DNA of 64,000 nucleotides, from contig JAPLSN010000043.1 in assembly GCA_026398615.1 (NCBI GenBank), forward strand, positions 1-64,000, written 5' to 3'. Positions within the stretch are counted from its first letter, which is position 1; each line of letters opens with the position of its first letter. Positions 1 through 64,000 of the stretch are shown here, one piece after another. A program made the translations under genes and the position numbers. The notes beneath the pieces were generated by a model that saw nothing but the letters and a program-made list of their open reading frames with translations, was not told where the DNA came from and did not search any database. The stretch comes from Spirochaetota bacterium. Lineage in GTDB: Bacteria; Spirochaetota; Spirochaetia; Treponematales; UBA12059.

Positions 1-885
1 CTTCCCTATGAACTGGTAGAGCTCGACATCCCTCGGGTTCATCCACCACGACTTCCAGTCGAAACCTTTTTCGTCACCGAGGCAGGCTGTAATGCTGATA
101 TAACCGATCGGGGCGTCGAACCAGACGTAGAAGACCTTATCCCGGAATCCGTCCTTGGGGACGGGAATGCCCCACTTGAGGTCCCTGGTGATGGCCCGCT
201 CGCGGAGCCCGTCCCTGATCCATGCCTGGGTCATCTGGATGGCGTTGTTCGCCCAGAACCCGCGGACGCTGGCTTCCTTCATCCAGGCTTCCAGCTTGGG
301 CCGGATGCCCGGAAGGTCGATATACAGGTGTTTCGTCGACCTGGGCGCAGGAGCCGACTCGCAGGTGGAGCATCTGGGCTCCTTCAGCTCGGTCGGATCG
401 AGCAGCTTGCCGCAGGATTCGCACTGGTCGCCGCGGGCGTCCGCATAGCCGCAATGGGGGCAGGTACCCTTCACGAACCGGTCCGCGAGGAAGCGGGAAC
501 AGGAATTGCAGAAGAGCTGTTCGATGGTCTGTTCTTTTATGAAACCCGCTTTATCCAGGTCGGCGAAGATGGATTGGACGATCTCCGTCTGCCGGGGCGT
601 CGACGTGCGGCCGAACTTGTCGAACGCGATGCCGAACCACTCATAGATGTCCTTGTGGATTTCGTGGAATCGCCCGCAGAGCTCCGCGGGCGTCACTCCT
701 TCCTCGAGCGCTTTCGTCTCTGTGGCCGTGCCGTACTCGTCCGTGCCGCAGATGTACAGGGTATCATAGCAGCGCAGGCGGCAAAAGCGAGCGAAGACGT
801 CGGCCGAGAGAACCTGGATGAGGTTCCCGAGGTGGGGAACGTTGTTGACGTACGGTAAAGCGGAGGTTATGAGCCGTCGTTTCAT
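1..885 (-). CDS. metG: Methionyl-tRNA synthetase, N-terminal part (runs off left edge)
   Basis: This class I aminoacyl-tRNA synthetase charges tRNA-Met with methionine in the cytoplasm. The 295 residues in the window begin with the nucleotide-binding segment [14 protein letters not shown] (about residues 8-21), which carries the HIGH-like motif as HLGN. A cysteine-rich zinc knuckle follows at about residues 139-172, with CPHC, CESC and CSTC pairs. [13 protein letters not shown] of the methionine pocket lies near residue 250. The KMSKS loop and the C-terminus lie beyond base 1. The start is the ATG at 885 because the conserved N-terminus begins there and a promoter sits directly upstream; no Shine-Dalgarno is visible, so the message is probably leaderless. 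The family assignment is secure. Confidence 0.97.
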
Positions 886-893
886 GGTCTGCT

Positions 894-923
894 ACTATAG
901 GGAAGCCCGGAAGGAGCTGTCAA
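894..923 (-). promoter_or_regulatory. Promoter of metG (TTGACA-N18-TATAGT)
   Basis: Read on the minus strand, a perfect -35 box TTGACA (923-918) is followed after 18 bases by TATAGT (899-894). Only eight bases separate the -10 box from the metG ATG at 885. Transcription should therefore start at or next to the start codon. Confidence 0.75.
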
Positions 924-976
924 GCGAGCGCTGTTACTCAGGGCGTTCATCTTCCCTGGCCAACGGCTTCGCAAAC

Positions 977-1009
977 CGTCAGCGAAGCTGACCGGCAGCT
1001 TCGCTGACG
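977..1009 (-). terminator. 14-bp perfect inverted repeat after the large exported-protein gene
   Basis: The arms CGTCAGCGAAGCTG and CAGCTTCGCTGACG pair perfectly around the five-base loop ACCGG. The hairpin lies six bases past the stop codon of the minus-strand gene that ends at 1015, so it could end or stabilise that transcript. No T-run follows it, so it is not a textbook intrinsic terminator. Confidence 0.5.
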
Positions 1010-1014
1010 AGGGG

Positions 1015-4000
1015 TCAGAACATGATTCTCGCTGTCAGGACGAGCTCGTACCCGGCGGTGAACACTCCCCGACCGTCGGAGACAGCCCAGCCCTGCGACA
1101 GGGCGGCAGAAACGGAAACCGACATGCGCTCGGGTACCGCGTACCTGGCTTCGTAACGCTCCCTGATTTCCGTTTTTGAGACGAGCCCGAAAGGATCAGG
1201 GCGGGAGAACGAGATCGAAGCCCCGATTTCGTGGGCGTGAATCCGTTCCCTCGTCGCGAGGTCTTCGAGAAACGCCGACACGTAGGATTTCTCCGTGGCT
1301 CCACCCCCGCGGCCGCCCGGGTCGCGCCGTGGACCGATAACGCGATCCACGATGGTACCGAGCCAGGATCCATCCGGCATGAGGATCCAGGACAGTGAGA
1401 CGAGTTCCGACCATGTGCGGCCGTCGCGAGTGGTATCCAGCGAAAAACGGTTTTCGACCGCGAGCGAATCGCCGCCATCGGCGTAGAATCCCGCCCTGAG
1501 GATATTGGCGAACGCGACGAGCGACGCGCCATCGCCCCGGTCGAGAACCCAGCTCAAATCGGTCCGTCCTGCGAATTCGTCGGTCCCGTACAGTGAAATC
1601 GCGGGATATGCCCCCAGAGATCCGAACAGGTTGACCGCCTGGACCGCGAGTGAAGCCTTGACCGTCCAGGCATCCGTGACCGTATCCAGTTTCCGGACGA
1701 GGGAGCGGCCGAACGCAAGGGTGCCTTCCGAGGGAAGCACGAGATCGAACCATTTCGAGCCCGATGAACGCTTCCACGTAGTCCCCGCCTCCGCCACGAG
1801 GGCCGCGCCGGAAGATGACGACGTCGAGGATGAAAAGGATGAGGCGACGTCATCAGAAAACAGCTCGATCACGGGAACATCGAGCCAGGCGAACGAAGCT
1901 TGCGAAAAGGCGGCGGTCCATCGCCCCGCATCGCCGAGGAACCCATCCCCGGAAAGGGCTTGTTCGTCCGTCCATGATCTACGGTACCAGGGTCGTACCG
2001 AAAAGGACCCCGCGGCGAAGCGCCAGCCAAGCTCGGCCGACGCGTCGGCCAGGAAGGAAGGATCGGCGGGATCGCTGCCATATCCGGCAGCCGCCTTGAG
2101 GAATTCCCGTTCCTCGAGGACGGTGAGATTCGCTTTCACGGTCCTCGAAAAGGAATCGGATTCGTAGGCCGGAAGCAGGAACCTGAACGAGTCTATCCAG
2201 GCGGGGCCGTAACTCGCGGGCAGGTCCGCCGCATCCACGCTCGAACTGCCGTTCGCTTCGAGCCGTGCCGCGACCAGGCGATTGCCGATGACGGCATCCG
2301 CCAGCCAGTGCTGGGTAAAGAGCCCCGCGCGAAAAGCCGAGGACGCGGTGACGGCGCTCGAAAACGCCGTTCCGGCTTTCGCGGCCACGCGATTTTCCCT
2401 CGAAAAGCGGCCATCATGTGCGCTGAAGCTGAAACGGTCCGAAGCGCCAATGAAGGGAAGGCGGAACAGGGAGACGCCATGGCCGAAGGATGCGTCGAAC
2501 TCCGATCCGGAGGCGGAGAGGTCGGCTATCGCCTCGAGGTCCAGGGGACCCGCGGCCAGCTGGCCGTCCGCCACGATGCCCCCGTATGCCGAAGACTCTC
2601 CCACGCCGCCCCGAAGCGACGCGCTGGCTCCTGGAGACGCGATGACCGGGACGCCGAGGATGGAACCCCAGGCGGCGTCGGGCCATGCGCCTGAAAATTC
2701 GGCGGCGCCGATCGCCGAAAAAGCACCGGAGGATTCCTCGAAATGCAGTTCGTCGACCAGGATCGCATTAGCCGGAGTGTCGCCTGTAACCGATATCCGT
2801 ATCACCCTGGCATCGACCGATCCGTCGTAGACTGCCGATCCCAAGGGCATAGGCTGTTCCACGCCATCGTCCGAGCGGGCGTACAGGAGTTGCGCGCTCC
2901 CGTCGCCGTAGTCGACTATGTACTTCCTCCAGCCGGAGATGCCGCCTGCAAGATCCACGGTGGCCCGGACGGCAGCCGATGAACCATCGCCGATGGAGAC
3001 GGTGAGCTCGGCCGATGTCGAGGATGATTCAGCGAAAAACGCGAAGCGTCGGTACGAGCGCACGGGCACCGGATCGATGTATTTCAGGGTTTCGAAAGCC
3101 CCCCCAACGTCAGGCATCAGCTCAAGTACCTTTTGCTTCTCCCCGTCCGGATGGAAGCGTTCCATGGCCGCGGGAAATGCCTTCTCGAGGCTCGAATCCT
3201 CGATGGCGGCGGCGGCGCCGGTAGTCGGCATGAAGGGGCTTTTCCACGCGGATTCGTTTTCCATCCCCTCGAGCCTGAGGAGGCCGGTCGCGTCGTCCCT
3301 CCGGTAATCCGCGGCCAGCGACGCCTTGAAGGAATACGGTTCCTCCTTGCCCTCGATGCCGCCTGAAATCGTCATGGTGCCCGGCGAATCGGAGCCGGGT
3401 TCGGTGAAGCCGGTTCCGGGTACGCCCCAGCGGCAACCCAAGGCAGCCCAGGCGGACCAGGCGTCGGACAGGGAATAGCGTCCGCCGAGCGCGGCGGCCA
3501 CGACGCCATCCCCCCGTTCGTCGCTGGCAATCAGGTAACTCACTTCGATCAGGTCGGAAGGACCCGGCGGGGGGAGTATCGTCACGGTGCCGGAATTCGC
3601 GTCAAACGTGAAGGAAAGGTCGAGGATGCCGTTCCTGCGCACTTCGATGCTGCCGTCCATGACGTCCTGCGGCAGCTTGATGCCGTCGTATCCCGAGCTG
3701 ATTCGGACGAGGATGCCGACCGGGTACTCCGGATGGTCCCTGTCGGCGTTGTCGCCAGGATCGATCAGCCCCGCGTCGTAAATCCAGGAAGACGCACTTG
3801 GGCCCCCTTCGTCCACGAAAGGGAAACGCTCCTGTAAACTGTCCGCGAGAGCGCCATCCTTGCGCACTTCCAGGCTGCCGTCAGACTGGAGGAAGACCGA
3901 ATACCCGGGGAGCGACGAGCCGGTCGAAGATTCCACGACGGACAGGATGGCGCCTTCGGGTATTCCCGAGGCCGGATAGCGGTTCAGGAATTGATGGTTG

Positions 4001-4860
4001 CTGCTGTCAGCACCTTCGGTGACAGGAGGATACAGCTGCGTGCAGTCTTCCCCATCCACTTCCACATCCACATCGCTGCCTCCGACGACGAGGAGCTTGC
4101 GGTCGTCTTCCAGCGCGGCAGCGAGCGCGATCCTGCCTGTAACGGATGAAAAGGAAAACTCGCTGCCCGACATGAGCCGGTAGCGAACGTCGTCACTCCC
4201 CGTGAAGGGCCCCGTCTCCGCTTCGACGTAGAGTTCGACGATGCCCGGGGAAGGAGCGTCAAAGTACCTGCCGGAGATGTACGCCGAGGGTTCGATGGTT
4301 CGCTCGGACAGTTCGCGCGCGCCGAGGAAGGCCCTGGATTGCCGCCCCGCCCTGTCGTACCGCACGATGGCGTCGATCGACGACCGATCGTCGCCCGCCT
4401 GGACCTTCACGCCGAACGATCCCTCGATCCCCTTCCCGATGCCCAGAAATGGGTAGTCGGGGAAGTCGAGGCCGTCGTTTCCGACCCGGACTTCGCGGAG
4501 GTATTCGTCTTTCCCGCCAAGGTAGCCCGCGGCGAAGATCGACGCGGAAAATTCGTCCTTGACGGCGGTTTCGACGTACCATTGCCGGTTGAGGAGATAG
4601 TAGAGGTACAGGTCGGGATGCTGCTTGAACAGGATGGGCGTGGCGCTCAGGCCGGCAGCGTCAGAAACGCCGAACAGAGCGCTCGACAGGACCTGCACTT
4701 CCCAAAAACCCTTCGCGAACAGCTCCGTCTCGACTTCTCCCGACGAGGTCGAAAGAAGCGACACGGGATCCTCGAACCACAATCCGGGCACTTCCGCCTG
4801 GGGCGACGCGGCCGTGACGACGAGGATCATGAGAAAAAGTGTCGTCACCATCCTGTTCAC
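1015..4860 (-). CDS. Large exported beta-rich protein, probable outer-membrane or surface protein
   Basis: The 1281-residue product starts with a signal peptide (hydrophobic VTTLFLMILVVTAASPQAE). It then consists almost entirely of short alternating polar/apolar stretches rich in Ser, Gly, Asp and aromatic residues, as in beta-barrels or beta-sandwich surface proteins. It ends in a phenylalanine (LTARIMF), as many outer-membrane barrels do. Segments such as IEVRRNGILDLSFTFD followed by a GTVTILPPP strand recall the repeated beta-modules of very large outer-membrane proteins such as SprA; this resemblance is weak and from memory. The start used is a GTG; an in-frame ATG three codons later (4851) is equally possible. 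No enzymatic motif is visible. It stands alone, divergent from the DUF503 gene, with a hairpin behind its stop. Function unknown. Confidence 0.75.
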   Translation of the reverse strand: MNRMVTTLFLMILVVTAASPQAEVPGLWFEDPVSLLSTSSGEVETELFAKGFWEVQVLSSALFGVSDAAGLSATPILFKQHPDLYLYYLLNRQWYVETAVKDEFSASIFAAGYLGGKDEYLREVRVGNDGLDFPDYPFLGIGKGIEGSFGVKVQAGDDRSSIDAIVRYDRAGRQSRAFLGARELSERTIEPSAYISGRYFDAPSPGIVELYVEAETGPFTGSDDVRYRLMSGSEFSFSSVTGRIALAAALEDDRKLLVVGGSDVDVEVDGEDCTQLYPPVTEGADSSNHQFLNRYPASGIPEGAILSVVESSTGSSLPGYSVFLQSDGSLEVRKDGALADSLQERFPFVDEGGPSASSWIYDAGLIDPGDNADRDHPEYPVGILVRISSGYDGIKLPQDVMDGSIEVRRNGILDLSFTFDANSGTVTILPPPGPSDLIEVSYLIASDERGDGVVAAALGGRYSLSDAWSAWAALGCRWGVPGTGFTEPGSDSPGTMTISGGIEGKEEPYSFKASLAADYRRDDATGLLRLEGMENESAWKSPFMPTTGAAAAIEDSSLEKAFPAAMERFHPDGEKQKVLELMPDVGGAFETLKYIDPVPVRSYRRFAFFAESSSTSAELTVSIGDGSSAAVRATVDLAGGISGWRKYIVDYGDGSAQLLYARSDDGVEQPMPLGSAVYDGSVDARVIRISVTGDTPANAILVDELHFEESSGAFSAIGAAEFSGAWPDAAWGSILGVPVIASPGASASLRGGVGESSAYGGIVADGQLAAGPLDLEAIADLSASGSEFDASFGHGVSLFRLPFIGASDRFSFSAHDGRFSRENRVAAKAGTAFSSAVTASSAFRAGLFTQHWLADAVIGNRLVAARLEANGSSSVDAADLPASYGPAWIDSFRFLLPAYESDSFSRTVKANLTVLEEREFLKAAAGYGSDPADPSFLADASAELGWRFAAGSFSVRPWYRRSWTDEQALSGDGFLGDAGRWTAAFSQASFAWLDVPVIELFSDDVASSFSSSTSSSSGAALVAEAGTTWKRSSGSKWFDLVLPSEGTLAFGRSLVRKLDTVTDAWTVKASLAVQAVNLFGSLGAYPAISLYGTDEFAGRTDLSWVLDRGDGASLVAFANILRAGFYADGGDSLAVENRFSLDTTRDGRTWSELVSLSWILMPDGSWLGTIVDRVIGPRRDPGGRGGGATEKSYVSAFLEDLATRERIHAHEIGASISFSRPDPFGLVSKTEIRERYEARYAVPERMSVSVSAALSQGWAVSDGRGVFTAGYELVLTARIMF

Positions 4861-5079
4861 GATCGCGGCATGCTCCGTAACCCTGCAATGGGCGCGGTTA
4901 TTTCCCGAACTGCTGGATGTTGAACAAGTTGACCTTTTCCAACATCCTGTCGAATACTATCGCGGGGTTTTGCGATACACAAGCATGAGGCACCGAATGG
5001 GCCGCGGAAATCGCCGGGGGGCAGGTCCGGGGACGGCCGGGATGCCGGCGTTCGCGGCGAAATGGGAGGCAGGATCAGG

Positions 5080-5373
5080 ATGATGACGGTCTCGATGATA
5101 CGGCTGATTATCGAAATACCCGAAACCGGGACGATCAAGGACAAGCGTCGCGTCGTGAATTCGGTCAAGCAGCGCCTGCGGCAGAAATTCAGGATGTCCT
5201 GCGCGGAAGTCGACTTGCAGGAATCCCGTGGTTTCGCGGAACTCGGCGGCGCCTATGTCTCCAACTCGCGGGAACTCGGGGAAGGCATCATGAACAAGGC
5301 GCTTGCCTTCGTGGAAGGCAGCTGCGCGCTCCGTATCCACGACGTCCAGATCCATTCGGAAACCTATGGATAA
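5080..5373 (+). CDS. DUF503 family (YlxP-like) small protein
   Basis: This 97-residue protein has the hallmarks of DUF503: a hydrophobic first strand (IRLIIEIPE), a conserved basic segment TIKDKRRVVNSVKQRLRQKF, then AEVDLQES and a GAYVSNS strand. Family members are small ferredoxin-fold proteins found near translation genes in Firmicutes; their role is not firmly known. The start is placed at the ATG at 5080, ten bases after GGGAGG, which gives an N-terminus like other family members; an in-frame ATG at 5062 would add six residues and lacks a ribosome-binding site. Here the gene is not next to rbfA or infB. Confidence 0.85.
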   Translation: MMTVSMIRLIIEIPETGTIKDKRRVVNSVKQRLRQKFRMSCAEVDLQESRGFAELGGAYVSNSRELGEGIMNKALAFVEGSCALRIHDVQIHSETYG

Positions 5374-5404
5374 AATCGTGCCGCTGATCCCGTCGCGGAC
5401 GGCA

Positions 5405-5433
5405 TTTACAGAACGCCCCGATTCGGCTAGTTT
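5405..5433 (+). promoter_or_regulatory. Candidate promoter of the lipoprotein gene at 5441
   Basis: TTTACA (5405-5410) and TAGTTT (5428-5433) are separated by 17 bases. The -10 box is only seven bases from the ATG at 5441, and the bases between (GTACCCC) contain no ribosome-binding site. The predicted message begins at the start codon. Confidence 0.5.
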
Positions 5434-5440
5434 GTACCCC

Positions 5441-6058
5441 ATGAAAACCCTGTCATTCGCGCCGGTCGCCGCGCTCGTCTCATGCCTGCTCCTCTATTCC
5501 TGCGTCGGCGTATCCGGAACCGTCACGTTCGGTGCCGACGGGTCCGGGACGGCGTCGTTCACCTACACCGTCTCCAAAACCGTCGAATCCCTCGGCAAGC
5601 TCGAAGCCAACTCGACGAAACTCCCCTTTCCGGTTTCCCGGGAGGATTTCGACCGCTCGGCATCCAGGATACCGGGGCTCCGGCTCGATCGCTGGAACAG
5701 GAAGGATACGGCGGACGACATCGTGATCGACGTCGGCATCGCCTTCGACTCGCCGGCGACCTTCGCCCTGTTCCTGGATCCGGAGGGCAAGCGTGCCGCC
5801 TTCCGGCAATCGGGGAAGGAAAAGGAACTCTCCATACGGCTCGCCACGGGGAAAACCGCGCTGGATCCCGACCTTGCCAAATTCGTGGATACCGTCTTTG
5901 CGGGGTACTTGTTCGACGTGACCATGAAAACGCCGTCGAAGCTCGTGTCCGCTTCGCCCGCGACGATCGATCCTTCCGGCCTGTCGGCCCGGTACAAGGT
6001 CCCGATGAACGATGTATTGAAAAGCCAAAGCGATATACTCTGGGTGATACGCTGGTGA
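5441..6058 (+). CDS. Predicted lipoprotein, function unknown
   Basis: The 205-residue product begins MKTLSFAP and has a hydrophobic segment ending in LLLYSC. This fits the relaxed lipobox of spirochaetes, with Cys21 as the lipidated residue. The rest looks like a soluble, mixed alpha/beta envelope domain: a strand-rich start (GTVTFGADGSGTASFTYTV), a central helix region, and a C-terminus ending in ILWVIRW. I recognise no family. The start is preferred over upstream in-frame codons because it gives an intact signal peptide and sits directly behind a promoter-like sequence. The next gene follows after 87 bases on the same strand, so the two may be cotranscribed. Confidence 0.75.
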   Translation: MKTLSFAPVAALVSCLLLYSCVGVSGTVTFGADGSGTASFTYTVSKTVESLGKLEANSTKLPFPVSREDFDRSASRIPGLRLDRWNRKDTADDIVIDVGIAFDSPATFALFLDPEGKRAAFRQSGKEKELSIRLATGKTALDPDLAKFVDTVFAGYLFDVTMKTPSKLVSASPATIDPSGLSARYKVPMNDVLKSQSDILWVIRW

Positions 6059-6145
6059 CCGCAACCGGGACGAGGCGCGCCGACGGTGCGATCATCCCGG
6101 GTCCCGTTCCCGACCGACCCGATTTTCGACCGACATGGAGGTTCC

Positions 6146-7246
6146 ATGAAACGCCCGATGTCCACCATGTTGCTTCCTGCGATACTCCTGTTCGCGACGG
6201 CATCCGCCGTTCTTGCCGAGCCCCAAAGCGTCCTGGAGATGCGTTCGCTCTTCGCGAAGGCCGGCGATGCTTTCGACAACAACCATCCGGCCGAAGCGGT
6301 CGCCAGCTACGTCGCCGTCCTCTCCGTCGGGTCCCATGACGCTTCATCCGAGGCCAAGGAACTCATGGACAAGGCCAACGCCGAACTGACTCGCATCGGG
6401 ACCATGCTCTCCATCGATCCGGGCGACGAGTGGGTCGGCCAGGACGGCAAGCAGCTCGGCGGTTCGACGAGGAACGTCGGCAAGACCACGGGCCTCAACC
6501 CCTCGGTGTACCTGTACCTCAACTACGGTGCCGGCAAGACGACGCTCGCCGATTTCCCCATCCACTTCGAATTCGCGAGGAATTCCGGCGTCCTCATCCA
6601 GGACGTGGCTACGAACGCCTACGGGCAGGCCAATACGACGATTTCGAAACTCGATTCGACGGGCTCGGAAGCCATCGTCAAGGCATTCCCCTTTTTCACG
6701 GTTCGCGGCTACACCTTCGCGTTCCGCAGCGTTTCCAGGGACTTCTCCTACCTCCCCCCGCTCAACATCGCGCGCGTCGTCGTGCTGGAACGCTCCGAGT
6801 TCGGCGTATCCGAGAATCCCCAGCTGCTCGATGCCGCGATCGCGGAGCTCAAGTCCACCGGCCTCCAGCTGACCGCCTGGAACGGCGCGATCGACACGGC
6901 CACCGTCATTTCCTCGTTCCAGGGCGACAACGATGCTCTCAGGAAGCTGTTCGGGTCCGCCGGCAACGCAGCATACATGGTGTTCGCCATCTCGGAGAGC
7001 GGCGCTGCGCAGCAGCTCGTGGTCGGCGGAGTCAAGAGGAACATCTGGCTCAACAGCGGTTCGGCCACGGTCCGTATCGTACGCGACGACGGAACCGTCG
7101 TGATCTCGCTGATTCTTCCCAACGTCAAGGGCCAGGGCAATGATGCGCAGACGACGGCAGCCAACTGCTTCATGCAGCTGCGGAAGAACGTGGTCGCCGA
7201 GATCAGGTCCAGGATCTCCGACATCAACGCAGCCCTGAAGAAATAG
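6146..7246 (+). CDS. Exported protein, function unknown
   Basis: The 366-residue protein has a clear signal peptide (MKRPMSTMLLPAILLFATASAVLA, about 23-24 residues). It is followed by a helical stretch of about 70 residues that resembles a single TPR-like hairpin pair (AKAGDAFDNNHPAEAVASYV). The remainder is beta-rich, with DEWVGQDGKQLGG, a long strand-rich middle, and a C-terminal helix ending in DINAALKK. The start is set by GGAGG at 6138-6142, three bases before the ATG, and by the signal peptide. It is probably periplasmic or attached to the envelope. I recognise no family; the neighbouring lipoprotein suggests a shared envelope role, which is inference. Confidence 0.75.
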   Translation: MKRPMSTMLLPAILLFATASAVLAEPQSVLEMRSLFAKAGDAFDNNHPAEAVASYVAVLSVGSHDASSEAKELMDKANAELTRIGTMLSIDPGDEWVGQDGKQLGGSTRNVGKTTGLNPSVYLYLNYGAGKTTLADFPIHFEFARNSGVLIQDVATNAYGQANTTISKLDSTGSEAIVKAFPFFTVRGYTFAFRSVSRDFSYLPPLNIARVVVLERSEFGVSENPQLLDAAIAELKSTGLQLTAWNGAIDTATVISSFQGDNDALRKLFGSAGNAAYMVFAISESGAAQQLVVGGVKRNIWLNSGSATVRIVRDDGTVVISLILPNVKGQGNDAQTTAANCFMQLRKNVVAEIRSRISDINAALKK

Positions 7247-7252
7247 GGCGCT

Positions 7253-8440
7253 TCAGCGTTCCTCGTCGGCAGGTCCGGCGATGAACCTCGCGCGTGTCAC
7301 CTTCCCGATCCCTTTCTCCTGGATACCGAACACGGCGCGCTCGAACTTCGTCCTGCGTGTACGGTCCTCGCCGAAAAGTTCGCCCTGGAACGCCCCTCCC
7401 CGCTCCAGGTTGACCAGGCCGAGCCCGATGAGCCGCACGGGAAGATTGTCGTTGCGCCTGTCGAGGAGTGACAGCGCGACTTCGTAGATCTCGTCCGACG
7501 CAAGCAGATAGTCCCTTGCCGTGACGCGGCGGCCGCTCGTAGAAAAATCGTCGGTCCTGAGCTTGAGGACGCAGGTCCTGGAACGGACATTCTCGCGGTA
7601 TGCACGGTACGCCAATTCGTCCGCCATTCCGCGCAATACGGATTCGAGGGTCTCCCGGTCGGTCACATCCCGCTCGAATGTCGTTTCGGTGCTGATGGAT
7701 TTCGAGCCTGCCTCGCCCGCATAGATCCCGGGATCGATTCCGCGCGAAGCCTTGTAGAGGAATTCGCCCCCGGACTTCCCGAAAATCGAGACGAGCAAGG
7801 ACTCCCCGAGTTCCCTCAGTTTCGGGATGGAATCGATACCGAGTTCCCTGAAACGCTCTTGCGTCTTCTCGCCGGCTCCCCAGAGCCTGGCGATCGGGAT
7901 GGCAGCCATGAAATCCGATTCGCCTCCTTCCGGTACGATCGTCAAACCGTCCGGCTTGGACAGGCCAGAGGCGGTTTTCGCGACATAGCGGTTGGACGCG
8001 ACACCGACCGAGACCGTAAGCCCGGTCCGCGAGACGACCCGGCTCTTCAATTCTGCCGCCGAGTCCGCGGGGCAGCCCCAAAGCCGGCCCGTCCCCGTCA
8101 TGGTCAGGAATGCCTCGTCGATCGAAACGACGGTCACGTCGGGCGTGAACTCGCCGAAGATGCCCATCACTTCGCGGGACAACTCCGAATATCTGTCCAT
8201 CCTCGGTCGCGTGAATACGCCAGAGGGGCAGAGCCGGAAGGCTTCGCTGATGGGCATTGCCGACCGTATCCCGCATGTGCGTGCTTCGTAGGAACAAGTG
8301 GCGACCACACCCCTGTGCCCGGGCAAGGCCCCGACGATGACCGGTTTCCCCCTGAGCGAGGGATCATCGATCATTTCCACCGACGCGAAAAAGGCGTCGA
8401 GGTCGACATGGAAAAAAAGCTGCACGCTATTCTGACGCAT
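7253..8440 (-). CDS. dinB: DNA polymerase IV (Y-family translesion polymerase)
   Basis: DinB copies damaged templates with low fidelity. The 395-residue product has the Y-family catalytic signatures in order: HVDLDAFFASVE (Asp13), YEARTCGIRSAMP (about 51-63) and VSIDEAFL (Asp108, Glu109). The thumb and little-finger regions follow, and the length is normal for the family. The position after SIDEAFL is Thr rather than the usual Asp, outside the core carboxylates. The start is the ATG at 8440, which gives the conserved N-terminus; it lies 14 bases inside the end of the upstream membrane-protein gene, so translation is probably coupled. A longer version from 8479 is possible but would add an unconserved tail. 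It ends six bases from the convergent gene on its left. Confidence 0.95.
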   Translation of the reverse strand: MRQNSVQLFFHVDLDAFFASVEMIDDPSLRGKPVIVGALPGHRGVVATCSYEARTCGIRSAMPISEAFRLCPSGVFTRPRMDRYSELSREVMGIFGEFTPDVTVVSIDEAFLTMTGTGRLWGCPADSAAELKSRVVSRTGLTVSVGVASNRYVAKTASGLSKPDGLTIVPEGGESDFMAAIPIARLWGAGEKTQERFRELGIDSIPKLRELGESLLVSIFGKSGGEFLYKASRGIDPGIYAGEAGSKSISTETTFERDVTDRETLESVLRGMADELAYRAYRENVRSRTCVLKLRTDDFSTSGRRVTARDYLLASDEIYEVALSLLDRRNDNLPVRLIGLGLVNLERGGAFQGELFGEDRTRRTKFERAVFGIQEKGIGKVTRARFIAGPADEER

Positions 8441-10721
8441 GCCCGCGCGCTCCGAGCGTCCCTGTGTACGAGCTGACAAGCCGTTGGCGCGACAGACGAA
8501 AGCCGCCCGACCGTCCGGCGATCGCCCAGGGTCGCGGATGCTCCAGGTAGATGGCGGTAATCCGGATTTCGGATTCGAATCCCTCGGCGACGGCCAACTT
8601 CAGCTCCAGCGGCATGGGCGGCCGCGGACCGACGGATATCCCGATGCCCTTCCCTTCCGGCTTGATGAACACCGGCAGGGAACACTCGTACACGGAAATC
8701 GGGTCAGCTCCGGGCAGATCTATGGAAAGCCTGTACGGCGGGGTATCGCAATCGATGTCCATGACGATCGATCGGCGCCCGAGAATCCGTTCCACCTTGA
8801 TCGTCAATCGCGGAGCCGCGCCGATACCGGGCACCGTCGAGCCGGACTGCCCGGCGTTCGACATGGGAAGCTTCACCGAACACCCGGCCCGGAGCAGGGT
8901 GATTTCCGGCAGGGGCTTGCCGGAGAGCACGTGTACGGTTCCTTCCGTGTCCCCGGCCCCGAGCGTTTCCATCAGGATTGCGTCCCTGACTCCGCCTGCC
9001 GCGATGGAGCGGCCATGGAGATGCTCGACCCCGATCACGGCCGAAAGGACCAGGACGGAAGCGATCGCCATGGTCCATTTTGACCGACGGATCACGACCG
9101 GTGCATGGGCGGCCAATGCCGCCAGGAGGAGGAAAAAGGGGAAGAGCACGATGGAAAGGGACAGCGCCTCGGGGAAGGTCGGGAAAAGGACGGGACGGAA
9201 GAACGCCCTCTGCGGAGACCGGACGGCTTCCCACGCAATGATCACCACCGGCAGCGGCGCTGCGATGCATGCTGCCAGGTCAGCCCACCAGGTTTTCGCC
9301 AGGACCGCGGCGATGGCGAACGCGAGGGCCCAGAAGAAAAAGATCGAGAGCGAGAGACGCACCGCCGAGAAGATCAGCACGTCGGCGGCCAGTACGAGCA
9401 TGGCCCCGTTCATGAAAAAGGAAGGGTGAGGGGACAGGATCTTTTCTGCCATTCCGGCCGAAACGGCGGTCATGAAGGCAGCGAGGAGAACCATCAGCCT
9501 AGCCACCACGAAAAAGGCTGTACTCGACGAAACAAGGTCCTCGGGGGCGTAGCATGTCAGCATCATCCTGAAAACCATTCCCGCGGCAGCCGTCGTCAGC
9601 ACGAGTGCCGTAAACAGGAGCGCAAGGCCGAACAGGAAGCCGGGTATCAGCCTGACGCGTTCGAGCAGCTGCTTCCTCCGCACGACCGACGATACCGCCA
9701 ACAATGCGATGAGGCCGCCGATCAGCGAGAGCAGCGAGATGACATAGTAACGCTCCCTGACCACGACGGTCCATCCGGCCAGCGCAAAAAGAAGATACTG
9801 CTTGTCCCAGCTGTCGTACGCAACGCCGATTTCGGTTCCCGAAACGGATTCGATCGCGTTGACGAGGCGGTCGTAGGCAGGGAACCCGCCCGTATCCGGT
9901 TCTCCGGAATCGGACTGCATGATGCCGACTGCAGGGAATCCGTTTTCCATCCAGGGTTGGAGTGGGCCGGGGTCGTCGACGAGGCCGAGACGATACTCCA
10001 GCATCCGGTTCGGCGTGTCGACGGTATTAAAGCCGGCGGCGGCGAGCGACGAGGCGACGAGCTCCCGGTACCAGAACGGGGCGAGTATCCCGGCGGAGGC
10101 GTAGACAAAACGGGGTCGCGTGCCGGGCGAATCGAGTTCGAGATGCACGACGACAACGCTTTTTTCACCGAGCGCGACGGAGGATTCCTTCCGTGCGCCG
10201 AGTCTGGACCAAGGTCCGAGGCTTCCGCGGTCGTCCATGGCTGCGCCGTATTCAACCCCGGAAAAAAGGAAACGCACCGAGAATTTCGGCCGTTCCATCG
10301 CGTAACGTCCCATGAGCGAAAGAGCGACAGCCGCACCGAGCGATCCATCGGCTTTCACGTCCCCGTCGGGACGCGCCGATACGGGAACTTCGATCACGAG
10401 TACCCCCTCTCCGGTGCCCGGAACGTCGATCCGGAGCAGTTCCGAAAAGGAATGCCCCTCGATTCCCGTATCTGCGTCGAAGCTGACCCGTGAAACCTCG
10501 AACTCCAGCCCGGATGCACGGGAGGCGATATGGGCGAGAAGCAGCCGCAAGCTTTCGGAATTCTCGAAACGGGATCCGGAATCAGGCAGGGCCTTGTAGC
10601 AGGAACTCACATCAGGCGCCGTGGAAACGGCGATCGGTCCGGCCCGTGCGCTGCCATCCGGGAAGGCGGGAAATGCGAAAACGACCAGGATGAGACCGAG
10701 GAGGTACAGGCGCTTGGGCAT
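8427..10721 (-). CDS. Polytopic membrane protein with degenerate M28 peptidase-like domain
   Basis: The 764-residue protein begins with a signal sequence (MPKRLYLLGLILVVFAFPAFP). An extracytoplasmic domain of about 300 residues follows that has the outline of an M28 aminopeptidase: a strand at LVIEVPVSARPDG where M28 has HxD, then LGAAVALSLMGRYA, then FLFSGVEYGA where M28 has the EE pair. The metal-binding His and Glu pairs appear to be missing, so catalysis is doubtful. From about residue 320 to 590 come eight or nine membrane spans (for example YYVISLLSLIGGLIALLAV). A beta-rich C-terminal domain ends the protein. The start is set by the signal peptide and a promoter ten bases upstream. dinB overlaps its 3' end. 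The overall layout resembles membrane-bound M28-type proteins, but the function is not known. Confidence 0.7.
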   Translation of the reverse strand: MPKRLYLLGLILVVFAFPAFPDGSARAGPIAVSTAPDVSSCYKALPDSGSRFENSESLRLLLAHIASRASGLEFEVSRVSFDADTGIEGHSFSELLRIDVPGTGEGVLVIEVPVSARPDGDVKADGSLGAAVALSLMGRYAMERPKFSVRFLFSGVEYGAAMDDRGSLGPWSRLGARKESSVALGEKSVVVVHLELDSPGTRPRFVYASAGILAPFWYRELVASSLAAAGFNTVDTPNRMLEYRLGLVDDPGPLQPWMENGFPAVGIMQSDSGEPDTGGFPAYDRLVNAIESVSGTEIGVAYDSWDKQYLLFALAGWTVVVRERYYVISLLSLIGGLIALLAVSSVVRRKQLLERVRLIPGFLFGLALLFTALVLTTAAAGMVFRMMLTCYAPEDLVSSSTAFFVVARLMVLLAAFMTAVSAGMAEKILSPHPSFFMNGAMLVLAADVLIFSAVRLSLSIFFFWALAFAIAAVLAKTWWADLAACIAAPLPVVIIAWEAVRSPQRAFFRPVLFPTFPEALSLSIVLFPFFLLLAALAAHAPVVIRRSKWTMAIASVLVLSAVIGVEHLHGRSIAAGGVRDAILMETLGAGDTEGTVHVLSGKPLPEITLLRAGCSVKLPMSNAGQSGSTVPGIGAAPRLTIKVERILGRRSIVMDIDCDTPPYRLSIDLPGADPISVYECSLPVFIKPEGKGIGISVGPRPPMPLELKLAVAEGFESEIRITAIYLEHPRPWAIAGRSGGFRLSRQRLVSSYTGTLGARGHASE

Positions 10722-10730
10722 TTCCGGTCG

Positions 10731-10759
10731 AGCATAAGTTGCCGCCTTGCCTTGGTCAA
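10731..10759 (-). promoter_or_regulatory. Promoter of the M28-like membrane protein and dinB
   Basis: On the minus strand TTGACC (10759-10754) and TATGCT (10736-10731) are spaced by 17 bases. Nine bases separate the -10 box from the ATG at 10721, so the leader would be at most two or three bases. Confidence 0.65.
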
Positions 10760-10863
10760 GCAGTCCGGCCCCGACGATATGGTATACAAGTTTTCCGAAA
10801 TCCGATATATACTTCTCCACGTCGTATACCCTACGGCCAGAACGATCCGTCCGTAAGAAAGTC

Positions 10864-12042
10864 ATGGAGCGCGGCGTGGCAGGCCAGGAAAGAAAAAGCT
10901 TCATAGAATTACCCATCAAAGTAATCCTCACCGAAGAAGGAACGACTTTCTTCATAAACAACAAGAAAAGCATCAAGAAATTCAAGCTCGCCGACAACGT
11001 CGAGGAATACGGCATCTTCCTGGACAAGTTTTCCCCACAGAGCCTCCAGCGGATGATGCTCATCGACTATGTTTCGAAAATCGAGATATCCAAGAGCGAA
11101 TTCATGACCAGCCGGCAGGAAGTCATGGACCTTTCGAAGCTGATCGTGTATTCCATGCTCTACCGTCAGTTCGACGCGCTCATCTTCTCGAAGGTGCTCG
11201 GAAGCGACGTCATCAAGCACTGGAACAGGCTCAATCCCGCGAACATCATCGACGACCGTACCAAGATCAATGAGCAGTTCCTCCAGAACGCCCTCAAGGA
11301 AAAGGAAAAGGACATAGCCGACATCAAGCACCGTATCCTCTCCCCGATGTACGCGGACATCAGTGCCAATTCTGACCTCCTTGCAGAGGAAAAAAACATA
11401 CAGTTGCTCCTCTCGGAAAAATTCCTCAACAACCTGCGCCCCTTTTCCTGGTTCATCATCACCAAGTTCAAGGAAACAGAGGGCAGCGAACTGCTCGTCT
11501 CGGATATCAGGAAGAACCTCGTCGCGTACGTGGACAAGTCCAAGATCGCCGAATACGTCTCGCTCATGACGATGGAACTGGCCACGAACGCGGAGAACTC
11601 CAACCTGAAACGCGAGGCAAAGGCCATTTTCAAGGGCGCGGTGGACATGAACGCGGTGCTGTTCGACCCGGACATACGCAGGCAGGTTTTACTTTCCCTC
11701 GAACGGCGGGGCGAACTGGTGTACCTCTCATGGAGGATCGGGTCCAAGAGCACGTCCATCGGGATGCAGGGCCGTATCCAGATGACTATTTTCAACAAGG
11801 AATCGGAATACAACAAGGTCAAGGAATCTTTCGAAGAACAGAAAAACACCGATCTGAAAAAGCGCAACCTCATGGATTTCTACCGCCAGCTCCCCGAGGG
11901 AGAGGCGAACACGGAACTGGGCCTCTACTACCTCTCGTACCTGTCCGAGGAGTGCGACAAGGTCAACGTGAAATTCGAGTCGATCGCCAACCAGGTCGCG
12001 GGCACCGATCTGACCTTCATTACCCTAGCTTTGAGCATCTGA
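10864..12042 (+). CDS. Uncharacterised cytosolic protein with possible GHKL-type ATPase motifs
   Basis: The 392-residue product has no signal peptide or membrane span. The N-terminal 110 residues are mixed alpha/beta (FIELPIKVILTEEGTTFFIN). A long helical middle section follows, with LKEKEKDIADIKHRI. From about residue 234 the protein contains SLMTMELATNAENSN, which resembles the N-box of histidine-kinase-like (GHKL) ATPases. Near residue 351, ELGLYYLSYL resembles the glycine-containing lid helix. A strand VYLSWRIGS lies between them, as in that fold. A conserved phosphoacceptor His is not evident, so it could be a serine-kinase/anti-sigma-type ATPase or a degenerate relative. The ATG at 10864 is used because the longer in-frame reading upstream is not protein-like. 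It is divergent from the M28-like gene. Confidence 0.7.
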   Translation: MERGVAGQERKSFIELPIKVILTEEGTTFFINNKKSIKKFKLADNVEEYGIFLDKFSPQSLQRMMLIDYVSKIEISKSEFMTSRQEVMDLSKLIVYSMLYRQFDALIFSKVLGSDVIKHWNRLNPANIIDDRTKINEQFLQNALKEKEKDIADIKHRILSPMYADISANSDLLAEEKNIQLLLSEKFLNNLRPFSWFIITKFKETEGSELLVSDIRKNLVAYVDKSKIAEYVSLMTMELATNAENSNLKREAKAIFKGAVDMNAVLFDPDIRRQVLLSLERRGELVYLSWRIGSKSTSIGMQGRIQMTIFNKESEYNKVKESFEEQKNTDLKKRNLMDFYRQLPEGEANTELGLYYLSYLSEECDKVNVKFESIANQVAGTDLTFITLALSI

Positions 12043-12076
12043 ACCCCCGAATTCCGAGACCGAAACTGCTCGTTTC

Positions 12077-12105
12077 TTGACAGTATTGCCGCTTTAGTGT
12101 ACTTT
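12077..12105 (+). promoter_or_regulatory. Promoter of ppdK (TTGACA-N17-TACTTT)
   Basis: TTGACA at 12077-12082 is followed after 17 bases by TACTTT at 12100-12105. Transcription would start near 12112 and give a leader of about 50 bases that contains the GGAGG site of ppdK. Confidence 0.6.
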
Positions 12106-12162
12106 TCCAGTTCGAAATCCATCCCACCGTCCCAATCGGTCCCGATACGGAGGAACAACCCG

Positions 12163-14826
<2,664 letters not shown>

Positions 14827-14851
14827 GCTTCGGCTTCGAATGACGTACGGG

Positions 14852-14888
14852 CCGCCCGCTCGCTGTCCAAGCGAACGGGCGGTTTTTT
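14852..14888 (+). terminator. Intrinsic terminator of ppdK
   Basis: The arms CCGCCCGCTCGCT (14852-14864) and AGCGAACGGGCGG (14870-14882) pair over 13 positions with one mismatch. Six T residues (14883-14888) follow. It lies 25 bases after the ppdK stop codon. Confidence 0.9.
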
Positions 14889-14905
14889 CCGAAACCAGGC
14901 CAACC

Positions 14906-15661
14906 ATGCCGACCTTGTCAGATGAAATCCGCGTTTTATTCGAGGCGCTCATAGCCGCCTACGGGCCGAGGGGATGGTGGCCGCTCATCTCCAAATCCGG
15001 CAAAGACGGGTTCGACGCGGACGGCTACCATCCGGGCCTCAATTGCCAACCCGACACCGGGGACCGCTTCGAAATAGCGTGCGGTGCGGTACTGACGCAG
15101 AATACGGCCTGGCGCAACGCGGAACGGGGATTGCGGCGGCTCCATGAGCTTGGTCTCATGCGTCCGGAAGCGCTGGCAAACGCTGATACCGTCACGATCG
15201 CGGATTTGATACGTCCGGCCGGGTTTTGCAACCAGAAGTCGGAATGCCTGTCCGTCCTGGCCCGTTTTTTTCGCGGACTCCCGCCGGGCGCCGTTCCCGA
15301 CAGGGATACACTCCTGTCCATGAAGGGGATAGGCCCGGAAACCGCGGACTCCATCCTGCTGTTTGGCTTCGGTGTTCCGGTCTTCATCGCGGATGCCTAT
15401 GCAAGGAGAACCTTCGGCCGGATCGGATTGATAGCCGCGGATACGGGCTACAAGGAGTGCCGGACCTTCACGATGGACGGGATGCGGGTCGATGCAGGGA
15501 CCTATGGCGAATTCCACGCGTTGATCGTGGAAAACGGGAAACGGCATTGCAGGTCGAAACCGGTCTGTGACCGTTGTCCGCTCATCCCATTCTGCGGATT
15601 TTCCCGACGATTCAGGTTTTTTTTCGCGAATCGAGGAATATCGTCACGGGGCCGTCGTTGA
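14906..15661 (+). CDS. HhH-GPD DNA glycosylase, endonuclease III-related with Fe-S cysteines
   Basis: The 251-residue product belongs to the endonuclease III/MutY superfamily of base-excision glycosylases. It has the helix-hairpin-helix [17 protein letters not shown] (about 135-151) and, after it, [10 protein letters not shown] with the catalytic Asp near residue 162. The usual lysine of the bifunctional enzymes (GVGRKTA) is replaced by GPETA, so a monofunctional glycosylase in the manner of MagIII-type 3-methyladenine or related glycosylases is more likely than a lyase. Four cysteines at the C-terminus ([16 protein letters not shown]) could hold a [4Fe-4S] cluster, although the first spacing is five residues instead of six. 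The start at 14906 follows the ppdK terminator and has no clear ribosome-binding site. The last 50 bases overlap the convergent dtd gene. Confidence 0.85.
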
Positions 15662-16061
15662 CGTACGAGACGTCCATGTGTGCCTGGAAGACGCCTGTCT
15701 CCACATCAAGACCGGTTGATTTCACAAGGCTGATGAAGAGCCCATAGAGCGGTATGGCCTTGGCCGGAGGCGCCGCATCCGAGTACGATGGCCGTTTGCC
15801 CTTGCGTGTGTCGGCGTACAGGGTGAACTGCGAAACAACCAGGATACCGCCGCCCGAGTCTGCGACCGACAGGTTCATTTTCCCCTTTGCGTCCTCGAAG
15901 ATCCGCAAGCCTGCGATTTTTCCGGCGAGCCATTCCGCGTCGGCCGGTCCGTCCTCGTTGCCTACTCCAAGGTAGACAAGCAGCCCGCGGGCGACCGCCC
16001 CTGTGACGGAACCTTCCACCTTCACGCTGGCGTCGCGTACGCGTTGTACGACCGCCCTCAC
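15612..16061 (-). CDS. dtd: D-aminoacyl-tRNA deacylase
   Basis: Dtd hydrolyses D-amino acids mischarged onto tRNA and works as a cytoplasmic dimer. The 149-residue protein has full family length. It shows the N-terminal strand [15 protein letters not shown], the catalytic SQFTLYAD motif (about 77-84) and the cross-subunit motif NDGPVT near residue 136, in which Gly-Pro form the chirality filter. It begins one base after the stop codon of the upstream TPR gene, so it is the last gene of that minus-strand operon. It converges on the glycosylase gene, with a 50-base tail-to-tail overlap. Confidence 0.97.
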
Positions 16062-16062
16062 A

Positions 16063-17148
16063 TCACTCTTCCTGCAGTTCGTGGATGGAAACCGCTTCGA
16101 GTTCGAAGCTCGATTCGGTCAGGGGTTTCACGCGGGCAAGAATCTCGATGGACCGGTCGACCGAAAGGTCGAACTTGAAGGCCGTTTTCGCCGCGACGAT
16201 GCCGTCGAGGCGTTTCTTGTTTTCATAGCCCGCAAGGAAATCGAAAATGACGCCGTTTTCCGTGGTCAGCACGTTGGCCGCCAGGCCACGCCAGGAAACC
16301 GCGACGTCCTCGTACAGCCGCGGATCCTTCTTCACGTCCTGGTAGGTGAAAAAATCCTTCATGTTCTCGAAACTGGGCGGCCTTACGAAAGAACGAAGTG
16401 CGGCAGCCTTGTTCTTGACGGCAGGCGATGCGTTCGACCGGGCTATCCGGTTGCATTCCACGAGAGCCGCCTCGTCACGGTATTCCGAGAAAAGGCGTTT
16501 CGCCTTTTCGAAGACTTCAATCGCTTCGCGCTCCGAGAGGACGTAGACGAAACCGCCGCTCGAAGATACCGGATTTTTCCTGTCCTCGTCCGTCAGCTGG
16601 ACGGATGCCAGGCCCGGACGGTTCGGTTGGGTCAGGGAACGTGCGACCCCGAGCAGGCCAGGTCCAGCGAATACGGATACGGCACCGATGAAAGCCGCGA
16701 TGGCCGCGAACAAGGCGAATGCCCTGATGTCGCGTCGGTGGCGGGGATAGATCAAGGCGATGGATCCGTCGGCCACCGCCTTCGCTATCGACTCCTGGTC
16801 GGATTTCGCTCGCAGGAATTTCAGCGCATGGGAAGCCGTCGCATTGGACGGCTCCCTGTCGAGAACCTCGAGGTATATCCTGACCGCTTTCTCCGTTTCG
16901 CCCTTCCGCACATGTATCGCCGCAAGCGCGATCTGTGTCCCGGCATGCTTGAAATTGAGCTGCTCGGCGCGCCGGAGGCAATCGAGAGCCCCGCCGACAT
17001 CCCCCGTCCGGAGGAAGGCGGAGCCCAGGAGATAATAATAGATGTAGGAATCCCTGTACGACAGGACGAGCGGTTCCAGGGTGGTGATCACGGCTTCGTA
17101 CCTGCCGCGGGCGAGGAGCCGCTCGGCCTTAAGGAGTTCGTCCAGCAT
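16063..17148 (-). CDS. TPR protein with one membrane span, function unknown
   Basis: The 361-residue product starts with about 110 residues of tetratricopeptide repeats ([58 protein letters not shown]-like helices). A single hydrophobic segment follows at about residues 141-168 ([23 protein letters not shown]), then a C-terminal domain of about 190 residues. With no signal peptide the TPR part should face the cytoplasm and the C-terminal domain the periplasm. The C-terminal domain includes a second helical repeat area ([21 protein letters not shown]). The gene lies nine bases downstream of the next exported-protein gene and one base before dtd, so it is part of a four-gene unit. I recognise no specific family. 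Confidence 0.75.
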
Positions 17149-17157
17149 GATGCATGT

Positions 17158-18204
17158 TCAGTACGATTCCTTGCGTTTCTTGAGACGCTCGAGAATCGTG
17201 AGGAATTCGGCCGTTTCCTCGGGCGTCAGCGTTTCGCCGGAATTGAGCTTCATCTGGAGCCTGTCAAGCAATTCGCGAATCGCGATCAGGTCGGTCTTGA
17301 CGTCCACCGACCTGTCGACGCTTCCCGACTGGGGCGAAGTCAAGACGCTCGAAGGGAGTTCCGGCTCGCGGTCGGTCGGGGAATCCGGGAGCTTTGCCGT
17401 GAATCCCCCGGGAGCATCTATTCCCATCAGGAGCGAAACGGTGCGGATGGCCCCTTTCCTGAGTTTGACAGGTTCATAATACACAGCTACCGCGGAGTCA
17501 TTGACCGAGTAGGGATAGAGGTTGAAATCCCGGGTCGGCACGATGTCGATGGCCCAGCCTCCGTCGTACAGCCGCTTCCAGTTGGCAAACAGGACGCGAT
17601 CGGGCTTCGTGACGCCTTCTCCCGCGAGCATGAACGCGTAGCTCGTGGCCGTATCCGAGGGTGTCGTGAACTTGCGTTCCTCGAACGCGCCGGACAGGCT
17701 GTACTCCGAAGCAAGCTTGTCCCGGCTCCCGACTGAGAAATGCTTCCCGTTTTTTTCGCCGAGATAGGTGTCCAGGAGATACCTGATGCCCACGGTGATG
17801 TCGCGATCGGAGACATTTTCCAACTCGAAGCGGATGGCGATGCCGTCGGTCATGTCCGAACCTTCGGACGGAATAAAAGAGAAGGTCTGACGAACCACGC
17901 AGAAGGATGAACGGTACTCGATGTAGGCTTCTTTCTCGCCTTTCCCGATCGTGTACCGGTATTCCGCCGAATCGCCTAGCCTGAAGACTTTGCCGTCCAG
18001 GGAGAGCGAAGGGAAGGACGTGCGCGGTTCCTGATCGTACAGCAGCGGAACGTAGACGTTTTTCGTGATGTCGGCGAGGTAATACAACGAAAATCGGGCT
18101 GTTTGCTCGTTCACGACGAGCTTGATCCTGCCTTCCCTGAGTTCGAAAGCGTCAGCCGCGGCCGCGATCGCCAAGGCGGCCGCGATCATCATGAATCGTT
18201 TCAT
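17158..18204 (-). CDS. Exported protein, function unknown
   Basis: The 348-residue protein has a signal peptide (MKRFMMIAAALAIAAAADAFE) and a mature part that is mostly beta-strand (IKLVVNEQTARFSLYYL, RQTFSFIPSEG, VGIRYLLDTYLGEK). It ends in a charged helix, about residues 310-348, that looks like a coiled coil (IAIRELLDRLQMKLNSGE). The start is the ATG at 18204, which overlaps the stop codon of the upstream gene as TAATG, so translation is coupled. The fold may be a beta-sandwich; no catalytic motif is evident. Its partner upstream is a periplasmic TPR protein, and the two probably act together in the envelope, which is inference from coupling only. Confidence 0.75.
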   Translation of the reverse strand: MKRFMMIAAALAIAAAADAFELREGRIKLVVNEQTARFSLYYLADITKNVYVPLLYDQEPRTSFPSLSLDGKVFRLGDSAEYRYTIGKGEKEAYIEYRSSFCVVRQTFSFIPSEGSDMTDGIAIRFELENVSDRDITVGIRYLLDTYLGEKNGKHFSVGSRDKLASEYSLSGAFEERKFTTPSDTATSYAFMLAGEGVTKPDRVLFANWKRLYDGGWAIDIVPTRDFNLYPYSVNDSAVAVYYEPVKLRKGAIRTVSLLMGIDAPGGFTAKLPDSPTDREPELPSSVLTSPQSGSVDRSVDVKTDLIAIRELLDRLQMKLNSGETLTPEETAEFLTILERLKKRKESY

Positions 18205-19199
18205 TACATACCGCCTTTCGCTTCGTTGGTCGCGAGCCATTCAAGGTAGTAGGCGAGCAGGTCGAGGGCATGGGCTTTGATATCCAGCATCGCCTCTCGA
18301 TCCTTCTGCGCGCCGGTTTGCGGAGCGGTACCGACCGAGGAGGCATCGGCGGTCTTTCGTTCCGCGGCCTTGAGCGCAGCGGTAAGCTCGGCGATTTTGG
18401 CGTCCCGCTCGGCGAGCGCGATGGTCAGGTCGTCGATCCTGATGTTCAATTGGGCGGTTTCCTGCTCGGGGCTGACCTTGGCCGTTGACCTGGCCGCCTC
18501 GCCGAGCCTGCGCTGGTACATCGCCACGGCTTGCTCGTAGGTCTTTTCCCGACGCTGGTACTCTTCGACGATGCGAAGCGTTTCCTCATGGCTCCACTTG
18601 AGGAGCTTGAGGAGTTCATCCTCGCGGTACTTGAAGCGTATGAGTGATATCCGGTACCCGGCCGCTTCGACCTTCACGTTCTTGGGATGTTTTTCCACGA
18701 GGTTGCGGTACAGTTTTTCCGCTTCCTCCAGCCTTCCCAGGTTGAAGAGACACTCGGCGGTCCAGAAGATGGAAGAAGGCGCCATCTCGTGCTCGGGCGC
18801 CTTTTCGAGGAACGAGACGAATACCCTGAGCGCAGGCTCGAATTCCGACTTGTTGAAGAGCAGTCGCCCCTGCTGATAGAGAATATCGGCCACATACGGA
18901 TGGTTCGGGTACGACGCTAGGAAAGCGTCCATGGTTTTCGCCGCATTGACGGCGTCGTTCAGGGCCACGTAGCAGAGGGCTGTCCAGTACATGACGTCCC
19001 CGCGGATGGCTTGGGCCTTGGGATCGGCCAGGAGCCGGCTGAAAACCGAAAGCGCGTCCTGGTAGCGTTCACCGGCAAAAAGGGCGACACCCTGTTCCAA
19101 GACCTTGACGGGATCAGCGGATTGTTGGGCGAACGCGCCGGAAACCGTGACGACGAGCGTGATCGTGGCGATCAGTATCGCGATTCGTTGTTTCGACAT
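18204..19199 (-). CDS. Periplasmic TPR protein (YbgF/BamD-like architecture)
   Basis: The 331-residue protein starts with a signal peptide (MSKQRIAILIATITLVVTVSGAFAQ). Five or so tetratricopeptide repeats follow (LEQGVALFAGERYQDALSVF, FLASYPNHPYVADILYQQGR, AEKLYRNLVEKHPKNVKVE). A coiled-coil region of about 60 residues (LNIRIDDLTIALAERDAKI) leads to a short C-terminal helix. The repeats and their Tyr-Pro positions resemble those of YbgF/CpoB and BamD, but the order (TPR first, coil second) is reversed relative to CpoB. The start follows GGAGGG by eight bases. It is the first gene of the minus-strand unit that runs through dtd and is coupled to the next gene by TAATG. Confidence 0.8.
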   Translation of the reverse strand: MSKQRIAILIATITLVVTVSGAFAQQSADPVKVLEQGVALFAGERYQDALSVFSRLLADPKAQAIRGDVMYWTALCYVALNDAVNAAKTMDAFLASYPNHPYVADILYQQGRLLFNKSEFEPALRVFVSFLEKAPEHEMAPSSIFWTAECLFNLGRLEEAEKLYRNLVEKHPKNVKVEAAGYRISLIRFKYREDELLKLLKWSHEETLRIVEEYQRREKTYEQAVAMYQRRLGEAARSTAKVSPEQETAQLNIRIDDLTIALAERDAKIAELTAALKAAERKTADASSVGTAPQTGAQKDREAMLDIKAHALDLLAYYLEWLATNEAKGGM

Positions 19200-19275
19200 T
19201 GAGGGCCCTCCGCTTATGTATCGGCGCGGGATGCACCGCCCATGAGTACCAGGATGAAAAACCGCGCGGAACCGC

Positions 19276-19938
19276 TCAGAGACGGGAACGGGACGTCAGG
19301 TCCCTGACCAGCGTGGCGGCGTCGTCCGCTTCGAAGAATGCGCTGCCCATGACCAGGATATCGGAACCAGCGTCCACTGCCTCCAATGCCGTGGAACGGT
19401 TGATGCCGCCGTCGACCGAAATGGAGAAGCCGTAGCCTCGGTTCCGTCGGGCGGAATCCAGTTCCCGCACTTTTTCCAGGCATTCAGGTATCATGGATTG
19501 TCCGCTGAAACCGGGATTGACTGTCATGACCAGCACGAGATCCAGGAACGGCAACAGAGGGAGGATGGATCCGACCGGCGTGGAAGGCACGATCGAAACC
19601 CCGGCTTTCCTGTTCCGGGCCTTGATATCCTGGACCAGGCGGTGGGCATGGATGCAGGCCTCTATATGGAATGTTATCGCATCGGCGCCGGAATCCATGA
19701 ATGTTCCCGCCAGGCGTTCGGGATCGACCGTCATGAGATGGACATCGAAGAACAAGCTGGAGCGCTTGCGCAGATCGGCGACCATCTTGGGTCCAAAAGT
19801 CAGGTTGGGCACGAAACGGCCGTCCATGATGTCGAGGTGGAGCCAAGGCGCCCCCGAGGATTGTACCCTGTCGAGAACCTGTCCCATCGCAGCGAAATCC
19901 GCCGCCAGAACCGATGGAGCGATGATGGTCGTGGCCAT
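19276..19938 (-). CDS. rpe: Ribulose-phosphate 3-epimerase
   Basis: The enzyme interconverts D-ribulose 5-phosphate and D-xylulose 5-phosphate in the pentose phosphate pathway. The 220-residue TIM barrel shows the family motifs in order: the N-terminal IIAPSVLAADF, the metal-binding HLDIMDGRFVPNLTFG (about 34-49), FDVHLM, TVNPGFSGQ, and the phosphate-binding VDGGIN near residue 176, followed by LVMGSAFF. All expected metal ligands (His, Asp, His, Asp) appear present. The start is the ATG at 19938, ten bases behind a -10-like TACTAT and without a Shine-Dalgarno sequence. It is separated by 76 bases from the TPR operon downstream. Confidence 0.97.
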   Translation of the reverse strand: MATTIIAPSVLAADFAAMGQVLDRVQSSGAPWLHLDIMDGRFVPNLTFGPKMVADLRKRSSLFFDVHLMTVDPERLAGTFMDSGADAITFHIEACIHAHRLVQDIKARNRKAGVSIVPSTPVGSILPLLPFLDLVLVMTVNPGFSGQSMIPECLEKVRELDSARRNRGYGFSISVDGGINRSTALEAVDAGSDILVMGSAFFEADDAATLVRDLTSRSRL

Positions 19939-19948
19939 ACGTAATCTG

Positions 19949-19978
19949 ATAGTAGCACGTCAGGAGATTCGCCCGCAA
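19949..19978 (-). promoter_or_regulatory. Possible promoter of rpe
   Basis: On the minus strand TACTAT (19954-19949) has TTGCGG (19978-19973) 18 bases upstream. The -10 box is ten bases from the rpe ATG, so the leader would be only a few bases long. The -35 box is weak. Confidence 0.4.
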
Positions 19979-20002
19979 GTCGATTCCCCTTTCCCCCTTT
20001 CA

Positions 20003-20032
20003 TTGACTAATAGGCAATCTTTCGTCTACAAT
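20003..20032 (+). promoter_or_regulatory. Promoter of the 20065 gene and greA-fusion operon
   Basis: TTGACT (20003-20008) and TACAAT (20027-20032) are 18 bases apart. Each matches five of six consensus positions. Transcription should begin near 20039. Confidence 0.7.
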
Positions 20033-20064
20033 AAATCGATTAACTATTGGCTGATTCGAAGGTT

Positions 20065-20997
20065 ATGACCGTACCAAACGACGTGGCGACGTTGCTGGCC
20101 GACGCTTACGACAAGCTCAAATCCGCCGACCTGCCGACGTCCATCAGGTTACTGGATACAGCCCTATCCGTCGATTTCGAGAACGAGGAGGTGCTTTTCG
20201 CCCTCACCTGCGCGCAATGGTGGCGAGAACGTTTCACCCGTACGGAATCGATGCATAATTCCTTTGAAAAAGCGGATTTCGTCCTTTCACAATGGAAATC
20301 GTTCCAGGCATTCCAGCGACGGACCCAGAATGCGTTTGAACCGGCCCGATATGCATTCAAGCGTTTCGTGTTCGGATCCGCGCTGGCCTGGTACGAAGCC
20401 GCGGCGCCGTGCGAGAACGTCGACGCGGAGACCGCGCTGAGGCTCGGACGCTGCCTCAAGGGCATGGGGGACTTCCGGAAAGCCGTGGAGCGCCTGGAGG
20501 CGGCGACGAACGCGAGGAAGGACGATCCCGAGACGCTCGCGGAACTGGCCGACACCTATGCCCTCGTGAACGAAACGAGGGTTTCGAAGGCGCTCTTCCG
20601 GGAAGCGTTTTTCATCAATCCACAGCGGGTGAACCTGGGATTCCTGGAGTCGACGATGATCGAAAGGCTCGTGGAAAGTGTGGCCGCTCAGGGGTTCAAC
20701 GGACCCGAACTCGCCGAGTGGCTACCGGTATATGGCTGTCTTTCGGGCGTGTTCAACGTCAAACGGGAATTGAAGGCCGCGGAAGTCGGCAGACTCAAGC
20801 AGTCGATTTATGAACTGGAGAACGAGGCCGGTGAAAACGCGGAGCGCAGGGGCGTCCTCGTGCCACGCCTCATGAACAAGTATTTCTGGCTCGTAGACCA
20901 CATGATCAACGTGAAGGAAGACCGTGCACGGATCGACGAGGTCCTGCTCAAGGTCCGGATCCTGGACCCGGGGATCTACAGGCAATACGTTTCTTGA
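20065..20997 (+). CDS. Helical repeat protein upstream of the GreA fusion, function unknown
   Basis: The 310-residue cytosolic product is helical and contains TPR-like units (ALRLGRCLKGMGDFRKAVER, ETLAELADTYALVNETRVSK). It has no signal peptide. Two starts are possible: the ATG at 20065, preceded at only two bases by GAAGG, or an in-frame TTG at 20047 without any ribosome-binding site; I use the ATG. It shares the strong promoter at 20003 with the GreA-fusion gene that follows 20 bases later, whose ribosome-binding site overlaps the end of this gene. I recall a conserved hypothetical gene in this position in Treponema but cannot confirm it here. The tight linkage suggests a transcription-related role, which is inference. 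Confidence 0.75.
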   Translation: MTVPNDVATLLADAYDKLKSADLPTSIRLLDTALSVDFENEEVLFALTCAQWWRERFTRTESMHNSFEKADFVLSQWKSFQAFQRRTQNAFEPARYAFKRFVFGSALAWYEAAAPCENVDAETALRLGRCLKGMGDFRKAVERLEAATNARKDDPETLAELADTYALVNETRVSKALFREAFFINPQRVNLGFLESTMIERLVESVAAQGFNGPELAEWLPVYGCLSGVFNVKRELKAAEVGRLKQSIYELENEAGENAERRGVLVPRLMNKYFWLVDHMINVKEDRARIDEVLLKVRILDPGIYRQYVS

Positions 20998-21017
20998 TCG
21001 AGGAAGGGGTTAACGAT

Positions 21018-23720
21018 ATGGCAGACATCGCTACCGAATCGACCGTCGCGAAAAGGCTTCGCGAGATGCTCAACGAGGAGAAATGGACGCGCGCGACCCT
21101 CGGCGCGTACAGCATCTCCAATCTCAAGGAACTCGACGCGCTCTTCCACGAAGCGTCCGGGTTGAAGGTGCTCGACGAAGTACGCGACGTCTGCGACGAA
21201 CACCTCGGGCATTCAAAGAACAGCATAATAGCGCTGTACCTGTCCGGCGTCATCGCCCTCGCGAGGCAGCAGATCGACGACTCCAACATGGTGTCGCTCA
21301 TCAACATCTTCGTCGACAACAAGAAATGGCAGATCGTCGAGTTCATATGCGAACGGATACTCGAGTTCGGCGAGAACCGCTACGCGCTCCAGAAACTGGC
21401 GGAATGCTACCAGAGCGAAGACCGGGACAACGACATGTACACCGTATGGGAACGTCTCATACGGATCGATTATGAAGAGGCCGATATCGTCAAGTTCCTC
21501 GCCGAAAAGGCGGAGAAGGACGGGAGGACCGACGACGCCAGGGAGTACTACCGCAAGGCGCTCCACCGCTACATCGGGAAGGGGCTCTTCACCAATGTAA
21601 AGGAAATCTGGAACAAACTCCTCGAATATTGCCCCGACGATATCGATTTCTTCCTTCACGTGCAGAGGAAGATCGCGAAGCAGATCAGCGAAGACAAGGC
21701 GGCCGGACTCCTCTTCGACCTCTACAAGCATTACAAGAGCATAGAAAGCTGGGATATCGCGATCGATATCCTCAAGGTCGTCATTTCCTACGATGAGAAG
21801 AATCCCCTTCCGCGGAAGGAAATCGTGGAGTGCTACCGGGGCAAGTTCGCTGGCCACTCGAACCTCGAGGAGTATATCCGCGTCTCCAATCTTTCCCAAT
21901 CCTACAGGAGCCTTTCCGAGGCGATCGGAGAATTCGAAAAGCACATCGCATTCGATGTAGGCAATTTCGTCTACCATCGCACGTGGAACATAGGAAGGAT
22001 AGCGGATATCCGGTCCGACGAGATCACGGTCGACTTCGCGAAGAATCGCGGTCACGTCATGGGATTGAAGATGGCCATCGACAGCCTCATCACCCTGAGC
22101 CGCGATCATATCTGGGTGCTCAAGGCCGTCTGGAGCAAGGAAAAGCTCCACGACAAGGTCGTTTCGGATCATGCATGGGTTCTCAAGACCGTCATCAAGA
22201 GTTTCGACAACTGCGCCGACCTCAAGAAAATCAAGGCTGAACTCGTCCCGTCGATCCTCACTGACCGCGAATGGACGGGCTGGAGCTCCAAGGCCCGGAA
22301 GGTTCTCAAGGAAGACCCGCTGTTCGGGAACGCCAAGGATGATATCAATTCCTTCATCGTGCGGGACCGGACCCTCTCCTTCGACGAGAAGACCTATAAC
22401 CATTTCAAGGCGGAGACAAATTTCTTCGCGCGGGTCTCGTGCATGCGCGATTTCATGGAAAAGGGCGATCCCGACAGCGACTACTTCGCCGAAATGCTCG
22501 CATTCTTCACCGGTTTCACGCGCATGACCTCGCAGATCAACGAGTACGTGGTCTCCGCCTACCTCCTCCTCAAGGAAATAGCCACCAAATATCCACACCT
22601 CAAGGCCAACCTGAGCATCTCCCTCCAGTTCGGTGACATCTTCAACGATATCGACGACGTCGTGGCTATCTACGACGGCATCCGCGATACCGAGCTGCGT
22701 CGCTACTTCCTCCAGCACATCCGCAACTTCGTTCCCGAATGGCCCGACGTGTATGCCCGGATCCTCCCGTATTCGCTCTCCCAGGCCATGCTCGAGATTC
22801 TTGCCGCCAATGGCCACATCGAAAAGCTCAAGGCGATGGTTCTCTCGATCGTCGAGAATTACCGCGACCACCGCGAAGCCTTCGTCTGGGTCGTCAAGAA
22901 CCTGTGGGGCGAAGTCTGGGTCAAGGAACTCGGGCTTTCCTATGAGAAGATCGTCATCACGATGCTCCATATCCTCGACATCTCGTTCAAGGAGATAGAG
23001 AACCACCGCGACACGACCGAGAATCGCAAGATCAACAAGCAGATACATAATCTCCTTTTCAAGGAAAACGCCCTCACGGATTTCCTGGCCGGTTCGGACC
23101 ACGACACCATCGAGCGTGTATACATGCTCCTCACGGACATCAAGGATCTCGATCCCGCCATCAAGATCCAGATGAAGAAGTACGTGATCGACCGCTTCCC
23201 CGATTTCAAGTTCTCGGGCGAAGAGGAGAAAACCGTGGTTTCGCGCGGCTTGATCGTCACGACCGAGAAATACTCCGAAAAGCAGAAACTCCTCCAGGAA
23301 ATCATGGAGGTCGACGTGCCTGCGAACCAGCGCGAAATCGCCTTTGCCCTGTCCCTGGGTGACCTACGGGAAAACGCCGAGTACAAGGCTGCCCGGGAAA
23401 AGCAGGATGAGCTCAACACGAAGGTCGGCAAACTCAAGAACGAGATAGAACGCGCTCAGATCTTCGACAAGTCCACTATTTCCACGTCCAAGGTCACGTT
23501 CGGAACGATGGTCACGCTGAAAAACGAGTTGATCGATACCGAAGAACGGTACACGATCCTCGGCCCCTGGGAGTCCGATCCCGCGAACAACATCATCTCC
23601 TACCTCTCGCCGCTCGGAAAGAAGCTGATCAACCACAAGGTCGGCGAACGCGTCGCGTTCGTGATTCACGAACGGAAGTTCCAGTATTCAGTGCTCAAAA
23701 TCGAGGCGGCGCAACTCTGA
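21018..23720 (+). CDS. greA: GreA/GreB-type transcription elongation factor with very long N-terminal repeat region
   Basis: Gre factors rescue backtracked RNA polymerase by stimulating transcript cleavage through an acidic coiled-coil tip. Normal GreA has about 160 residues; this protein has 900. The Gre module is the last 160 or so: ANQREIAFALSLGDLRENAE begins near residue 770, with the acidic tip GDLRENAEYKAAREKQ at about 780-795. The FKBP-like domain with SPLGKKLINHKVGERV near 867 closes the protein. The preceding 740 residues are alpha-helical TPR/HEAT-like repeats (NRYALQKLAECYQSEDRDND, WDIAIDILKVVISYDEKNP). The start has AGGAAGGGG at 21001-21009. A protein of this size with GreA at its end is, as I recall, characteristic of Treponema and relatives. 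The N-terminal part may recruit it to RNA polymerase or other partners; this is inference. Confidence 0.9.
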   Translation: MADIATESTVAKRLREMLNEEKWTRATLGAYSISNLKELDALFHEASGLKVLDEVRDVCDEHLGHSKNSIIALYLSGVIALARQQIDDSNMVSLINIFVDNKKWQIVEFICERILEFGENRYALQKLAECYQSEDRDNDMYTVWERLIRIDYEEADIVKFLAEKAEKDGRTDDAREYYRKALHRYIGKGLFTNVKEIWNKLLEYCPDDIDFFLHVQRKIAKQISEDKAAGLLFDLYKHYKSIESWDIAIDILKVVISYDEKNPLPRKEIVECYRGKFAGHSNLEEYIRVSNLSQSYRSLSEAIGEFEKHIAFDVGNFVYHRTWNIGRIADIRSDEITVDFAKNRGHVMGLKMAIDSLITLSRDHIWVLKAVWSKEKLHDKVVSDHAWVLKTVIKSFDNCADLKKIKAELVPSILTDREWTGWSSKARKVLKEDPLFGNAKDDINSFIVRDRTLSFDEKTYNHFKAETNFFARVSCMRDFMEKGDPDSDYFAEMLAFFTGFTRMTSQINEYVVSAYLLLKEIATKYPHLKANLSISLQFGDIFNDIDDVVAIYDGIRDTELRRYFLQHIRNFVPEWPDVYARILPYSLSQAMLEILAANGHIEKLKAMVLSIVENYRDHREAFVWVVKNLWGEVWVKELGLSYEKIVITMLHILDISFKEIENHRDTTENRKINKQIHNLLFKENALTDFLAGSDHDTIERVYMLLTDIKDLDPAIKIQMKKYVIDRFPDFKFSGEEEKTVVSRGLIVTTEKYSEKQKLLQEIMEVDVPANQREIAFALSLGDLRENAEYKAAREKQDELNTKVGKLKNEIERAQIFDKSTISTSKVTFGTMVTLKNELIDTEERYTILGPWESDPANNIISYLSPLGKKLINHKVGERVAFVIHERKFQYSVLKIEAAQL

Positions 23721-23780
23721 GGAAGGGCCGGGGATGATGAAGTCGATCGGTTTACCGAAATTCATCCAAGGGGCGAAAAA

Positions 23781-25535
23781 ATGAAAAAGGTGATTGCGAC
23801 GCTCCTGCTTGCCGCGGCACTCGGAACCGCTTCGTCGGAAGCGACCGACGCGCCCGTCGATCTCGTCGTGCTTCTCGATGTGTCCCAGAGCATGTACCCC
23901 TATTTCCAGGACGTCGTCGATTTCGTCGTAACGAAGGTCGCCAGCGATTATTTGCGTTTCGGCGACAACTTTCACCTGCTCACCTTCGCGGACGACATCC
24001 GGATCGAGATGGTACTGCAGGTCAAAACCGAGCAGGACGTAAAGAGCATCCTGGGCCGGCTTTTCCTACTGTATCCGCTCGGTCGCACCACGGATTTCGT
24101 CATGGCTCTCGGGAATCTGCGGCAATACCTTGCCGATCTCCCGACCGCAAGCAGGAAACTCGCCATCGTCGTGACCGACGGCTTCCACAATCCGGCGGAA
24201 TCCAGCCCCTACGCTTCGCTCGATGTCGAGCGCACCAAGGCCGAGATAGTGCGTTCCGCAGCCGGGATCAGGGAGAACGGATGGGAACTGAAAATCATCA
24301 GGATTCCCTTCGGGGCCGATAAACCCGCGGGCGCCGCGACAGCACCCGATTCCTCGGCCGGGCCGGAAACCGGCGCGACACCCGGCTCCGGTTCCTACCT
24401 GGACGATCTCGCCGGCGCGCTCGATGTCGACGTCACCGAGTTCGATCCCGCCGACAAGCAGTCCGCGGCAACCGAGGGGCTCGGCATTCCCGCCGTCCGT
24501 TTCCCTTCACCGCTCGGCGCCCGGGAATACGCGTTCTCCTTTCCGCTGGAAATCGACAATGTATCCACCTCAACCATGAGGCTCGAACTTGACCGGGTTC
24601 TGTTCGGGGGTAAGGATATCCTCGACAGGAATGTCTTCTTCGACCTGCCGCCCAAGCGATCCAAAACACTCCAGGTTCCGGTTATCGTCCCCGACTCTAC
24701 CGAACCCGGCGCGGCGAGCCTGGAGATAGAACTGGGATTCGCAGACGGCATCCGGGTGGCTCCACAATCCGGAGTACTCGAACTGACCCTGAAGCGCGGA
24801 GTGTTCTCCACGATCCTTAGTGTCGCTTCACGCGTGTGGGTATTTGCGATACTGCTCATCGCCGCGTTGGCCGCGATCCTCCTGTTCGCGCTTCTCGTCC
24901 GCGGCGCGCCCCGCGAAGCCGAAGCCGGCGTCGTCGGTGCGGTCCTGGATTCCCATGCAGCCGAACAGGCCGCGGCGATCAAGGCCGCGCCCACGGAAGG
25001 GATGGATTCCGGGCACGGGCAAAAAGCGGGATCGCGCGAAAAGGATGAGCACGCGGCAGAAACCCTCGCGTCGTACCGGCGACTGACTTCCCTTCGCCGG
25101 GAGCAGCTTTCCGCTCCGTCCGCCCCGGGATTCGCCTTCCAGCCAAGAATCAGAACTTCGTCGTCAATCCGCGTCGAACTCACCGTATCGGGCCAGACGA
25201 CGCTTGTAGGTCTGCGAAACATCAAGACCCTCCATGCCGGCTCAGTGAAAAGCATCGGGGGGGCCCGCAGCGATTTCCTCGTCTTCCTCGTACCCATGCC
25301 ACACCGCATCGCCGACATCCATTTTGACGGAGATGACCTGATACTGGTACCCACGCGCAGGGAACTGTTCCCGGATTATGATGCACCCATAGAGCATTGC
25401 ATGGAAACCGACATCACGTTCATCTCCAGGCATGGTTGGCCCATGGCATTGAGATTCTCGCGCTATGTTCCACCGACGGAAAAACTGAACTCCCTGCTGC
25501 ATTGCATAGAAACGCCTGGTCTCTACGAAGAGTGA
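23781..25535 (+). CDS. Membrane-anchored VWA-domain protein
   Basis: The 584-residue protein has a signal peptide (MKKVIATLLLAAALGTASSEA) and then a von Willebrand factor A domain. The metal-ion adhesion site is complete: DVSQS (Asp33, Ser35, Ser37), a Thr in GRTTDF near 101, and the Asp of VTDG near 131. A beta-rich region follows. One membrane span lies at about 350-372 (WVFAILLIAALAAILLFALLV). The C-terminal part of about 210 residues should be cytoplasmic and contains a strand-rich domain (IRVELTVSGQTTLVGLRNIK) with the flavour of an FHA-like sandwich, which I cannot confirm. AAGGGG precedes the start by eight bases. It converges on the HEAT-repeat gene. The partner protein of the VWA domain is unknown. 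Confidence 0.82.
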   Translation: MKKVIATLLLAAALGTASSEATDAPVDLVVLLDVSQSMYPYFQDVVDFVVTKVASDYLRFGDNFHLLTFADDIRIEMVLQVKTEQDVKSILGRLFLLYPLGRTTDFVMALGNLRQYLADLPTASRKLAIVVTDGFHNPAESSPYASLDVERTKAEIVRSAAGIRENGWELKIIRIPFGADKPAGAATAPDSSAGPETGATPGSGSYLDDLAGALDVDVTEFDPADKQSAATEGLGIPAVRFPSPLGAREYAFSFPLEIDNVSTSTMRLELDRVLFGGKDILDRNVFFDLPPKRSKTLQVPVIVPDSTEPGAASLEIELGFADGIRVAPQSGVLELTLKRGVFSTILSVASRVWVFAILLIAALAAILLFALLVRGAPREAEAGVVGAVLDSHAAEQAAAIKAAPTEGMDSGHGQKAGSREKDEHAAETLASYRRLTSLRREQLSAPSAPGFAFQPRIRTSSSIRVELTVSGQTTLVGLRNIKTLHAGSVKSIGGARSDFLVFLVPMPHRIADIHFDGDDLILVPTRRELFPDYDAPIEHCMETDITFISRHGWPMALRFSRYVPPTEKLNSLLHCIETPGLYEE

Positions 25536-25552
25536 AAAGGCCGGTTTGAGGC

Positions 25553-26923
25553 TTACTCCACGATATCGGCCTTTAACTGCGCCGCCCGTTTCCTCACGAC
25601 CTCGGAAGGATCCGATTCGGACAACGCGTTTACCCTGTCGAGGAGTGCGCGATTCCCGGTGCGTCGAATCCATTCGAGCGCGCCAAGTCGTATCGTAAAA
25701 TCCGGATGGGAGAGCAATCTTTCCACGTACGGAACTGCGGCATCGACATCGATCGCCACGATCTCCCTTGCGACCGCCTTGAAGAACGTCTGGTCTTTCT
25801 CGGAGATTGCGCTTTCGAGCGTTTCGCGCAACAAGCTCGCAGATGAGGAGTCGTTCCGCACGAGCAGGCCGAACGCCAGGGCCCTGAACGCGGTATCGTT
25901 CTTCTTGTCGGAAAGGAAGGCTCCAAGAAAATCGAACGATTCCCCTCCCCCGATCTCAGCGATAGCCTTCAAGGAAGCCTCCCGCACCGCGCGCTCGGGA
26001 TCTGACGCGGCCTTGTACTCGAGATTCGGTATGGCGGATCTCAGGCGTCTCTTCCCCGCTGTCCTGGCCGCGGCAATGCGGGTTTTGCCGAATGGGTCCC
26101 TCAGGCTTTCCACGACTGCCGCCTCGACGTCCTCCCCCTGGAACGCGTACAGCGCTTCCACGGCGGAAGTCCTCACGTTGGGATCGTCATCGAAGGCCGC
26201 CTTCAGAATCGCCGGCTTGGCCCGTTGGTCGCCGATGCTGGCCAGCGCGTCGCAGGCGCTCATCCGTAGAACCTTGCCGGTCGAACCGTCGTCGAGCAGT
26301 TTCCCGAGCCGCTCTACCGCTTCCGGGGCCTTGATGTCTCCAAGCGCACGGATGATCTCGATGCGCACGTTTTCAGCCCATTCGTCAGCGTCGTACATCG
26401 CGACGAGCCTGACGGCTTCGTCAGGCCCGCCGGCGGCGCCGAATATCCTGACGGCATGGCCGACATAGTCCTTCTCCGGAGCTTCGATGATCTCGGAGGC
26501 TTCACCCAGCGCGTTCCGCGCCTTGACCGCGATGAGGTAGGACAGCGCGGCCTTTACGGTTTCGGCCTGCAACCTGTCCCGTTCATCGACCACCGATACC
26601 GCTTTCTCCGAAGCACCCGGGAATTTGACGTCCCCGAAATACGAGAAAAGTTCCGAAAGGAGCTTCCGGCTCCTCGTCGCCTTGAGCAGGGCAAGGAGTT
26701 GTTCGTCGTAGCGTCCATCCTTCTCCGAGCGCAGGACCTTGAGGAGGTCGATGATCTCCGATTCAATACCGTAGGCGATCGTCTCACGGCGCTTCTTTTC
26801 GATTTCGGCCTTCTGGGGGTTGGATGGCGCCGGTTCCGCCTGCGGGAACAGGGAAGTCGTACTCAATGGCAGAACGAGCAGCAGGGCGGAAAGAACGGCG
26901 GCTTTGACCTTCGATGCTCTCAT
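25553..26923 (-). CDS. Exported HEAT-repeat protein
   Basis: The 456-residue protein has a signal peptide (MRASKVKAAVLSALLLVLPLS) followed by at least eight HEAT/PBS-lyase-type repeats. They are recognisable by units such as IEIIRALGDIKAPEAVERLGK, MSACDALASIGDQRAKPAIL, and ASLKAIAEIGGGESFDFLGA. Such repeats form an all-helical solenoid used for protein binding. The mature protein is expected in the periplasm. The start is fixed by AGGAGG nine bases upstream. It is the last gene of the long minus-strand block, 129 bases after tgt, and ends 17 bases from the convergent VWA gene. No enzymatic motif is seen. Confidence 0.85.
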   Translation of the reverse strand: MRASKVKAAVLSALLLVLPLSTTSLFPQAEPAPSNPQKAEIEKKRRETIAYGIESEIIDLLKVLRSEKDGRYDEQLLALLKATRSRKLLSELFSYFGDVKFPGASEKAVSVVDERDRLQAETVKAALSYLIAVKARNALGEASEIIEAPEKDYVGHAVRIFGAAGGPDEAVRLVAMYDADEWAENVRIEIIRALGDIKAPEAVERLGKLLDDGSTGKVLRMSACDALASIGDQRAKPAILKAAFDDDPNVRTSAVEALYAFQGEDVEAAVVESLRDPFGKTRIAAARTAGKRRLRSAIPNLEYKAASDPERAVREASLKAIAEIGGGESFDFLGAFLSDKKNDTAFRALAFGLLVRNDSSSASLLRETLESAISEKDQTFFKAVAREIVAIDVDAAVPYVERLLSHPDFTIRLGALEWIRRTGNRALLDRVNALSESDPSEVVRKRAAQLKADIVE

Positions 26924-27052
26924 CGCGGAAGCCTCCTGATTTTCATGTTCGGCCGGACCCGGCGCCCCCGGCCGCGCGAGCCGATCACGTGGACCCGCCG
27001 TATCCGTGGCGCCATGCGAGCGGGCTTCGCGCGCACGAGAGTGACAATGGAT

Positions 27053-28189
27053 TTACTCTGTGCGCGAATGGTACGCTGCGAGGAAATCCTTCCTGAATCG
27101 GTCGAATTCCCCACAATCGATACTATATCGGATTTTCAGGATCAGATCATGAAGGAATGCGAGATTATGGTACGTCGCGAGCATGGCGTAGAGGATTTCC
27201 TTTTCCTTGAAGAGATGCCGAAGGTACGAACGCGAGTACTCGCGGCAAACACGGCATCCGCATCCGGAATCCAATGGCGAAAAATCCTCGACGTACTTCG
27301 CGTTCTTGATGGTAATCGGACCGTGCGCGGTGAAGAGGAGTCCGTTCCTCGCCGTCCTCGTCGGAAAAACGCAATCGAACATGTCGATGCCAGCGGCCAC
27401 GGCCTCCAGGATATATTCGGGCGTTCCGATCCCCATGACGTAGCGCGGCTTGTCCTCTGGCAGGAGCGAAGAGGTGAATTCGAGGTATTCGCAGAAGACC
27501 TCGAAGGGTTCCCCGACCGACAACCCGCCGATGGCTATGCCGGGAAAATCGAAAGAGGAAATCTCCTGTGCACTCTGGGTCCTCAAGTTCCTGGAAAAAT
27601 TCCCCTGGACGATGCCGAACAAGCTGCCACGGAAATCTCCCCGGGCTGAAAGCCATCGATCCTTCGATTTTCTCGCCCACTCTGTGGTAAGCCTCGACGC
27701 CGACGAAGCCTCCTTCTCGGATACCCCGTATTCCGTACAGACGTCGAGCTGCATGAGCACGTCGCTTTTCAGCGCCATCTGTACATCGACGGCTTTTTCG
27801 GGACTCAGGAAGTGTTCGGAACCGTCGATATGGGACCGGAATTTGACGCCTTCGTCGGTGATCTTCCTGAAAGGCGCGAGCGAAAATACCTGGAACCCGC
27901 CCGAGTCGGTCAGGAAATTCCCCTTCCACCGGGTGAAACCATGCAGGCCACCGGCTTTCGCGATGAGTTCGTGCCCCGGGCGCAGGTAGAGGTGATAGGT
28001 GTTGGCGAGGATAATCTCGAAACCGATCTCTTCGAGAGTCTCCTTGCTCGCGGCTTTTACCGTCGCGTTCGTGCCTACCGGCATGAAAACCGGGGTCCTT
28101 ACCCTGCCGTGCGGGAGATCGATGAAGCCGGTTCGCGCGGCCGTCGTCGTATCGACTGCCGTTCTCGTGAATATCCTGTCCTGGGACAT
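27053..28189 (-). CDS. tgt: Queuine tRNA-ribosyltransferase (tRNA-guanine transglycosylase)
   Basis: Tgt exchanges guanine at position 34 of GUN-anticodon tRNAs for the queuosine precursor preQ1. The 378-residue protein has usual length. Visible motifs are GTNATVKA, the substrate loop DSGGFQVFSL (about 90-100), IGGLSVGEP, the catalytic FDCVFPTRTARNG, in which the nucleophilic Asp lies, and the zinc site CGCRVCREYSRSYLRHL with three Cys and a His. The start ATG at 28189 has GGGAGG at a good distance. It lies 49 bases after lptG in the same direction. Confidence 0.98.
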   Translation of the reverse strand: MSQDRIFTRTAVDTTTAARTGFIDLPHGRVRTPVFMPVGTNATVKAASKETLEEIGFEIILANTYHLYLRPGHELIAKAGGLHGFTRWKGNFLTDSGGFQVFSLAPFRKITDEGVKFRSHIDGSEHFLSPEKAVDVQMALKSDVLMQLDVCTEYGVSEKEASSASRLTTEWARKSKDRWLSARGDFRGSLFGIVQGNFSRNLRTQSAQEISSFDFPGIAIGGLSVGEPFEVFCEYLEFTSSLLPEDKPRYVMGIGTPEYILEAVAAGIDMFDCVFPTRTARNGLLFTAHGPITIKNAKYVEDFSPLDSGCGCRVCREYSRSYLRHLFKEKEILYAMLATYHNLAFLHDLILKIRYSIDCGEFDRFRKDFLAAYHSRTE

Positions 28190-28238
28190 CGGATCCTCCC
28201 TGGTCTGTCTTTCACGCCCGGAAGGACGGAATCAATCA

Positions 28239-29369
28239 TCACGTCCTCGTCGTCCAGATGAGAAATCCTCCGACGCCCATGAAAGCGGCGGCGGGGATAT
28301 AGGCGCCCAGTATTGGCGTAAGTGTCCCGTTCTTGGCAAGAAGCATGGTGACCATCTGGAGGACATAGTACAATGTGGCTGTCAACAGGCTCAGGAGCAG
28401 GCTTGTGAGCAGTACGTTCTTCCTGAACCTCCCGGCCGTGCCGACCGAGAGCAGCACGACGATGAACGGAGTCAGGGAAAAAGAGTAGCGCTTGTGGTAT
28501 TCAGCCATGACGCCTGAAAACGGCAGGCCGGAATTCTTCAGGGAATTGACGTAATCCAGGGCTTCGCCCGCATTCAACTCATCCATGTCCGCTTTCCGCG
28601 CTCGAAATGATTCGGGCAGTTCCGCCAGATCCTGCCGGAAAAACGCGCTTTCAAAACGATACCGCATTTCTCCGGTCGCTGCGTCGTACGAAAAAATTCT
28701 CGCGTTCTTGAAAGACCACACGCCGTCTTCCCACACGGCACGCAGCGCTTCGATCCGGGACAGGAACCGTCCTTTCGCATCCAGCTCTACGACTGAAGGT
28801 CCCGAAAGCGTCGACTGGCTGTCATCGTAGTAATCAGCGTGCCAGATCGTGTTTTTCCCTTTCCCGATCAAGGTGATTTCGGCGTTGCTGAGCGAGAGTT
28901 TCTGCCCCGTCAACTGCCGCAGGAGTCTGGTTCTCGTTTTCTGCGCGGGAATCACGACGCGATCATCCAGGTAGAAACCACCTATGGACAGCGCTGCCGC
29001 GAGAAACAGCAGCGGCAGCGCTGCGCCGTAGATCGAGATCCCCGAACCATACACGATAATGAGCTCGTTGTTGGCATACATTACGCCAAACACGTACGAC
29101 GCCGCAAACAGCGAGGATACCGGGAGCGCGAATGAAAGACACTTCGGGAGGTATAGCAACATGGAACGGAGCACAGTGAGCGGAGGAATGTCGTTGCCGA
29201 GATATTTGGCGATGTTCGCAAAAAGATCGACCAGCTCCAGTATGAACGCGAAAAATACCATGGCCCCGAGAAAGGCGGGTACGAATGATCGGGCCATCCT
29301 CGCCGCCAGGGTCAGGGGCAGCGTTGCGATGTACCGATGGAAACCCTCGAGCACCGGTTTTCTCACCAT
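28239..29369 (-). CDS. lptG: LptF/LptG family permease, second of the pair (LptG-like)
   Basis: LptF and LptG form the transmembrane part of the LptB2FG ABC exporter that lifts lipopolysaccharide from the inner membrane. The 376-residue protein has the family layout. Three N-terminal spans (FVPAFLGAMVFFAFILELVD; LLYLPKCLSFALPVSSLFA; LPLLFLAAALSIGGFYLDD) lead to a periplasmic beta-jellyroll of about 150 residues. Three C-terminal spans follow (FIVVLLSVGTAG and two more). The start overlaps the end of lptF by seven bases (ATGGTGA), so the pair is translationally coupled. Spirochaetes differ in whether they make LPS; the presence of this pair implies that this one exports LPS or a related glycolipid. 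Which member is F or G is judged from order only. Confidence 0.88.
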   Translation of the reverse strand: MVRKPVLEGFHRYIATLPLTLAARMARSFVPAFLGAMVFFAFILELVDLFANIAKYLGNDIPPLTVLRSMLLYLPKCLSFALPVSSLFAASYVFGVMYANNELIIVYGSGISIYGAALPLLFLAAALSIGGFYLDDRVVIPAQKTRTRLLRQLTGQKLSLSNAEITLIGKGKNTIWHADYYDDSQSTLSGPSVVELDAKGRFLSRIEALRAVWEDGVWSFKNARIFSYDAATGEMRYRFESAFFRQDLAELPESFRARKADMDELNAGEALDYVNSLKNSGLPFSGVMAEYHKRYSFSLTPFIVVLLSVGTAGRFRKNVLLTSLLLSLLTATLYYVLQMVTMLLAKNGTLTPILGAYIPAAAFMGVGGFLIWTTRT

Positions 29370-30640
29370 CCCTTGATCCTCTTGAAGGCGACTGCGAATG
29401 CACCGGCGGCGAGGATGAACGCATTCGGGAGCCACATGGACCAGAACGCGGAAAAACCCATCTGGGCGCCGAGCAATTGTCCGGCGAACAACAGGCACCA
29501 GTACAGCACCGCGACGAGCAGGCCGATCCCGAAACCGACGGCGCCGCCGCTCTTTCTGGTCGACATTCCTGCGGGAAAAGCGAAGAAAACGAAACACAGA
29601 GCCGCGAAAGGCAGCGAGAATTTCTTGTAGTACTCAAGCAGGAAAAGATGCAGCTCTCGATCCATGAGCTTCGCGGAAGCCCTGTTCTCAGCTTCCCGGA
29701 TCGATGATTCCAGTGAGGCCAGGTTCCGACCTGCCCTTTCGTGCCGCGATACTGCGGCAGCATAACTTTCCGCTACCGCGGTCATCCTCCGGGCGTACTC
29801 TTCCTCTTTCTGTCGCACGCGCTGGTCGAAGGAAAGCTGCTTCCTGTCGATGGCGGTTTTCAGGTCGGAGGAACTCATCTCGCGGGGTCCCAGCGCCCTG
29901 ACGGCGTCGGTGAAGTCCCTGAGGAGGATGTTGTAGCGCATCCGGGCTGCGGTCATGTACTCGTAGCGTTCGGGATTGCCGGGATCGTACACGTGGAGGT
30001 AGACGTTTTCGAGTTCGAGGGAGAGTATGCCCGAACCTATTTCGGCGTCCACGACACTCGCCCGGGCAGCGTTGACGATCCTGCGTTTCGTGCCCTCGAC
30101 CCTGTCCATGATGGTCACGTTGGTGATCATATTCCCATCCCCAGCGCCGGTGACGATCGTCAAACCCTCATAGCGCTTGACCGTGAACGGCTGGAGCTCC
30201 AGTGCAGGGGTGGTCTGCAGCAGCCGCCGGTAGAGCTTCCCGAAGTTGATCGCTCCCAGGGGAAGAAGCACGTCGTTGACCGCGAACGACACGAGGGAGA
30301 TGGCAAGCCCGATGGCGAGGAAGGGCGCAAAGAGACGCCGTTTGGGGATTCCCGACGCCATCATGACCAGGATCTCCACATCGCTCGACAGCCGACCGGA
30401 CGCCATGAGGGCTCCGACCAGCGAGGCGAAGGGAAACGACATCGCGATGATCGAGGGCACTGCATAAACGACAAGCTGGGCGACGTCCCAGAACGGGACT
30501 CTTTTCGAAAGGATGTTTTCGGCGAGGAGTAGGAGCTGATTGACGAAGAAGATCATGAAGAAGAACATGAAGGCGACAAAAAACGCAAACAGGAACTCCC
30601 GCGCCATGTACCCGGTAACAGTTCGATATCTTCGCGCCAT
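29363..30640 (-). CDS. lptF: LptF/LptG family permease, first of the pair (LptF-like), with coiled-coil insertion
   Basis: This 425-residue partner of the downstream LptG-like protein has the same six-span layout. It starts with YMAREFLFAFFVAFMFFFMIF and has the conserved cytoplasmic loop DVEILVMMASGIPKRRLFAP between the second and third spans. The periplasmic domain follows, but after the jellyroll there is an extra segment of about 90 residues (roughly 265-350). It is strongly charged and helical (RQKEEEYARRMTAVAESYAA), predicted as a coiled coil and not part of the usual family. C-terminal spans begin at SLPFAALCFVFFAFPAG. The start ATG at 30640 follows GAGG by six bases and lies seven bases after dut. 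Confidence 0.88.
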   Translation of the reverse strand: MARRYRTVTGYMAREFLFAFFVAFMFFFMIFFVNQLLLLAENILSKRVPFWDVAQLVVYAVPSIIAMSFPFASLVGALMASGRLSSDVEILVMMASGIPKRRLFAPFLAIGLAISLVSFAVNDVLLPLGAINFGKLYRRLLQTTPALELQPFTVKRYEGLTIVTGAGDGNMITNVTIMDRVEGTKRRIVNAARASVVDAEIGSGILSLELENVYLHVYDPGNPERYEYMTAARMRYNILLRDFTDAVRALGPREMSSSDLKTAIDRKQLSFDQRVRQKEEEYARRMTAVAESYAAAVSRHERAGRNLASLESSIREAENRASAKLMDRELHLFLLEYYKKFSLPFAALCFVFFAFPAGMSTRKSGGAVGFGIGLLVAVLYWCLLFAGQLLGAQMGFSAFWSMWLPNAFILAAGAFAVAFKRIKGW

Positions 30641-30647
30641 GGAAGCC

Positions 30648-31106
30648 TCACGCTCCGCCGGTGGATCCGAATCCGCCTTCGGCCCGCGTTGTATCCGAAA
30701 GCCCCGGCACGGCGACGAAGGTCGCTTTTTCGACAGCGGCAAGCACGATCTGGGCCACCCTGTCCCCGCGGCGCACTTCAAACGGAGTATCCCCGAAATT
30801 CGCCAGGATTATTCGTATTTCTCCCCGGTAATCGGAATCTATCGTACCGGGAGAGTTGAGGCAGAATACGCCACGGTCGAGCGCGAGCCCCGACCTGGAA
30901 CGTATCTGCGCCTCGAAGCCGGGCGGGATCGCCATGCGGATCCCGGTGGGTATGGACATCCTGCCTCCCGGCGGGATGACGGCGACGCGGTCAAGAAACG
31001 CGCGCAGATCGGCTCCGGCAGCGCCTGCTGTCCGATATTCGGGAACGAAGGCTCCTTCATCCACGGTGATCGCGATGTCGGCGAATTCCTTTTCTCCGTC
31101 GTTCAT
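30648..31106 (-). CDS. dut: Deoxyuridine 5'-triphosphate nucleotidohydrolase
   Basis: dUTPase hydrolyses dUTP to dUMP and PPi, which keeps uracil out of DNA and supplies dUMP for thymidylate synthesis. The 152-residue protein carries all five trimeric-dUTPase motifs: AGADLRA, RSRSGLA, GTIDSDYRGEI with the catalytic Asp, GDRVAQIVL, and the C-terminal arm EGGFGSTG. Length is normal. The start overlaps the M16 peptidase stop codon (ATGA), and lptF follows seven bases after its own stop, so it is embedded in an operon. Confidence 0.98.
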   Translation of the reverse strand: MNDGEKEFADIAITVDEGAFVPEYRTAGAAGADLRAFLDRVAVIPPGGRMSIPTGIRMAIPPGFEAQIRSRSGLALDRGVFCLNSPGTIDSDYRGEIRIILANFGDTPFEVRRGDRVAQIVLAAVEKATFVAVPGLSDTTRAEGGFGSTGGA

Positions 31107-32407
31107 GATCGCCCCTTTCCAGGCTTGAGCCCGGATGCCGCAACTGCGGCCTTCACGCCGCGTGGTATGCTGCCATAGGCGAAAACGCTCTCCCGACGGG
31201 GATCAAGGCGTCGTGAGATGATCTCGTTGACGAGCTCGTCCGAAAACGATGAAACCCTCCTCACCGATGTTTCAACCGGTTCCAGGGTCCTGTCGAAAAA
31301 GAACTGCCGGATGAGACGCTTCATCCTGTATTCGAGATCATCAGCGCCCAGGAGCATCGACCCTGCGATACGGGACTTGGCTTCGGCTATCTCGCCGGAT
31401 ACAAGCCCCTTTTCGTGCAGGGAACGCGACAGGATCCTGTATCCTTCGAGGAGTTCCGGAAATCGTTCAGGAGTGGTCGCCGCGAAAGCAGTCCAGAAAC
31501 CTGCGCTCGGCGAAAGCGAAAAACCGGAGCCCGCTGAGTAGCACAGCCCGCGTCGCTCCCGGAGCTCGAGAAAGAGCCTCGAGCTGGCAGCATCGCCGAA
31601 GGCTGAATTGACGATGGCGAGAAGCCAGTATTCATCGGGTTCGAATGGCGGGTCGAGCGGAATCCCCGTATACAGGTGGGTTTGCTTGATCGGGGCGCCA
31701 AGCGCCGATTTGAAAACCGTCGCCGCGGGGATTGCGGGCAAGCAGTCCGCGCTTCCGTATCTGCCAGGCGGAAGCGCAGCTTCCAGGCTCGCCTCGAGCT
31801 CGGCGATGTCCACGGCGCCGACCGCCACGACGACGAGCCGCTCAGGTGCGAATCGGTCGCGGTAGAACGCGAACAGGGGGTCCCGTTCGATGGCCATGAC
31901 TTCTTCGGGCGTTCCCGCGATTCTCCGGCCATAGGGATCTCCCGGCCACAACCTTGCAGCGAATTCGTCGGACCCGGCTTCTTCGGGTTCGTCCAAAGCA
32001 GCCAGCGTCTCGTTGCGGATGACGTCCCGTTCCCTGAGGAATTCTTCGGGATCGAAGGTCGACGCGAACAGCATGTCCGACAGTACGTCCACGGCGAGAC
32101 CAACCCGGCCCTGGGGTATCGCACAGTGAAAACAGGTTTCTTCCCGTTCCGTGTAGGCGTTGAGATAGCCGCCAACCCTGTCGATTTCACGGGCGATATC
32201 CTCCGCCTTTCTCCTGCCCGTTCCCTTGAAGACCATGTGCTCGACGAAATGGGTGAACCCGCGTTCGACATCGGTTTCGCGGCTTGACCCAAAATCGAAC
32301 CAGAACCCGATAGCGGCGCTCTGGAAGCGATCGTCCGGTTCCGCGATCACCGTGGCGCCATTGGAAAAGGTAATCCGCGCTATCGGCGAACTTGTTTCGG
32401 GTCGCAT
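31103..32407 (-). CDS. M16 family zinc metallopeptidase
   Basis: M16 proteins are inverzincin peptidases such as processing peptidase and YmxG/PqqL. The 434-residue protein has one N-terminal M16 domain with the inverted zinc motif HFVEH (about residues 53-57) in FTHFVEHMVFKGT. The downstream metal-binding Glu lies in RNETLAALDEPEE. A C-terminal inactive half follows (M16_C; PERLVVVAVGAVD and later repeats). All visible catalytic residues are present. There is no signal peptide, so it should act in the cytoplasm. AAGGA precedes the ATG. It follows pnp, an arrangement also known in Bacillus (pnp followed by a ymxG-type M16 peptidase), and overlaps dut by four bases. Confidence 0.93.
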   Translation of the reverse strand: MRPETSSPIARITFSNGATVIAEPDDRFQSAAIGFWFDFGSSRETDVERGFTHFVEHMVFKGTGRRKAEDIAREIDRVGGYLNAYTEREETCFHCAIPQGRVGLAVDVLSDMLFASTFDPEEFLRERDVIRNETLAALDEPEEAGSDEFAARLWPGDPYGRRIAGTPEEVMAIERDPLFAFYRDRFAPERLVVVAVGAVDIAELEASLEAALPPGRYGSADCLPAIPAATVFKSALGAPIKQTHLYTGIPLDPPFEPDEYWLLAIVNSAFGDAASSRLFLELRERRGLCYSAGSGFSLSPSAGFWTAFAATTPERFPELLEGYRILSRSLHEKGLVSGEIAEAKSRIAGSMLLGADDLEYRMKRLIRQFFFDRTLEPVETSVRRVSSFSDELVNEIISRRLDPRRESVFAYGSIPRGVKAAVAASGLKPGKGRS

Positions 32408-32424
32408 GACATCCTTCGTGAAAC

Positions 32425-32461
32425 GAGGCTGCCCGGACGATGTTGACGTCCGGCCAGCCTC
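32425..32461 (-). terminator. Hairpin between pnp and the M16 peptidase gene
   Basis: Arms of 15 bases pair except for one central mismatch: GAGGCTG with CAGCCTC and CCGGACG with CGTCCGG, around a seven-base loop. It lies about 50 bases past the pnp stop. Only GTTTC follows, so it is more likely a 3' stabiliser, partial terminator or processing site than a strong terminator. Confidence 0.5.
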
Positions 32462-32509
32462 ATGAATCGTAGTACCGGTTACCGCGTGGCGGAAACACGC
32501 TGTCCGATA

Positions 32510-34609
32510 TTATTTCTTCTCTTCCATCTCTTCGAGGGCGTCGATGTAGGACAGGTTGAGCCGTCCGAGCTTGTCTATCTCGAGGAGCTTGACGGGTATC
32601 TTCTGACCTTCCTTGACGACGTCGCTCACGTTCGCGACGCGGTTCCGGGCAAGCCGGGAGATGTGGCACAGGCCTTCCTTGCCGGGAAGTATCTCGACGA
32701 ACGCGCCGAAATCCATGATCTTCTTCACAGTACCCTGGTAGATCCGGCCCACCTCGGGATCTTCGACGATGCCGGTGACCGCTGCCTTGGCGGCATACGC
32801 GTCGTCCTGGTTCTTGCCGTAGATCGTGACGGTGCCGTCTTCCTCGATGTTGATCTGGACGCTGAATTGCTCGCTCAAACCCTTGATGACCTTTCCGCCC
32901 GGCCCGATGACCGCGCCGATCTTGTCGGTATCGACCTTCATGGTGACGATCTTCGGTGCGTACTTGGAGATATCGGAGGCAGGAACCGCGATCGTAGCGT
33001 TCATGATAGAGAGGATGTGCAAGCGGCCGCGCTTGGCTTGCGCGAGCGCTTTCGTGAGGATTTCGGTGGAGACGCCGGAGATCTTGATGTCCATCTGGAA
33101 TCCGGTGATGCCGGTTTCGGTTCCGGCGACCTTGAAATCCATGTCCCCGAGATGGTCCTCGTCGCCGAGGATGTCCGACAGCACGGCGTAACGGACGCCT
33201 TCGCTGATTAGTCCCATGGCGATGCCGGCGACGGGCTTGTGGATGGGAACGCCGGCTGCCAGGAGGCTCAGGGTCCCGCCACAGACGGTCGCCATCGAGG
33301 AAGAACCGTTCGACTCGAGGACTTCGGAGACGACGCGGATGGTATACGGGAATTTCTCCTTCGGGGGAAGGACAGCCTCGATAGCGCGGCGCGCCAGGTT
33401 GCCGTGGCCGATCTCACGCCGCCCGGTGCCGAGCCGCCCGACCTCGCCGACCGAGAACGGGGGGAAATTGTAGTGCAGGAGGAAACGCTCCCTGCGATCT
33501 CCTTCGATGTCGTCGAATTTCTGTTCGTCGAACACGGTACCGAGGGTCGTGACCGCGAGCGCCTGCGTTTCGCCGCGCGTGAAGAGCGCCGATCCGTGGG
33601 TCCTTCCGAGTATTCCTATCTCGCAGCTGATGTCGCGTATATCCTCAAGCCCGCGGCCATCGACCCGGACGCCCCTGTCGAGTATCCCCGAGCGCAGGAT
33701 CTCGTACTGAAGGTCTTCCATCAGGGCGTTGAAGAGTTTTTTCTGTGTCTCGTCGGTCGCGATGACATCCGCAAATCTGGCGGCTACCTCCTCGATCGCG
33801 TCATGGACCGCGGCGCCCCGTTCCTGCTTCTTTTTCGTGAAGAGCGCAACGGAGAGCTTCTCATGCCCATATGCGCGGATCTCGTCCTTCCGGAGGAGGG
33901 CAACCTTGAGGGGAGAGAGGGGAAGTTTCGTGACGCCGGCAAGATCACGAAGCTTGCGAATTTCCCGGCAGATGTCGGAAATGGGTTTCTTGGCCGTCTC
34001 TATGGCCTGGATCATCAGTTCCTCGGAAACCTCGTGCCCGTCGCCTTCCACCATCGCGACGCCATTCTCGGTCCCGGCGACGACGATCTCGAGCTGGGAC
34101 CTGGAAATCTGGTCGAAGGTCGGGTTGACCACGAAGGCTCCATCGACGTGACAGACGCGCACGGCGGCGATCGGTCCGTTGAAGGGAATGTCCGAGATAT
34201 GAACTGCCGCGCTGGCGGCGTTGATGGCGAGGATATCGGGGGGATTCACCTGGTCGGTGGAAAGGACCGTGGGTACGACCTGGATCTCCCGACCGAAGGC
34301 CTTGTCGAACAGGGGTCTCATCGGTCGGTCGATGAGGCGGGAGACAAGGATCTCCTTGTCCTTGGGGCGCGTCTCGCGCTTGATGAAACCACCGGGTATC
34401 TTTCCCGCGGCGTAGTACTTTTCGTTGTACTCAACCGTCAGAGGAACGAAATCCAATCCTTCCGTAGCCTGCGAGGAACAGCAGGCAGTGGCTATGACGG
34501 CGGAACCGCCGACTCGCGCGAATACGGCACCGTTGGCCTGCTTGGCCATCTTGCCGGTTTCCAGGATCATCTCTTCGTCGTTGAGCCTGTACGATACGGT
34601 ATTGATCAT
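32510..34609 (-). CDS. pnp: Polyribonucleotide nucleotidyltransferase (PNPase)
   Basis: PNPase degrades RNA 3' to 5' by phosphorolysis and acts as a trimer in mRNA turnover. The 699-residue protein has the complete domain order: a first RNase PH domain ([27 protein letters not shown]), a helical linker, and a second RNase PH domain with [14 protein letters not shown] and [22 protein letters not shown] domain with [12 protein letters not shown] (near residue 565) and a C-terminal S1 domain ([20 protein letters not shown]) follow. The start at 34609 is used because the family N-terminus begins there; the in-frame ATG ten codons earlier gives an unconserved extension. It follows rpsO, the classic rpsO-pnp arrangement. 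Confidence 0.98.
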
Positions 34610-34746
34610 AGGGAGGCAATCTCCGTGTTCGGCCCCCACGACGTCCCGGTTTCCCGGAACGGTGTGCGAACCCGTGGACTCAGACCGTCCGCGATCGATA
34701 TGAAACGGCCCGAACGATCGGGTTCGTGCCGTCCGGTGGCATTCGG

Positions 34747-35016
34747 CTACTTGCGCAGCGAGAGTTTCTCGAGAAGCTCCCGGTACATGGGCAGGTTGGT
34801 CCTCTGCAGGTACTTGAGCAACCTGCGCCTCTTCCCGACCATCTTGAGAAGGCCCCTGCGGGAATTGGTGTCCTTCTTATGCTGTTTGAAATGCTCGGTG
34901 AGATCGTTGATGCGCGCGGAGAGCAGCGCGATCTGCACTTCGGTCGCACCGGTATTCTTGTCGCTCTTTCCATGTTCGAGGATGACTTTCGCCTTCTCCT
35001 CTTTCAAAAATGCCAT
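34747..35016 (-). CDS. rpsO: Ribosomal protein S15
   Basis: S15 is a primary 16S rRNA-binding protein of the small subunit that organises the central domain. The 89-residue protein has exact family length and the hallmark segments [39 protein letters not shown] and [20 protein letters not shown]. The ATG at 35016 follows AGAAGGAG by a good distance. It lies between ribF (26 bases) and pnp (137 bases). Confidence 0.99.
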
Positions 35017-35041
35017 GTTCCATTCTCCTTCTCTGCGTTTG

Positions 35042-35821
35042 TTACCGAACCGAAAATCGGACGAACCGCACGCTGTCCGCGTCACGGGCACTGATCATCA
35101 CGCGATCTGGCTCGATATCCGCGATCGCGGGTAGCTCGTTGTCTCCGTATACCGCGACGACGTCGTAGCGTCCGACAGGGGGAAGCACCTGGGCCGTGTC
35201 CAGGATCCTTATCCGGTCGGCGAATCTTGCGGTACTCGCTGATCCGATATCTATTGAATACGGCTTGCCGAGCATCCTTTCGGCGTCCGGAAGCCGACCT
35301 TCGGCGATGGCTCGCCGGATGCCGCTGGAACTGACGATCACCCCGTCCCGGACGATCGCATCGACGATTTCCGTCCGTATGCCTTGCGTTGACAGCAAGA
35401 CCGCCACGCCGCGGGCATCGGTGGAAAGCTGGTGACCGCAACGAAAATCATGCCCGATCACGACCCGGGACGGATGGAGTCCCCGCGTCAGGACGGACAA
35501 AAATTCGTTCCCAGACATCTTACTGAAATCATCCGAAAAGTCAATGAGTACACATATATCCACGCCCAGGGCAGCCAGTGCCTCCAGCTTCTGCGGCAGG
35601 GTGAAAATGCAACCTTGGTAAGATTCAGGCCTCAGGTTCTTCTTGGGATTGTCCCTGAATGTCACGGCGCACCGGGATCCCGGAGGAGTGCCCGCCTGAA
35701 TCCTTTTGACGAGTTCGACGTGCCCCAAGTGAAGACCATCGAATACGCCGATCGTGGCTGAAACGTCCTTGCCAACCGGTGGAAGCCCCTTTTCGATCTC
35801 CTGCCAGGTGATGATCCTCAC
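35042..35821 (-). CDS. ribF: RibF-type FAD synthetase lacking a recognisable riboflavin kinase domain
   Basis: Bifunctional RibF makes FMN from riboflavin (C-terminal kinase) and FAD from FMN (N-terminal adenylyltransferase). The first 185 residues here form a good adenylyltransferase domain: [10 protein letters not shown] nucleotide-binding motif (about 25-34), VTFRDNPKK, the flavin-binding [11 protein letters not shown], and [13 protein letters not shown]. The usual kinase domain begins with a GRxLGFPTAN motif; here only about 70 residues remain and neither that motif nor a GTRPTF-like segment is present. The fragment [16 protein letters not shown] looks like one leftover strand. The total of 259 residues is short of the usual 300 or more. 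It overlaps truB by four bases. A separate riboflavin kinase would be needed elsewhere, which I infer. Confidence 0.88.
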
Positions 35822-36690
35822 GATCCGCCGCCCAGTACGACCCGATACCGCAGGTCCGCTCCGGAGAGCTCAACGATCCCGAGGATACACCCGCTTCCGA
35901 ATACGGCTATGGAGCCCGTCATTTCGCGGGTTGCGGGAATGCCGAGTTCTTCGGAGCGGAAGCGATGGCCATTCAGGAAATACCGTTCCATAGTCGCGCC
36001 TATTTCAACGGTACCCAGACCGAGTGCATCGGCGACGGAAGGTGTCATCAGGCGGAGGTCGTCGAATCCTGGCTCCTCTACCGCGTCCCCAAGGTCGAAA
36101 GGCCCCGAACGCGATCGCCTCAGGGAGGTGACGTGGGCTACCGTTCCGCATGCGGCAGCCAGATCCCTTGCGAATGACCTGATGTACGTGCCTTTCGAGC
36201 AGGTTATGGAGATTTCCGCATCGGAACCTACGAAACGGACCAGTTCGATGTTGCCGATAAAGACCCTCCGGGAGGGCAATTCGATCTTCTCGCCGTTTCT
36301 GACTCGTTCGTAAGCCCTGATCCCGTTCACGTGGATAGCTGAAAAATCAGGCGGGGTTTGCAGGATATCGCCTGAGAACGCCGGTAGCGCCGAACGGAGC
36401 GTTGCTTCTTCGGGGATCGGGCCTTCGGACACGATGGAACCTTCCGGATCCAGGGTATCAGTCCCGAGGCCGAAACGTATCGTGGCCAGATAGGTCTTTT
36501 CCGACGCCATGAAGAAATCGCACAGGCGGGTATATCGTCCGACCATGGCGACGAGGATGCCGCTCGCGAAACGATCGAGCGTACCCGCATGCCCCACCTT
36601 GCGAATCCCGAAGGTTCTCTTTACGGCGTCGAGCGTGCCAAACGAGGAAAGTCCCGGGCGCTTGTCGATGATGAGAAAACCGTCGGGCAT
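35818..36690 (-). CDS. truB: tRNA pseudouridine-55 synthase
   Basis: TruB isomerises U55 in the T-loop of tRNAs to pseudouridine. The 290-residue protein shows the N-terminal GFLIIDKRPGLSSF, the catalytic VGHAGTLDRFASGIL with its Asp near residue 38, and the second pocket KTYLATIRFGLGTDTLD. Also seen are TPPDFSAIHVNGIRAYE and the Tyr-Arg segment CSKGTYIRSFARDL. The C-terminal 80 residues are a weakly conserved PUA-like domain. The start at 36690 is preferred because it begins at the conserved N-terminus, ten bases after the rbfA stop and behind GGGTGGGG; an ATG at 36729 would overlap rbfA. Confidence 0.97.
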   Translation of the reverse strand: MPDGFLIIDKRPGLSSFGTLDAVKRTFGIRKVGHAGTLDRFASGILVAMVGRYTRLCDFFMASEKTYLATIRFGLGTDTLDPEGSIVSEGPIPEEATLRSALPAFSGDILQTPPDFSAIHVNGIRAYERVRNGEKIELPSRRVFIGNIELVRFVGSDAEISITCSKGTYIRSFARDLAAACGTVAHVTSLRRSRSGPFDLGDAVEEPGFDDLRLMTPSVADALGLGTVEIGATMERYFLNGHRFRSEELGIPATREMTGSIAVFGSGCILGIVELSGADLRYRVVLGGGS

Positions 36691-36700
36691 ACCCCACCCT

Positions 36701-37045
36701 TCAGGAAAGAATATCCTTGATTTTCTCATTGATCTCGAAACCTTCCTTGATGCCGCGGTCGGCGATGAAGGTAAGTTTCGGGGTTTGTCGAAGCCGGATC
36801 CGCTTTCCGACCGCGCTCTGCATGAAACCGGCAGCCCGGTTCAAGCCTTCCACGCCCCTGTCCAGGGCGTCATCCTGGAAGGTCGACACGTAGACCCGCG
36901 CGAAACTGGCATCCTTCGCCACGTCGACGCGGGTTATGGAAAGGAAACTGTTGACCCGGGGATCCTTGACGTCCCCGGACTGGATGAGGGTTGAAATCTC
37001 CGAACGAAGATCCTCCCCCACCCTTTTTCGCCTGAGGTCGTCCAT
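36701..37045 (-). CDS. rbfA: Ribosome-binding factor A
   Basis: RbfA binds the 30S subunit near the 5' end of 16S rRNA and assists its final maturation. The 114-residue protein has the KH-like fold signature: an N-terminal basic helix (LRRKRVGEDLRSEISTLIQ), then DPRVNSFLSITRVDVAKDAS, YVSTFQDD, and the terminal RIRLRQTPKLTFIADRGI. Length is typical. The ATG lies two bases after the infB stop codon, which indicates coupled expression. Confidence 0.97.
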   Translation of the reverse strand: MDDLRRKRVGEDLRSEISTLIQSGDVKDPRVNSFLSITRVDVAKDASFARVYVSTFQDDALDRGVEGLNRAAGFMQSAVGKRIRLRQTPKLTFIADRGIKEGFEINEKIKDILS

Positions 37046-37047
37046 TT

Positions 37048-40020
37048 CTAGGTCAGTTTCCTTGAAATCTGCACCTGCTCGAAGACTTCGAGGAGATCGC
37101 CCTGCTTGAGATCATGGCAATTCTCGAGGCCTATCCCGCATTCGTAACCCTGCGCGACTTCCCTTGCATCGTCCTTGAAGCGTTTAAGCGAGGAAATCTT
37201 CCCGGAGAAAATCTCGATGCCCTCGCGAATGACGCGGACGGAAGCTGAGCGCTTCACGGCGCCTTCGAGCACGAAACAGCCGGCAATGATGCCGATCTTC
37301 GGCACCTTGAAGGTTTCCCGGACTTCCACCTGTCCTATGTCCTGGTCCTTGTATTCGGGGGCCAGCAGGCCTTCCATCGCTTTTTCGATCTCCTCGACCA
37401 CACGGTAAATGATGTTGTATTTCCGGATATCGACCTTTTCCTGGTCCGCGAGGATCTTCGCTTTCGGGGTAGGACGGACGTTGAAACCGATGATGATGGC
37501 GTTGGACGCGCTCGCCAGGTTGACGTCATCCTCGCTGATTGCGCCTGCGGCGGACCTGATTACCGTGAGCCTCACTTCCGCCGTGGTCAGCTTTTCGAGC
37601 GATGACTTCAGGGCTTCCACGGAACCTGTGACGTCGCCCTTGATGATGACGTTCAGCTCCTGCACGTTTCCCTGGTGAATTGTGTCGTAGAGGTTGTCGA
37701 GCGTGACCTTCTTTACGGTCTTGGAATCCTCGTAACGCTTGAGTTCCTGGCGTTTCCCCGCAATCATCCTGGCATACTTTTCGTCTTCCACGGACTCGAA
37801 GGGATCGCCCGCGTTCGGCATGCCCTCGAAGCCGACGACCTCGACCGGCATGGACGGGGTCGCCACGTCCAGTTTCTGGCCGCGATCGTCGTAAAGCGCC
37901 CGGACCTTTCCGGGGAAGATTCCCGCAACGAAGCAATCGCCGGTCCGAAGGGAACCGCGCTCGATGATGATGGTGGAAACGATGCCTCGTCCGTGATCGA
38001 TCTTGGCTTCCAGAATCTTGCCTTCGGCCCTGCACGCATAATTGGCAGTCAGTTCCAGCACTTCGGCCTGGAGCAGTATTCCATCCAGGAGTTCGTTGAT
38101 GCCCTTTTTCTGAAGCGCTGAAATCTCGCAGAACATGGTCTGCCCACCCCATTCTTCAGGTATGAGCCCACGCTCCGAAAGCTGCGTCTTCACGCGGTCG
38201 GGATTGGCCTCGGGAAGGTCAATCTTGTTGATGGCCACGATGACGGGAACATTGGCAGCTTTCGCGTGATCGAGCGCTTCCAGCGTCTGAGGCATGACGC
38301 CATCGTCTGCCGCTACCACCAGAACCACGATGTCGGTAATCTGCGAACCGCGTGCGCGCATCTTGGTGAAAGCCTCGTGGCCGGGAGTATCAAGGAAGGT
38401 GATCCTGCCCTTGGGCGTTTCGACGATATAGGCGCCGATGTGCTGAGTGATCCCGCCGAACTCGCTGGCGACGACGTTCGTCTTGCGGATCGCATCGAGC
38501 AACTTGGTCTTTCCATGGTCGACGTGACCCATGACGGTAACCACGGGAGGCCGGTGCTCAAGGTCGCCGGGAACGTCCGTGGTTTTTTCGATGACGGTCT
38601 CGTCGTAGAGCGAAACGACCCTGACGGCGCAACCGTATTCCTCGGCGAGGAGCGTCGCGGTGTCCGCGTCGATCTGAGCGTTGATGGTTGCCATCATGCC
38701 GTTTTTCATCAACTTGCCAATGAGCTCGTTCGGCTTGAGGTTCATCTTTCGGGCGAGATCCGCCACGGAAATCGATTCGAGGATATCGATCGACTTCGGG
38801 ATCGGGTTCGCCTTGAGAGCTTCGGCCTTCTTCTTGGCCATGAGAAGCTTCTGGGTGAGCTCCTCTTCCTTTCTGACGTAAGAAGTCTTCCTGGCCTTGA
38901 GAAAACGTTTATTGATAGGGCCTTTCTGTTCGCCTGCAGGAGGCGCGCCGGGCCTGCCACCGTAGCCGGGCTTGCTGCCAGGGCCGCCATAGCCGGGTCT
39001 GCCGCCGGGACCGCCGTAGCCGGGTCTGCCGCCGGGACCGCCGTAACCGGGTCTGCCGCCGGGACCGCCCTGATTGTAGCCGCCGGGCCTGCCCGGTCCG
39101 CCCTGGTTGTAGCCGCCCGGCCTGCCCGGTCCGCCCTGGTTGTAGCCGCCCGGTCTGCCTGGACCACCCTGGTTGTAGCCACCGGGCCTGCCCGGTCCGC
39201 CCTGATTGTAGCCACCGGGCCTGCCCGGTCCGCCCTGGTTGTAGCCGCCCGGTCTGCCGGGACCACCCGGTCCACCCTGGTTGTAGCCACCCGGGCGAGT
39301 GTCGCCCTGTCCATAGGTCGGCCTGCTGCCCTGGCTGGAGCCGCCCGGCCGATTGTCACCGCCCTGACCATAGGTCGGACGTGGGCCTTGGGTATAACCG
39401 CCTGGTCGACTGTCTCCAGTCGGCCGATTCTCGCCTGAAGGCCGTGCGCCCGGAGCCTGTCCGTATGTCGGTCTGCCTTCCGGAGAAACGGGAGCGGCCT
39501 GGGGACGATTGTCAATGCCGCCCTGGCCGTAGGTTGGCCTGGCCGCTGGTACACCCTGTCCGGGCACCGGCCGTCCGGCCTGCTGGCCATAGGTGGGCCG
39601 ACCACCCTGGAAACCGGTTCGCGGGCTCTGTCCGAGCGACTTCGGCCCTACCGTACCCTGGGGCAATGATGGTTTTTCTTGCGTGGAAACATCCTGCGGA
39701 CTGCCGTCGGCCAGGGCGGGAGCAGCATCGTTTTTTACCGAGCCTGCCGTGGAATCTTCCGAATGGGCAGACGCCGCGCGAGGTGCATCTCCCTGAACCG
39801 CATTCTCCGGCGCAGCATGGTCGCTTGGCAGGTCCTCTTCGTGATGGGCGACGACGCGAGCCTGGGGTTTCTTTACGACGACCTTTTTCTTGACGACGAC
39901 GATCTTCTTCTTCTCGGCCGAAGCTTGATCCTGCTCCTGCTCGCGTTCCTCGGAAGGTTTCGCCTTGGGTTGCTTTATAAGGGTGGGCTTGGCTTTCTCG
40001 TTATCGTTCCCGTCGGTCAT
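37048..40020 (-). CDS. infB: Translation initiation factor IF-2 with Gly/Pro-rich repetitive N-terminus
   Basis: IF-2 is the GTPase that brings initiator tRNA to the 30S subunit. The 990-residue protein has a low-complexity N-terminal region of about 375 residues: first Lys/Glu/Val-rich, then repeats of [17 protein letters not shown] and GGRPGYGGP. The conserved IF2_N helix domain follows near 420 ([20 protein letters not shown]). The GTPase domain starts near 490 with GHVDHGKT, then DTPGHEAF and NKIDLPE. The domain II-IV core runs to the end. The Gly-rich block is far longer and more regular than usual. The gene lies seven bases after nusA and two bases before rbfA. Confidence 0.98.
39064..39297. 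repeat. Seven tandem 33-bp repeats inside infB, followed by 27-bp repeats
   Basis: Seven copies of a unit encoding [11 protein letters not shown] occur here at 33-base spacing, except for a nine-base insertion at the last. About four copies of a 27-base unit encoding GGRPGYGGP adjoin at about 38955-39063. The copies differ by synonymous changes, so they are not all recent, but the length is expected to vary between strains through slippage or recombination. Looser RPTYGQ repeats continue up to about 39600. Confidence 0.9.
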
Positions 40021-40027
40021 ATCCTGA

Positions 40028-41485
40028 TCACTCCTGGTCGTCCTCGTACTCGAAGCTGAGCTCGACGCTGCAATTGGGACAGTGCGTCATGTCCGGAGTC
40101 ACACGCGCCCCGCAATCCGGGCACTGGTACTCTTCTTCGCCTTCAATTTCTTCTTCGTACGCGGTATCGCTCTCCGCCGCTTCCTCTTCCACGACATTGA
40201 CGTTCTCGTCGATGATAGACTGGACACGTTCGAGATCCTCGCGGGTGAGTCCCTGGAGCGTCTCGAGTCTATCGGACGTCAACGCGAGGAAATCGCCGAT
40301 GTACTCGATACCGTTGGCCTGGAGTGCCGCCATGAGTGGTTCGTCCACTCCGGGCAATTCGGAGATCTTCGTGATCTCTTCTTCCTCGGGCTCTCCGAAC
40401 AGATCTGAAACCGCCTTTCTGAGATCGGGAGAACGATCCATCTGCATGAACTGTTCCTCGGTTTTCACGTCGATGTTCCAGTCGCAAAGACGATTCGCGA
40501 GCCTGACGTTGAGACCCTGCTTTCCGATGGCGACCGAGAGCTGGCTCTCGGGGACAACGGCGAGGGCCATGTGTTTGGCCTCGTCCAGGATGAAGACATC
40601 CCTGACATCGGCGGGAGAGAGAGCGTTCCGGATGAATCGTTTCGGGTCCACATCGTACCGGAGCACATCGATTTTCTCGCCTTCCAGTTCACGGATGATG
40701 GACTGGATTCGGATGCCCTTGAGACCGACGCACGCGCCTACAGGATCAACGTCATCCCTCCTGGAGAAAACGGAAATCTTGGTGCGATATCCCGGTTCGC
40801 GGACGATCTTGAACACCTCGACGGTCTTGTCGTAGACCTCCGGCACTTCGAGCTCAAGCACCTTGCGGACGAACTCGGCATGCGTTCGCGAGAGTACGAT
40901 CTGTGGCCCCGATTTCGTCTTGTTCACTTCGACGATGTACGCCTTGATACGGTCGTTGGGGTGGTAGTTTTCGCGCGGTGACTGGTATTTCTTGGGTAAG
41001 ACGCCTTCCAGCTTCCCGAGGTCCACGTAGATGTTGCCGTTGCGCTCGCGCTGGTAGTAACCGATGATGATCTCGCCGACCTTCGACTTGTACTCGGCGT
41101 ACTGGGTGTCGCGGGAAATTTCCCTCAGGGACTGCCGGGTGGTCTGCTTGGCCAGCATGACAGACTGGAGATCGAACTCCCTCGGATCCACCGGCAGTTC
41201 GAGGATATCGCCCACTTCAGCCTCTTCGCTCAGGGCGCGGGCTTCCTTCAGGGAAATTTCGAGTACGGGATCGTCGAGATCGTCATCATCCACGATGGTC
41301 TTCTTCGCGTAGATGTCGACGCCTTCGTAATCATTGCGGAACCTGACGATGGCGTTTTCCAGCGTACCGTACTTCTTCTTGTATGCAGCGAGGAGAGCTT
41401 CCTCGATCGTCTTGACGACGAGGTCCTCCGAGATTCCCTTTTCGTAGATCAGTTGACGTATCGCTTCCGCCAGATCGGATGCCAT
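40028..41485 (-). CDS. nusA: Transcription termination/antitermination protein NusA with C-terminal zinc ribbon
   Basis: NusA binds RNA polymerase and nascent RNA and modulates pausing, termination and antitermination. The 485-residue protein has the N-terminal domain (LVVKTIEEALLAAYKKKYG), an S1 domain (VGEIIIGYYQRERNGNIYVD), and two KH domains (GACVGLKGIRIQSIIRELEG; AIGKQGLNVRLANRLCDW). A helix-hairpin repeat follows near 380-430 (LPGVDEPLMAALQANGIEYI). The last 35 residues are unusual: CPDCGARVTPDMTHCPNC is a four-cysteine zinc ribbon, preceded by an acidic linker. The ATG follows AGGAGGGGG by eight or nine bases, four bases after the rimP stop. Confidence 0.97.
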   Translation of the reverse strand: MASDLAEAIRQLIYEKGISEDLVVKTIEEALLAAYKKKYGTLENAIVRFRNDYEGVDIYAKKTIVDDDDLDDPVLEISLKEARALSEEAEVGDILELPVDPREFDLQSVMLAKQTTRQSLREISRDTQYAEYKSKVGEIIIGYYQRERNGNIYVDLGKLEGVLPKKYQSPRENYHPNDRIKAYIVEVNKTKSGPQIVLSRTHAEFVRKVLELEVPEVYDKTVEVFKIVREPGYRTKISVFSRRDDVDPVGACVGLKGIRIQSIIRELEGEKIDVLRYDVDPKRFIRNALSPADVRDVFILDEAKHMALAVVPESQLSVAIGKQGLNVRLANRLCDWNIDVKTEEQFMQMDRSPDLRKAVSDLFGEPEEEEITKISELPGVDEPLMAALQANGIEYIGDFLALTSDRLETLQGLTREDLERVQSIIDENVNVVEEEAAESDTAYEEEIEGEEEYQCPDCGARVTPDMTHCPNCSVELSFEYEDDQE

Positions 41486-41489
41486 GTGT

Positions 41490-41936
41490 TTACGCCCCCT
41501 CCTGCGAATAATCTAGGCGAGCTTTAAGGATTGTATCGAACGCCACCGTGAGTTCGCCTTCCGCCGTCACGATGACGACGGAGGCTTCGTCTGCGCCCAC
41601 AATCCTGCCTCCGGTCCACAGACCGGTCGTCTTGTCAAGAAGACGAATGCCTCTTCCGATGAATATTCCGTACTCGCGGGTATCCTTGATATGGCGATCG
41701 ACCCCCGGACTCGCCACTTCGAGGTGGAAATCCTCCTGCTTCAGCAACGTTTGGAGCCGCGGAAGCACGAGCTTGTGGGCTTTCGAGCATTCGTTGATCC
41801 CCGTCCCTTCGGGGCGGTAAACCACGACGCGAACCTGCGTCGAGACCTTGCTCTGGTTCACAACGAGCTCGACGAGCTTGAGCCCCGCGCCTGCGAGCAA
41901 CGGCTCGATGTCGTCCCTGATCGATCCTGTTTCCAT
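41490..41936 (-). CDS. rimP: Ribosome maturation factor RimP
   Basis: RimP binds the 30S subunit and helps S9/S19-dependent assembly steps. The 148-residue protein fits the family: an N-terminal alpha/beta domain (LLAGAGLKLVELVVNQSKV), the conserved segment EDFHLEVASPGVDRHIKDT (about 80-98), and a small SH3-like C-terminal barrel (GGRIVGADEASVVIVTAEGE). It is the first gene of the rimP-nusA-infB operon and has AGGACGGG directly before the ATG. Confidence 0.96.
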   Translation of the reverse strand: METGSIRDDIEPLLAGAGLKLVELVVNQSKVSTQVRVVVYRPEGTGINECSKAHKLVLPRLQTLLKQEDFHLEVASPGVDRHIKDTREYGIFIGRGIRLLDKTTGLWTGGRIVGADEASVVIVTAEGELTVAFDTILKARLDYSQEGA

Positions 41937-42023
41937 CCCGTCCTGTGGCTTCCCGCGGCGGCAACCGCCCGGAAAGCGCTTGTAAGGTTGAGGCCTTCCC
42001 CGAGAGCGGGCAAAAGGTCCGAT

Positions 42024-42052
42024 AATAAAAAAAGAGTCGCGGAACGACTCTT
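42024..42052 (-). terminator. Intrinsic terminator after comF
   Basis: On the minus strand AAGAGTCG and CGACTCTT pair around a five-base loop (42039-42045 inside), and a run of T residues follows at 42033-42027. It separates comF from the rimP operon. Confidence 0.85.
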
Positions 42053-42140
42053 CTTATCCCTAAGAAAAGTTGTGTTGTTTTTAACTGGTTTATTTTACTC
42101 CGCTCGTGGCTTATTAGTCAAGCCGAACGCTTTTTCGGTT

Positions 42141-42845
42141 TCAGTCGGCGGCGATGACGAGGGCGCCGACGGATCGGGCGCCGGCTTCCTTCAGGACGCG
42201 GGCGCATTCCGACAGCGTGGCTCCCGTCGTCATCACGTCGTCGACAAGGACGAGCGCGAGCGGCACGGAAGGGCCTTGCCGGAGGGATACCATGCCGGTC
42301 ATGTTGGTGAGCCGGTGCGCGTAATCGAGGGTTTTCTGTGCCACGCCGTTTTCCCGGACGAGCAAGGGCCGGACGTCGAGGCCCGAATGCTTCATCGTTG
42401 TGCACAATCTCAGGACTGGATCCCAGCCGCGCTCGCGGACGGCGGCGGCCCTGGGCGGCACAGGCACGACAGTCGCCCCGGGCCAACGGGCTCTCGCTTC
42501 CCTTGTCAACATCTCGCCGAGCATCGTCGCAAGCGGGAACATACCCTTGAATTTGTATGCCATCACGAGCCGCCGTGCGGCGCCGCCATACCGGAACAGC
42601 GGAAACGCCGAATCGAACTCGAACGAACGGCTCCGGCAACGCATGCACGTCCCGCTCTCGGCGATCATGGGTTTCCCGCATACGCGGCATCTTGGTCCGG
42701 GTACGGGTTTCAATCCCGAAAAGCAATCATGGCACAGGGGGGCTCGGGCAAAAGGCTGGAATACGAGCGGTTCACCGCAAATTATGCAGGTCCGCGGATA
42801 GAGCAACTCCGCGGCAAGGTGGAAGATATGCATACTGGCACGCAT
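42141..42845 (-). CDS. comF: ComF family phosphoribosyltransferase-like protein
   Basis: ComF proteins act in DNA uptake and recombination in competent bacteria and resemble type I phosphoribosyltransferases. The 234-residue protein has an N-terminal zinc-finger region with paired cysteines (CIICGEPLV, CHDC, CRVCGKP, CMRC), the amphipathic YKFKGMFPLA, the conserved VPVPPRAAAVRERGWDP (about 124-140) and the PRPP-binding motif LALVLVDDVMTTGAT near 208. The start is uncertain: ATG at 42845 has AGGAG only one base upstream, and a second in-frame ATG lies at 42833. It stands alone between two terminators. A role in competence is known for homologues; in this organism it is inference. Confidence 0.88.
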   Translation of the reverse strand: MRASMHIFHLAAELLYPRTCIICGEPLVFQPFARAPLCHDCFSGLKPVPGPRCRVCGKPMIAESGTCMRCRSRSFEFDSAFPLFRYGGAARRLVMAYKFKGMFPLATMLGEMLTREARARWPGATVVPVPPRAAAVRERGWDPVLRLCTTMKHSGLDVRPLLVRENGVAQKTLDYAHRLTNMTGMVSLRQGPSVPLALVLVDDVMTTGATLSECARVLKEAGARSVGALVIAAD

Positions 42846-42890
42846 ACTCCTGAAACGCCGGAAATCCGCGTACTGATCGACGAAAGCGTA

Positions 42891-42919
42891 AAAAACCCCG
42901 GTGCAGTACCGGGGTTTTT
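42891..42919. terminator. Strong intrinsic terminator of the V-ATPase operon (bidirectional)
   Basis: The 12-base arms AAAAACCCCGGT and ACCGGGGTTTTT pair perfectly around GCAGT. On the minus strand the T-run follows the stop codon of the K-subunit gene by about 30 bases. The symmetric A/T runs let it work in both directions. Confidence 0.92.
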
Positions 42920-42945
42920 GCAGCTCGCCTGAAACGTGGTTTGGA

Positions 42946-43374
42946 TCAGAGCAGGGCTACGAGCGTGAACACCATGACGAAGATGGCGACGGTCTCGCAG
43001 AGGCCGACGACCGTGATGTACTGGGCGAAGCCGCGGTTGGTCTCGCCGAACGCGTCGCAACTCGACGCGGAACATTGCCCTTGGGCAATCGCCGACAGCG
43101 CGATCGCGACCGACGAGAAGATGCCCAGGGCGACCTTGAACATGGGATCCGCATCAGACCCCCTCATGATGTTCATGATGATGAAGCCGTAGATCGTCTG
43201 GGTGAGGGGCGCCCCCGCGAAGACGACGAGCAGGAACGAAGCCGGTTTGTTCTGCAGGTAGTTGCGTTTCCACGCCCCGATGGCAGCCTGGCCTGCGATG
43301 CCCGCCCCGATGGCCGAACCGAAGGCCGAGATCCCGAGGATGGCCGCCACGCCGATAAATTCGATATTCACCAT
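42946..43374 (-). CDS. atpK: V-type ATPase subunit K (rotor ring proteolipid)
   Basis: Subunit K forms the membrane ring whose rotation couples ion flow to ATP hydrolysis or synthesis. The 142-residue product has four membrane helices in two hairpins. The helix-2 segment is APLTQTIYGF, the third helix holds SAIAQGQ, and the fourth has CETVAIFVMVF with the ion-binding Glu. These supply Leu, Thr, Gln, Gln and Glu at positions that match the Na+ ligands of Enterococcus hirae NtpK, as I recall them, which suggests Na+ rather than H+ transport. The ATG at 43374 overlaps the subunit I stop (ATGGTGA). It is the last gene of the operon, before a strong terminator. Confidence 0.95.
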   Translation of the reverse strand: MVNIEFIGVAAILGISAFGSAIGAGIAGQAAIGAWKRNYLQNKPASFLLVVFAGAPLTQTIYGFIIMNIMRGSDADPMFKVALGIFSSVAIALSAIAQGQCSASSCDAFGETNRGFAQYITVVGLCETVAIFVMVFTLVALL

Positions 43375-45200
43375 GTTTGCTGGTTCTCCTTTCCCGAAAC
43401 TTCGCCTTCCGGGAACTTTTCCCGGAAAGGCTCGTATGCGTACCCGGACCACTCCATGCCGAGGTGTCCGGAGAATTCGAGCAGATTGAGACGAATGCCG
43501 TGAACGATCACCGAGAGGAAGCTCATCGCTAGGTTGAGGGCGTGGCCGAACACGACGATCAGGATCCCGAAGGGGATCGTCCAGCCTTTCATCATGCCAC
43601 CGGCCATCTGGTTGACCGTCTGGGCGATGGAAAGGCCCGCCAGCCCGACGGCGAACAGCCGGATGTAGGAGATGATGTCGCCGAACGCCCCGACCGTGCC
43701 GAGAAATTGCGAAAGGAGTCCACCCAGCCCGGCCAGGAGGCTTTTCCCGAGGCTGCCGTCCCAGTTGGCGAAGGCGAATACGAGCAGGAATCCCCCGGCG
43801 ATGAGCCAAAGGCTGTAGCCCGGGATCGGGAATTTCTTCGTGTCGATGACGAGGTTCAGGACGAAATAGTACAGCCCCGTGACGACGCCCAGCCAACCAA
43901 CCTGGGCCAGGAACTTTGGATTCGGGAAGTCCCGCCTGATGTTCTTGAGGTGGGCGAGCGAGAGCTGGACGGTCCCGAGCAGGAAGCAGAACAGCTTGAC
44001 GTTCTCCTGCGAAAGCGGATTCGTCCCCGCAAATGCCGGAACCACGAGCCGGGAGAGGAAACCGTCCGACGTGGACGCGTCAAGCCCGAACCAGGTGCCG
44101 GTCATGGCGCCCCAGGCGGTGGTGGCCGAGCCGACAACGAGCAGGAGCTTGACCGCGTCCGACGCTTTCCTGCCGCCTTTCGCGAGGGCGAACAGGCCTG
44201 CGCAGATCATGAGCGCGCCGTAGCCGCCATCGCCGAAAATCATCGCGTAGAAAACGGAAAAAAACAGGAGGAACCACAGGCTGATGTCGTATTCCCGGTA
44301 TCCGGGGACCATCCCGAGAAAATCGAACACCGGATTGATGATGCGGATGGCGGCGTTGTTCTCGACCTTCGAAGGCGGCGCCTCGTCGGCGGACGGATCG
44401 GCGAAGGCCACGCCCCATCCATTCGCTGAAGCGACGCGCTCAAGAGCAGGAGTATCCCGTTCCGGGATCCATCCCTCGATCCAGCAGACGGGTCCGTCGA
44501 CACTCATGCCGGAACGAATGCGCTCGAATTCGAGCCGTTGGCCGTTCACCCCGTGAAACCCGGCCAGGGAAGGCAGTGCGGGAACGAGCGCCTTCAAGTC
44601 GCGTTCGCGTTCCAATATCGCTTTTTCCATCGACGTGAGTTCAGCGATCATGGAAGAAATCGGCTCATCGGGCAGGTCGAACGCACGAACGGCCTCGGGC
44701 AGCGGGCCATCCCCGATGAGAATTGCGCGGGATATGTATTTGTCCGCGGAAAAACGCAGGAGATCGGCTCCCGAAGCCAGGGAATCGATACCCTCCGGTG
44801 TCGATTCGACGAGACTGAGTCTCACGCCCGCAGCATCGAGTTCCCCGAACAGCCTCGGGTCGAACTCCCCCCAGGGCATGACCCGCTCGAGCTCGCGTTC
44901 CATGCCGATTCTCCGTTCGCCGAGGGTGCAAATTTCTTCCGACAGGGCAATGGAACGCTCAACGACCTCGAGGGAATCGGGTAGCTTCATTCCACGCCTG
45001 GCGCCCTTGGCGTTCATGGAGGACAGGATGCCGATGGCCCGCTCGATATTCGATTGCCTGGATGAAAGCTTCTCGTAATCTTCCCCGGCGCCAGGGACAG
45101 GCTCCACGTGGAGGAGGCCGAGCTTGCGGAGGTTTCGCAGCGATTCCGCCCGACCGCGATCCGGAATCACCAGGAACGTCCTTTTCATGCCGGTGATCAC
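43368..45200 (-). CDS. atpI: V-type ATPase subunit I (stator, membrane)
   Basis: Subunit I (the a-subunit equivalent) carries the ion half-channels and ties the peripheral stalks to the membrane. The 610-residue protein starts with a soluble N-terminal half rich in coiled coil (MKRTFLVIPDRGRAESLRNL, with helices near 40-110 and 190-230). Seven or so membrane spans follow from about residue 315, including GDGGYGALMICAGLFALAKGG, NPLSQENVKLFCFLLGTVQL and FGDIISYIRLFAVGLAGLSI. The Arg in SYIRLFAVG is the conserved essential arginine of the family. The start at 45200 overlaps the subunit D stop (ATGA); ATG at 45188 is an alternative. Confidence 0.95.
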   Translation of the reverse strand: MITGMKRTFLVIPDRGRAESLRNLRKLGLLHVEPVPGAGEDYEKLSSRQSNIERAIGILSSMNAKGARRGMKLPDSLEVVERSIALSEEICTLGERRIGMERELERVMPWGEFDPRLFGELDAAGVRLSLVESTPEGIDSLASGADLLRFSADKYISRAILIGDGPLPEAVRAFDLPDEPISSMIAELTSMEKAILERERDLKALVPALPSLAGFHGVNGQRLEFERIRSGMSVDGPVCWIEGWIPERDTPALERVASANGWGVAFADPSADEAPPSKVENNAAIRIINPVFDFLGMVPGYREYDISLWFLLFFSVFYAMIFGDGGYGALMICAGLFALAKGGRKASDAVKLLLVVGSATTAWGAMTGTWFGLDASTSDGFLSRLVVPAFAGTNPLSQENVKLFCFLLGTVQLSLAHLKNIRRDFPNPKFLAQVGWLGVVTGLYYFVLNLVIDTKKFPIPGYSLWLIAGGFLLVFAFANWDGSLGKSLLAGLGGLLSQFLGTVGAFGDIISYIRLFAVGLAGLSIAQTVNQMAGGMMKGWTIPFGILIVVFGHALNLAMSFLSVIVHGIRLNLLEFSGHLGMEWSGYAYEPFREKFPEGEVSGKENQQTW

Positions 45201-45814
45201 GAGACGCTCCTTTCGACGACCTTGCGTTTGGCAATCTTGCCGCGGACCACCTGGGCAGTTTGCTGATCACCGAGGTAGATCCTGATCTTCTTGATGCTCT
45301 CCATCGTTTCGGGAATTTTCACCTTTTCGAAGAGGTTGACCCGCTGGGTAGTGACACGGAGTTCGTGCGCCAGCCGGCGGATCTGCACTTCGAGTACCTT
45401 GATTTCCAGATCAAGGAGCAACATCGCAGAGAGTCGGGCGAGAGCCTTGTCGATCCAGAGCGGTCTGGCGAAAAGGTCGTACTCCTGGATGGTGAAATCC
45501 GCGCCTTCGAACACGGGTATCTCGACACCGGCGATATTCCCGATCCCCGTCCTGATGCTTCCCACCGTCACAAGCCATCCACCGGAAGGAGTCCGAATCT
45601 CGTCCTCTTCGCCGAAGACCGCGATCCACGCCTTGAATTCCTCCCGCAAGGCCAGGCGGCGGGATTCGATCTCCCGCGCCCTGGCTTCGATTCCGCGGAT
45701 TTCGGTCTGAAGCTGCTGCTTCTTGAGCTGGAGGGTCGGCAGGTAGCGATTGTACATCTTGAGCGCGTCTTTCTGCTTCTTGAGCTCGTTCTTGGTCAGC
45801 TTGATCTTGGCCAT
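45197..45814 (-). CDS. atpD: V-type ATPase subunit D (central rotor shaft)
   Basis: Subunit D is the gamma-like shaft that turns inside the A3B3 ring. The 205-residue protein has the family N-terminus IKLTKNELKKQKDALKMYNR with a long first helix, a middle domain (EIPVFEGADFTIQEYDLFAR), and the closing antiparallel helix with RRLAHELRVTTQRVNLFEKV. These long coiled-coil helices and the length fit subunit D. It lies 76 bases after atpB and overlaps atpI by four bases. Confidence 0.96.
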   Translation of the reverse strand: MAKIKLTKNELKKQKDALKMYNRYLPTLQLKKQQLQTEIRGIEARAREIESRRLALREEFKAWIAVFGEEDEIRTPSGGWLVTVGSIRTGIGNIAGVEIPVFEGADFTIQEYDLFARPLWIDKALARLSAMLLLDLEIKVLEVQIRRLAHELRVTTQRVNLFEKVKIPETMESIKKIRIYLGDQQTAQVVRGKIAKRKVVERSVS

Positions 45815-45890
45815 CGGGTATACTTCCTGCTATCCCTGTTCGTCGATCGCGGACGCCGCACAAACCGGAAAACGGCGCCTCCCCCGTGCG

Positions 45891-47192
45891 TCATGCTGTC
45901 TTCACAGGCCAGTATTTCTCGAGGAGCTCGGTCCTCAAGCCCGTTTCCTTGGGGTCGAAACATTCGGCAAGGATTTCCCATCCCTTGTCGAGCGCAGCCT
46001 CCAGGGGAATGTTGACCGAAAGATCCATCATTTCACGTTCAAAGAGTTCGCCGTACCTGAGCAGCTTGGCATCCCAGTTCGACATCTGGAACCCCATGGA
46101 CTTTTTTTCGATCGTGTCCTTGTACGAAGCGTAAAGCTTGATCATGCCATCCATGATCGAACGGTGGTCGGGACGGGTATTGCCGTTCACCTGCTGCTTG
46201 AGACGGGACAGCGAACCGAAAGGCTCGATGCGTCCTCCCTTGAGGTAGAATTGGCCTTCGGTGATATAGCCGGTATTGTCGGGAACGGGATGCGTGACGT
46301 CGTCGCCCGGCATCGTCGTCACGGCGAGGATGGTGATGGAACCGGCGTCCGCGAAATCCACCGCCTTTTCGTAACGGAAGGCAAGCTGGCTGTAGAGATC
46401 GCCGGGGTAGCCGCGATTGGAGGGAACTTGCTCCTGCGTAATGGCGATCTCCTTGAGCGCGTCGGAAAAGTTCGTCATGTCGGTCAGGAGCACGAGAACG
46501 TTCTTGCCCTTGAGTGCGAAGCGTTCGGCTACCGCGAGGGAAATGTCCGGCACCATGAGGCATTCGACGACGGGATCGGAAGCGGTATGCACGAACATGA
46601 TGGTCTTGGAGAAAGCGCCGCCCTCCTCGAGGGCGTCCTTGAAAAAAAGGTAGTCGTCATACTTGAGGCCCATGCCCCCGAGGACGATGATGTCCACTTC
46701 TGCCTGCATGGCAATGCGGGCAAGTAGCTGGTTGTAGGGTTCCCCCGAGACCGAGAATATGGGCAACTTCTGGCTGCGAACGAGGGTGTTGAAAAGGTCA
46801 ATCATCGGGATGCCCGTTCGCACCATGTCGCGCGGTACGATGCGGTTGGCGGGGTTGACCGAGGGGCCGCCGATCCTGATCAGGTTTTCAGCGAGGGCCG
46901 GTCCCTTGTCGCGGGGTACGCCCGCGCCGTCGAAGACGCGGCCGAGGAGGGCGTCGGAGAAACTCACGAGCATCGGGTGGCCGAGGAATCGTACTTCGTC
47001 GCCAGTGGAGATGCCCCGTCCTCCCGCGAACACCTGGAGCGACACGATTTCGTTGTCGAGCCGTATCACCTCGGCCAGCGATTTGCCGAAACGTGTGGAA
47101 ACCTCGGCGAGTTCGCCGTAACGGACCCCGTCTGCACGGACGGTGATTACGTTACCGGTTATGGATTCGATGCGTGAATATATCTTGTTCAT
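45891..47192 (-). CDS. atpB: V-type ATPase subunit B (regulatory)
   Basis: Subunit B is the non-catalytic partner in the A3B3 head. The 433-residue protein has the family N-terminal barrel ([20 protein letters not shown]-like), [14 protein letters not shown], the [17 protein letters not shown] segment where the catalytic subunit has its P-loop, and [19 protein letters not shown]. Later come [18 protein letters not shown]-like strands and [20 protein letters not shown] with the arginine-finger region after it. No Walker A motif is present, as expected. It starts three bases after atpA. Confidence 0.97.
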
Positions 47193-47195
47193 GGC

Positions 47196-48965
47196 TCACT
47201 CCAGGGCTTCGATGTGGCGCGTGGCGGCGATTTCCAGGCCGTCGGACCTTTCGCCGGCGAGCTTCTCGATCCCGGCCTTGATCTCGTTGAAACGAGAGCT
47301 CATCCACTCGGCGCCGTTGAGGTCGAGGAAGAGCTGCCGGAGCTGGTAGAACCACGCGCGGGCGTCGTCCTTGTCCTTGAGCCGGAGCTTGGCGCCAAGG
47401 ATGGTCAGGAGGATCCTGAACATGAAGCGCTGGCGTTCGGGATTGACCGAACAATCGACGGGATCGAAGGAATTCTGCTGGAGGTATACGGCATCGAGCA
47501 ATTCGCCCTTCTGGTAGACGATGTAGTCTTCCTGGCTCGTTCCTTCCTCGCCGACAACCTTCATCATCTGTCCGACCTCGCTCGAACGTTCGAGGAAGCG
47601 GTGGGCATATTTGACGATCGGGGTCTCGATGGATCCATCGTACTTGGACCATGATTCGAGAGGATGGATGGCGGGATATTTCCGCGCTTCGGAACGCTCC
47701 CGGGAAAGACCGTGGAACGCGCCGACGACCTTGAGAGTAGCCTGTGTAACCGGTTCCTCGAAATTCCCGCCAGCGGGAGAAACGGTTCCCCCGATGGTAA
47801 CCGACCCCTTTTCGCCGCTCTTCAACCTGACGATTCCCGCCCTTTCATAGAAGCCGGCTATTACCGATTCGAGGTAGGCCGGGAAAGCTTCCTCACCGGG
47901 GATTTCTTCGAGCCGTCCGGACATCTCGCGCATGGCCTGAGCCCAACGGCTCGTGGAGTCCGCAAGGAGGAGCACGTCGAATCCCATCTGACGGTAGTAT
48001 TCCGCGAGGGTAACCGCGGTGTAGACGGATGCTTCCCGCGCCGCGACCGGCATAGATGAAGTATTGCAGATGATGATGGTCCGTTCCATGAGGGACCGAC
48101 CGGTACGCGGATCTATCAGTTCCGGGAATTCCTTGAGCGTCTCGACCACTTCGCCAGCGCGTTCTCCGCAGGCGGCGATGATGACGATGTCGACCTCGGC
48201 GTTGCGGCTCGTCACTTGCTGGAGCACCGTCTTCCCCGCGCCAAAGGGACCCGGAATGCAGTAGGTTCCGCCCTTCGCGATCGGGAAGAAGGTATCGATG
48301 ATGCGAGTTTTGACCACAAGCGGTTCAACCGGCCGGAGCCGCTCGCTGTAGCACTCGACCGCGCGCTTGACCGGCCACTGGAAGCACATGGTTACGGGCA
48401 CAGTCGTCCCGTCCCGAGCAGTCAGTTCGGCGATCACTTCGTCAACGTCATAGCCGCCCGCCGGCTTGATGGACTTGACGATATAATCGCCCATGAACCC
48501 GAAGGGAACCATGATGCGATGGGTGAATGATCCTTCCGGCACCGTTCCGAGCGTGTCCGCACGCTGGACTTCATCGCCAGGTTTCACGGCTGGAGAAAAA
48601 TCCCAGATCGTGCTCCTCGGGAGCGGGTCCAGATAGATGCCCGGCTCGAGGAAGTTCCCCGATTGCCGGGCAACTTCGGGCAGGGGGTTCTGGAGGCCAT
48701 CGTAGATCTGGCCGAGAAGCCCCGGCCCAAGCTCCACGGCAAGCAGTTCGCCGGTGAATTCCACGCCGTCCCCGATGAGGATGCCCTTGGTTATTTCGAA
48801 GACCTGGAGCTGCACGTGGTCGCCGCGGATGCGGATGACCTCACTCTTGAGCTTCCGGCCCTCTGCGCCGATATAGGCGACCTCGTTCATGGAAACAGCG
48901 CCCGTCACGCGCGCCGTCACCATGTTGCCGTTGACGCCGGTAACTGAACCTTTCGTCGTCGTCAT
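47196..48965 (-). CDS. atpA: V-type ATPase subunit A (catalytic)
   Basis: Subunit A hydrolyses or makes ATP in the cytoplasmic head. The 589-residue protein has the N-terminal barrel (GSVTGVNGNMVTARVTGAV), the bulge domain, Walker A in IPGPFGAGKTVLQQV (about residues 233-247), the catalytic GERAGEV, and Walker B in DVLLLADSTSRWAQAMREMS. The sequence GAFHGLSRERSEARKYPAIH lies near 425, followed by a helical C-terminal domain. Length and motif order are typical. It overlaps the DUF2764-like gene by four bases. Confidence 0.98.
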   Translation of the reverse strand: MTTTKGSVTGVNGNMVTARVTGAVSMNEVAYIGAEGRKLKSEVIRIRGDHVQLQVFEITKGILIGDGVEFTGELLAVELGPGLLGQIYDGLQNPLPEVARQSGNFLEPGIYLDPLPRSTIWDFSPAVKPGDEVQRADTLGTVPEGSFTHRIMVPFGFMGDYIVKSIKPAGGYDVDEVIAELTARDGTTVPVTMCFQWPVKRAVECYSERLRPVEPLVVKTRIIDTFFPIAKGGTYCIPGPFGAGKTVLQQVTSRNAEVDIVIIAACGERAGEVVETLKEFPELIDPRTGRSLMERTIIICNTSSMPVAAREASVYTAVTLAEYYRQMGFDVLLLADSTSRWAQAMREMSGRLEEIPGEEAFPAYLESVIAGFYERAGIVRLKSGEKGSVTIGGTVSPAGGNFEEPVTQATLKVVGAFHGLSRERSEARKYPAIHPLESWSKYDGSIETPIVKYAHRFLERSSEVGQMMKVVGEEGTSQEDYIVYQKGELLDAVYLQQNSFDPVDCSVNPERQRFMFRILLTILGAKLRLKDKDDARAWFYQLRQLFLDLNGAEWMSSRFNEIKAGIEKLAGERSDGLEIAATRHIEALE

Positions 48966-49603
48966 TGATCTCTCCGATCCGGTCGTTTATCGCTGTTTGG
49001 CGCCGGCATGTCAGTCGCTGCGCTCCCGTCGATCCTGCCGCCATCGACGGCGGCCACGCCCGACAGTATTGATTCGTATGCAGAGGAGTAGGCCCGTTCA
49101 CCGCGTTCGGTTTCGAATTTGGCGCGGCGTTCGAGGGCCTGGAGCTTGAGTCCGTAAGCCAGAAGGGATTCGAGATCAAAGAAATGACCTGTCTCCAGCC
49201 GCTCGATCAGGGCCCATCGTTCGCGTTCAATGAGAAGCTCGGCTTCGAGCGGGTTGTCACAGGCCGCGGCGGATTGCGCGACCCTCGCCGCTTCCCATTC
49301 CGGTTCACCTGGCTTGACGTAGCGTTCCGGCGACTTGCCGAGCTGGTGAGCGCGGATCTTTGCCAGCTCGTTCCTGAGCGACAGCTCCCACTTCAGGTAC
49401 GAAGCGAGCAAGGGAGATTCCGCGACTCCCGAGGGAATACTTCCATCTTCTGGGGCGAAGAGCCTGGCACCGCGGAGAATGTCCATGTCACGATCCGTGA
49501 GACAGGTCCCGGCGCGCTCGATAAAAGATTCGTATGAGATGGGTGGAGGCTCTCCGGGCAAGGCGCTCGAAAGCGTCGCCTTGAAATAATAGTACTCGGA
49601 CAC
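48962..49603 (-). CDS. V-type ATPase-associated protein, DUF2764-like
   Basis: The 213-residue cytosolic protein begins SEYYYFKATLSSALPGEPPP. It is otherwise helical, with ERAGTCLTDRDMDILRGA, SYLKWELSLRNELAKIRAHQ and LLAYGLKLQALERRAKF. This matches what I recall of DUF2764, a family found only in V-ATPase operons of spirochaetes, chlamydiae and some others between subunits E and A, where archaea have subunit C. It probably replaces subunit C as the link between rotor and ring, which is inference from position and size. It lies five bases after atpE and overlaps atpA by four. Confidence 0.85.
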   Translation of the reverse strand: MSEYYYFKATLSSALPGEPPPISYESFIERAGTCLTDRDMDILRGARLFAPEDGSIPSGVAESPLLASYLKWELSLRNELAKIRAHQLGKSPERYVKPGEPEWEAARVAQSAAACDNPLEAELLIERERWALIERLETGHFFDLESLLAYGLKLQALERRAKFETERGERAYSSAYESILSGVAAVDGGRIDGSAATDMPAPNSDKRPDRRDQ

Positions 49604-49608
49604 GGGGA

Positions 49609-50223
49609 TCAGGCGCCCTTCCCCGCGGCATCGACGATAGCCGCGAGCTTTCCGTTGAGATACTGGCAGAACAGCGCGGAGACGGCTTCCGCGGAGAAAT
49701 CGTAGTATGCGGCGCCGTTTTTCTCTGTGATGCGGAACCCGGACTTCAGACCCGGGAATGGTTTCAGTTCGAGGCCCTTCCTAAGTTCTGCCCCGAGCTT
49801 GTCCCGAAAGTGGGACTCGATCCTCTTGAGGGTATCAGGCGGGAGGAGTACGGCCAGATCGTCGATGTTCTTCTCTTTCCATGCCGCGAGGACCGCGGGT
49901 ATCGCGATCCCCAGGACGGTTTCGTCGAACGCTTTCACGACCTCGGCCGAGACGACCGCTGACAGGATTTTCTCCACCTCGCCCCTGAAAGCCAGCACGA
50001 GGTTCCGTGAAGCCTGGCCAAGCGCCGCGTTCCCCGCTTCCTCGAAGCGCGCCGCGTCCGTCCTCGCTTTTTCTATGATGGCCCGGGCTTCACGTTCGGC
50101 CGCATCGAGGATCGACTTCTTCCTGGTCTCGGACTCTTCCGCGATCGCTGCTGCCGCCGCATTTGCCTCGTCGACACCTTCCTTCTTGATGCGGTCAAGC
50201 AGTTCCTGAAGACGTATATCCAT
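49609..50223 (-). CDS. atpE: V-type ATPase subunit E (peripheral stalk)
   Basis: Subunit E forms the peripheral stalk that holds the head still. The 204-residue protein starts with a long charged helix rich in Ala, Glu and Arg (LDRIKKEGVDEANAAAAAIA, ERKARAIIEKAR-like). It ends in a mixed alpha/beta domain (LAVLLPPDTLKRIESHFRDK, SGFRITEKNGAAYYDFSAE), the usual E layout. No separate subunit G is evident nearby unless the helical gene upstream takes that role. Confidence 0.92.
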   Translation of the reverse strand: MDIRLQELLDRIKKEGVDEANAAAAAIAEESETRKKSILDAAEREARAIIEKARTDAARFEEAGNAALGQASRNLVLAFRGEVEKILSAVVSAEVVKAFDETVLGIAIPAVLAAWKEKNIDDLAVLLPPDTLKRIESHFRDKLGAELRKGLELKPFPGLKSGFRITEKNGAAYYDFSAEAVSALFCQYLNGKLAAIVDAAGKGA

Positions 50224-50247
50224 GATCCTTCCTCTCCAACTCGGCTG

Positions 50248-50613
50248 TTAAGGACTAGTACCGTTATCAACGTACCGCAGAACCTTGTCCATCTTGCGCT
50301 TGAGGAAACCGTAGACCGCTTCCGGCTCGTCCGCCTTGCCCACGAGCTCTTTCGCATACGCATCCAGGTGCGCGATGAGCCCGTCGAGTGACGTGAACCG
50401 GTCAACATCGATGGTACCGAGCTTGTCCATGAGCAAGCGTACGGCTTCTTCTTCGCGCATGAACAGGGCTTCATTGGCTCGAAAAACGTAATTCGATATC
50501 TCCAAGGAAGCGAATCGTTCCCGGGATCGGGATTCGACGGTCATGATATCCTGCAACAGATCTTCCATCTCAGCCTTGAGTACCTCGATAAAAAACCTGC
50601 AACGCTTCGGCAT
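50248..50613 (-). CDS. Small helical protein, first gene of the V-ATPase operon
   Basis: The 121-residue product is almost entirely helical, rich in Glu, Arg and Leu: FIEVLKAEMEDLLQDIM, then ANEALFMREEEAVRLLM, and FLKRKMDKVLRYVDN at the end. It has no signal peptide or membrane span. The start follows GAGGAT and directly follows the operon promoter. A gene of this kind opens V-ATPase operons in treponemes as I recall, but it has no named family that I know. Its position and helicity would allow a role as a stalk subunit partner of E (a G-like function); that is speculation. Confidence 0.75.
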   Translation of the reverse strand: MPKRCRFFIEVLKAEMEDLLQDIMTVESRSRERFASLEISNYVFRANEALFMREEEAVRLLMDKLGTIDVDRFTSLDGLIAHLDAYAKELVGKADEPEAVYGFLKRKMDKVLRYVDNGTSP

Positions 50614-50640
50614 GGCATCCTCCCGATGTGGAACGGTTGC

Positions 50641-50668
50641 ATTATACAGAAAACATAGGGGATGACAA
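50641..50668 (-). promoter_or_regulatory. Promoter of the V-ATPase operon
   Basis: On the minus strand TTGTCA (50668-50663) and a perfect TATAAT (50646-50641) are spaced by 16 bases. The predicted leader is about 20 bases and holds the GGGAGGAT site of the first gene. Confidence 0.85.
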
Positions 50669-50796
50669 GAGAAAAACGATATCTTGACACAGTAATCATG
50701 ATCGAATAATGTACGTAAATCAAGGATCAGTTTCTGTTTTTTCGAACGAACGACGTCAATCCTGGATTCCTTTCGCCTGAGGCGACTATCCATATC

Positions 50797-50868
50797 GCGA
50801 CCGTCGTATAACGGCTATTACCCCAGCCTTCCAAGCTGGAGACGTGGGTTCGACTCCCATCGGTCGCT
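50797..50868 (+). tRNA. tRNA-Gly (anticodon TCC)
   Basis: The 72-base gene folds into a full cloverleaf. The acceptor arms are GCGACCG and CGGTCGC with a T discriminator. The anticodon stem CCAGC/GCTGG encloses CTTCCAA, which gives anticodon TCC. The T arm is GTGGG TTCGACT CCCAT with one G-T pair. No CCA is encoded. It is divergent from the V-ATPase operon. Confidence 0.95.
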
Positions 50869-50876
50869 CTACCATG

Positions 50877-50903
50877 ACAACCCGCCGCCAGGCGGGTTGT
50901 TTC
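50877..50903 (+). terminator. Terminator hairpin of the tRNA-Gly gene
   Basis: The ten-base arms ACAACCCGCC and GGCGGGTTGT pair perfectly around GCCA. They are followed by TTCG, a weak T-tract. The hairpin lies nine bases past the mature 3' end of the tRNA. Confidence 0.75.
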
Positions 50904-50910
50904 GTACCCG

Positions 50911-51060
50911 GACCGATGGGAGTCGAACCGAGTGAGCGACGGCGGGGAGCCGAGACATCGAGGCTCCCCGCCGGCCGCGCCGATGATCGGCGCGGAGCGA
51001 GCGAGGCGGCCCGCAGATCCGAAACACGACGTCGAGGATCGAAGGGGACTCCCATCGGTC
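50911..51060. mobile_element. 150-bp palindromic element with terminal arms copied from tRNA-Gly
   Basis: The ends GACCGATGGGAGTC (50911-50924) and GACTCCCATCGGTC (51047-51060) are perfect 14-base inverted repeats, and each equals the T-arm/acceptor part of the neighbouring tRNA-Gly gene. Inside are two perfect hairpins: CGGCGGGGAGCC/GGCTCCCCGCCG (50940-50973) and CCGCGCCGA/TCGGCGCGG (50975-50995). The whole can fold into a branched cruciform. No open reading frame in it is convincing. It could be a non-autonomous palindromic repeat element, the scar of an integrated element, or a structured RNA; the sequence does not decide. Confidence 0.55.
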
Positions 51061-51064
51061 GCTC
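51047..51064 (+). repeat. 18-bp direct repeat of the tRNA-Gly 3' end (att-like)
   Basis: GACTCCCATCGGTCGCTC occurs here and at 50852-50869, where it forms the 3' end of tRNA-Gly. Direct repeats of a tRNA 3' end are what site-specific integration leaves at the two ends of an element. Here they are only 195 bases apart, too close for an intact integrative element. Confidence 0.7.
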
Positions 51065-51214
51065 AATCCGGACAAGTCGCCCCAAGGCAGCTTTATCGTC
51101 GTGTACCCGGCAGGGAGCACCCGCCCCGGCTGCCCTCACGACATCCTTGAGAAGTGATGGCACGTATGATTGCGTTGGAGATTGGACGTGACCTTGATCT
51201 GAAGGCTGAGCTCA

Positions 51215-53521
51215 TCACAGCGCGTGGGATTCCGCCGCCCGCGATGCGGCTCGCAGCGTGGCGAAGCGCCTCTCGAGTTCGTCTATAGCTTGCGCCTTCA
51301 TGAAAAGGTGCCCCTGCATCCCGTAGCAGTTTCGATCGCGGAAATAGGAAAGCTGTTCGACCGTCTCGATGCCCTCTGCGACCACATTGATGCCGAGGCT
51401 TTCGGCGAGGGTGAGTATCGAGTTGACTACCTTTCGGTTCTGCTCATCGTGGAGGGCGCGAACGAAGGATATGTCTATCTTGAGAATATCCACGGGTAGC
51501 CGCGAAAGGTATGAGAGCGAGGAATAGCCGGTTCCGAAGTCGTCAATCGACAACATGATGGCGGGGTATCGGTTTTTTATCTCGAGAATCTTGACCACCG
51601 CGTCATCAGCGTTGCTCATGAGCGTTGTTTCGGTCAGTTCGAGGTTCAGGCGGGCCGGGTTCACCGCCGCCTTGTCAATGGCATCGCATAACGTGCGGAC
51701 GAAGTCAGGCTGCTCGAACTGCTTGCCCGAGACGTTGATGCTGAAGTAGATGTGCCCGAACCCACCGCGCTCGAGGCGACGCAGGTCGATGAAGGCGCGC
51801 CTGAAAACCCAGGCTCCGAGGGGAATTATCATGCCGTTCTGCTCGGCTATGGGTATGAACGAACCCGGGGACATGAACATAGCCCCGGCGCGCCGCCAGC
51901 GTATCAGCGCCTCGACGCCGAGCAGCTTGCCCGTCGGCGCGACAATGGGCTGGTAGTGGAGCTCGAACTCCCCCTTGACCAGCGCCGTGCGTATGTCCTG
52001 TTCGACGCGCCAGCTCTCGTTGGCCTTGGTGTTCAACGATTCGTCGAAGACGGTGACGCGGTTCCTCCCCGCCTCCTTCGAGCAATACATCGCGATGTCG
52101 GCGCTCCTCGTCACCGCTTCCGCGTCCTCTCCGTGCTCGGGCATCACCGCCACGCCGATGCTCACGCCTATCTCGACCCTCGTCTTCGCCCGGGAATCAG
52201 TCGTCACCTCGTAGGGCAATTTCACAGCGCCCAGTATGCGCTCCGCGACGGAAACCGCGCGTTGGGAGTCGAATATCTCCGGCAGGAAAGCCACGAACTC
52301 GTCCCCGCCGAATCGGTAGGACGAGTCCGCCTCGCGCAGGCATACGCGTATGCGGCGCGCCGTCTCCACCAGGAGCTCGTCGCCAGCCGAATGGCCCAGG
52401 GTGTCGTTGATGTGCTTGAACCCGTCAAGGTCGAGGAAGAGGAGTGCCGCATTCCTCCCGTTGCCCAGGATCGACTCACTTAGGAAGGCCTTCATGTCCT
52501 CGTTGAAGAGGTCGCGATTGCCCAGCCCGGTGAGCTTGTCGTGGAAAGCCAGGTGCCGGAGGCGCCTTTCCATGGTCTTGCGCTGGCTTATGTCGCGAAT
52601 GATGCAGGTGAGGGTACGGCCCGAGAAATCGCGGGAATTGCCGAAAGACATCTCCATGGGTGTCACGCCTCTGTTTTTCGTGACGCCGAGGAGCTCGATC
52701 GTACGCTTGAGCCCGAGAGCCAGCCGGTCCTGGTCGTCGACGATAAAATATTTCCTGAACTCATCCAGATGCTTCGCGAAGACTTCTTCAGGGAACAGGA
52801 CCGAAAATTTTCGCTTCACGAGCTCGTCGCGGTCGAATCCGAAGGTGTTCTTCACCCCCGAGTTGACGAAAATAATGTTGAAGTCCTCGTCGAGGCGGAA
52901 GATGGCTTCGGTTATCGTTTCCGAGAGGGCCAGATAGTGGTCCTTGCTTTCCTTCAACTGCTCGATGAGCACCCTGTCTATGGGGCTGTCGCGCAGAACG
53001 GCAATTATCCTGCGTTCGCCGCCGGCCCATACGGGCGAAAGCAGGCATTCCGCGGAGAGGATGGCCCCGTCCTTCGCCTTGGCCTTGAAGTCCATGTAAT
53101 CGTTGGAAAATTCGACGGGGGAGTCTTGGTCGCGGCTGCTGAAACCGACGAGCATCTCGGAGAAGGATGGCCAGTATTCCTCGGGTACGAGGGAGAGGAG
53201 GCTCGAGCCCGCCAATTCGGTGCGTGTCCATCCGTATGCCTGGCAAAAAGCAGGATTGGCCTCGACGACTACTCCTGCGGCCGTGAGGAGTAGGATCGCG
53301 TCCGGGCTGTTCTCAAGGAGTATCTCGAGACTGCCATTCCCCTCGATCTCATCACCGAGTTTTATCCCCCTGCCAGCCAGGAGACGCTGCAGAAGCTGGG
53401 AAAAAATGGATTCGCCGGTTTTCGACAAGGGGCTGTCCTCGACAGAAGAAACATGCTCGATAATCGAAGACTCCGCTTCAGACATGGTTCTTAGCAGGTC
53501 ATTTACGCATTGTCCATCCAT
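51215..53521 (-). CDS. PAS-GGDEF-EAL protein (c-di-GMP turnover)
   Basis: The 768-residue cytosolic protein has two PAS domains (EILLENSPDAILLLTAAGVV near 70; ITEAIFRLDEDFNIIFVNSG near 205), then a GGDEF domain and an EAL domain. The diguanylate cyclase site RFGGDEF is intact and has the inhibitory RxxD motif (READ) five residues before it. The phosphodiesterase domain keeps GVEALIRW, SINVSGKQF, LELTET, DDFGTGYSSLSYL, KIDISFV and AEGIETVEQ, so the catalytic residues appear complete. Either or both activities are possible. The start at 53521 follows a promoter-like sequence; reading further upstream to 53881 gives an unconserved Cys/Arg-rich extension. It is a single gene; PAS domains suggest control by redox state, ligand or partner. 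Confidence 0.93.
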   Translation of the reverse strand: MDGQCVNDLLRTMSEAESSIIEHVSSVEDSPLSKTGESIFSQLLQRLLAGRGIKLGDEIEGNGSLEILLENSPDAILLLTAAGVVVEANPAFCQAYGWTRTELAGSSLLSLVPEEYWPSFSEMLVGFSSRDQDSPVEFSNDYMDFKAKAKDGAILSAECLLSPVWAGGERRIIAVLRDSPIDRVLIEQLKESKDHYLALSETITEAIFRLDEDFNIIFVNSGVKNTFGFDRDELVKRKFSVLFPEEVFAKHLDEFRKYFIVDDQDRLALGLKRTIELLGVTKNRGVTPMEMSFGNSRDFSGRTLTCIIRDISQRKTMERRLRHLAFHDKLTGLGNRDLFNEDMKAFLSESILGNGRNAALLFLDLDGFKHINDTLGHSAGDELLVETARRIRVCLREADSSYRFGGDEFVAFLPEIFDSQRAVSVAERILGAVKLPYEVTTDSRAKTRVEIGVSIGVAVMPEHGEDAEAVTRSADIAMYCSKEAGRNRVTVFDESLNTKANESWRVEQDIRTALVKGEFELHYQPIVAPTGKLLGVEALIRWRRAGAMFMSPGSFIPIAEQNGMIIPLGAWVFRRAFIDLRRLERGGFGHIYFSINVSGKQFEQPDFVRTLCDAIDKAAVNPARLNLELTETTLMSNADDAVVKILEIKNRYPAIMLSIDDFGTGYSSLSYLSRLPVDILKIDISFVRALHDEQNRKVVNSILTLAESLGINVVAEGIETVEQLSYFRDRNCYGMQGHLFMKAQAIDELERRFATLRAASRAAESHAL

Positions 53522-53537
53522 TTTGCTACCCGACCTT

Positions 53538-53568
53538 ATTATCATGCTTGAGGCTGACGCCCTATCAA
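53538..53568 (-). promoter_or_regulatory. Possible promoter of the GGDEF-EAL gene
   Basis: On the minus strand TTGATA (53568-53563) and GATAAT (53543-53538) are 19 bases apart, slightly long. The leader would be about ten bases and the region holds a weak AAGG site. It supports the start at 53521. Confidence 0.45.
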
Positions 53569-53962
53569 TGCAGTATACATGCATTCCATGAGTCCGCGAA
53601 AGCCTCATGTCGCGGCCCATCCGCCCCCGGGCACATGCATTCCAGGAATCCCTCGGCAAGCGACAGCCATATGCAGTCCAGTCGCATGCGACCTTGTCCT
53701 GGAAATCCATCTTGCCCTTCCGGACCGGATCACCCTGCTTCCGGGCCATCCAGGGCATCGCTCCGGCAGCGGGATTCAGGACCTTGACGAGATCCTCGCG
53801 TCCTGTCGTGGGCTCGCAGGCTCCGCATGATGGCGAGCTTGGTGCAGACACGATGGCGGGTTTCACGAGCACCGCCTCCATATTCCTTTCGCGATGACAG
53901 TGGCGATAATGATGGGGACGGAAAGGCCCATTCCCAGCAGTATTATCCTCCAGTCGCCGCTT
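53569..53962. other. Intergenic stretch without a supported gene
   Basis: About 390 bases lie between the SpoU gene and the promoter of the GGDEF-EAL gene. Open frames run through it on both strands because of GC richness, but none has a ribosome-binding site or recognisable protein features. One frame on the minus strand, ending at 53863, codes for a hydrophobic stretch (LLGMGLSVPIIIATVIAKGI), which may be a membrane-peptide remnant. No terminator or repeat was found. Confidence 0.6.
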
Positions 53963-54724
53963 TCAGAGCGGGAACTTCACGCCGTGTCTGGCCAGAACGT
54001 ACATGAGCACCGCGCCCGCGGCGGCCACGTTGAGCGAATCCACGCCTGCCACCATCGGTATCGACACGGCGGCGTCACACGCCGACAAGACTACGCCCGG
54101 CAAACCCCACCCCTCGTTCCCCAGAACGAGGGCAAGCAGCGCTGGAGGCTTGAATTCGCCCAAATCCGCAGACAATCCGCCAAGCGCAGCCGCTACAAGC
54201 ATCCTCCCGTCGCGCTTGAGCGACGGAAGACCGTCGAGGTCGACGGAAAACAATGGGCAAGACAGGACATTGCCCATCGAAGATCGCAACGTCTTCCGAT
54301 AGAACGGATCAGCGCACCCTGGTCCAAGGACGACGGCGGAAAACCCGAAAGCGACCGCGCTGCGGATGAGACCGCCCAGGTTTTCCGGGTCGGTGACATT
54401 CCAAAGTACGAGGATATCGCCACCCGGAAAAACCGTGGATGGACCGAGTGTCGTGACAGCCGGGCGCGTGGCGATAGCGAGGGCGCCGCGATGGAAACGA
54501 TAGCCGATCAAGTCCTGCAATTCTCCGGAGGGGAGTGCTTCGACCGGAAACCGGTCTTTCGAAAGTTGCAGCCATCCGGCTTCATCCGAAGGAACGCAAG
54601 CCAGACACTCGATCAGGATTCCCGCGGCCATGGCTTTTTCGATGACGATTCGTCCTTCCGCCACAAAACGGCCCTCGGCGCGATAATCGCGGTCCCGCAG
54701 TCCTTCGAGAAGTTCCAGATTCAT
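53963..54724 (-). CDS. SpoU/TrmH family RNA 2'-O-methyltransferase
   Basis: These SPOUT enzymes methylate ribose 2'-OH groups in tRNA or rRNA using S-adenosylmethionine bound in a trefoil knot. The 253-residue protein has an N-terminal substrate-binding domain (YRAEGRFVAEGRIVIEKAMA) and the three SPOUT motifs: NVTDPENLGGLIRSAVAFG (about 118-136), LALVLGNEGWGLP and VSIPMVAGVDSLNVAAAGAV near the end. The motif 2 glutamate and motif 3 asparagine are present. The rRNA or tRNA target cannot be told. The ATG overlaps the mrfB-like stop codon (ATGA), so it is the third gene of that operon. Confidence 0.94.
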   Translation of the reverse strand: MNLELLEGLRDRDYRAEGRFVAEGRIVIEKAMAAGILIECLACVPSDEAGWLQLSKDRFPVEALPSGELQDLIGYRFHRGALAIATRPAVTTLGPSTVFPGGDILVLWNVTDPENLGGLIRSAVAFGFSAVVLGPGCADPFYRKTLRSSMGNVLSCPLFSVDLDGLPSLKRDGRMLVAAALGGLSADLGEFKPPALLALVLGNEGWGLPGVVLSACDAAVSIPMVAGVDSLNVAAAGAVLMYVLARHGVKFPL

Positions 54725-55908
54725 TCGTGACTCCGAAAGTGCAAATTGCAGCATGTTTGACGTAACATTTTCTCCCTGATGCGCTCGATGCGGCGTTCCG
54801 CCATCGCGCGTTTCTTTTCGGTCGAGGCGAACGTGAGCGCTGCCCCGGCAAATTCCAGCGCCTCCCCGAGATCGCGATTACCGCGTTCCGCACGGCCTGA
54901 CCTGAGCGAAAGCGCGGCGAAGGACGGCTCCATCGCCGCAAGGACCTCCGCGGCCTCACCGTTCGCGCCCGAAACGGCAAGCAGACGGTAGAGGGGCCAT
55001 GCTGCCGCGCCCGAGCCCGACTTGAACGCTGCCCGAAGGACCGGGAGCGCTGCCTCGGCATCATACTCTACGAGCTTCCTGCCGAGCCCTCCCAGATCGA
55101 TGTCCTTCCGCAAGAGGGGCCGAGCGAACGCGTCGGCACACGAAGCGGCGATTGCCGCGAGTGATACGACGTCTTCGGCATTGTGCGACATGACCATTCC
55201 CACCCGCGGATCGGATCCATTCCGCAAATAAGAAAACCAGGCCTCGGGGATGAATTCGCCCGGGATATCCGGACCCCGTTCCCTGCCCAAGGCGCGCTCG
55301 ACCGTCGCCAGGGAACAGTCAGGGAGCGACCATCGCCACAGGCGCCGCGCGGCGTACAGCAGATCCGCGTGAGGGATCCTGAACGGCCGCATCCTGTTCA
55401 GGATACAGCGGGTCCTGAGCAAAGGTTCATCAAAGGACTTCCCATTGTACGAGACAAGCACCGAATCATCGCCGATTTCGCCGATACAGGCGCTTAGGAA
55501 TTCCCCTTCGGCCGGATAGTCTCGCATGAAGTGTTGACGTACCGATAGAATTCCGCGATTCCAACGCGCAAAGGCCGCCAGGAAAACTACTGTGCCAGCG
55601 CCGCCCGAGAGGCCGGAAGTTTCCAGATCGAAAAAAATGAGCCGATCCGAAGGAACCTCGTCGGGGACAAAACGATCGTCTTTCCGGCGAAAGGGACGCA
55701 GGTCGAAGGTCTCCGGCAAATCGACAGGGAACGCCAGTTCCCGCGAAGCGACTGGACCCCCCACGTTCCAGCCGTCGAAGAATCCCTGCGTACCAGATGC
55801 GGGTGGGCTAACCATACTTCCAGCGAGGTACGCGGCGGTTCCCGCCACCGCGCCATCCCCGGCCGACCGTGACTCGCGGACGCGCTTGAGCCGGTCGCGG
55901 AGGCTCAT
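54721..55908 (-). CDS. mrfB: MrfB/YprB-like DEDD exonuclease with C-terminal TPR region
   Basis: In Bacillus subtilis MrfB (YprB) is a metal-dependent exonuclease that works with the helicase MrfA in repair of mitomycin C damage. The 395-residue protein has an RNase H-like domain with FFDLETSGL (Asp94, Glu96), SYNGKSFDEPLLRTR (second Asp) and MSHNAEDVVSLAAI (HxxxD), the complete DEDDh-type set. A helical TPR-like tail follows at about 280-395. The gene is coupled to the helicase gene by a four-base overlap, the same gene pair as in Bacillus. The repair role is transferred from that homologue. Confidence 0.85.
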   Translation of the reverse strand: MSLRDRLKRVRESRSAGDGAVAGTAAYLAGSMVSPPASGTQGFFDGWNVGGPVASRELAFPVDLPETFDLRPFRRKDDRFVPDEVPSDRLIFFDLETSGLSGGAGTVVFLAAFARWNRGILSVRQHFMRDYPAEGEFLSACIGEIGDDSVLVSYNGKSFDEPLLRTRCILNRMRPFRIPHADLLYAARRLWRWSLPDCSLATVERALGRERGPDIPGEFIPEAWFSYLRNGSDPRVGMVMSHNAEDVVSLAAIAASCADAFARPLLRKDIDLGGLGRKLVEYDAEAALPVLRAAFKSGSGAAAWPLYRLLAVSGANGEAAEVLAAMEPSFAALSLRSGRAERGNRDLGEALEFAGAALTFASTEKKRAMAERRIERIREKMLRQTCCNLHFRSHE

Positions 55909-58220
55909 GTTCCCCTGCCGGAAAGCGCGGCAAGGAAGGCGGCGGCGGCTGATTTCACCGCGCTCCCTTCCATGATCGTACGCCCGTCGGCGAAATCAGG
56001 CCCTATGCACGAAGGACACCCGGTCCGGCAGTTACACCCGGCCAGACGGTCGGCAGCAGCCGCGAAAACGTCCAAAAACCTCGTGGAGAGCCCTTCGGCC
56101 AAACCCGTTCCGCCGGGGTAGCGGTCGTAGAAATACATGGCGGGAACGCTGAAATGATCATCCCGCGCGCGAGATACGGTTCCCAGGTCGCGGGGATCGC
56201 AGAGGAGAAAGATCGGCGCGATGTCCCGGACCATGCCGGCGGCTGAAGCGACCACCGCGGCCTTGAACGCCTCGTCGAATCCGTCCAGCAGCGCCCCCGC
56301 CGTCGTTCCCGGACCGAAGCGCGCGACGGCGGCCCGGGTCTGCATCTCCTCCGGAGGCAGGTAGATTTCGCCGAAACCGACATTCTCGTGGGTATGGAAC
56401 CTGATCTTCTTGAATTTTCCCGCCTGGGTCCTCACGAGTACGTCACCGACGCTCCAGCCGAAGGATGGAGTCTCACCTGACGCATCCTCCGTGAGCAGCT
56501 TGAGGTCAGTCTTGACCACAGCGTCGGTATAATAGTTGACATCGCGCTCCGAAACCCTGCAGACGCGGTTTTCGAGGTCGAGCTTTTCCACGATGTACTG
56601 CCGGCCGCGATGGATGTACACGGCATCGTCGAACACGAGTTCCTTGGCGCTCGGCCTGTCCATCTCGCCGATGACGGCGTTGCGGCCGGCGGTGGCGTCG
56701 ATGATGACGACGTTGTCCGCCGTGGCCGAGCGCAAGCTGATCTTTTCGCCGGGATACCCACCGCTGGACCAGAACCACCGGCCCCCGGTTTTACGGACGA
56801 TGCCGTCCTCCTCGAGCATGGCGAGCACCGCCTCCAGGTCTCCGCCGAAGCTGTCCCCTTCGGAGAATGGCAGCTCGAACGCCGCGCACTTCGCGTGGTC
56901 CGCGTAGATATAGGGGTTGTCCGGGTCGATGCGCGCGGTCTCCGCCCCCCTGCCGAGGAAATACTCCGGGTGGGCGGCCAGGAACTGGTCCAGGGGGTTG
57001 GCGGACGCCACGTAGATGACTACGCTCGCGCCGCTCCTCCGCCCCGCCCTGCCCGCCTGCTGCCAGAAACTCGAAAAGCTTCCGGGGAAGCCGGTTATCA
57101 CCGACGCGTCCAGGCCGCCGATATCGATGCCCAGTTCCAGCGCGTTGGTGGATACGACGCCGTGCACGGTGCCTTCCCGCAGTCCACGCTCAACTGCCCG
57201 GCGCTCCGACGGGAGGAGTCCCGAGCGGTACGGTTCGACGACGATTCGCTCGTTGTCGGTGTAGAGGTTGCGGAGTTCCTCGTTGATGTACCCGGCGATA
57301 AGCTCGACCCGAAGCCTCGACCGGGCGAAAAGGATCGTGCGTATCCCGCCGCGCAGCAGGCGCACGGCGATCTTCTGCGATTCGGTCGCTGAACTCTTCC
57401 GTATGCCCTGGACTGGGTCCACGAGGGGAGGGTTATAGAATGCCACCAGTTTCTCGGCCCGTGGCGCTCCGTTCTCCCGCACTTCGACCACATCCTCGCC
57501 GATGAGCCCCCGCGCAAGCTCCCCGGGGTTCGCGATGGTGGCCGAACAGAGTATGAATACCGGTTTCGCGCCGTAAAAGGCCGCGATCCGTTTGAGCCTC
57601 CGGATGACATTGGCGACATGCGAGCCGAAAACCCCGCGGTAACCGTGCATCTCGTCGACCACGATGTAGGCGAGGTCGGAGAAAAAACGGCACCACTTGG
57701 CGTGGTTGGGCAGAATGCCGGAATGGAGCATGTCCGGGTTCGTGATGACGATGCGTCCGGTGTCCCTCGCGGAAACGCGCAAGGAAGTCGGCGTATCGCC
57801 GTCGTAGGTGCAGATCTTCAGAGGGAGTTCGCCGCCGAGCGCCACTTCGTTGAGTTCGGATTGCTGGTCCTGGGAGAGTGCCTTCGTCGGGAACAGGTAG
57901 AGGGCCCGCGCCGTCGGGCTTTCGAGGAGCGACTGGACGACCGGGAGGTTGTAGCAGAGGGTCTTTCCGCTGGCTGTCGGCGTTACGACGACGACGTTCC
58001 TGCCCGCCCTCGCTGCATCCCACGATGCGCGTTGGTGGATGTAGAGCCGTTCGATGCCCCTGGACCGGAGCGCCCGTTCGAGCCGTGCATCCATGCCCGC
58101 CGGAAAATCCGCGTAACGGCCTTCGGCCGCGGGAATGCGTTCGACATGGACGATGGACGGAGCCAGGTCCGGTTCGGCGAGCAGTTTCTCGATGAATGTG
58201 ATGGCGGAGGACGAATTCAT
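55905..58220 (-). CDS. mrfA: MrfA/YprA-like DEAD/DEAH-box helicase with DUF1998 domain
   Basis: MrfA is a 3'-5' DNA helicase that acts with MrfB on DNA crosslink and monoadduct damage in Bacillus subtilis. The 771-residue protein has IHQRASWDAARAGRNVVVVT, Walker A TPTASGKTL (about 80-88), Walker B VVDEMHG (DEMH in place of DEAH), SATIANP, and in the second RecA domain STNALELGIDIGGLDASVI and QQAGRAGRR. The C-terminal DUF1998-type region carries a four-cysteine cluster CNCRTGCPSC near 727-736, as in MrfA. The ATG at 58220 lies seven bases behind a -10 box with no Shine-Dalgarno. It is the first gene of the mrfA-mrfB-spoU operon. Confidence 0.92.
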   Translation of the reverse strand: MNSSSAITFIEKLLAEPDLAPSIVHVERIPAAEGRYADFPAGMDARLERALRSRGIERLYIHQRASWDAARAGRNVVVVTPTASGKTLCYNLPVVQSLLESPTARALYLFPTKALSQDQQSELNEVALGGELPLKICTYDGDTPTSLRVSARDTGRIVITNPDMLHSGILPNHAKWCRFFSDLAYIVVDEMHGYRGVFGSHVANVIRRLKRIAAFYGAKPVFILCSATIANPGELARGLIGEDVVEVRENGAPRAEKLVAFYNPPLVDPVQGIRKSSATESQKIAVRLLRGGIRTILFARSRLRVELIAGYINEELRNLYTDNERIVVEPYRSGLLPSERRAVERGLREGTVHGVVSTNALELGIDIGGLDASVITGFPGSFSSFWQQAGRAGRRSGASVVIYVASANPLDQFLAAHPEYFLGRGAETARIDPDNPYIYADHAKCAAFELPFSEGDSFGGDLEAVLAMLEEDGIVRKTGGRWFWSSGGYPGEKISLRSATADNVVIIDATAGRNAVIGEMDRPSAKELVFDDAVYIHRGRQYIVEKLDLENRVCRVSERDVNYYTDAVVKTDLKLLTEDASGETPSFGWSVGDVLVRTQAGKFKKIRFHTHENVGFGEIYLPPEEMQTRAAVARFGPGTTAGALLDGFDEAFKAAVVASAAGMVRDIAPIFLLCDPRDLGTVSRARDDHFSVPAMYFYDRYPGGTGLAEGLSTRFLDVFAAAADRLAGCNCRTGCPSCIGPDFADGRTIMEGSAVKSAAAAFLAALSGRGT

Positions 58221-58227
58221 GGCCTAT

Positions 58228-58255
58228 AGTATATACGAATCAGCAGTTTTCAGAA
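58228..58255 (-). promoter_or_regulatory. Candidate promoter of mrfA (leaderless)
   Basis: On the minus strand TATACT (58233-58228) matches five of six consensus positions and lies seven bases before the ATG. TTCTGA (58255-58250) is a weak -35 at 16 bases. Transcription would start at the start codon. Confidence 0.5.
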
Positions 58256-58433
58256 TCATGAATCTACGGGTCCCGTTTTCATGCATATCGTGATCCATGA
58301 CGGATTGCCGACAAGCGTGACGTTTGCCGGCATCCTGTCAGAAAGCCTCCTGCTTTCCGGCGGCTTGGTCGGGACGGCACGAGGTTTTCAGATTTTTCGG
58401 ACGCCGGGTACGCGCGCCCGGCTTGAAACAGTG

Positions 58434-58441
58434 TAAGGAGG
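58434..58441 (+). promoter_or_regulatory. Perfect Shine-Dalgarno that fixes the GTG start of glgC
   Basis: TAAGGAGG ends five bases before the GTG at 58447. No ATG exists near this position, and the conserved N-terminus of the enzyme begins at the GTG, so the site decides the start. Confidence 0.9.
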
Positions 58442-58446
58442 ATATC

Positions 58447-59721
58447 GTGAACAAGGTGCTTTCCATCGTGCTGGGAGGAGGCAAGGGTACCAGGCTGTTC
58501 CCGCTGACGAAGGACCGGTCGAAACCAGCCGTCCCGTTCGGCGGCAAGTACCGCATCGTCGACATCCCCATCTCCAACTGCATAAACTCCGGTTTCAACC
58601 AGATTTACATTCTGACGCAATTCAATTCCGCGTCGCTCCACCTCCACATAGCCCGTACCTACAACTTTGACAATTTCTCGAACGGCTTCGCGGAAATACT
58701 GGCCGCCGAACAGACGCTCACGCATTCCGGCTGGTACGAGGGAACGGCCGACGCGGTGCGAAAAAACCTCACCCATTTCCGTCCGCACAAGCCGACGCAC
58801 TACCTCATCGTGTCCGGCGACCAGCTCTACCGCATGGATCTCGCTGACATGTTCAAGAAGCACGTGGAATCGGGCTGCAAGCTGACCATAGCCTGCACCA
58901 TGGTGGACAGGGAGGCTGCCAGCTCCTTCGGGATCGCCAAGATCGACAAGGACCAGCGTATCGTGGAGTTCCAGGAAAAGCCGGGCCCCACCAAGGACAT
59001 ATCCGACTGCAAGATCCCCACGTCGCTCCGGACGGATCGCCGGTCGAACGGGAAGGACTTTCTGGCTTCGATGGGCATCTACATCTTCAACGCCGACTAC
59101 ATGGAGCAATCGCTCGACAACGAGTACATGGACTTCGGCAAGGAAGTCATCCCGCACGTACTGGCCACGGAACCCGTGAACGCATACCCCTTCGACGGTT
59201 ACTGGGAGGACATCGGGACGATCAAATCCTTCTATGAAGCCAATCTGGATCTCACGTCCATCAACCCCTCCTTCAACTTCTACGACGAGAACCATCCCTT
59301 TTACACGCACCCGCGCAACCTGCCCGCATCCAAGATCAATTTCTGCAACATCAACCAGGCGCTGACCTGCGAAGGCTGCATCATCACTAACGCCAGCATC
59401 GCCAAGTCGATCGTCGGAATCCGTACGATCATAGAAACGGGAGCCAGCCTCGACGGCGTGGTATGCATGGGCGCGGATTTCTACGAAACGGACATCGAAC
59501 GGACGGCCAACCTCAAGAAGGGGACACCCAATATCGGGATCGGCCGAGGCACCATCATCCGGAAGGCGATCATCGATAAGAACGCCAGGATAGGCGAAAA
59601 CTGCAGGATTGGTTTCGACAAGGCCGAGTACAAGGACGGCGACTATGATCTTTATTTCATCGTGGACGGCGTCATCATCATTCCGAAGAATACGGCCATT
59701 CCTTCCGGCACAGTCATCTGA
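58447..59721 (+). CDS. glgC: Glucose-1-phosphate adenylyltransferase (ADP-glucose pyrophosphorylase)
   Basis: GlgC makes ADP-glucose from glucose 1-phosphate and ATP, the committed step of bacterial glycogen synthesis. The 424-residue protein starts with the nucleotide-binding VLGGGKGTRLFPLTKDRSKP. It has the GGKYRIVDIPISNCINSG segment, the ADP-Glc loop GTADAVRKN, SGDQLYRMD with the metal Asp, FQEKPGP and FDGYWEDIGTI, and ends in a left-handed beta-helix with hexapeptide-like repeats (NIGIGRGTIIRKAIIDKNAR). Length and order are typical of the plant/cyanobacterial-like subfamily. The GTG start is set by a perfect ribosome-binding site. Confidence 0.97.
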   Translation: MNKVLSIVLGGGKGTRLFPLTKDRSKPAVPFGGKYRIVDIPISNCINSGFNQIYILTQFNSASLHLHIARTYNFDNFSNGFAEILAAEQTLTHSGWYEGTADAVRKNLTHFRPHKPTHYLIVSGDQLYRMDLADMFKKHVESGCKLTIACTMVDREAASSFGIAKIDKDQRIVEFQEKPGPTKDISDCKIPTSLRTDRRSNGKDFLASMGIYIFNADYMEQSLDNEYMDFGKEVIPHVLATEPVNAYPFDGYWEDIGTIKSFYEANLDLTSINPSFNFYDENHPFYTHPRNLPASKINFCNINQALTCEGCIITNASIAKSIVGIRTIIETGASLDGVVCMGADFYETDIERTANLKKGTPNIGIGRGTIIRKAIIDKNARIGENCRIGFDKAEYKDGDYDLYFIVDGVIIIPKNTAIPSGTVI

Positions 59722-59745
59722 GCATTCCCAGGCCGGAGGCTTCGC

Positions 59746-60212
59746 GTGAAACGGGCCCTCGTCGTCGTGGACATGCAGCGTTATTACCTCGATCCGTCAT
59801 CCGTTTTCTGCCTCTGGGCCGAACGCAACCATCCCGGTTCGATGGCGTACATTGCACAACGCTGTACCGAAACGGTTATTCCCAATATCGTGCTCCTGAG
59901 GTCGATCCCCGGATCGTGCGCTCTCAAGGCGACATCGTCTGCGACAAGGCCACATTCAGCGGGTTTTCCTCGGGGGGGTTCGGGGAAGCATTGAGGGGAA
60001 CTGCGGTGGATACCCTCGTGTTCACGGGGCTCGCGACGAGCCAGTGCGTCGAAACCACGGCCCGGGACGCATCCGATCGCGGATATTCGGTCATCATGGT
60101 CGAGGACGCTTGCGCCGATTACAGCGAACGGCTGCACAGGATGTCGCTGTACGTGTCATCATCGGTCTGCGGTGGCGATATCAGGACCAGCACCGGGATT
60201 CTCCCGGGTTAG
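59746..60212 (+). pseudogene. Isochorismatase-family cysteine hydrolase, broken by internal deletion and frame change
   Basis: The first frame (GTG at 59746, GGAGG upstream) encodes the family N-terminus KRALVVVDMQRYYLDPSS with its catalytic Asp, up to PNIVLL near 59896. The second frame then gives EVDPRIVRSQGDIVCDKATF with the catalytic Lys, followed by the Cys-containing GLATSQCVETTARDA and an intact C-terminus that ends at 60212. The two parts abut directly. About 50 residues that normally separate them are missing, and the reading frame changes at the junction near 59897-59905. All three catalytic residues survive but no single frame links them. It lies 24 bases after glgC. A sequencing or assembly error could explain a frameshift but not the missing middle segment. 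Confidence 0.8.
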
Positions 60213-60295
60213 CTCCGGAAACCACGTCTTCTTCCGCTTTCACCAGCTGCATCCGGAAACACCGCGCAGGCGGTTCGCGGCAAGGGCGGGAAAGA

Positions 60296-61873
60296 TCATT
60301 TACCGCTGGAAGGCAGTATCTCCACGCGGAATGATTCCATGGCCCCCCCTGCGTCCCCGTGCATGAAACCCGCGGCGATGTGGTACACGGATCCCTTGGC
60401 CAGGTGGATGGAGAGAAATCCTTCAGGCGTCTCGCCCGCGTTGTTGGACCTTTCCTCCCCGGCTTCGCTGAAGGCACTCAGCAAGGCACCGTCGAACCTC
60501 GTCTTCCCCGATTTCGCGCTTATGACATAGCTGCCCGTTTCGGGGGCTTCGAAGGTCAGGACGGTGAATTCCGGCGTCCTTGGGACCACTGCGCCTTCGG
60601 CCCAGGGGCGGTACCGTACGGCCACTTTCCCGAAAGCGCCGGGCGCCCGATACTTTTCGAGGGCCGCATCCATGGCCGTCCTGACGGATTCCGCCGGTAC
60701 CAGCTGCATGTGGACGCCGACGCCCTGTCGGGTTCCGAATATCCGTATCGTCTCGTCCATTCCGAGGATCGCCCAGCTGCCTTCCGACAGGACCGAATCG
60801 AAGGGTTTGAACCTGGTTGCGGAATATGAAACGGGTTCTAGCGTTTTCTTGTCGCGAACGGTCTGACCATCGGCGGAAGCCAGGAACAGGCGTTCGTTTC
60901 CCGCCACGAGCACGGGGCTGCTGCGGGCTTCCGTCGCCGTTTTCACGACCAGGGAACCGTCCTTCCGTTCGTATCGGTACAGCTCTCCCGATGCTACCGA
61001 GTACACCGCCGTCCCGTCCGCGGCAATATCGCCGAGCCCCGGTGCAGCTTGGGTCGTCCAGACCAGTTTCCCGTCGGCGGGATCATACGCGCTGAGCTTT
61101 CCACGGGAATCCATGAGGAACATACCGGTCAAGTCCAGCGCACTCGACGTTTCTGCCGGGTCGACATCATCGAGAGATACGACGATTCGGTCGAGGGAGA
61201 TATCCAGGAGGAGCGTTGCGGCGCCCGATCCGACGAGTGCCCGATTGCCCGAAACCGCCAGGATGGCATCGATCTGATTTCCTTCGACCGGGAGGATCCG
61301 CTCCGCCGCCAAACCACGGGACAGGATGTGCAGCGAACCGTCCGTTGCCAGGCAAAGGAAGCGATCGGCCAATGCTTCGATCGATATCAATCCGGCGGCG
61401 TTCTTGGCGACGCTTGACGGAGGCAGGCCGGACCCGATGGACGCGAAGGGATACGAAGCGACCGAATCAGCCGCGAGGATGACGATGGTATCGTCCGCGA
61501 TCGCGAAATCGACGGCCGCGTAACGCGCGACCACCGATGCCGACGCCACTGCGACGACCGTTGCCAAGCGGCCGTCGCAGTGGATGTAGAACGCTCCCGC
61601 GCGTGCGAACCTGGTTGCGGCCCCAGTCCCCATGGTCGGAATCGCCACGAAAGATTCGAGGTCGGTCGTAGCGGCGTCGGCGAAGTATCCTGCCGAAACG
61701 GCCGTCGGGACGGGAAGAGGCGGTGCATCCTGAACCACGGGTGTTTCGGGCACGGCACTGGGGGGTTCGGTGCGGTTCGCCTGCTCGCGGCACGATGAAA
61801 GGGCGAGCAGCGCGACCGCGGCCAGCGTCACGACGGCCAGAGGGCGGTGGAAAAAACGGTAGAAGCAGCTCAT
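60296..61873 (-). CDS. Lipoprotein with PQQ/WD-like beta-propeller, function unknown
   Basis: The 525-residue protein has a lipoprotein signal peptide that ends in ALLALSSC (Cys28). A Pro-rich linker comes next, then a region of repeated four-strand blades: FLMDSRGKLSAYDPADGKLV followed by AADGTAVYSVASGELYRYER, the alternating pattern of PQQ-like propellers. The C-terminal 150 residues form another beta-rich domain (APETGSYVISAKSGKTRFDG). It should be tethered to a membrane in the periplasm. The start overlaps the upstream gene stop (ATGA), so it is coupled to the 590-residue exported protein. BamB-like scaffolds share this fold, but I see no specific signature. Confidence 0.78.
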   Translation of the reverse strand: MSCFYRFFHRPLAVVTLAAVALLALSSCREQANRTEPPSAVPETPVVQDAPPLPVPTAVSAGYFADAATTDLESFVAIPTMGTGAATRFARAGAFYIHCDGRLATVVAVASASVVARYAAVDFAIADDTIVILAADSVASYPFASIGSGLPPSSVAKNAAGLISIEALADRFLCLATDGSLHILSRGLAAERILPVEGNQIDAILAVSGNRALVGSGAATLLLDISLDRIVVSLDDVDPAETSSALDLTGMFLMDSRGKLSAYDPADGKLVWTTQAAPGLGDIAADGTAVYSVASGELYRYERKDGSLVVKTATEARSSPVLVAGNERLFLASADGQTVRDKKTLEPVSYSATRFKPFDSVLSEGSWAILGMDETIRIFGTRQGVGVHMQLVPAESVRTAMDAALEKYRAPGAFGKVAVRYRPWAEGAVVPRTPEFTVLTFEAPETGSYVISAKSGKTRFDGALLSAFSEAGEERSNNAGETPEGFLSIHLAKGSVYHIAAGFMHGDAGGAMESFRVEILPSSGK

Positions 61874-63642
61874 GGCGATCCCGATCCCAGCAAGCCAAGC
61901 CTGGCGAAGTCCAGGGAACTGCGGACGGCCGCCTGGTAGGAAAATGGATCGCAGCCAATAACAGCGGTGAAATCGTCGAACGCGGAATCCATTCCCGTCC
62001 TCGTTCCGGACCCCAAGGCCGCGCGGCAGGCCGCCAGCAGTGTCGCGTATCGCGCGGACACCCACGCACCGAGCGGGATTCCGTCGATGGCGCACTCACG
62101 GGAAAGCCGGAGGTCGTTGCGAAGGAACGGGGCGAGCTGCATGTCGCCTCTTCCCTGGCCCGGCTTCGGTTTCCCGGGAGCCTCGATGCCCCCTGCTAGG
62201 CGAAGCGCCAACATGTCCACGACGTTCCCGGCTACCATCGGATCGCGGCGCAGCGCGGCGGCAACCATGTCGGCTCCCGATCCGAACAGGGATCCTGTCT
62301 CTGCCGATCCATTCGTCCCCGATACGACGATGATCGCCTCAGCGTCGACGGCACCCGCGGGATTCGAGACGGACGCGATGAACCTTGGAACAGCGTCCCT
62401 GTAGGCTGGACCGAGGGAGGCGAAGTCCTCGACCGCATCGGCGCGGTTCCGCCATTCGGATTCGAGAAATATCGCTCCCCGGATGGCAATGGCTTCCAGG
62501 ACTTCAAGGTACCACTTCCGCAGATCCCTGAAATCGGGATGAACCATCAGGGTGCGTTCGGCGGATGCATCCCGCGCGATCGTCGCGAAGGCGGCGGATG
62601 GATCGGATGGCTCTCCCATCAGGCGGTTCTCCGCGAGCGCGAGGGTCGCGGCTGCGGTGGTATCCCCGGGTCCCGTCGTCGGGAGCGAAGGCATCGGAAA
62701 AGAATTCCCCATGATGCCGAGGATGCGCTGATAGCCGAAACCGAGAGCTTTCTCGGCTTCGGCCCTGGGACCGCGCGGCGACGCGCCAAGGTACGCGGCG
62801 GGGACGAGTATCGCAAGCAGGCCCATATCGGCCCTGGCGAGCACACGCCATCTCGAAGCGGCGGAAAGGACTTCTGCCGCCTCGATGAACGCAGTGACTG
62901 ATCCAGACTCCCCGGGAACTACAGCCTGCGACGGGAAGAGGAGGATCCTGGCGGCGGACGGAACACGGTCGCGAAGGCCTTTTTCCTTCTCGAGCGCGTA
63001 CAGTGCCTCGATGAAGTCAGTGCGTTTCGCGTTCCGCTTCCTGGTTTCGGCGGACAGGAGAAGGCTGCATAGATGGTCCGGGTCGTCCGAAACGAGGGAT
63101 GAAACAAGAATCGCACGCAATACCGCGTCAGGCAGCGCTTTGCGCGTCGCCGACTCCAGGGAAGGAAGGTCGCCGATCGACCGCATCTCCTTCATGAGGG
63201 CATCCGCGAGTCTCTCCCAGGAAAGCTGCTTCATGGCAACGAGGGATTTTTCAAGGAGGTTCGCGAGCTTGTCACGATCGGCAGCGCGTTTTCCCCGGAG
63301 CTCGGCGAGGGAAGGCTGGTTCCCTTCCCTCCAGGTTCCCGATTCCCATGCATCGAGGATTGCATGGATGCCGGTCGCGGCATCCTTTGACCTTCGATCG
63401 ATGCCTGTTGATGCGGACCCGATGAAAATGAGCCGCACGTGCCTGTCCCGATCGTTCCTGCAGGCTTCCAGCGAAGAAGAAACGGCCGCGAGTCGTCTGG
63501 CGACTTCACTGACCGCCTTGACCTGGTCGGCCTGAACGTAGCTCGACCAGTCGAGGCTGAATGCGCTTCGCGAGACGAGGAGGACGAAAATGGCTGCAAC
63601 CACGGAACGTGCACGGCGCGGGAACATGAAACCGGGATTCAT
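61870..63642 (-). CDS. Exported protein of 590 residues, function unknown
   Basis: The protein begins MNPGFMFPRRARSVVAAIFV and has a signal peptide that ends near SAFSLDWS. The mature part is mostly helical, Ala/Leu/Arg-rich (QVKAVSEVARRLAAVSSSLE; DKLANLLEKSLVAMKQLSWE), with a hydrophobic stretch near 290 (WRVLARADMGLLAILVPAAY). The C-terminal part includes IIVVSGTNGSAETGSLFGSG, a Gly/Ser-rich loop. No known motif is seen. The start is uncertain by five residues (63642 or 63627); the first overlaps the preceding gene by ATGA and is preferred. It is the middle gene of a three-gene coupled unit. Confidence 0.75.
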   Translation of the reverse strand: MNPGFMFPRRARSVVAAIFVLLVSRSAFSLDWSSYVQADQVKAVSEVARRLAAVSSSLEACRNDRDRHVRLIFIGSASTGIDRRSKDAATGIHAILDAWESGTWREGNQPSLAELRGKRAADRDKLANLLEKSLVAMKQLSWERLADALMKEMRSIGDLPSLESATRKALPDAVLRAILVSSLVSDDPDHLCSLLLSAETRKRNAKRTDFIEALYALEKEKGLRDRVPSAARILLFPSQAVVPGESGSVTAFIEAAEVLSAASRWRVLARADMGLLAILVPAAYLGASPRGPRAEAEKALGFGYQRILGIMGNSFPMPSLPTTGPGDTTAAATLALAENRLMGEPSDPSAAFATIARDASAERTLMVHPDFRDLRKWYLEVLEAIAIRGAIFLESEWRNRADAVEDFASLGPAYRDAVPRFIASVSNPAGAVDAEAIIVVSGTNGSAETGSLFGSGADMVAAALRRDPMVAGNVVDMLALRLAGGIEAPGKPKPGQGRGDMQLAPFLRNDLRLSRECAIDGIPLGAWVSARYATLLAACRAALGSGTRTGMDSAFDDFTAVIGCDPFSYQAAVRSSLDFARLGLLGSGSP

Positions 63643-64000
63643 CTGGATGATTCTATCGCGCCTACGTCCGATCCTCCGTCGGACTGCCCGGAAAGCCGGG
63701 AAACCCCGTAAAAATCGAGGCTGTACTCTGAACCCAACGGGAGGGCGCTTCCATGGCATGCAGAAGAGGGTCCGAGCGTCGGAACGCCTTTGAGGGACGC
63801 GCCGAAAGTCGTCATGTACGCCTCCTGGAAATTGACTTTCCTCACCGCGAAGCGGCCGTTGAAAGCCGCCAGCCCGTCGGGGAGTTTCGTGCCCGGTATG
63901 AGATCCCCAATGCCGGAAAGGCAATTTCCATCAAGCAGCAAGGTCGGGGAGAGGGAAGCTCCCCGCGAAATATCCGTATCGATGAATGTTGAAGCCCCTC
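63639..64000 (-). CDS. C-terminal part of an unknown protein (runs off right edge)
   Basis: An open frame enters from the right edge and stops at 63639. Its 119 or so visible residues include ASTFIDTDISRGASLSPTLL, then FNGRFAVRKVNFQEAYMTTF, and end in SDVGAIESSR. The first part is beta-rich and Ser/Leu-rich, which suits an exported protein. The stop overlaps the start of the next gene (ATGA). I do not recognise the family. Confidence 0.65.
   Translation of the reverse strand, partial: GASTFIDTDISRGASLSPTLLLDGNCLSGIGDLIPGTKLPDGLAAFNGRFAVRKVNFQEAYMTTFGASLKGVPTLGPSSACHGSALPLGSEYSLDFYGVSRLSGQSDGGSDVGAIESSR

Follow-up and report, generated by a model that had tools for sequence, protein, structure and literature searches.

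The window, the whole 64,000-nucleotide stretch of spirochaete DNA analysed here, encodes a 900-residue protein in which a complete GreA, the last 155 residues, is preceded by a 740-residue N-terminal module. As a GreA, the C-terminal end is unremarkable; what is new is the module in front of it. The analysis directly supports its domain content, conservation, genomic arrangement, conserved partner gene and natural Gre-less and tipless forms. On this basis the module is probably a docking scaffold resident on RNA polymerase (RNAP), with a role of its own and usually carrying Gre in cis, a reading in which we infer the docking, its site, the span over the enzyme and the Gre-independent function. 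The features to which the text refers are as follows, with residues numbered in the 900-residue protein.

20003–20032, + strand: promoter-like site TTGACT-18-TACAAT ahead of both genes (10 of 12 consensus positions; a consensus match only)
20065–20997, + strand: partner gene encoding a 310-residue TPR protein (homologue conserved beside the module)
21000–21009, + strand: likely ribosome-binding site of the long gene, GAGGAAGGGG (inferred)
21018–23720, + strand: fused GreA gene, module plus Gre (900-residue frame starting with ATG at 21018)
21042–21887, + strand: N-terminal helical solenoid, TPR-like, residues about 9–290 (predicted structure, TPR profile match)
21933–22103, + strand: Tudor/SH3 domain of the UvrD/CarD/Mfd RNAP-binding type, residues about 306–362 (profiles, predicted fold, conserved positions)
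22131–22379, + strand: winged helix, residues about 372–454 (structural resemblance to the N-domain of RNAP delta and to forkhead)
22380–23195, + strand: second helical solenoid, residues about 455–726 (predicted structure)
23196–23252, + strand: linker between module and Gre, residues about 727–745 (low confidence, pLDDT <50 at 735–743)
23253–23462, + strand: Gre coiled coil, PF03449 GreA_GreB_N, residues 746–815 (E 1.3e-16, 61.0 bits against a cut-off of 24.5)
23358–23384, + strand: Gre catalytic tip GDLRENAEY, residues 781–789, with D782 and E785 (both acids invariant in 75 sequences)
23484–23705, + strand: Gre C-terminal domain, PF01272 GreA_GreB, residues 823–896 (E 2.3e-22, 79.2 bits against a cut-off of 26.9)

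The fused gene and its Gre end

The long frame has an alternative start, TTG at 20994; the plausible ribosome-binding site, 8 bases ahead of the ATG at 21018, favours the ATG. The first-pass annotation had read a GreA at the end of a 900-residue protein, and this is borne out by the length of the frame and by both Gre Pfam domains, which score over their cut-offs. The protein matches NCBIfam NF011309 (PRK14720.1, transcription elongation factor GreA, 906 positions) with 1041.9 bits over residues 11–900 (cut-off 714); annotators thus already know of the fusion itself. NF011309 is the family of the 900-residue protein itself, with no difference between them; its name, GreA, covers the Gre part and is silent on the module, which alone scores 824 bits against it. 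Literature searches by title and abstract, whole-word searches included, returned no study of the GreA fusion or its module, and the excerpted text of PMC5906684 does not treat either.

Like ordinary GreA and GreB, the protein has a coiled coil, an acidic D/E tip and a C-terminal Gre domain, and its predicted Gre part superposes on E. coli GreA (1grj) with Z 15.6 and 2.6 Å over 150 residues. Ordinary GreA, by contrast, is about 158 residues long and lacks a docking domain, whereas here 740 extra residues stand in front. The tip had been called intact, correctly so: D782 and E785 are present, and 145 of the 146 distinct relatives with a fused Gre retain both acids. The full tip motif fits 143 of the 146; two others (L146 and L176) keep D and E with a different preceding residue, and L047 alone has lost the acids. 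In its family, f42, the coiled coil is present, but a deletion has removed the tip, both acids included, from all four proteins read (L047, L264, L265 and L266), which nonetheless retain the Tudor motif; the coiled-coil scan gave no PF03449 match in f42 genomes. An apparent loss of the Gre coiled coil in a further genome (G261) was rejected, the gene being cut by a contig end.

In the window genome (3.38 Mb, 99% complete) no PF01272 match was found besides the 900-residue protein, which makes this the sole Gre gene found. Across 296 genomes of the phylum, the PF03449 scan gave a match in 278: one match in 236 and two in 42, with none in the remaining 18. In most genomes of the window's class the coiled coil occurs once, in a frame some 900 residues long. 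A normal greA elsewhere together with tip loss in relatives had been put forward as a sign that the protein no longer acts as a Gre factor; the outcome is mixed, since the window genome has no separate greA and the tip is lost in f42. As the window genome lacks a second greA, but 42 of the 296 genomes have two Gre coiled coils and one family is tipless, Gre transcript-cleavage action is, judging from these sequences, probable in the window organism, yet is probably not the whole purpose of the protein.

Anatomy of the N-terminal module

AlphaFold2 prediction for the 900-residue protein with 75 sequences gave a mean pLDDT of 86.1 and a pTM of 0.52, at which the relative placement of the domains is uncertain. 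The 740 extra residues had been described as TPR/HEAT-like throughout. Two helical solenoids are indeed predicted, and consensus TPR is matched by the family profile with E 3.5e-33 (the window protein's own Pfam TPR matches are weak and below cut-offs), but residues 299–454 are predicted to form a Tudor/SH3 barrel and a winged helix. Residues 294–462 are a conserved non-repeat block of 169 columns with 67% mean column identity, and a Gre with a purely repetitive extension was rejected; the module carries invariant residues across 75 sequences. VIA-align matched the first solenoid to many TPR proteins and to no specific relative. CTR9, a TPR scaffold on elongating polymerase in the eukaryotic Paf1 elongation complex, is in the Foldseek list, with TM-scores of 0.09–0.13 that mark it as a generic TPR match; kinship with Paf1C/CTR9 was rejected, and the likeness is an analogy only.

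The Tudor/SH3 assignment draws on structure, profiles and conserved positions. In the full-length model a barrel occupies residues 317–360, with helices and a hairpin onward to about residue 450, and the Gre part begins at 745; residues 294–462 folded separately gave pLDDT 85.1 and pTM 0.71. Foldseek with this domain model gave no match below E 0.001 (best E 0.008); its leading entries are Tudors of UvrD and PcrA, together with RNAP-beta-bound CarD; the first nine rows also hold 6yi2, 7egs (UvrD with an RNAP lobe), the UvrD1 Tudor and Mfd, the remaining two being the transposase TnsB. Against 7egt_B, the Tudor model reaches a TM-score of 0.86 (by target length) and 1.4 Å over 49 alignment columns. 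VIA-align gave the Tudor fold a Z of 7.0 over 47 residues.

Profile searches point the same way. At E up to 1, the 169-residue segment of 68 members matched Pfam CarD_TRCF_RID in 55, DUF3553 in 47 and PcrA_UvrD_tudor in 45; at E up to 0.1, the 57-residue segment of 47 members matched them in 37, 23 and 33, respectively. For the window protein the score is 13.9 bits, under the cut-off of 23.9; several relatives do exceed a cut-off among these Pfam families. Beyond frames of Mfd and CarD size (names inferred from frame length), the CarD_TRCF_RID (PF02559) scan of 40 genomes lists three matches, all in module-sized frames; one is over the cut-off, and the G043 match lies inside that genome's stand-alone module. 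PcrA_UvrD_tudor (PF21196) matched in 14 of 40 genomes, one over-cut-off match being a long GreA. In a DUF3553 (PF12073) scan of 100 genomes, six of seven matches lie in frames of 908–930 residues, taken as long GreAs (three lie inside located long GreAs, two share contig and frame length with PF03449 matches and one was judged by length). HHalign with residues 300–366 gave probabilities of 44 for the Mfd RID, 82 for the UvrD C-terminal Tudor and 84 for the CarD RID; in the tiled controls, the two windows that overlap the motif agree with this, the rest reach at most 3.6 and the reversed segment gives 0.3. Against PDB sequences, the 169-column profile placed UvrD/PcrA Tudors at E 1.3 and 2.3, below unrelated matches such as a Mur ligase at E 0.095, and a shorter, more diverse profile placed UvrD first at E 0.0068, with UvrD/PcrA chains making up five of its nine matches at E up to 10. 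Individually the Tudor matches are weak, and we count this against the RNAP-docking reading.

In PcrA, each of the substitutions H681A, W684A, K712A and L714A severely reduces RNAP binding, according to the excerpted text of PMC5397179. H681 and W684 align to H320 and W323 of the window protein (1pjr numbering), and the positions of K712 and L714 to H346 and M348 (via 7egt_B); the first two residues are identical to those of PcrA, and the last two replace its K and L. None of the four varies among 75 close relatives. Among 58 diverse sequences, H320 is kept in 58, W323 in 44 (F in nine), H346 in 50 and M348 in 53; the variation at W323 and H346 weighs against the docking reading. The binding site of the CarD RID is the beta1 lobe, as stated in an extract of PMC4593161. 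The module resembles the RNAP-binding Tudors (PcrA/UvrD C-terminal domain, CarD RID and Mfd RID) in predicted fold, in the motif GxxVxHxxWGxG and, with two of four residues identical to PcrA, in conservation at the aligned binding positions. Unlike PcrA/UvrD, CarD and Mfd, it sets its Tudor among solenoids and has neither helicase nor translocase, and its individual scores are mostly under Pfam cut-offs.

The adjacent domain superposes on the S. aureus delta subunit (8x6g_E) in VIA-align with Z 8.8 and 3.0 Å over 83 residues, in a tie with forkhead domains at 8.9. The predicted winged helix at about 372–454 thus resembles the N-domain of RNAP delta (RpoE) and forkhead equally well, and the modules gave no HARE-HTH sequence match: a scan of 60 genomes with HARE-HTH (PF05066) gave eight matches in seven genomes, none in a module-sized frame. 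Membership of HARE-HTH/delta was rejected for want of sequence support in those 60 genomes, and given the forkhead tie we limit the claim to a winged helix.

Occurrence of the module with and without Gre

In 291 of 296 genomes of the phylum NF011309 finds a match at E 0.001 or better, and five have none; the best match reaches E 1e-40 or better in 283, and the other eight matching genomes are weak. The fusion had been supposed to be lineage-wide. The 283 genomes speak for this, but the fusion is not universal, some families having a Gre-less module. Translation of the loci in 30 genomes with weak NF011309 scores revealed the module as a separate Gre-less protein in ten sampled genomes (G002, G009, G011, G012, G024, G035, G043, G044, G147 and G163), with a length of 725–757 residues in nine and in a 904-residue frame in G011. 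A short GreA is encoded separately in seven of these ten genomes; in G012 (95% complete), G163 (98%) and G044 (80%) the PF03449 scan found no Gre coiled coil. The module is therefore more than an add-on to Gre: it stands alone in ten sampled genomes and outlives tip loss in one family.

A tree of 57 modules places the ten stand-alone ones on one side of a single branch (one change, a number as low in none of 500 shuffles; support 53), and in the Gre-domain tree 19 short rows (18 different, one present twice) lie apart from all fused ones with support 99. One fusion or one fission would explain both trees, which, being quick-method and unrooted, accommodate either direction.

The partner gene had been noted as a second repeat gene at 20065–20997 with a near-consensus promoter; the gene is real, and the promoter-like site has the agreement listed above. 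A partner homologue lies directly upstream on the same strand for 135 of 162 distinct module proteins, many Borrelia being among them; 20 lack this arrangement and seven are cut by contig ends. By family, adjacency holds in 34 of 45 sampled families, and the homologue adjoins all ten stand-alone modules. In 11 of the 15 genomes that lack close adjacency, a full-length partner match lies elsewhere or about 1 kb away, the search finding none in G224 and G226 and only weak matches in G240 and G010. The partner gene tracks the module, not Gre.

Outside the phylum, the relevant model is NCBIfam NF004969 (PRK06330.1, transcript cleavage factor/unknown domain fusion, 718 positions), which we take to be chlamydial. 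It matches the full protein with 174.9 bits over residues 241–887, the module alone with 61.9 bits (E 4.5e-17) and the stand-alone module L050 with 120.5 bits; its cut-off of 697 is reached by none of 58 relatives. The model is homologous to the spirochaete protein through module and Gre, and has no counterpart of roughly the N-terminal 170 residues found in spirochaetes. Going by this match, the module does not look spirochaete-only. A search with a 16-sequence alignment listed 80 of 455 relatives, all spirochaetes, and this listing is uninformative on other phyla. A phage origin was rejected, a viral-contig scan having given seven pattern stretches and no relative.

Proposed role of the module and competing explanations

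A published experiment bears on contact with RNAP: in B. burgdorferi, LC-MS of affinity-purified RNAP found GreA and NusA among unquantified co-purifying proteins; in the excerpted text of PMC7237435, the authors termed such proteins contaminants, yet thought them likely interactors. One sampled genome, G254, belongs to Borreliella andersonii, judging from a plasmid match of 100% (B. burgdorferi at 94%), and its single Gre lies in a 904-residue fused frame; the co-purified GreA of B. burgdorferi would thus, by genus, be the fusion. Another sampled genome, G233, is a Borrelia. The first-pass annotation had suggested that the N-terminal part may anchor Gre to RNAP, DNA or a spirochaete-specific partner. 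The UvrD/CarD/Mfd-type Tudor and the B. burgdorferi LC-MS speak for an anchor to RNAP, but the module is not merely a Gre add-on, and that part of the proposal needs to be widened.

In the scaffold reading, the Tudor domain would dock on the RNAP beta-subunit lobes, as the Tudors of UvrD/PcrA, CarD and Mfd do; the two solenoids would stretch across the surface of the enzyme and may bind the TPR protein encoded alongside; and the winged helix would contact nearby DNA or the polymerase. Gre, on its flexible linker, would send its acidic tip into the secondary channel upon polymerase backtracking, so that tethering would keep the cleavage factor always at hand. The scaffold would also have its own function in elongation, or in repair, for which Gre is not needed, and because of this independence it would persist free or with a tipless Gre in some spirochaetes.

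Tudor domains also bind nucleic acid and methylated peptides. Tudor and solenoids might bind a target other than RNAP and so couple Gre to another machine; candidates are nucleic acid, a modified peptide, a ribosomal protein and a factor of repair or termination. Solenoids are generic protein binders, RimP and RapA Tudor/SH3 models match 5 and 2 of 47 members, and nucleic-acid affinity is reported for the UvrD Tudor (PMC7585439). We nevertheless regard this as unlikely, because the three Pfam families with most member matches are the CarD/Mfd RID, the PcrA/UvrD Tudor and DUF3553, the conserved positions are the RNAP-binding ones of PcrA, and GreA co-purified with RNAP (the excerpted PMC7237435).

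Two further explanations keep the module subordinate to Gre. It could be a regulatory lid that holds Gre off the secondary channel until a signal or partner protein frees it, an arrangement with which the flexible linker at 735–743 and the conserved, co-located partner gene would agree; it leaves unexplained both the stand-alone modules without a detected Gre (G012 and G163) and the tipless f42 family, and we judge it improbable. That the protein is an ordinary GreA with an inert extension, fused to no special purpose, would fit the intact state of every GreA sequence feature, but is very hard to reconcile with a module that has invariant residues across 75 sequences, keeps a conserved neighbour gene and survives without Gre; we give it hardly any credence.

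Returning to the RNAP-resident scaffold, a wider and more tentative proposal, which we hold possible but somewhat short of an even chance, is that it represents a new class of transcription factor in bacteria, of ancient standing in spirochaetes and present in chlamydiae too. In this view a solenoid scaffold, docked through its Tudor and accompanied by its TPR partner, would sit on elongating RNAP and have a Gre-independent core function, and in most lineages it would have captured GreA in a single fusion. If so, each scaffold-carrying polymerase would have its own cleavage factor as a consequence of that capture, and the name "GreA" given by annotators would describe only the tail of a distinct RNAP scaffold. 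Major pathogens belong to these two groups, and their machinery of transcription has received little study. The scaffold idea can be tested directly through the partner gene and two predicted docking residues. Were it true, Gre action in these bacteria would be delivered in cis and not by diffusion, and the natural split, fused, tipless and Gre-less forms would be a ready series for studying a tethered cleavage factor.

Gre copies and the catalytic tip

In families f49, f33 and f41, the Gre coiled-coil model PF03449 mostly gives two matches, and the fused coiled coil of L032, L033, L085 and L086 carries one additional residue ahead of the tip together with an altered pattern; judged from sequence, it is as if the work were split between the two Gre copies. 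In family f42, the tip is deleted from the fused Gre in all four proteins (L047, L264, L265 and L266), and a PF03449 scan found no second Gre coiled coil in their genomes. In family f36, genomes G025 (91% complete) and G036 (loci L059 and L060) have a short GreA, and no module was found in either.

Gene boundaries

Downstream of the fused gene in the window lie:
23781-25535, von Willebrand factor A-domain protein
25553-26923, other strand, HEAT-repeat protein

In one metagenome record (L131, 4986-7670), the gene occupies one frame of 670 aa and another of 192 aa; an error in the sequencing, or else a break that arose recently, is the likely cause. In Treponema pallidum, TP0019 is greA. TP0018 and TP0019 were two genes at first annotation and became one once resequenced (PMC3265458). 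Thus, the fusion was probably overlooked initially in this species.

Naming and the Tudor domain

Residues 1-740 of the window protein (21018-23237), devoid of Gre, score 824 bits against NF011309, the curated 'transcription elongation factor GreA' model, exceeding its cut-off of 714 bits; the model could therefore assign the name 'GreA' to proteins without any Gre domain. The UvrD/PcrA Tudor model has no match in 26 of the 40 spirochaete genomes scanned, including that of the window; the module may substitute for the UvrD/PcrA Tudor domain.

Follow-up and report, generated by a model that had tools for sequence, protein, structure and literature searches.

Gene-free elements of about 190 bp behind tRNA genes of spirochaetes, with arms that match the end of the local tRNA

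The tRNA-Gly(TCC) gene of the analyzed window, a stretch of 64,000 nucleotides from a contig of a Spirochaetota bacterium (JAPLSN010000043.1), is followed on the same strand by a compact set of repeats, which has the tRNA gene on one side and, on the other, the 3' end of a minus-strand gene (51215-53881) that converges on it. From the reading of its ORF, the latter codes for a GGDEF/EAL-type protein, and the ORFs upstream of the tRNA gene (45891-50223, minus strand) for V-type ATPase-like subunits. The repeats can be resolved into an element with a structured core between two arms that repeat the 3' half of the tRNA gene (A1), the left one (A') in inverted and the right one (A2) in direct orientation:

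50797-50869, plus strand: tRNA-Gly(TCC), the target gene (ARAGORN; Rfam tRNA model, 60.6 bits)
About 50847-50869, plus strand: A1, the 3' half of tRNA-Gly from the T-loop to the discriminator
50878-50899, with a T tail to 50902, plus strand: terminator-like hairpin with a 9-bp stem (CAACCCGCC/GGCGGGTTG) between tRNA-Gly and the element (sequence, fold)
50911-50929, plus strand: left arm A', the inverted 3' half of tRNA-Gly, about tRNA positions 52-70 (19 nt, 100%)
50930-51046, plus strand: element core, about 117 bp (covariance-model match at 50922-51050, 75.4 bits)
50930-50939 with 50995-51005, plus strand: helix P2 (GAGTGAGCGA with GAGCGAGCGAG), with tandem G-A mismatches and with P3 and P4 inside it (covariation)
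50940-50951/50962-50973, plus strand: hairpin P3, 12 bp, in its long version (inverted repeat)
50975-50984/50986-50995, plus strand: hairpin P4, 10 bp (inverted repeat, covariation)
51004-51009, plus strand: unpaired conserved AGGCGG, its CGG at least 90% conserved in 110 copies
51010-51046, plus strand: hairpin P5 with tandem G-A, and GGG at its end before the right arm (covariation)
51047-51064, plus strand: right arm A2, the direct 3' half of tRNA-Gly from tRNA position 57 (18 nt, exact)

A sequence-only reading of the window had already described the direct copy and the 14-bp perfect inverted repeats formed by the outer arms (50911-50924 / 51047-51060, 14 nt, 100%), and both are exactly as it gave them. 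The inverted copy, which it placed at 50913-50928, is indeed perfect but extends slightly beyond those limits on either side; of the two inner hairpins that it listed as 12 and 9 bp, the first has the length given, and the second is 10 bp long. A' also has a perfect pairing partner in the tRNA gene itself (inverted repeat 50847-50865 / 50911-50929, 19 nt, 100%), and A2 reads as the displaced former end of tRNA-Gly. The region 50905-51064 has a predicted folding energy of -97 kcal/mol as against -68.3 kcal/mol in shuffles (z = -7.4), and the hairpin at 50878-50902, with a T run of only 3, goes unlisted in a simple terminator scan.

In blastn searches of the 3.38-Mb genome from which the window comes (hereafter the home genome), the region has a single copy, a misleading outcome of the search that had been suggested for finding further ones. 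The covariance-model search suggested alongside it reveals the family that blastn misses: with a model of the core only, built from 15 cores aligned without the tRNA arms and a structure proposed by eye, we recovered 10 copies in the home genome. The core also occurs next to other tRNA genes in related genomes. The model detects it in 30 of the 39 genomes of an order-level sample, where a genome may have as many as 20 copies, and a phylum-wide sample of 296 genomes contains 43 carriers; those with names comprise Candidatus Marispirochaeta associata JC231, in which the element follows a tRNA-Ser gene, and Spirochaetes MAGs. As the same layout recurs in more than 100 copies, the architecture is not a product of chance. 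The family was found to be new in that neither Rfam (where only the tRNA passes at gathering and relaxed thresholds, with no family for the core), nor the plasmid and phage collections, nor the literature, as covered by a search that most subscription journals lie outside, holds a record of it. Viral contigs were considered as carriers and rejected, since the best model match among 58 core-pattern matches (E = 0.004) is not credible.

The copies keep close company with tRNA genes. Of 110 distinct copies, 97 lie downstream of a tRNA or tmRNA gene and on the same strand, with 15 amino-acid types and tmRNA represented, and the distance from the tRNA end to the element is typically 43-68 nt or one array period more. 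Several of the remaining 13 are found at contig ends and some by a tRNA remnant (L105, L140). The second of these, on contig C6 of the home genome, is an orphan element with tRNA-Glu-like arms next to nothing but a tRNA tail fragment, the body of the tRNA being apparently missing. When the arms were scored against the 17-nt tail of the local tRNA and against the other tails in a set of 54, the left arm matched the local tRNA at a mean of 13.6/17 positions versus 9.2 for the others, and the right arm at 14.6/17 versus 9.0; the local tail was strictly the best of the 54 for the left arm in 57 and for the right arm in 63 of the 97 copies. Among 73 scored copies, the start of the right arm falls on tRNA position 56 in 48 copies and on position 57 in 15, making 63 in all, and the left copy ends mostly at tRNA position 52-53. 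In the home genome, inverted tails with at least 14/17 matches occur at 8 of 36 scored tRNAs, of which six have a core that the model detects and two a core remnant; inverted tRNA tails occur there solely with full or partial cores. The idea of an element that targets tRNA genes, raised from the tRNA-Gly locus alone, is thus borne out by many copies beside different tRNAs with arms matching the local one, and it also passed in a hold-out set of 38 copies from six other families, none of them used for the model: 37 lie behind a tRNA gene and the remaining one is truncated where its contig ends, and the local tail is strictly the best for the right arm in 29 of 37 and for the left arm (scored over its T-loop and T-stem portion) in 22 of 37.

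The two arms differ from the tRNA in a one-sided manner, with 118 differences in A' only, 38 in A2 only, and 4 compensated. Since so few are compensated, the arms decay as copied ends would; they are copies rather than a helix under selection, and of the two A' appears to be the older relative to the tRNA.

The extent of what is gained or lost is apparent from loci that differ between genomes. Three genomes of a single genus can be compared at tRNA-Leu(GAG). The locus of G007 (L311) lacks a core, and its terminator is the counterpart of the one that follows A2 in the two occupied loci (G013 L091 and G016 L097), so that the DNA present only in the latter is A1-terminator-A'-core. The tRNA-Met loci can be read in the same way, as the decayed unit of G015 is also found in G018, preceded there by one more unit on the tRNA side, and a comparison of G007 with G013 at tRNA-Gly fits the same unit. 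These loci indicate that A1-terminator-A'-core is gained or lost at the T-loop with the tRNA left intact and its old 3' end displaced; precise loss through recombination between A1 and A2 would give the same locus patterns as gain. The 150-bp block between the arms, which the sequence-only reading had taken as the unit, is present, but what comes or goes comprises the tRNA 3' end, the terminator, the inverted copy and the core. At 28 of 52 loci, the similarity of the 45 nt after A2 to the first terminator exceeds the 99% level of shuffles, and at several loci, including two of the home genome, that stretch is identical to it. Tandem arrays have two to six units, and in 16 of 20 adjacent pairs the copy proximal to the tRNA is the better scoring one (p = 0.012), a polarity that is less clear in the hold-out arrays. 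One array, behind tRNA-Pro (L360 in G231), has at least six units of two alternating types, a pattern that duplication of a block of two units would produce; at another locus, 3' of tRNA-Gly (L070 in G007), a second repeat family (CGCCCGCCGAAGGCGGGC...GTCAATCCATTCC...) is inserted in an older unit, with copies of it repeated nearby.

The passage from one type of tRNA to another is best seen in G031, where the cores behind tRNA-Leu (L167) and tRNA-Met (L190) are 89% alike (distance 0.109), each with arms of the local tRNA and with unrelated terminators. The stretch that they share runs from just past the end of the left arm to the CAAGTCC of the T-loop; thus, the core alone travels. Ordinary site-specific (att) recombination produces no inverted copy and would create a chimeric tRNA upon a change of tRNA type.

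The core itself is a structure under selection. Both partners vary in 24 of the 30 pairs of the seed alignment, for which the covariation score is 0.427, as compared with 0.127 in shuffles and no more than 0.122 in slid controls. In the 110 copies, this is true of 29 of 30 pairs, with a score of 0.539 versus 0.138 in shuffles, figures that are biased toward the structure because this alignment was fitted to a structure derived partly from the same sequences; the slid controls and the hold-out families constitute the safer evidence. Of the 110 copies, 53 have the tandem G-A of P2 (CGAG/CGAG), another 53 have two Watson-Crick pairs in its place, and only 2 are mixed. Across mismatch cells, G.A (410) far exceeds T.C (9), and therefore the relevant folded form is the tRNA-sense strand. 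The core pairs also favor G.T over A.C (35:13, p = 0.002), and G.T accounts for 1.8% of clean core pairs as against 6.2% in the stems of the local tRNAs (p = 3e-8). The paucity of wobble pairs is suggestive, and no more than that, of folded DNA or of template-switching correction (PMC8794818) rather than of a typical RNA. Two other affinities were discarded: that of CsrA-type loops (NGGA in P4/P5), as other copies have ACGA loops, and that of a retrovirus-like primer-binding site, as A' lacks a complement of CCA.

We propose, with a probability of roughly 0.62, that the tRNA-Gly element belongs to a family of very small elements without genes, which target tRNA genes and accrete beside them. 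The unit of about 190 bp would consist of A1, usually a terminator, A' and the structured core, and would come or go at the T-loop of its target, a tRNA or tmRNA gene; the incoming A1 would leave the tRNA complete, and the former 3' half would be displaced to the far end as A2. The tRNA would thereby stay a target, allowing further units to pile up with the newest beside it. To the anatomy, target range, local arms, whole-unit gain or loss, tandem arrays and core constraint documented above, we would add two steps: the core may fold as single-stranded DNA or RNA and be recognized in that form by a recombinase encoded elsewhere, the element being non-autonomous; and when the element reaches a tRNA of another type, strand switching at the universal GGTTCRANTCC may supply arms copied from that tRNA.

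Alternatively, no dedicated enzyme would be needed if template switching during replication, together with recombination by RecA between tRNA tails (quasipalindrome correction), built the arrays and kept the arms matched, and if gene conversion and horizontal transfer spread the cores. Template switching creates and maintains hairpins (PMC8794818), and such a process would suit the exact tandem copies with identical terminators, including those at two loci of the home genome, the arms that follow the local tRNA, and the rarity of G.U in the core helices, which would follow from joint change of the two strands of a stem. We consider it unlikely because it leaves unexplained why there is one core only, why the junction is always at the T-loop and why 15 tRNA types are involved; moreover, gene conversion should be inefficient between cores of about 110 bp with about 60% identity. 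We give still less credence to a structured RNA that serves the host and is cotranscribed with the tRNA, acting, for example, in 3' maturation or on the tRNA level, with A' pairing with the tail or its copy. The strong covariation of the core, the folding of the tRNA-sense strand evident in both the mismatches and the G.T bias, and the invariable placement on the tRNA strand would all be in keeping with it, but the presence of the element is patchy, genomes differ in the tRNAs concerned, tandem arrays and degraded copies occur, the core usually lies beyond the terminator, the arms that make up P1 are uncompensated, and G.U content is low.

A palindromic repeat family mobilized by RAYT (Y1/HUH) transposases in the manner of REP/BIME, to which the folded hairpin core, the RAYT genes within 1.5 kb of a tRNA gene at 9 of 30 RAYT loci (six of them tRNA-Gly) and a RAYT gene directly after a decayed element in G014 (L080) might point, is already weakened to the point of being very improbable, given that the element is present at just 1 of the 30 RAYT loci and that many element-bearing genomes, e.g., G004 with 17 copies, G009, G020, and the complete genome G031 with 7, are without a PF01797 match. 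The RAYT genes less than 1.5 kb from tRNA-Gly come from six genomes of two genera (L336, L340, L331, L339, L346 and L349), and together with those near tRNA-Asn or tRNA-Ser at three more loci they are apparently in excess of what tRNA density would lead one to expect.

If the proposed tRNA-targeted accreting family is real, integration at tRNA ends can take a form of about 190 bp that contains no gene, and one core serves nearly all tRNA types and tmRNA. Although we class the family as a variant of tRNA-end integration, its inverted copy of the local tail, its nearly unrestricted range of tRNAs and its lack of any gene distinguish it, to our knowledge, from all other members. We know of no integration mechanism that predicts such an inverted copy, and it thus makes it possible to test whether an element can incorporate the sequence of its target into its own termini. 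More tentatively, and at odds well short of even, the family could represent a new class of mobile element, with a core that recognizes the T-loop, universal to tRNAs and tmRNA alike, and an insertion step that copies the local tail in both orientations. In that event, the ends would be written afresh at each site rather than inherited, the target would never be damaged, and every tRNA would be a possible home. Units of this kind are common in spirochaetes, with up to 20 per genome, and yet have been missed by island finders, BLAST and Rfam.

A search for a mobilizer among the 39 genomes found no enzyme family that tracks the elements: the reverse transcriptase domain RVT_1 is present in 9 and absent from most element-rich ones, Y1/RAYT transposases are present in 22, and integron integrases over the cut-off in 15. 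The genes listed beside 19 element loci are housekeeping ones, and no autonomous partner was found among them. A group II intron or retroelement was set aside in view of the limited presence of RVT_1.

Among known systems, the tRNA/tmRNA islands of tyrosine integrases (Islander, PMC4383910) share several features with the family: the element sequence keeps the tRNA intact, with a displaced 3' fragment in the same orientation at the far end, the T-loop is a known crossover subsite, and tandem arrays occur. The islands differ in exceeding 2 kb, whereas units of about 190 bp have no room for an internal integrase gene and none is present; further, the element adds an inverted copy of the tRNA tail, and one core serves nearly all tRNA types and tmRNA. 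The Islander filters require an integrase and a 2-kb minimum (PMC4383910), and the element would therefore be discarded by them. Mycobacteriophage Ms6, with its attB in tRNA-Ala, likewise recombines in the 7-nt T-loop, and an altered attP redirects recombination to another tRNA-Ala (PMC1762012); in contrast to the element, Ms6 is a phage with an integrase, needs a matching 26-base core, and has few targets and no inverted copy. REP/BIME and MITEs (PMC3733652) are, like the element, short, non-coding, palindromic, dispersed and probably moved in trans, but the arms of the element copy the local tRNA rather than being fixed, a tRNA neighborhood is obligatory, and RAYT does not track it. The direct copies flanking each unit are 17-18 or more nt of tRNA tail and constitute the tRNA end itself. 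A MITE in the strict sense, with fixed terminal inverted repeats shared with an autonomous partner, was rejected, as the arms match the local tRNA and no partner was seen.

Integron attC sites and cassettes (PMC6393395) also offer folded single-strand substrates in which structure is conserved over sequence, and their arrays grow at one end; the element differs in having no cassette genes, in its site, the tRNA T-loop, and in that an integron integrase over the cut-off is absent from many element-rich genomes. An origin of the core from attC was rejected, with no significant core match near five integron integrases. The repeats by the integron integrase at one locus (L380) begin with CTAACAA, unlike the core. 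The home genome also has an integron integrase (G000:C33:84-1025).
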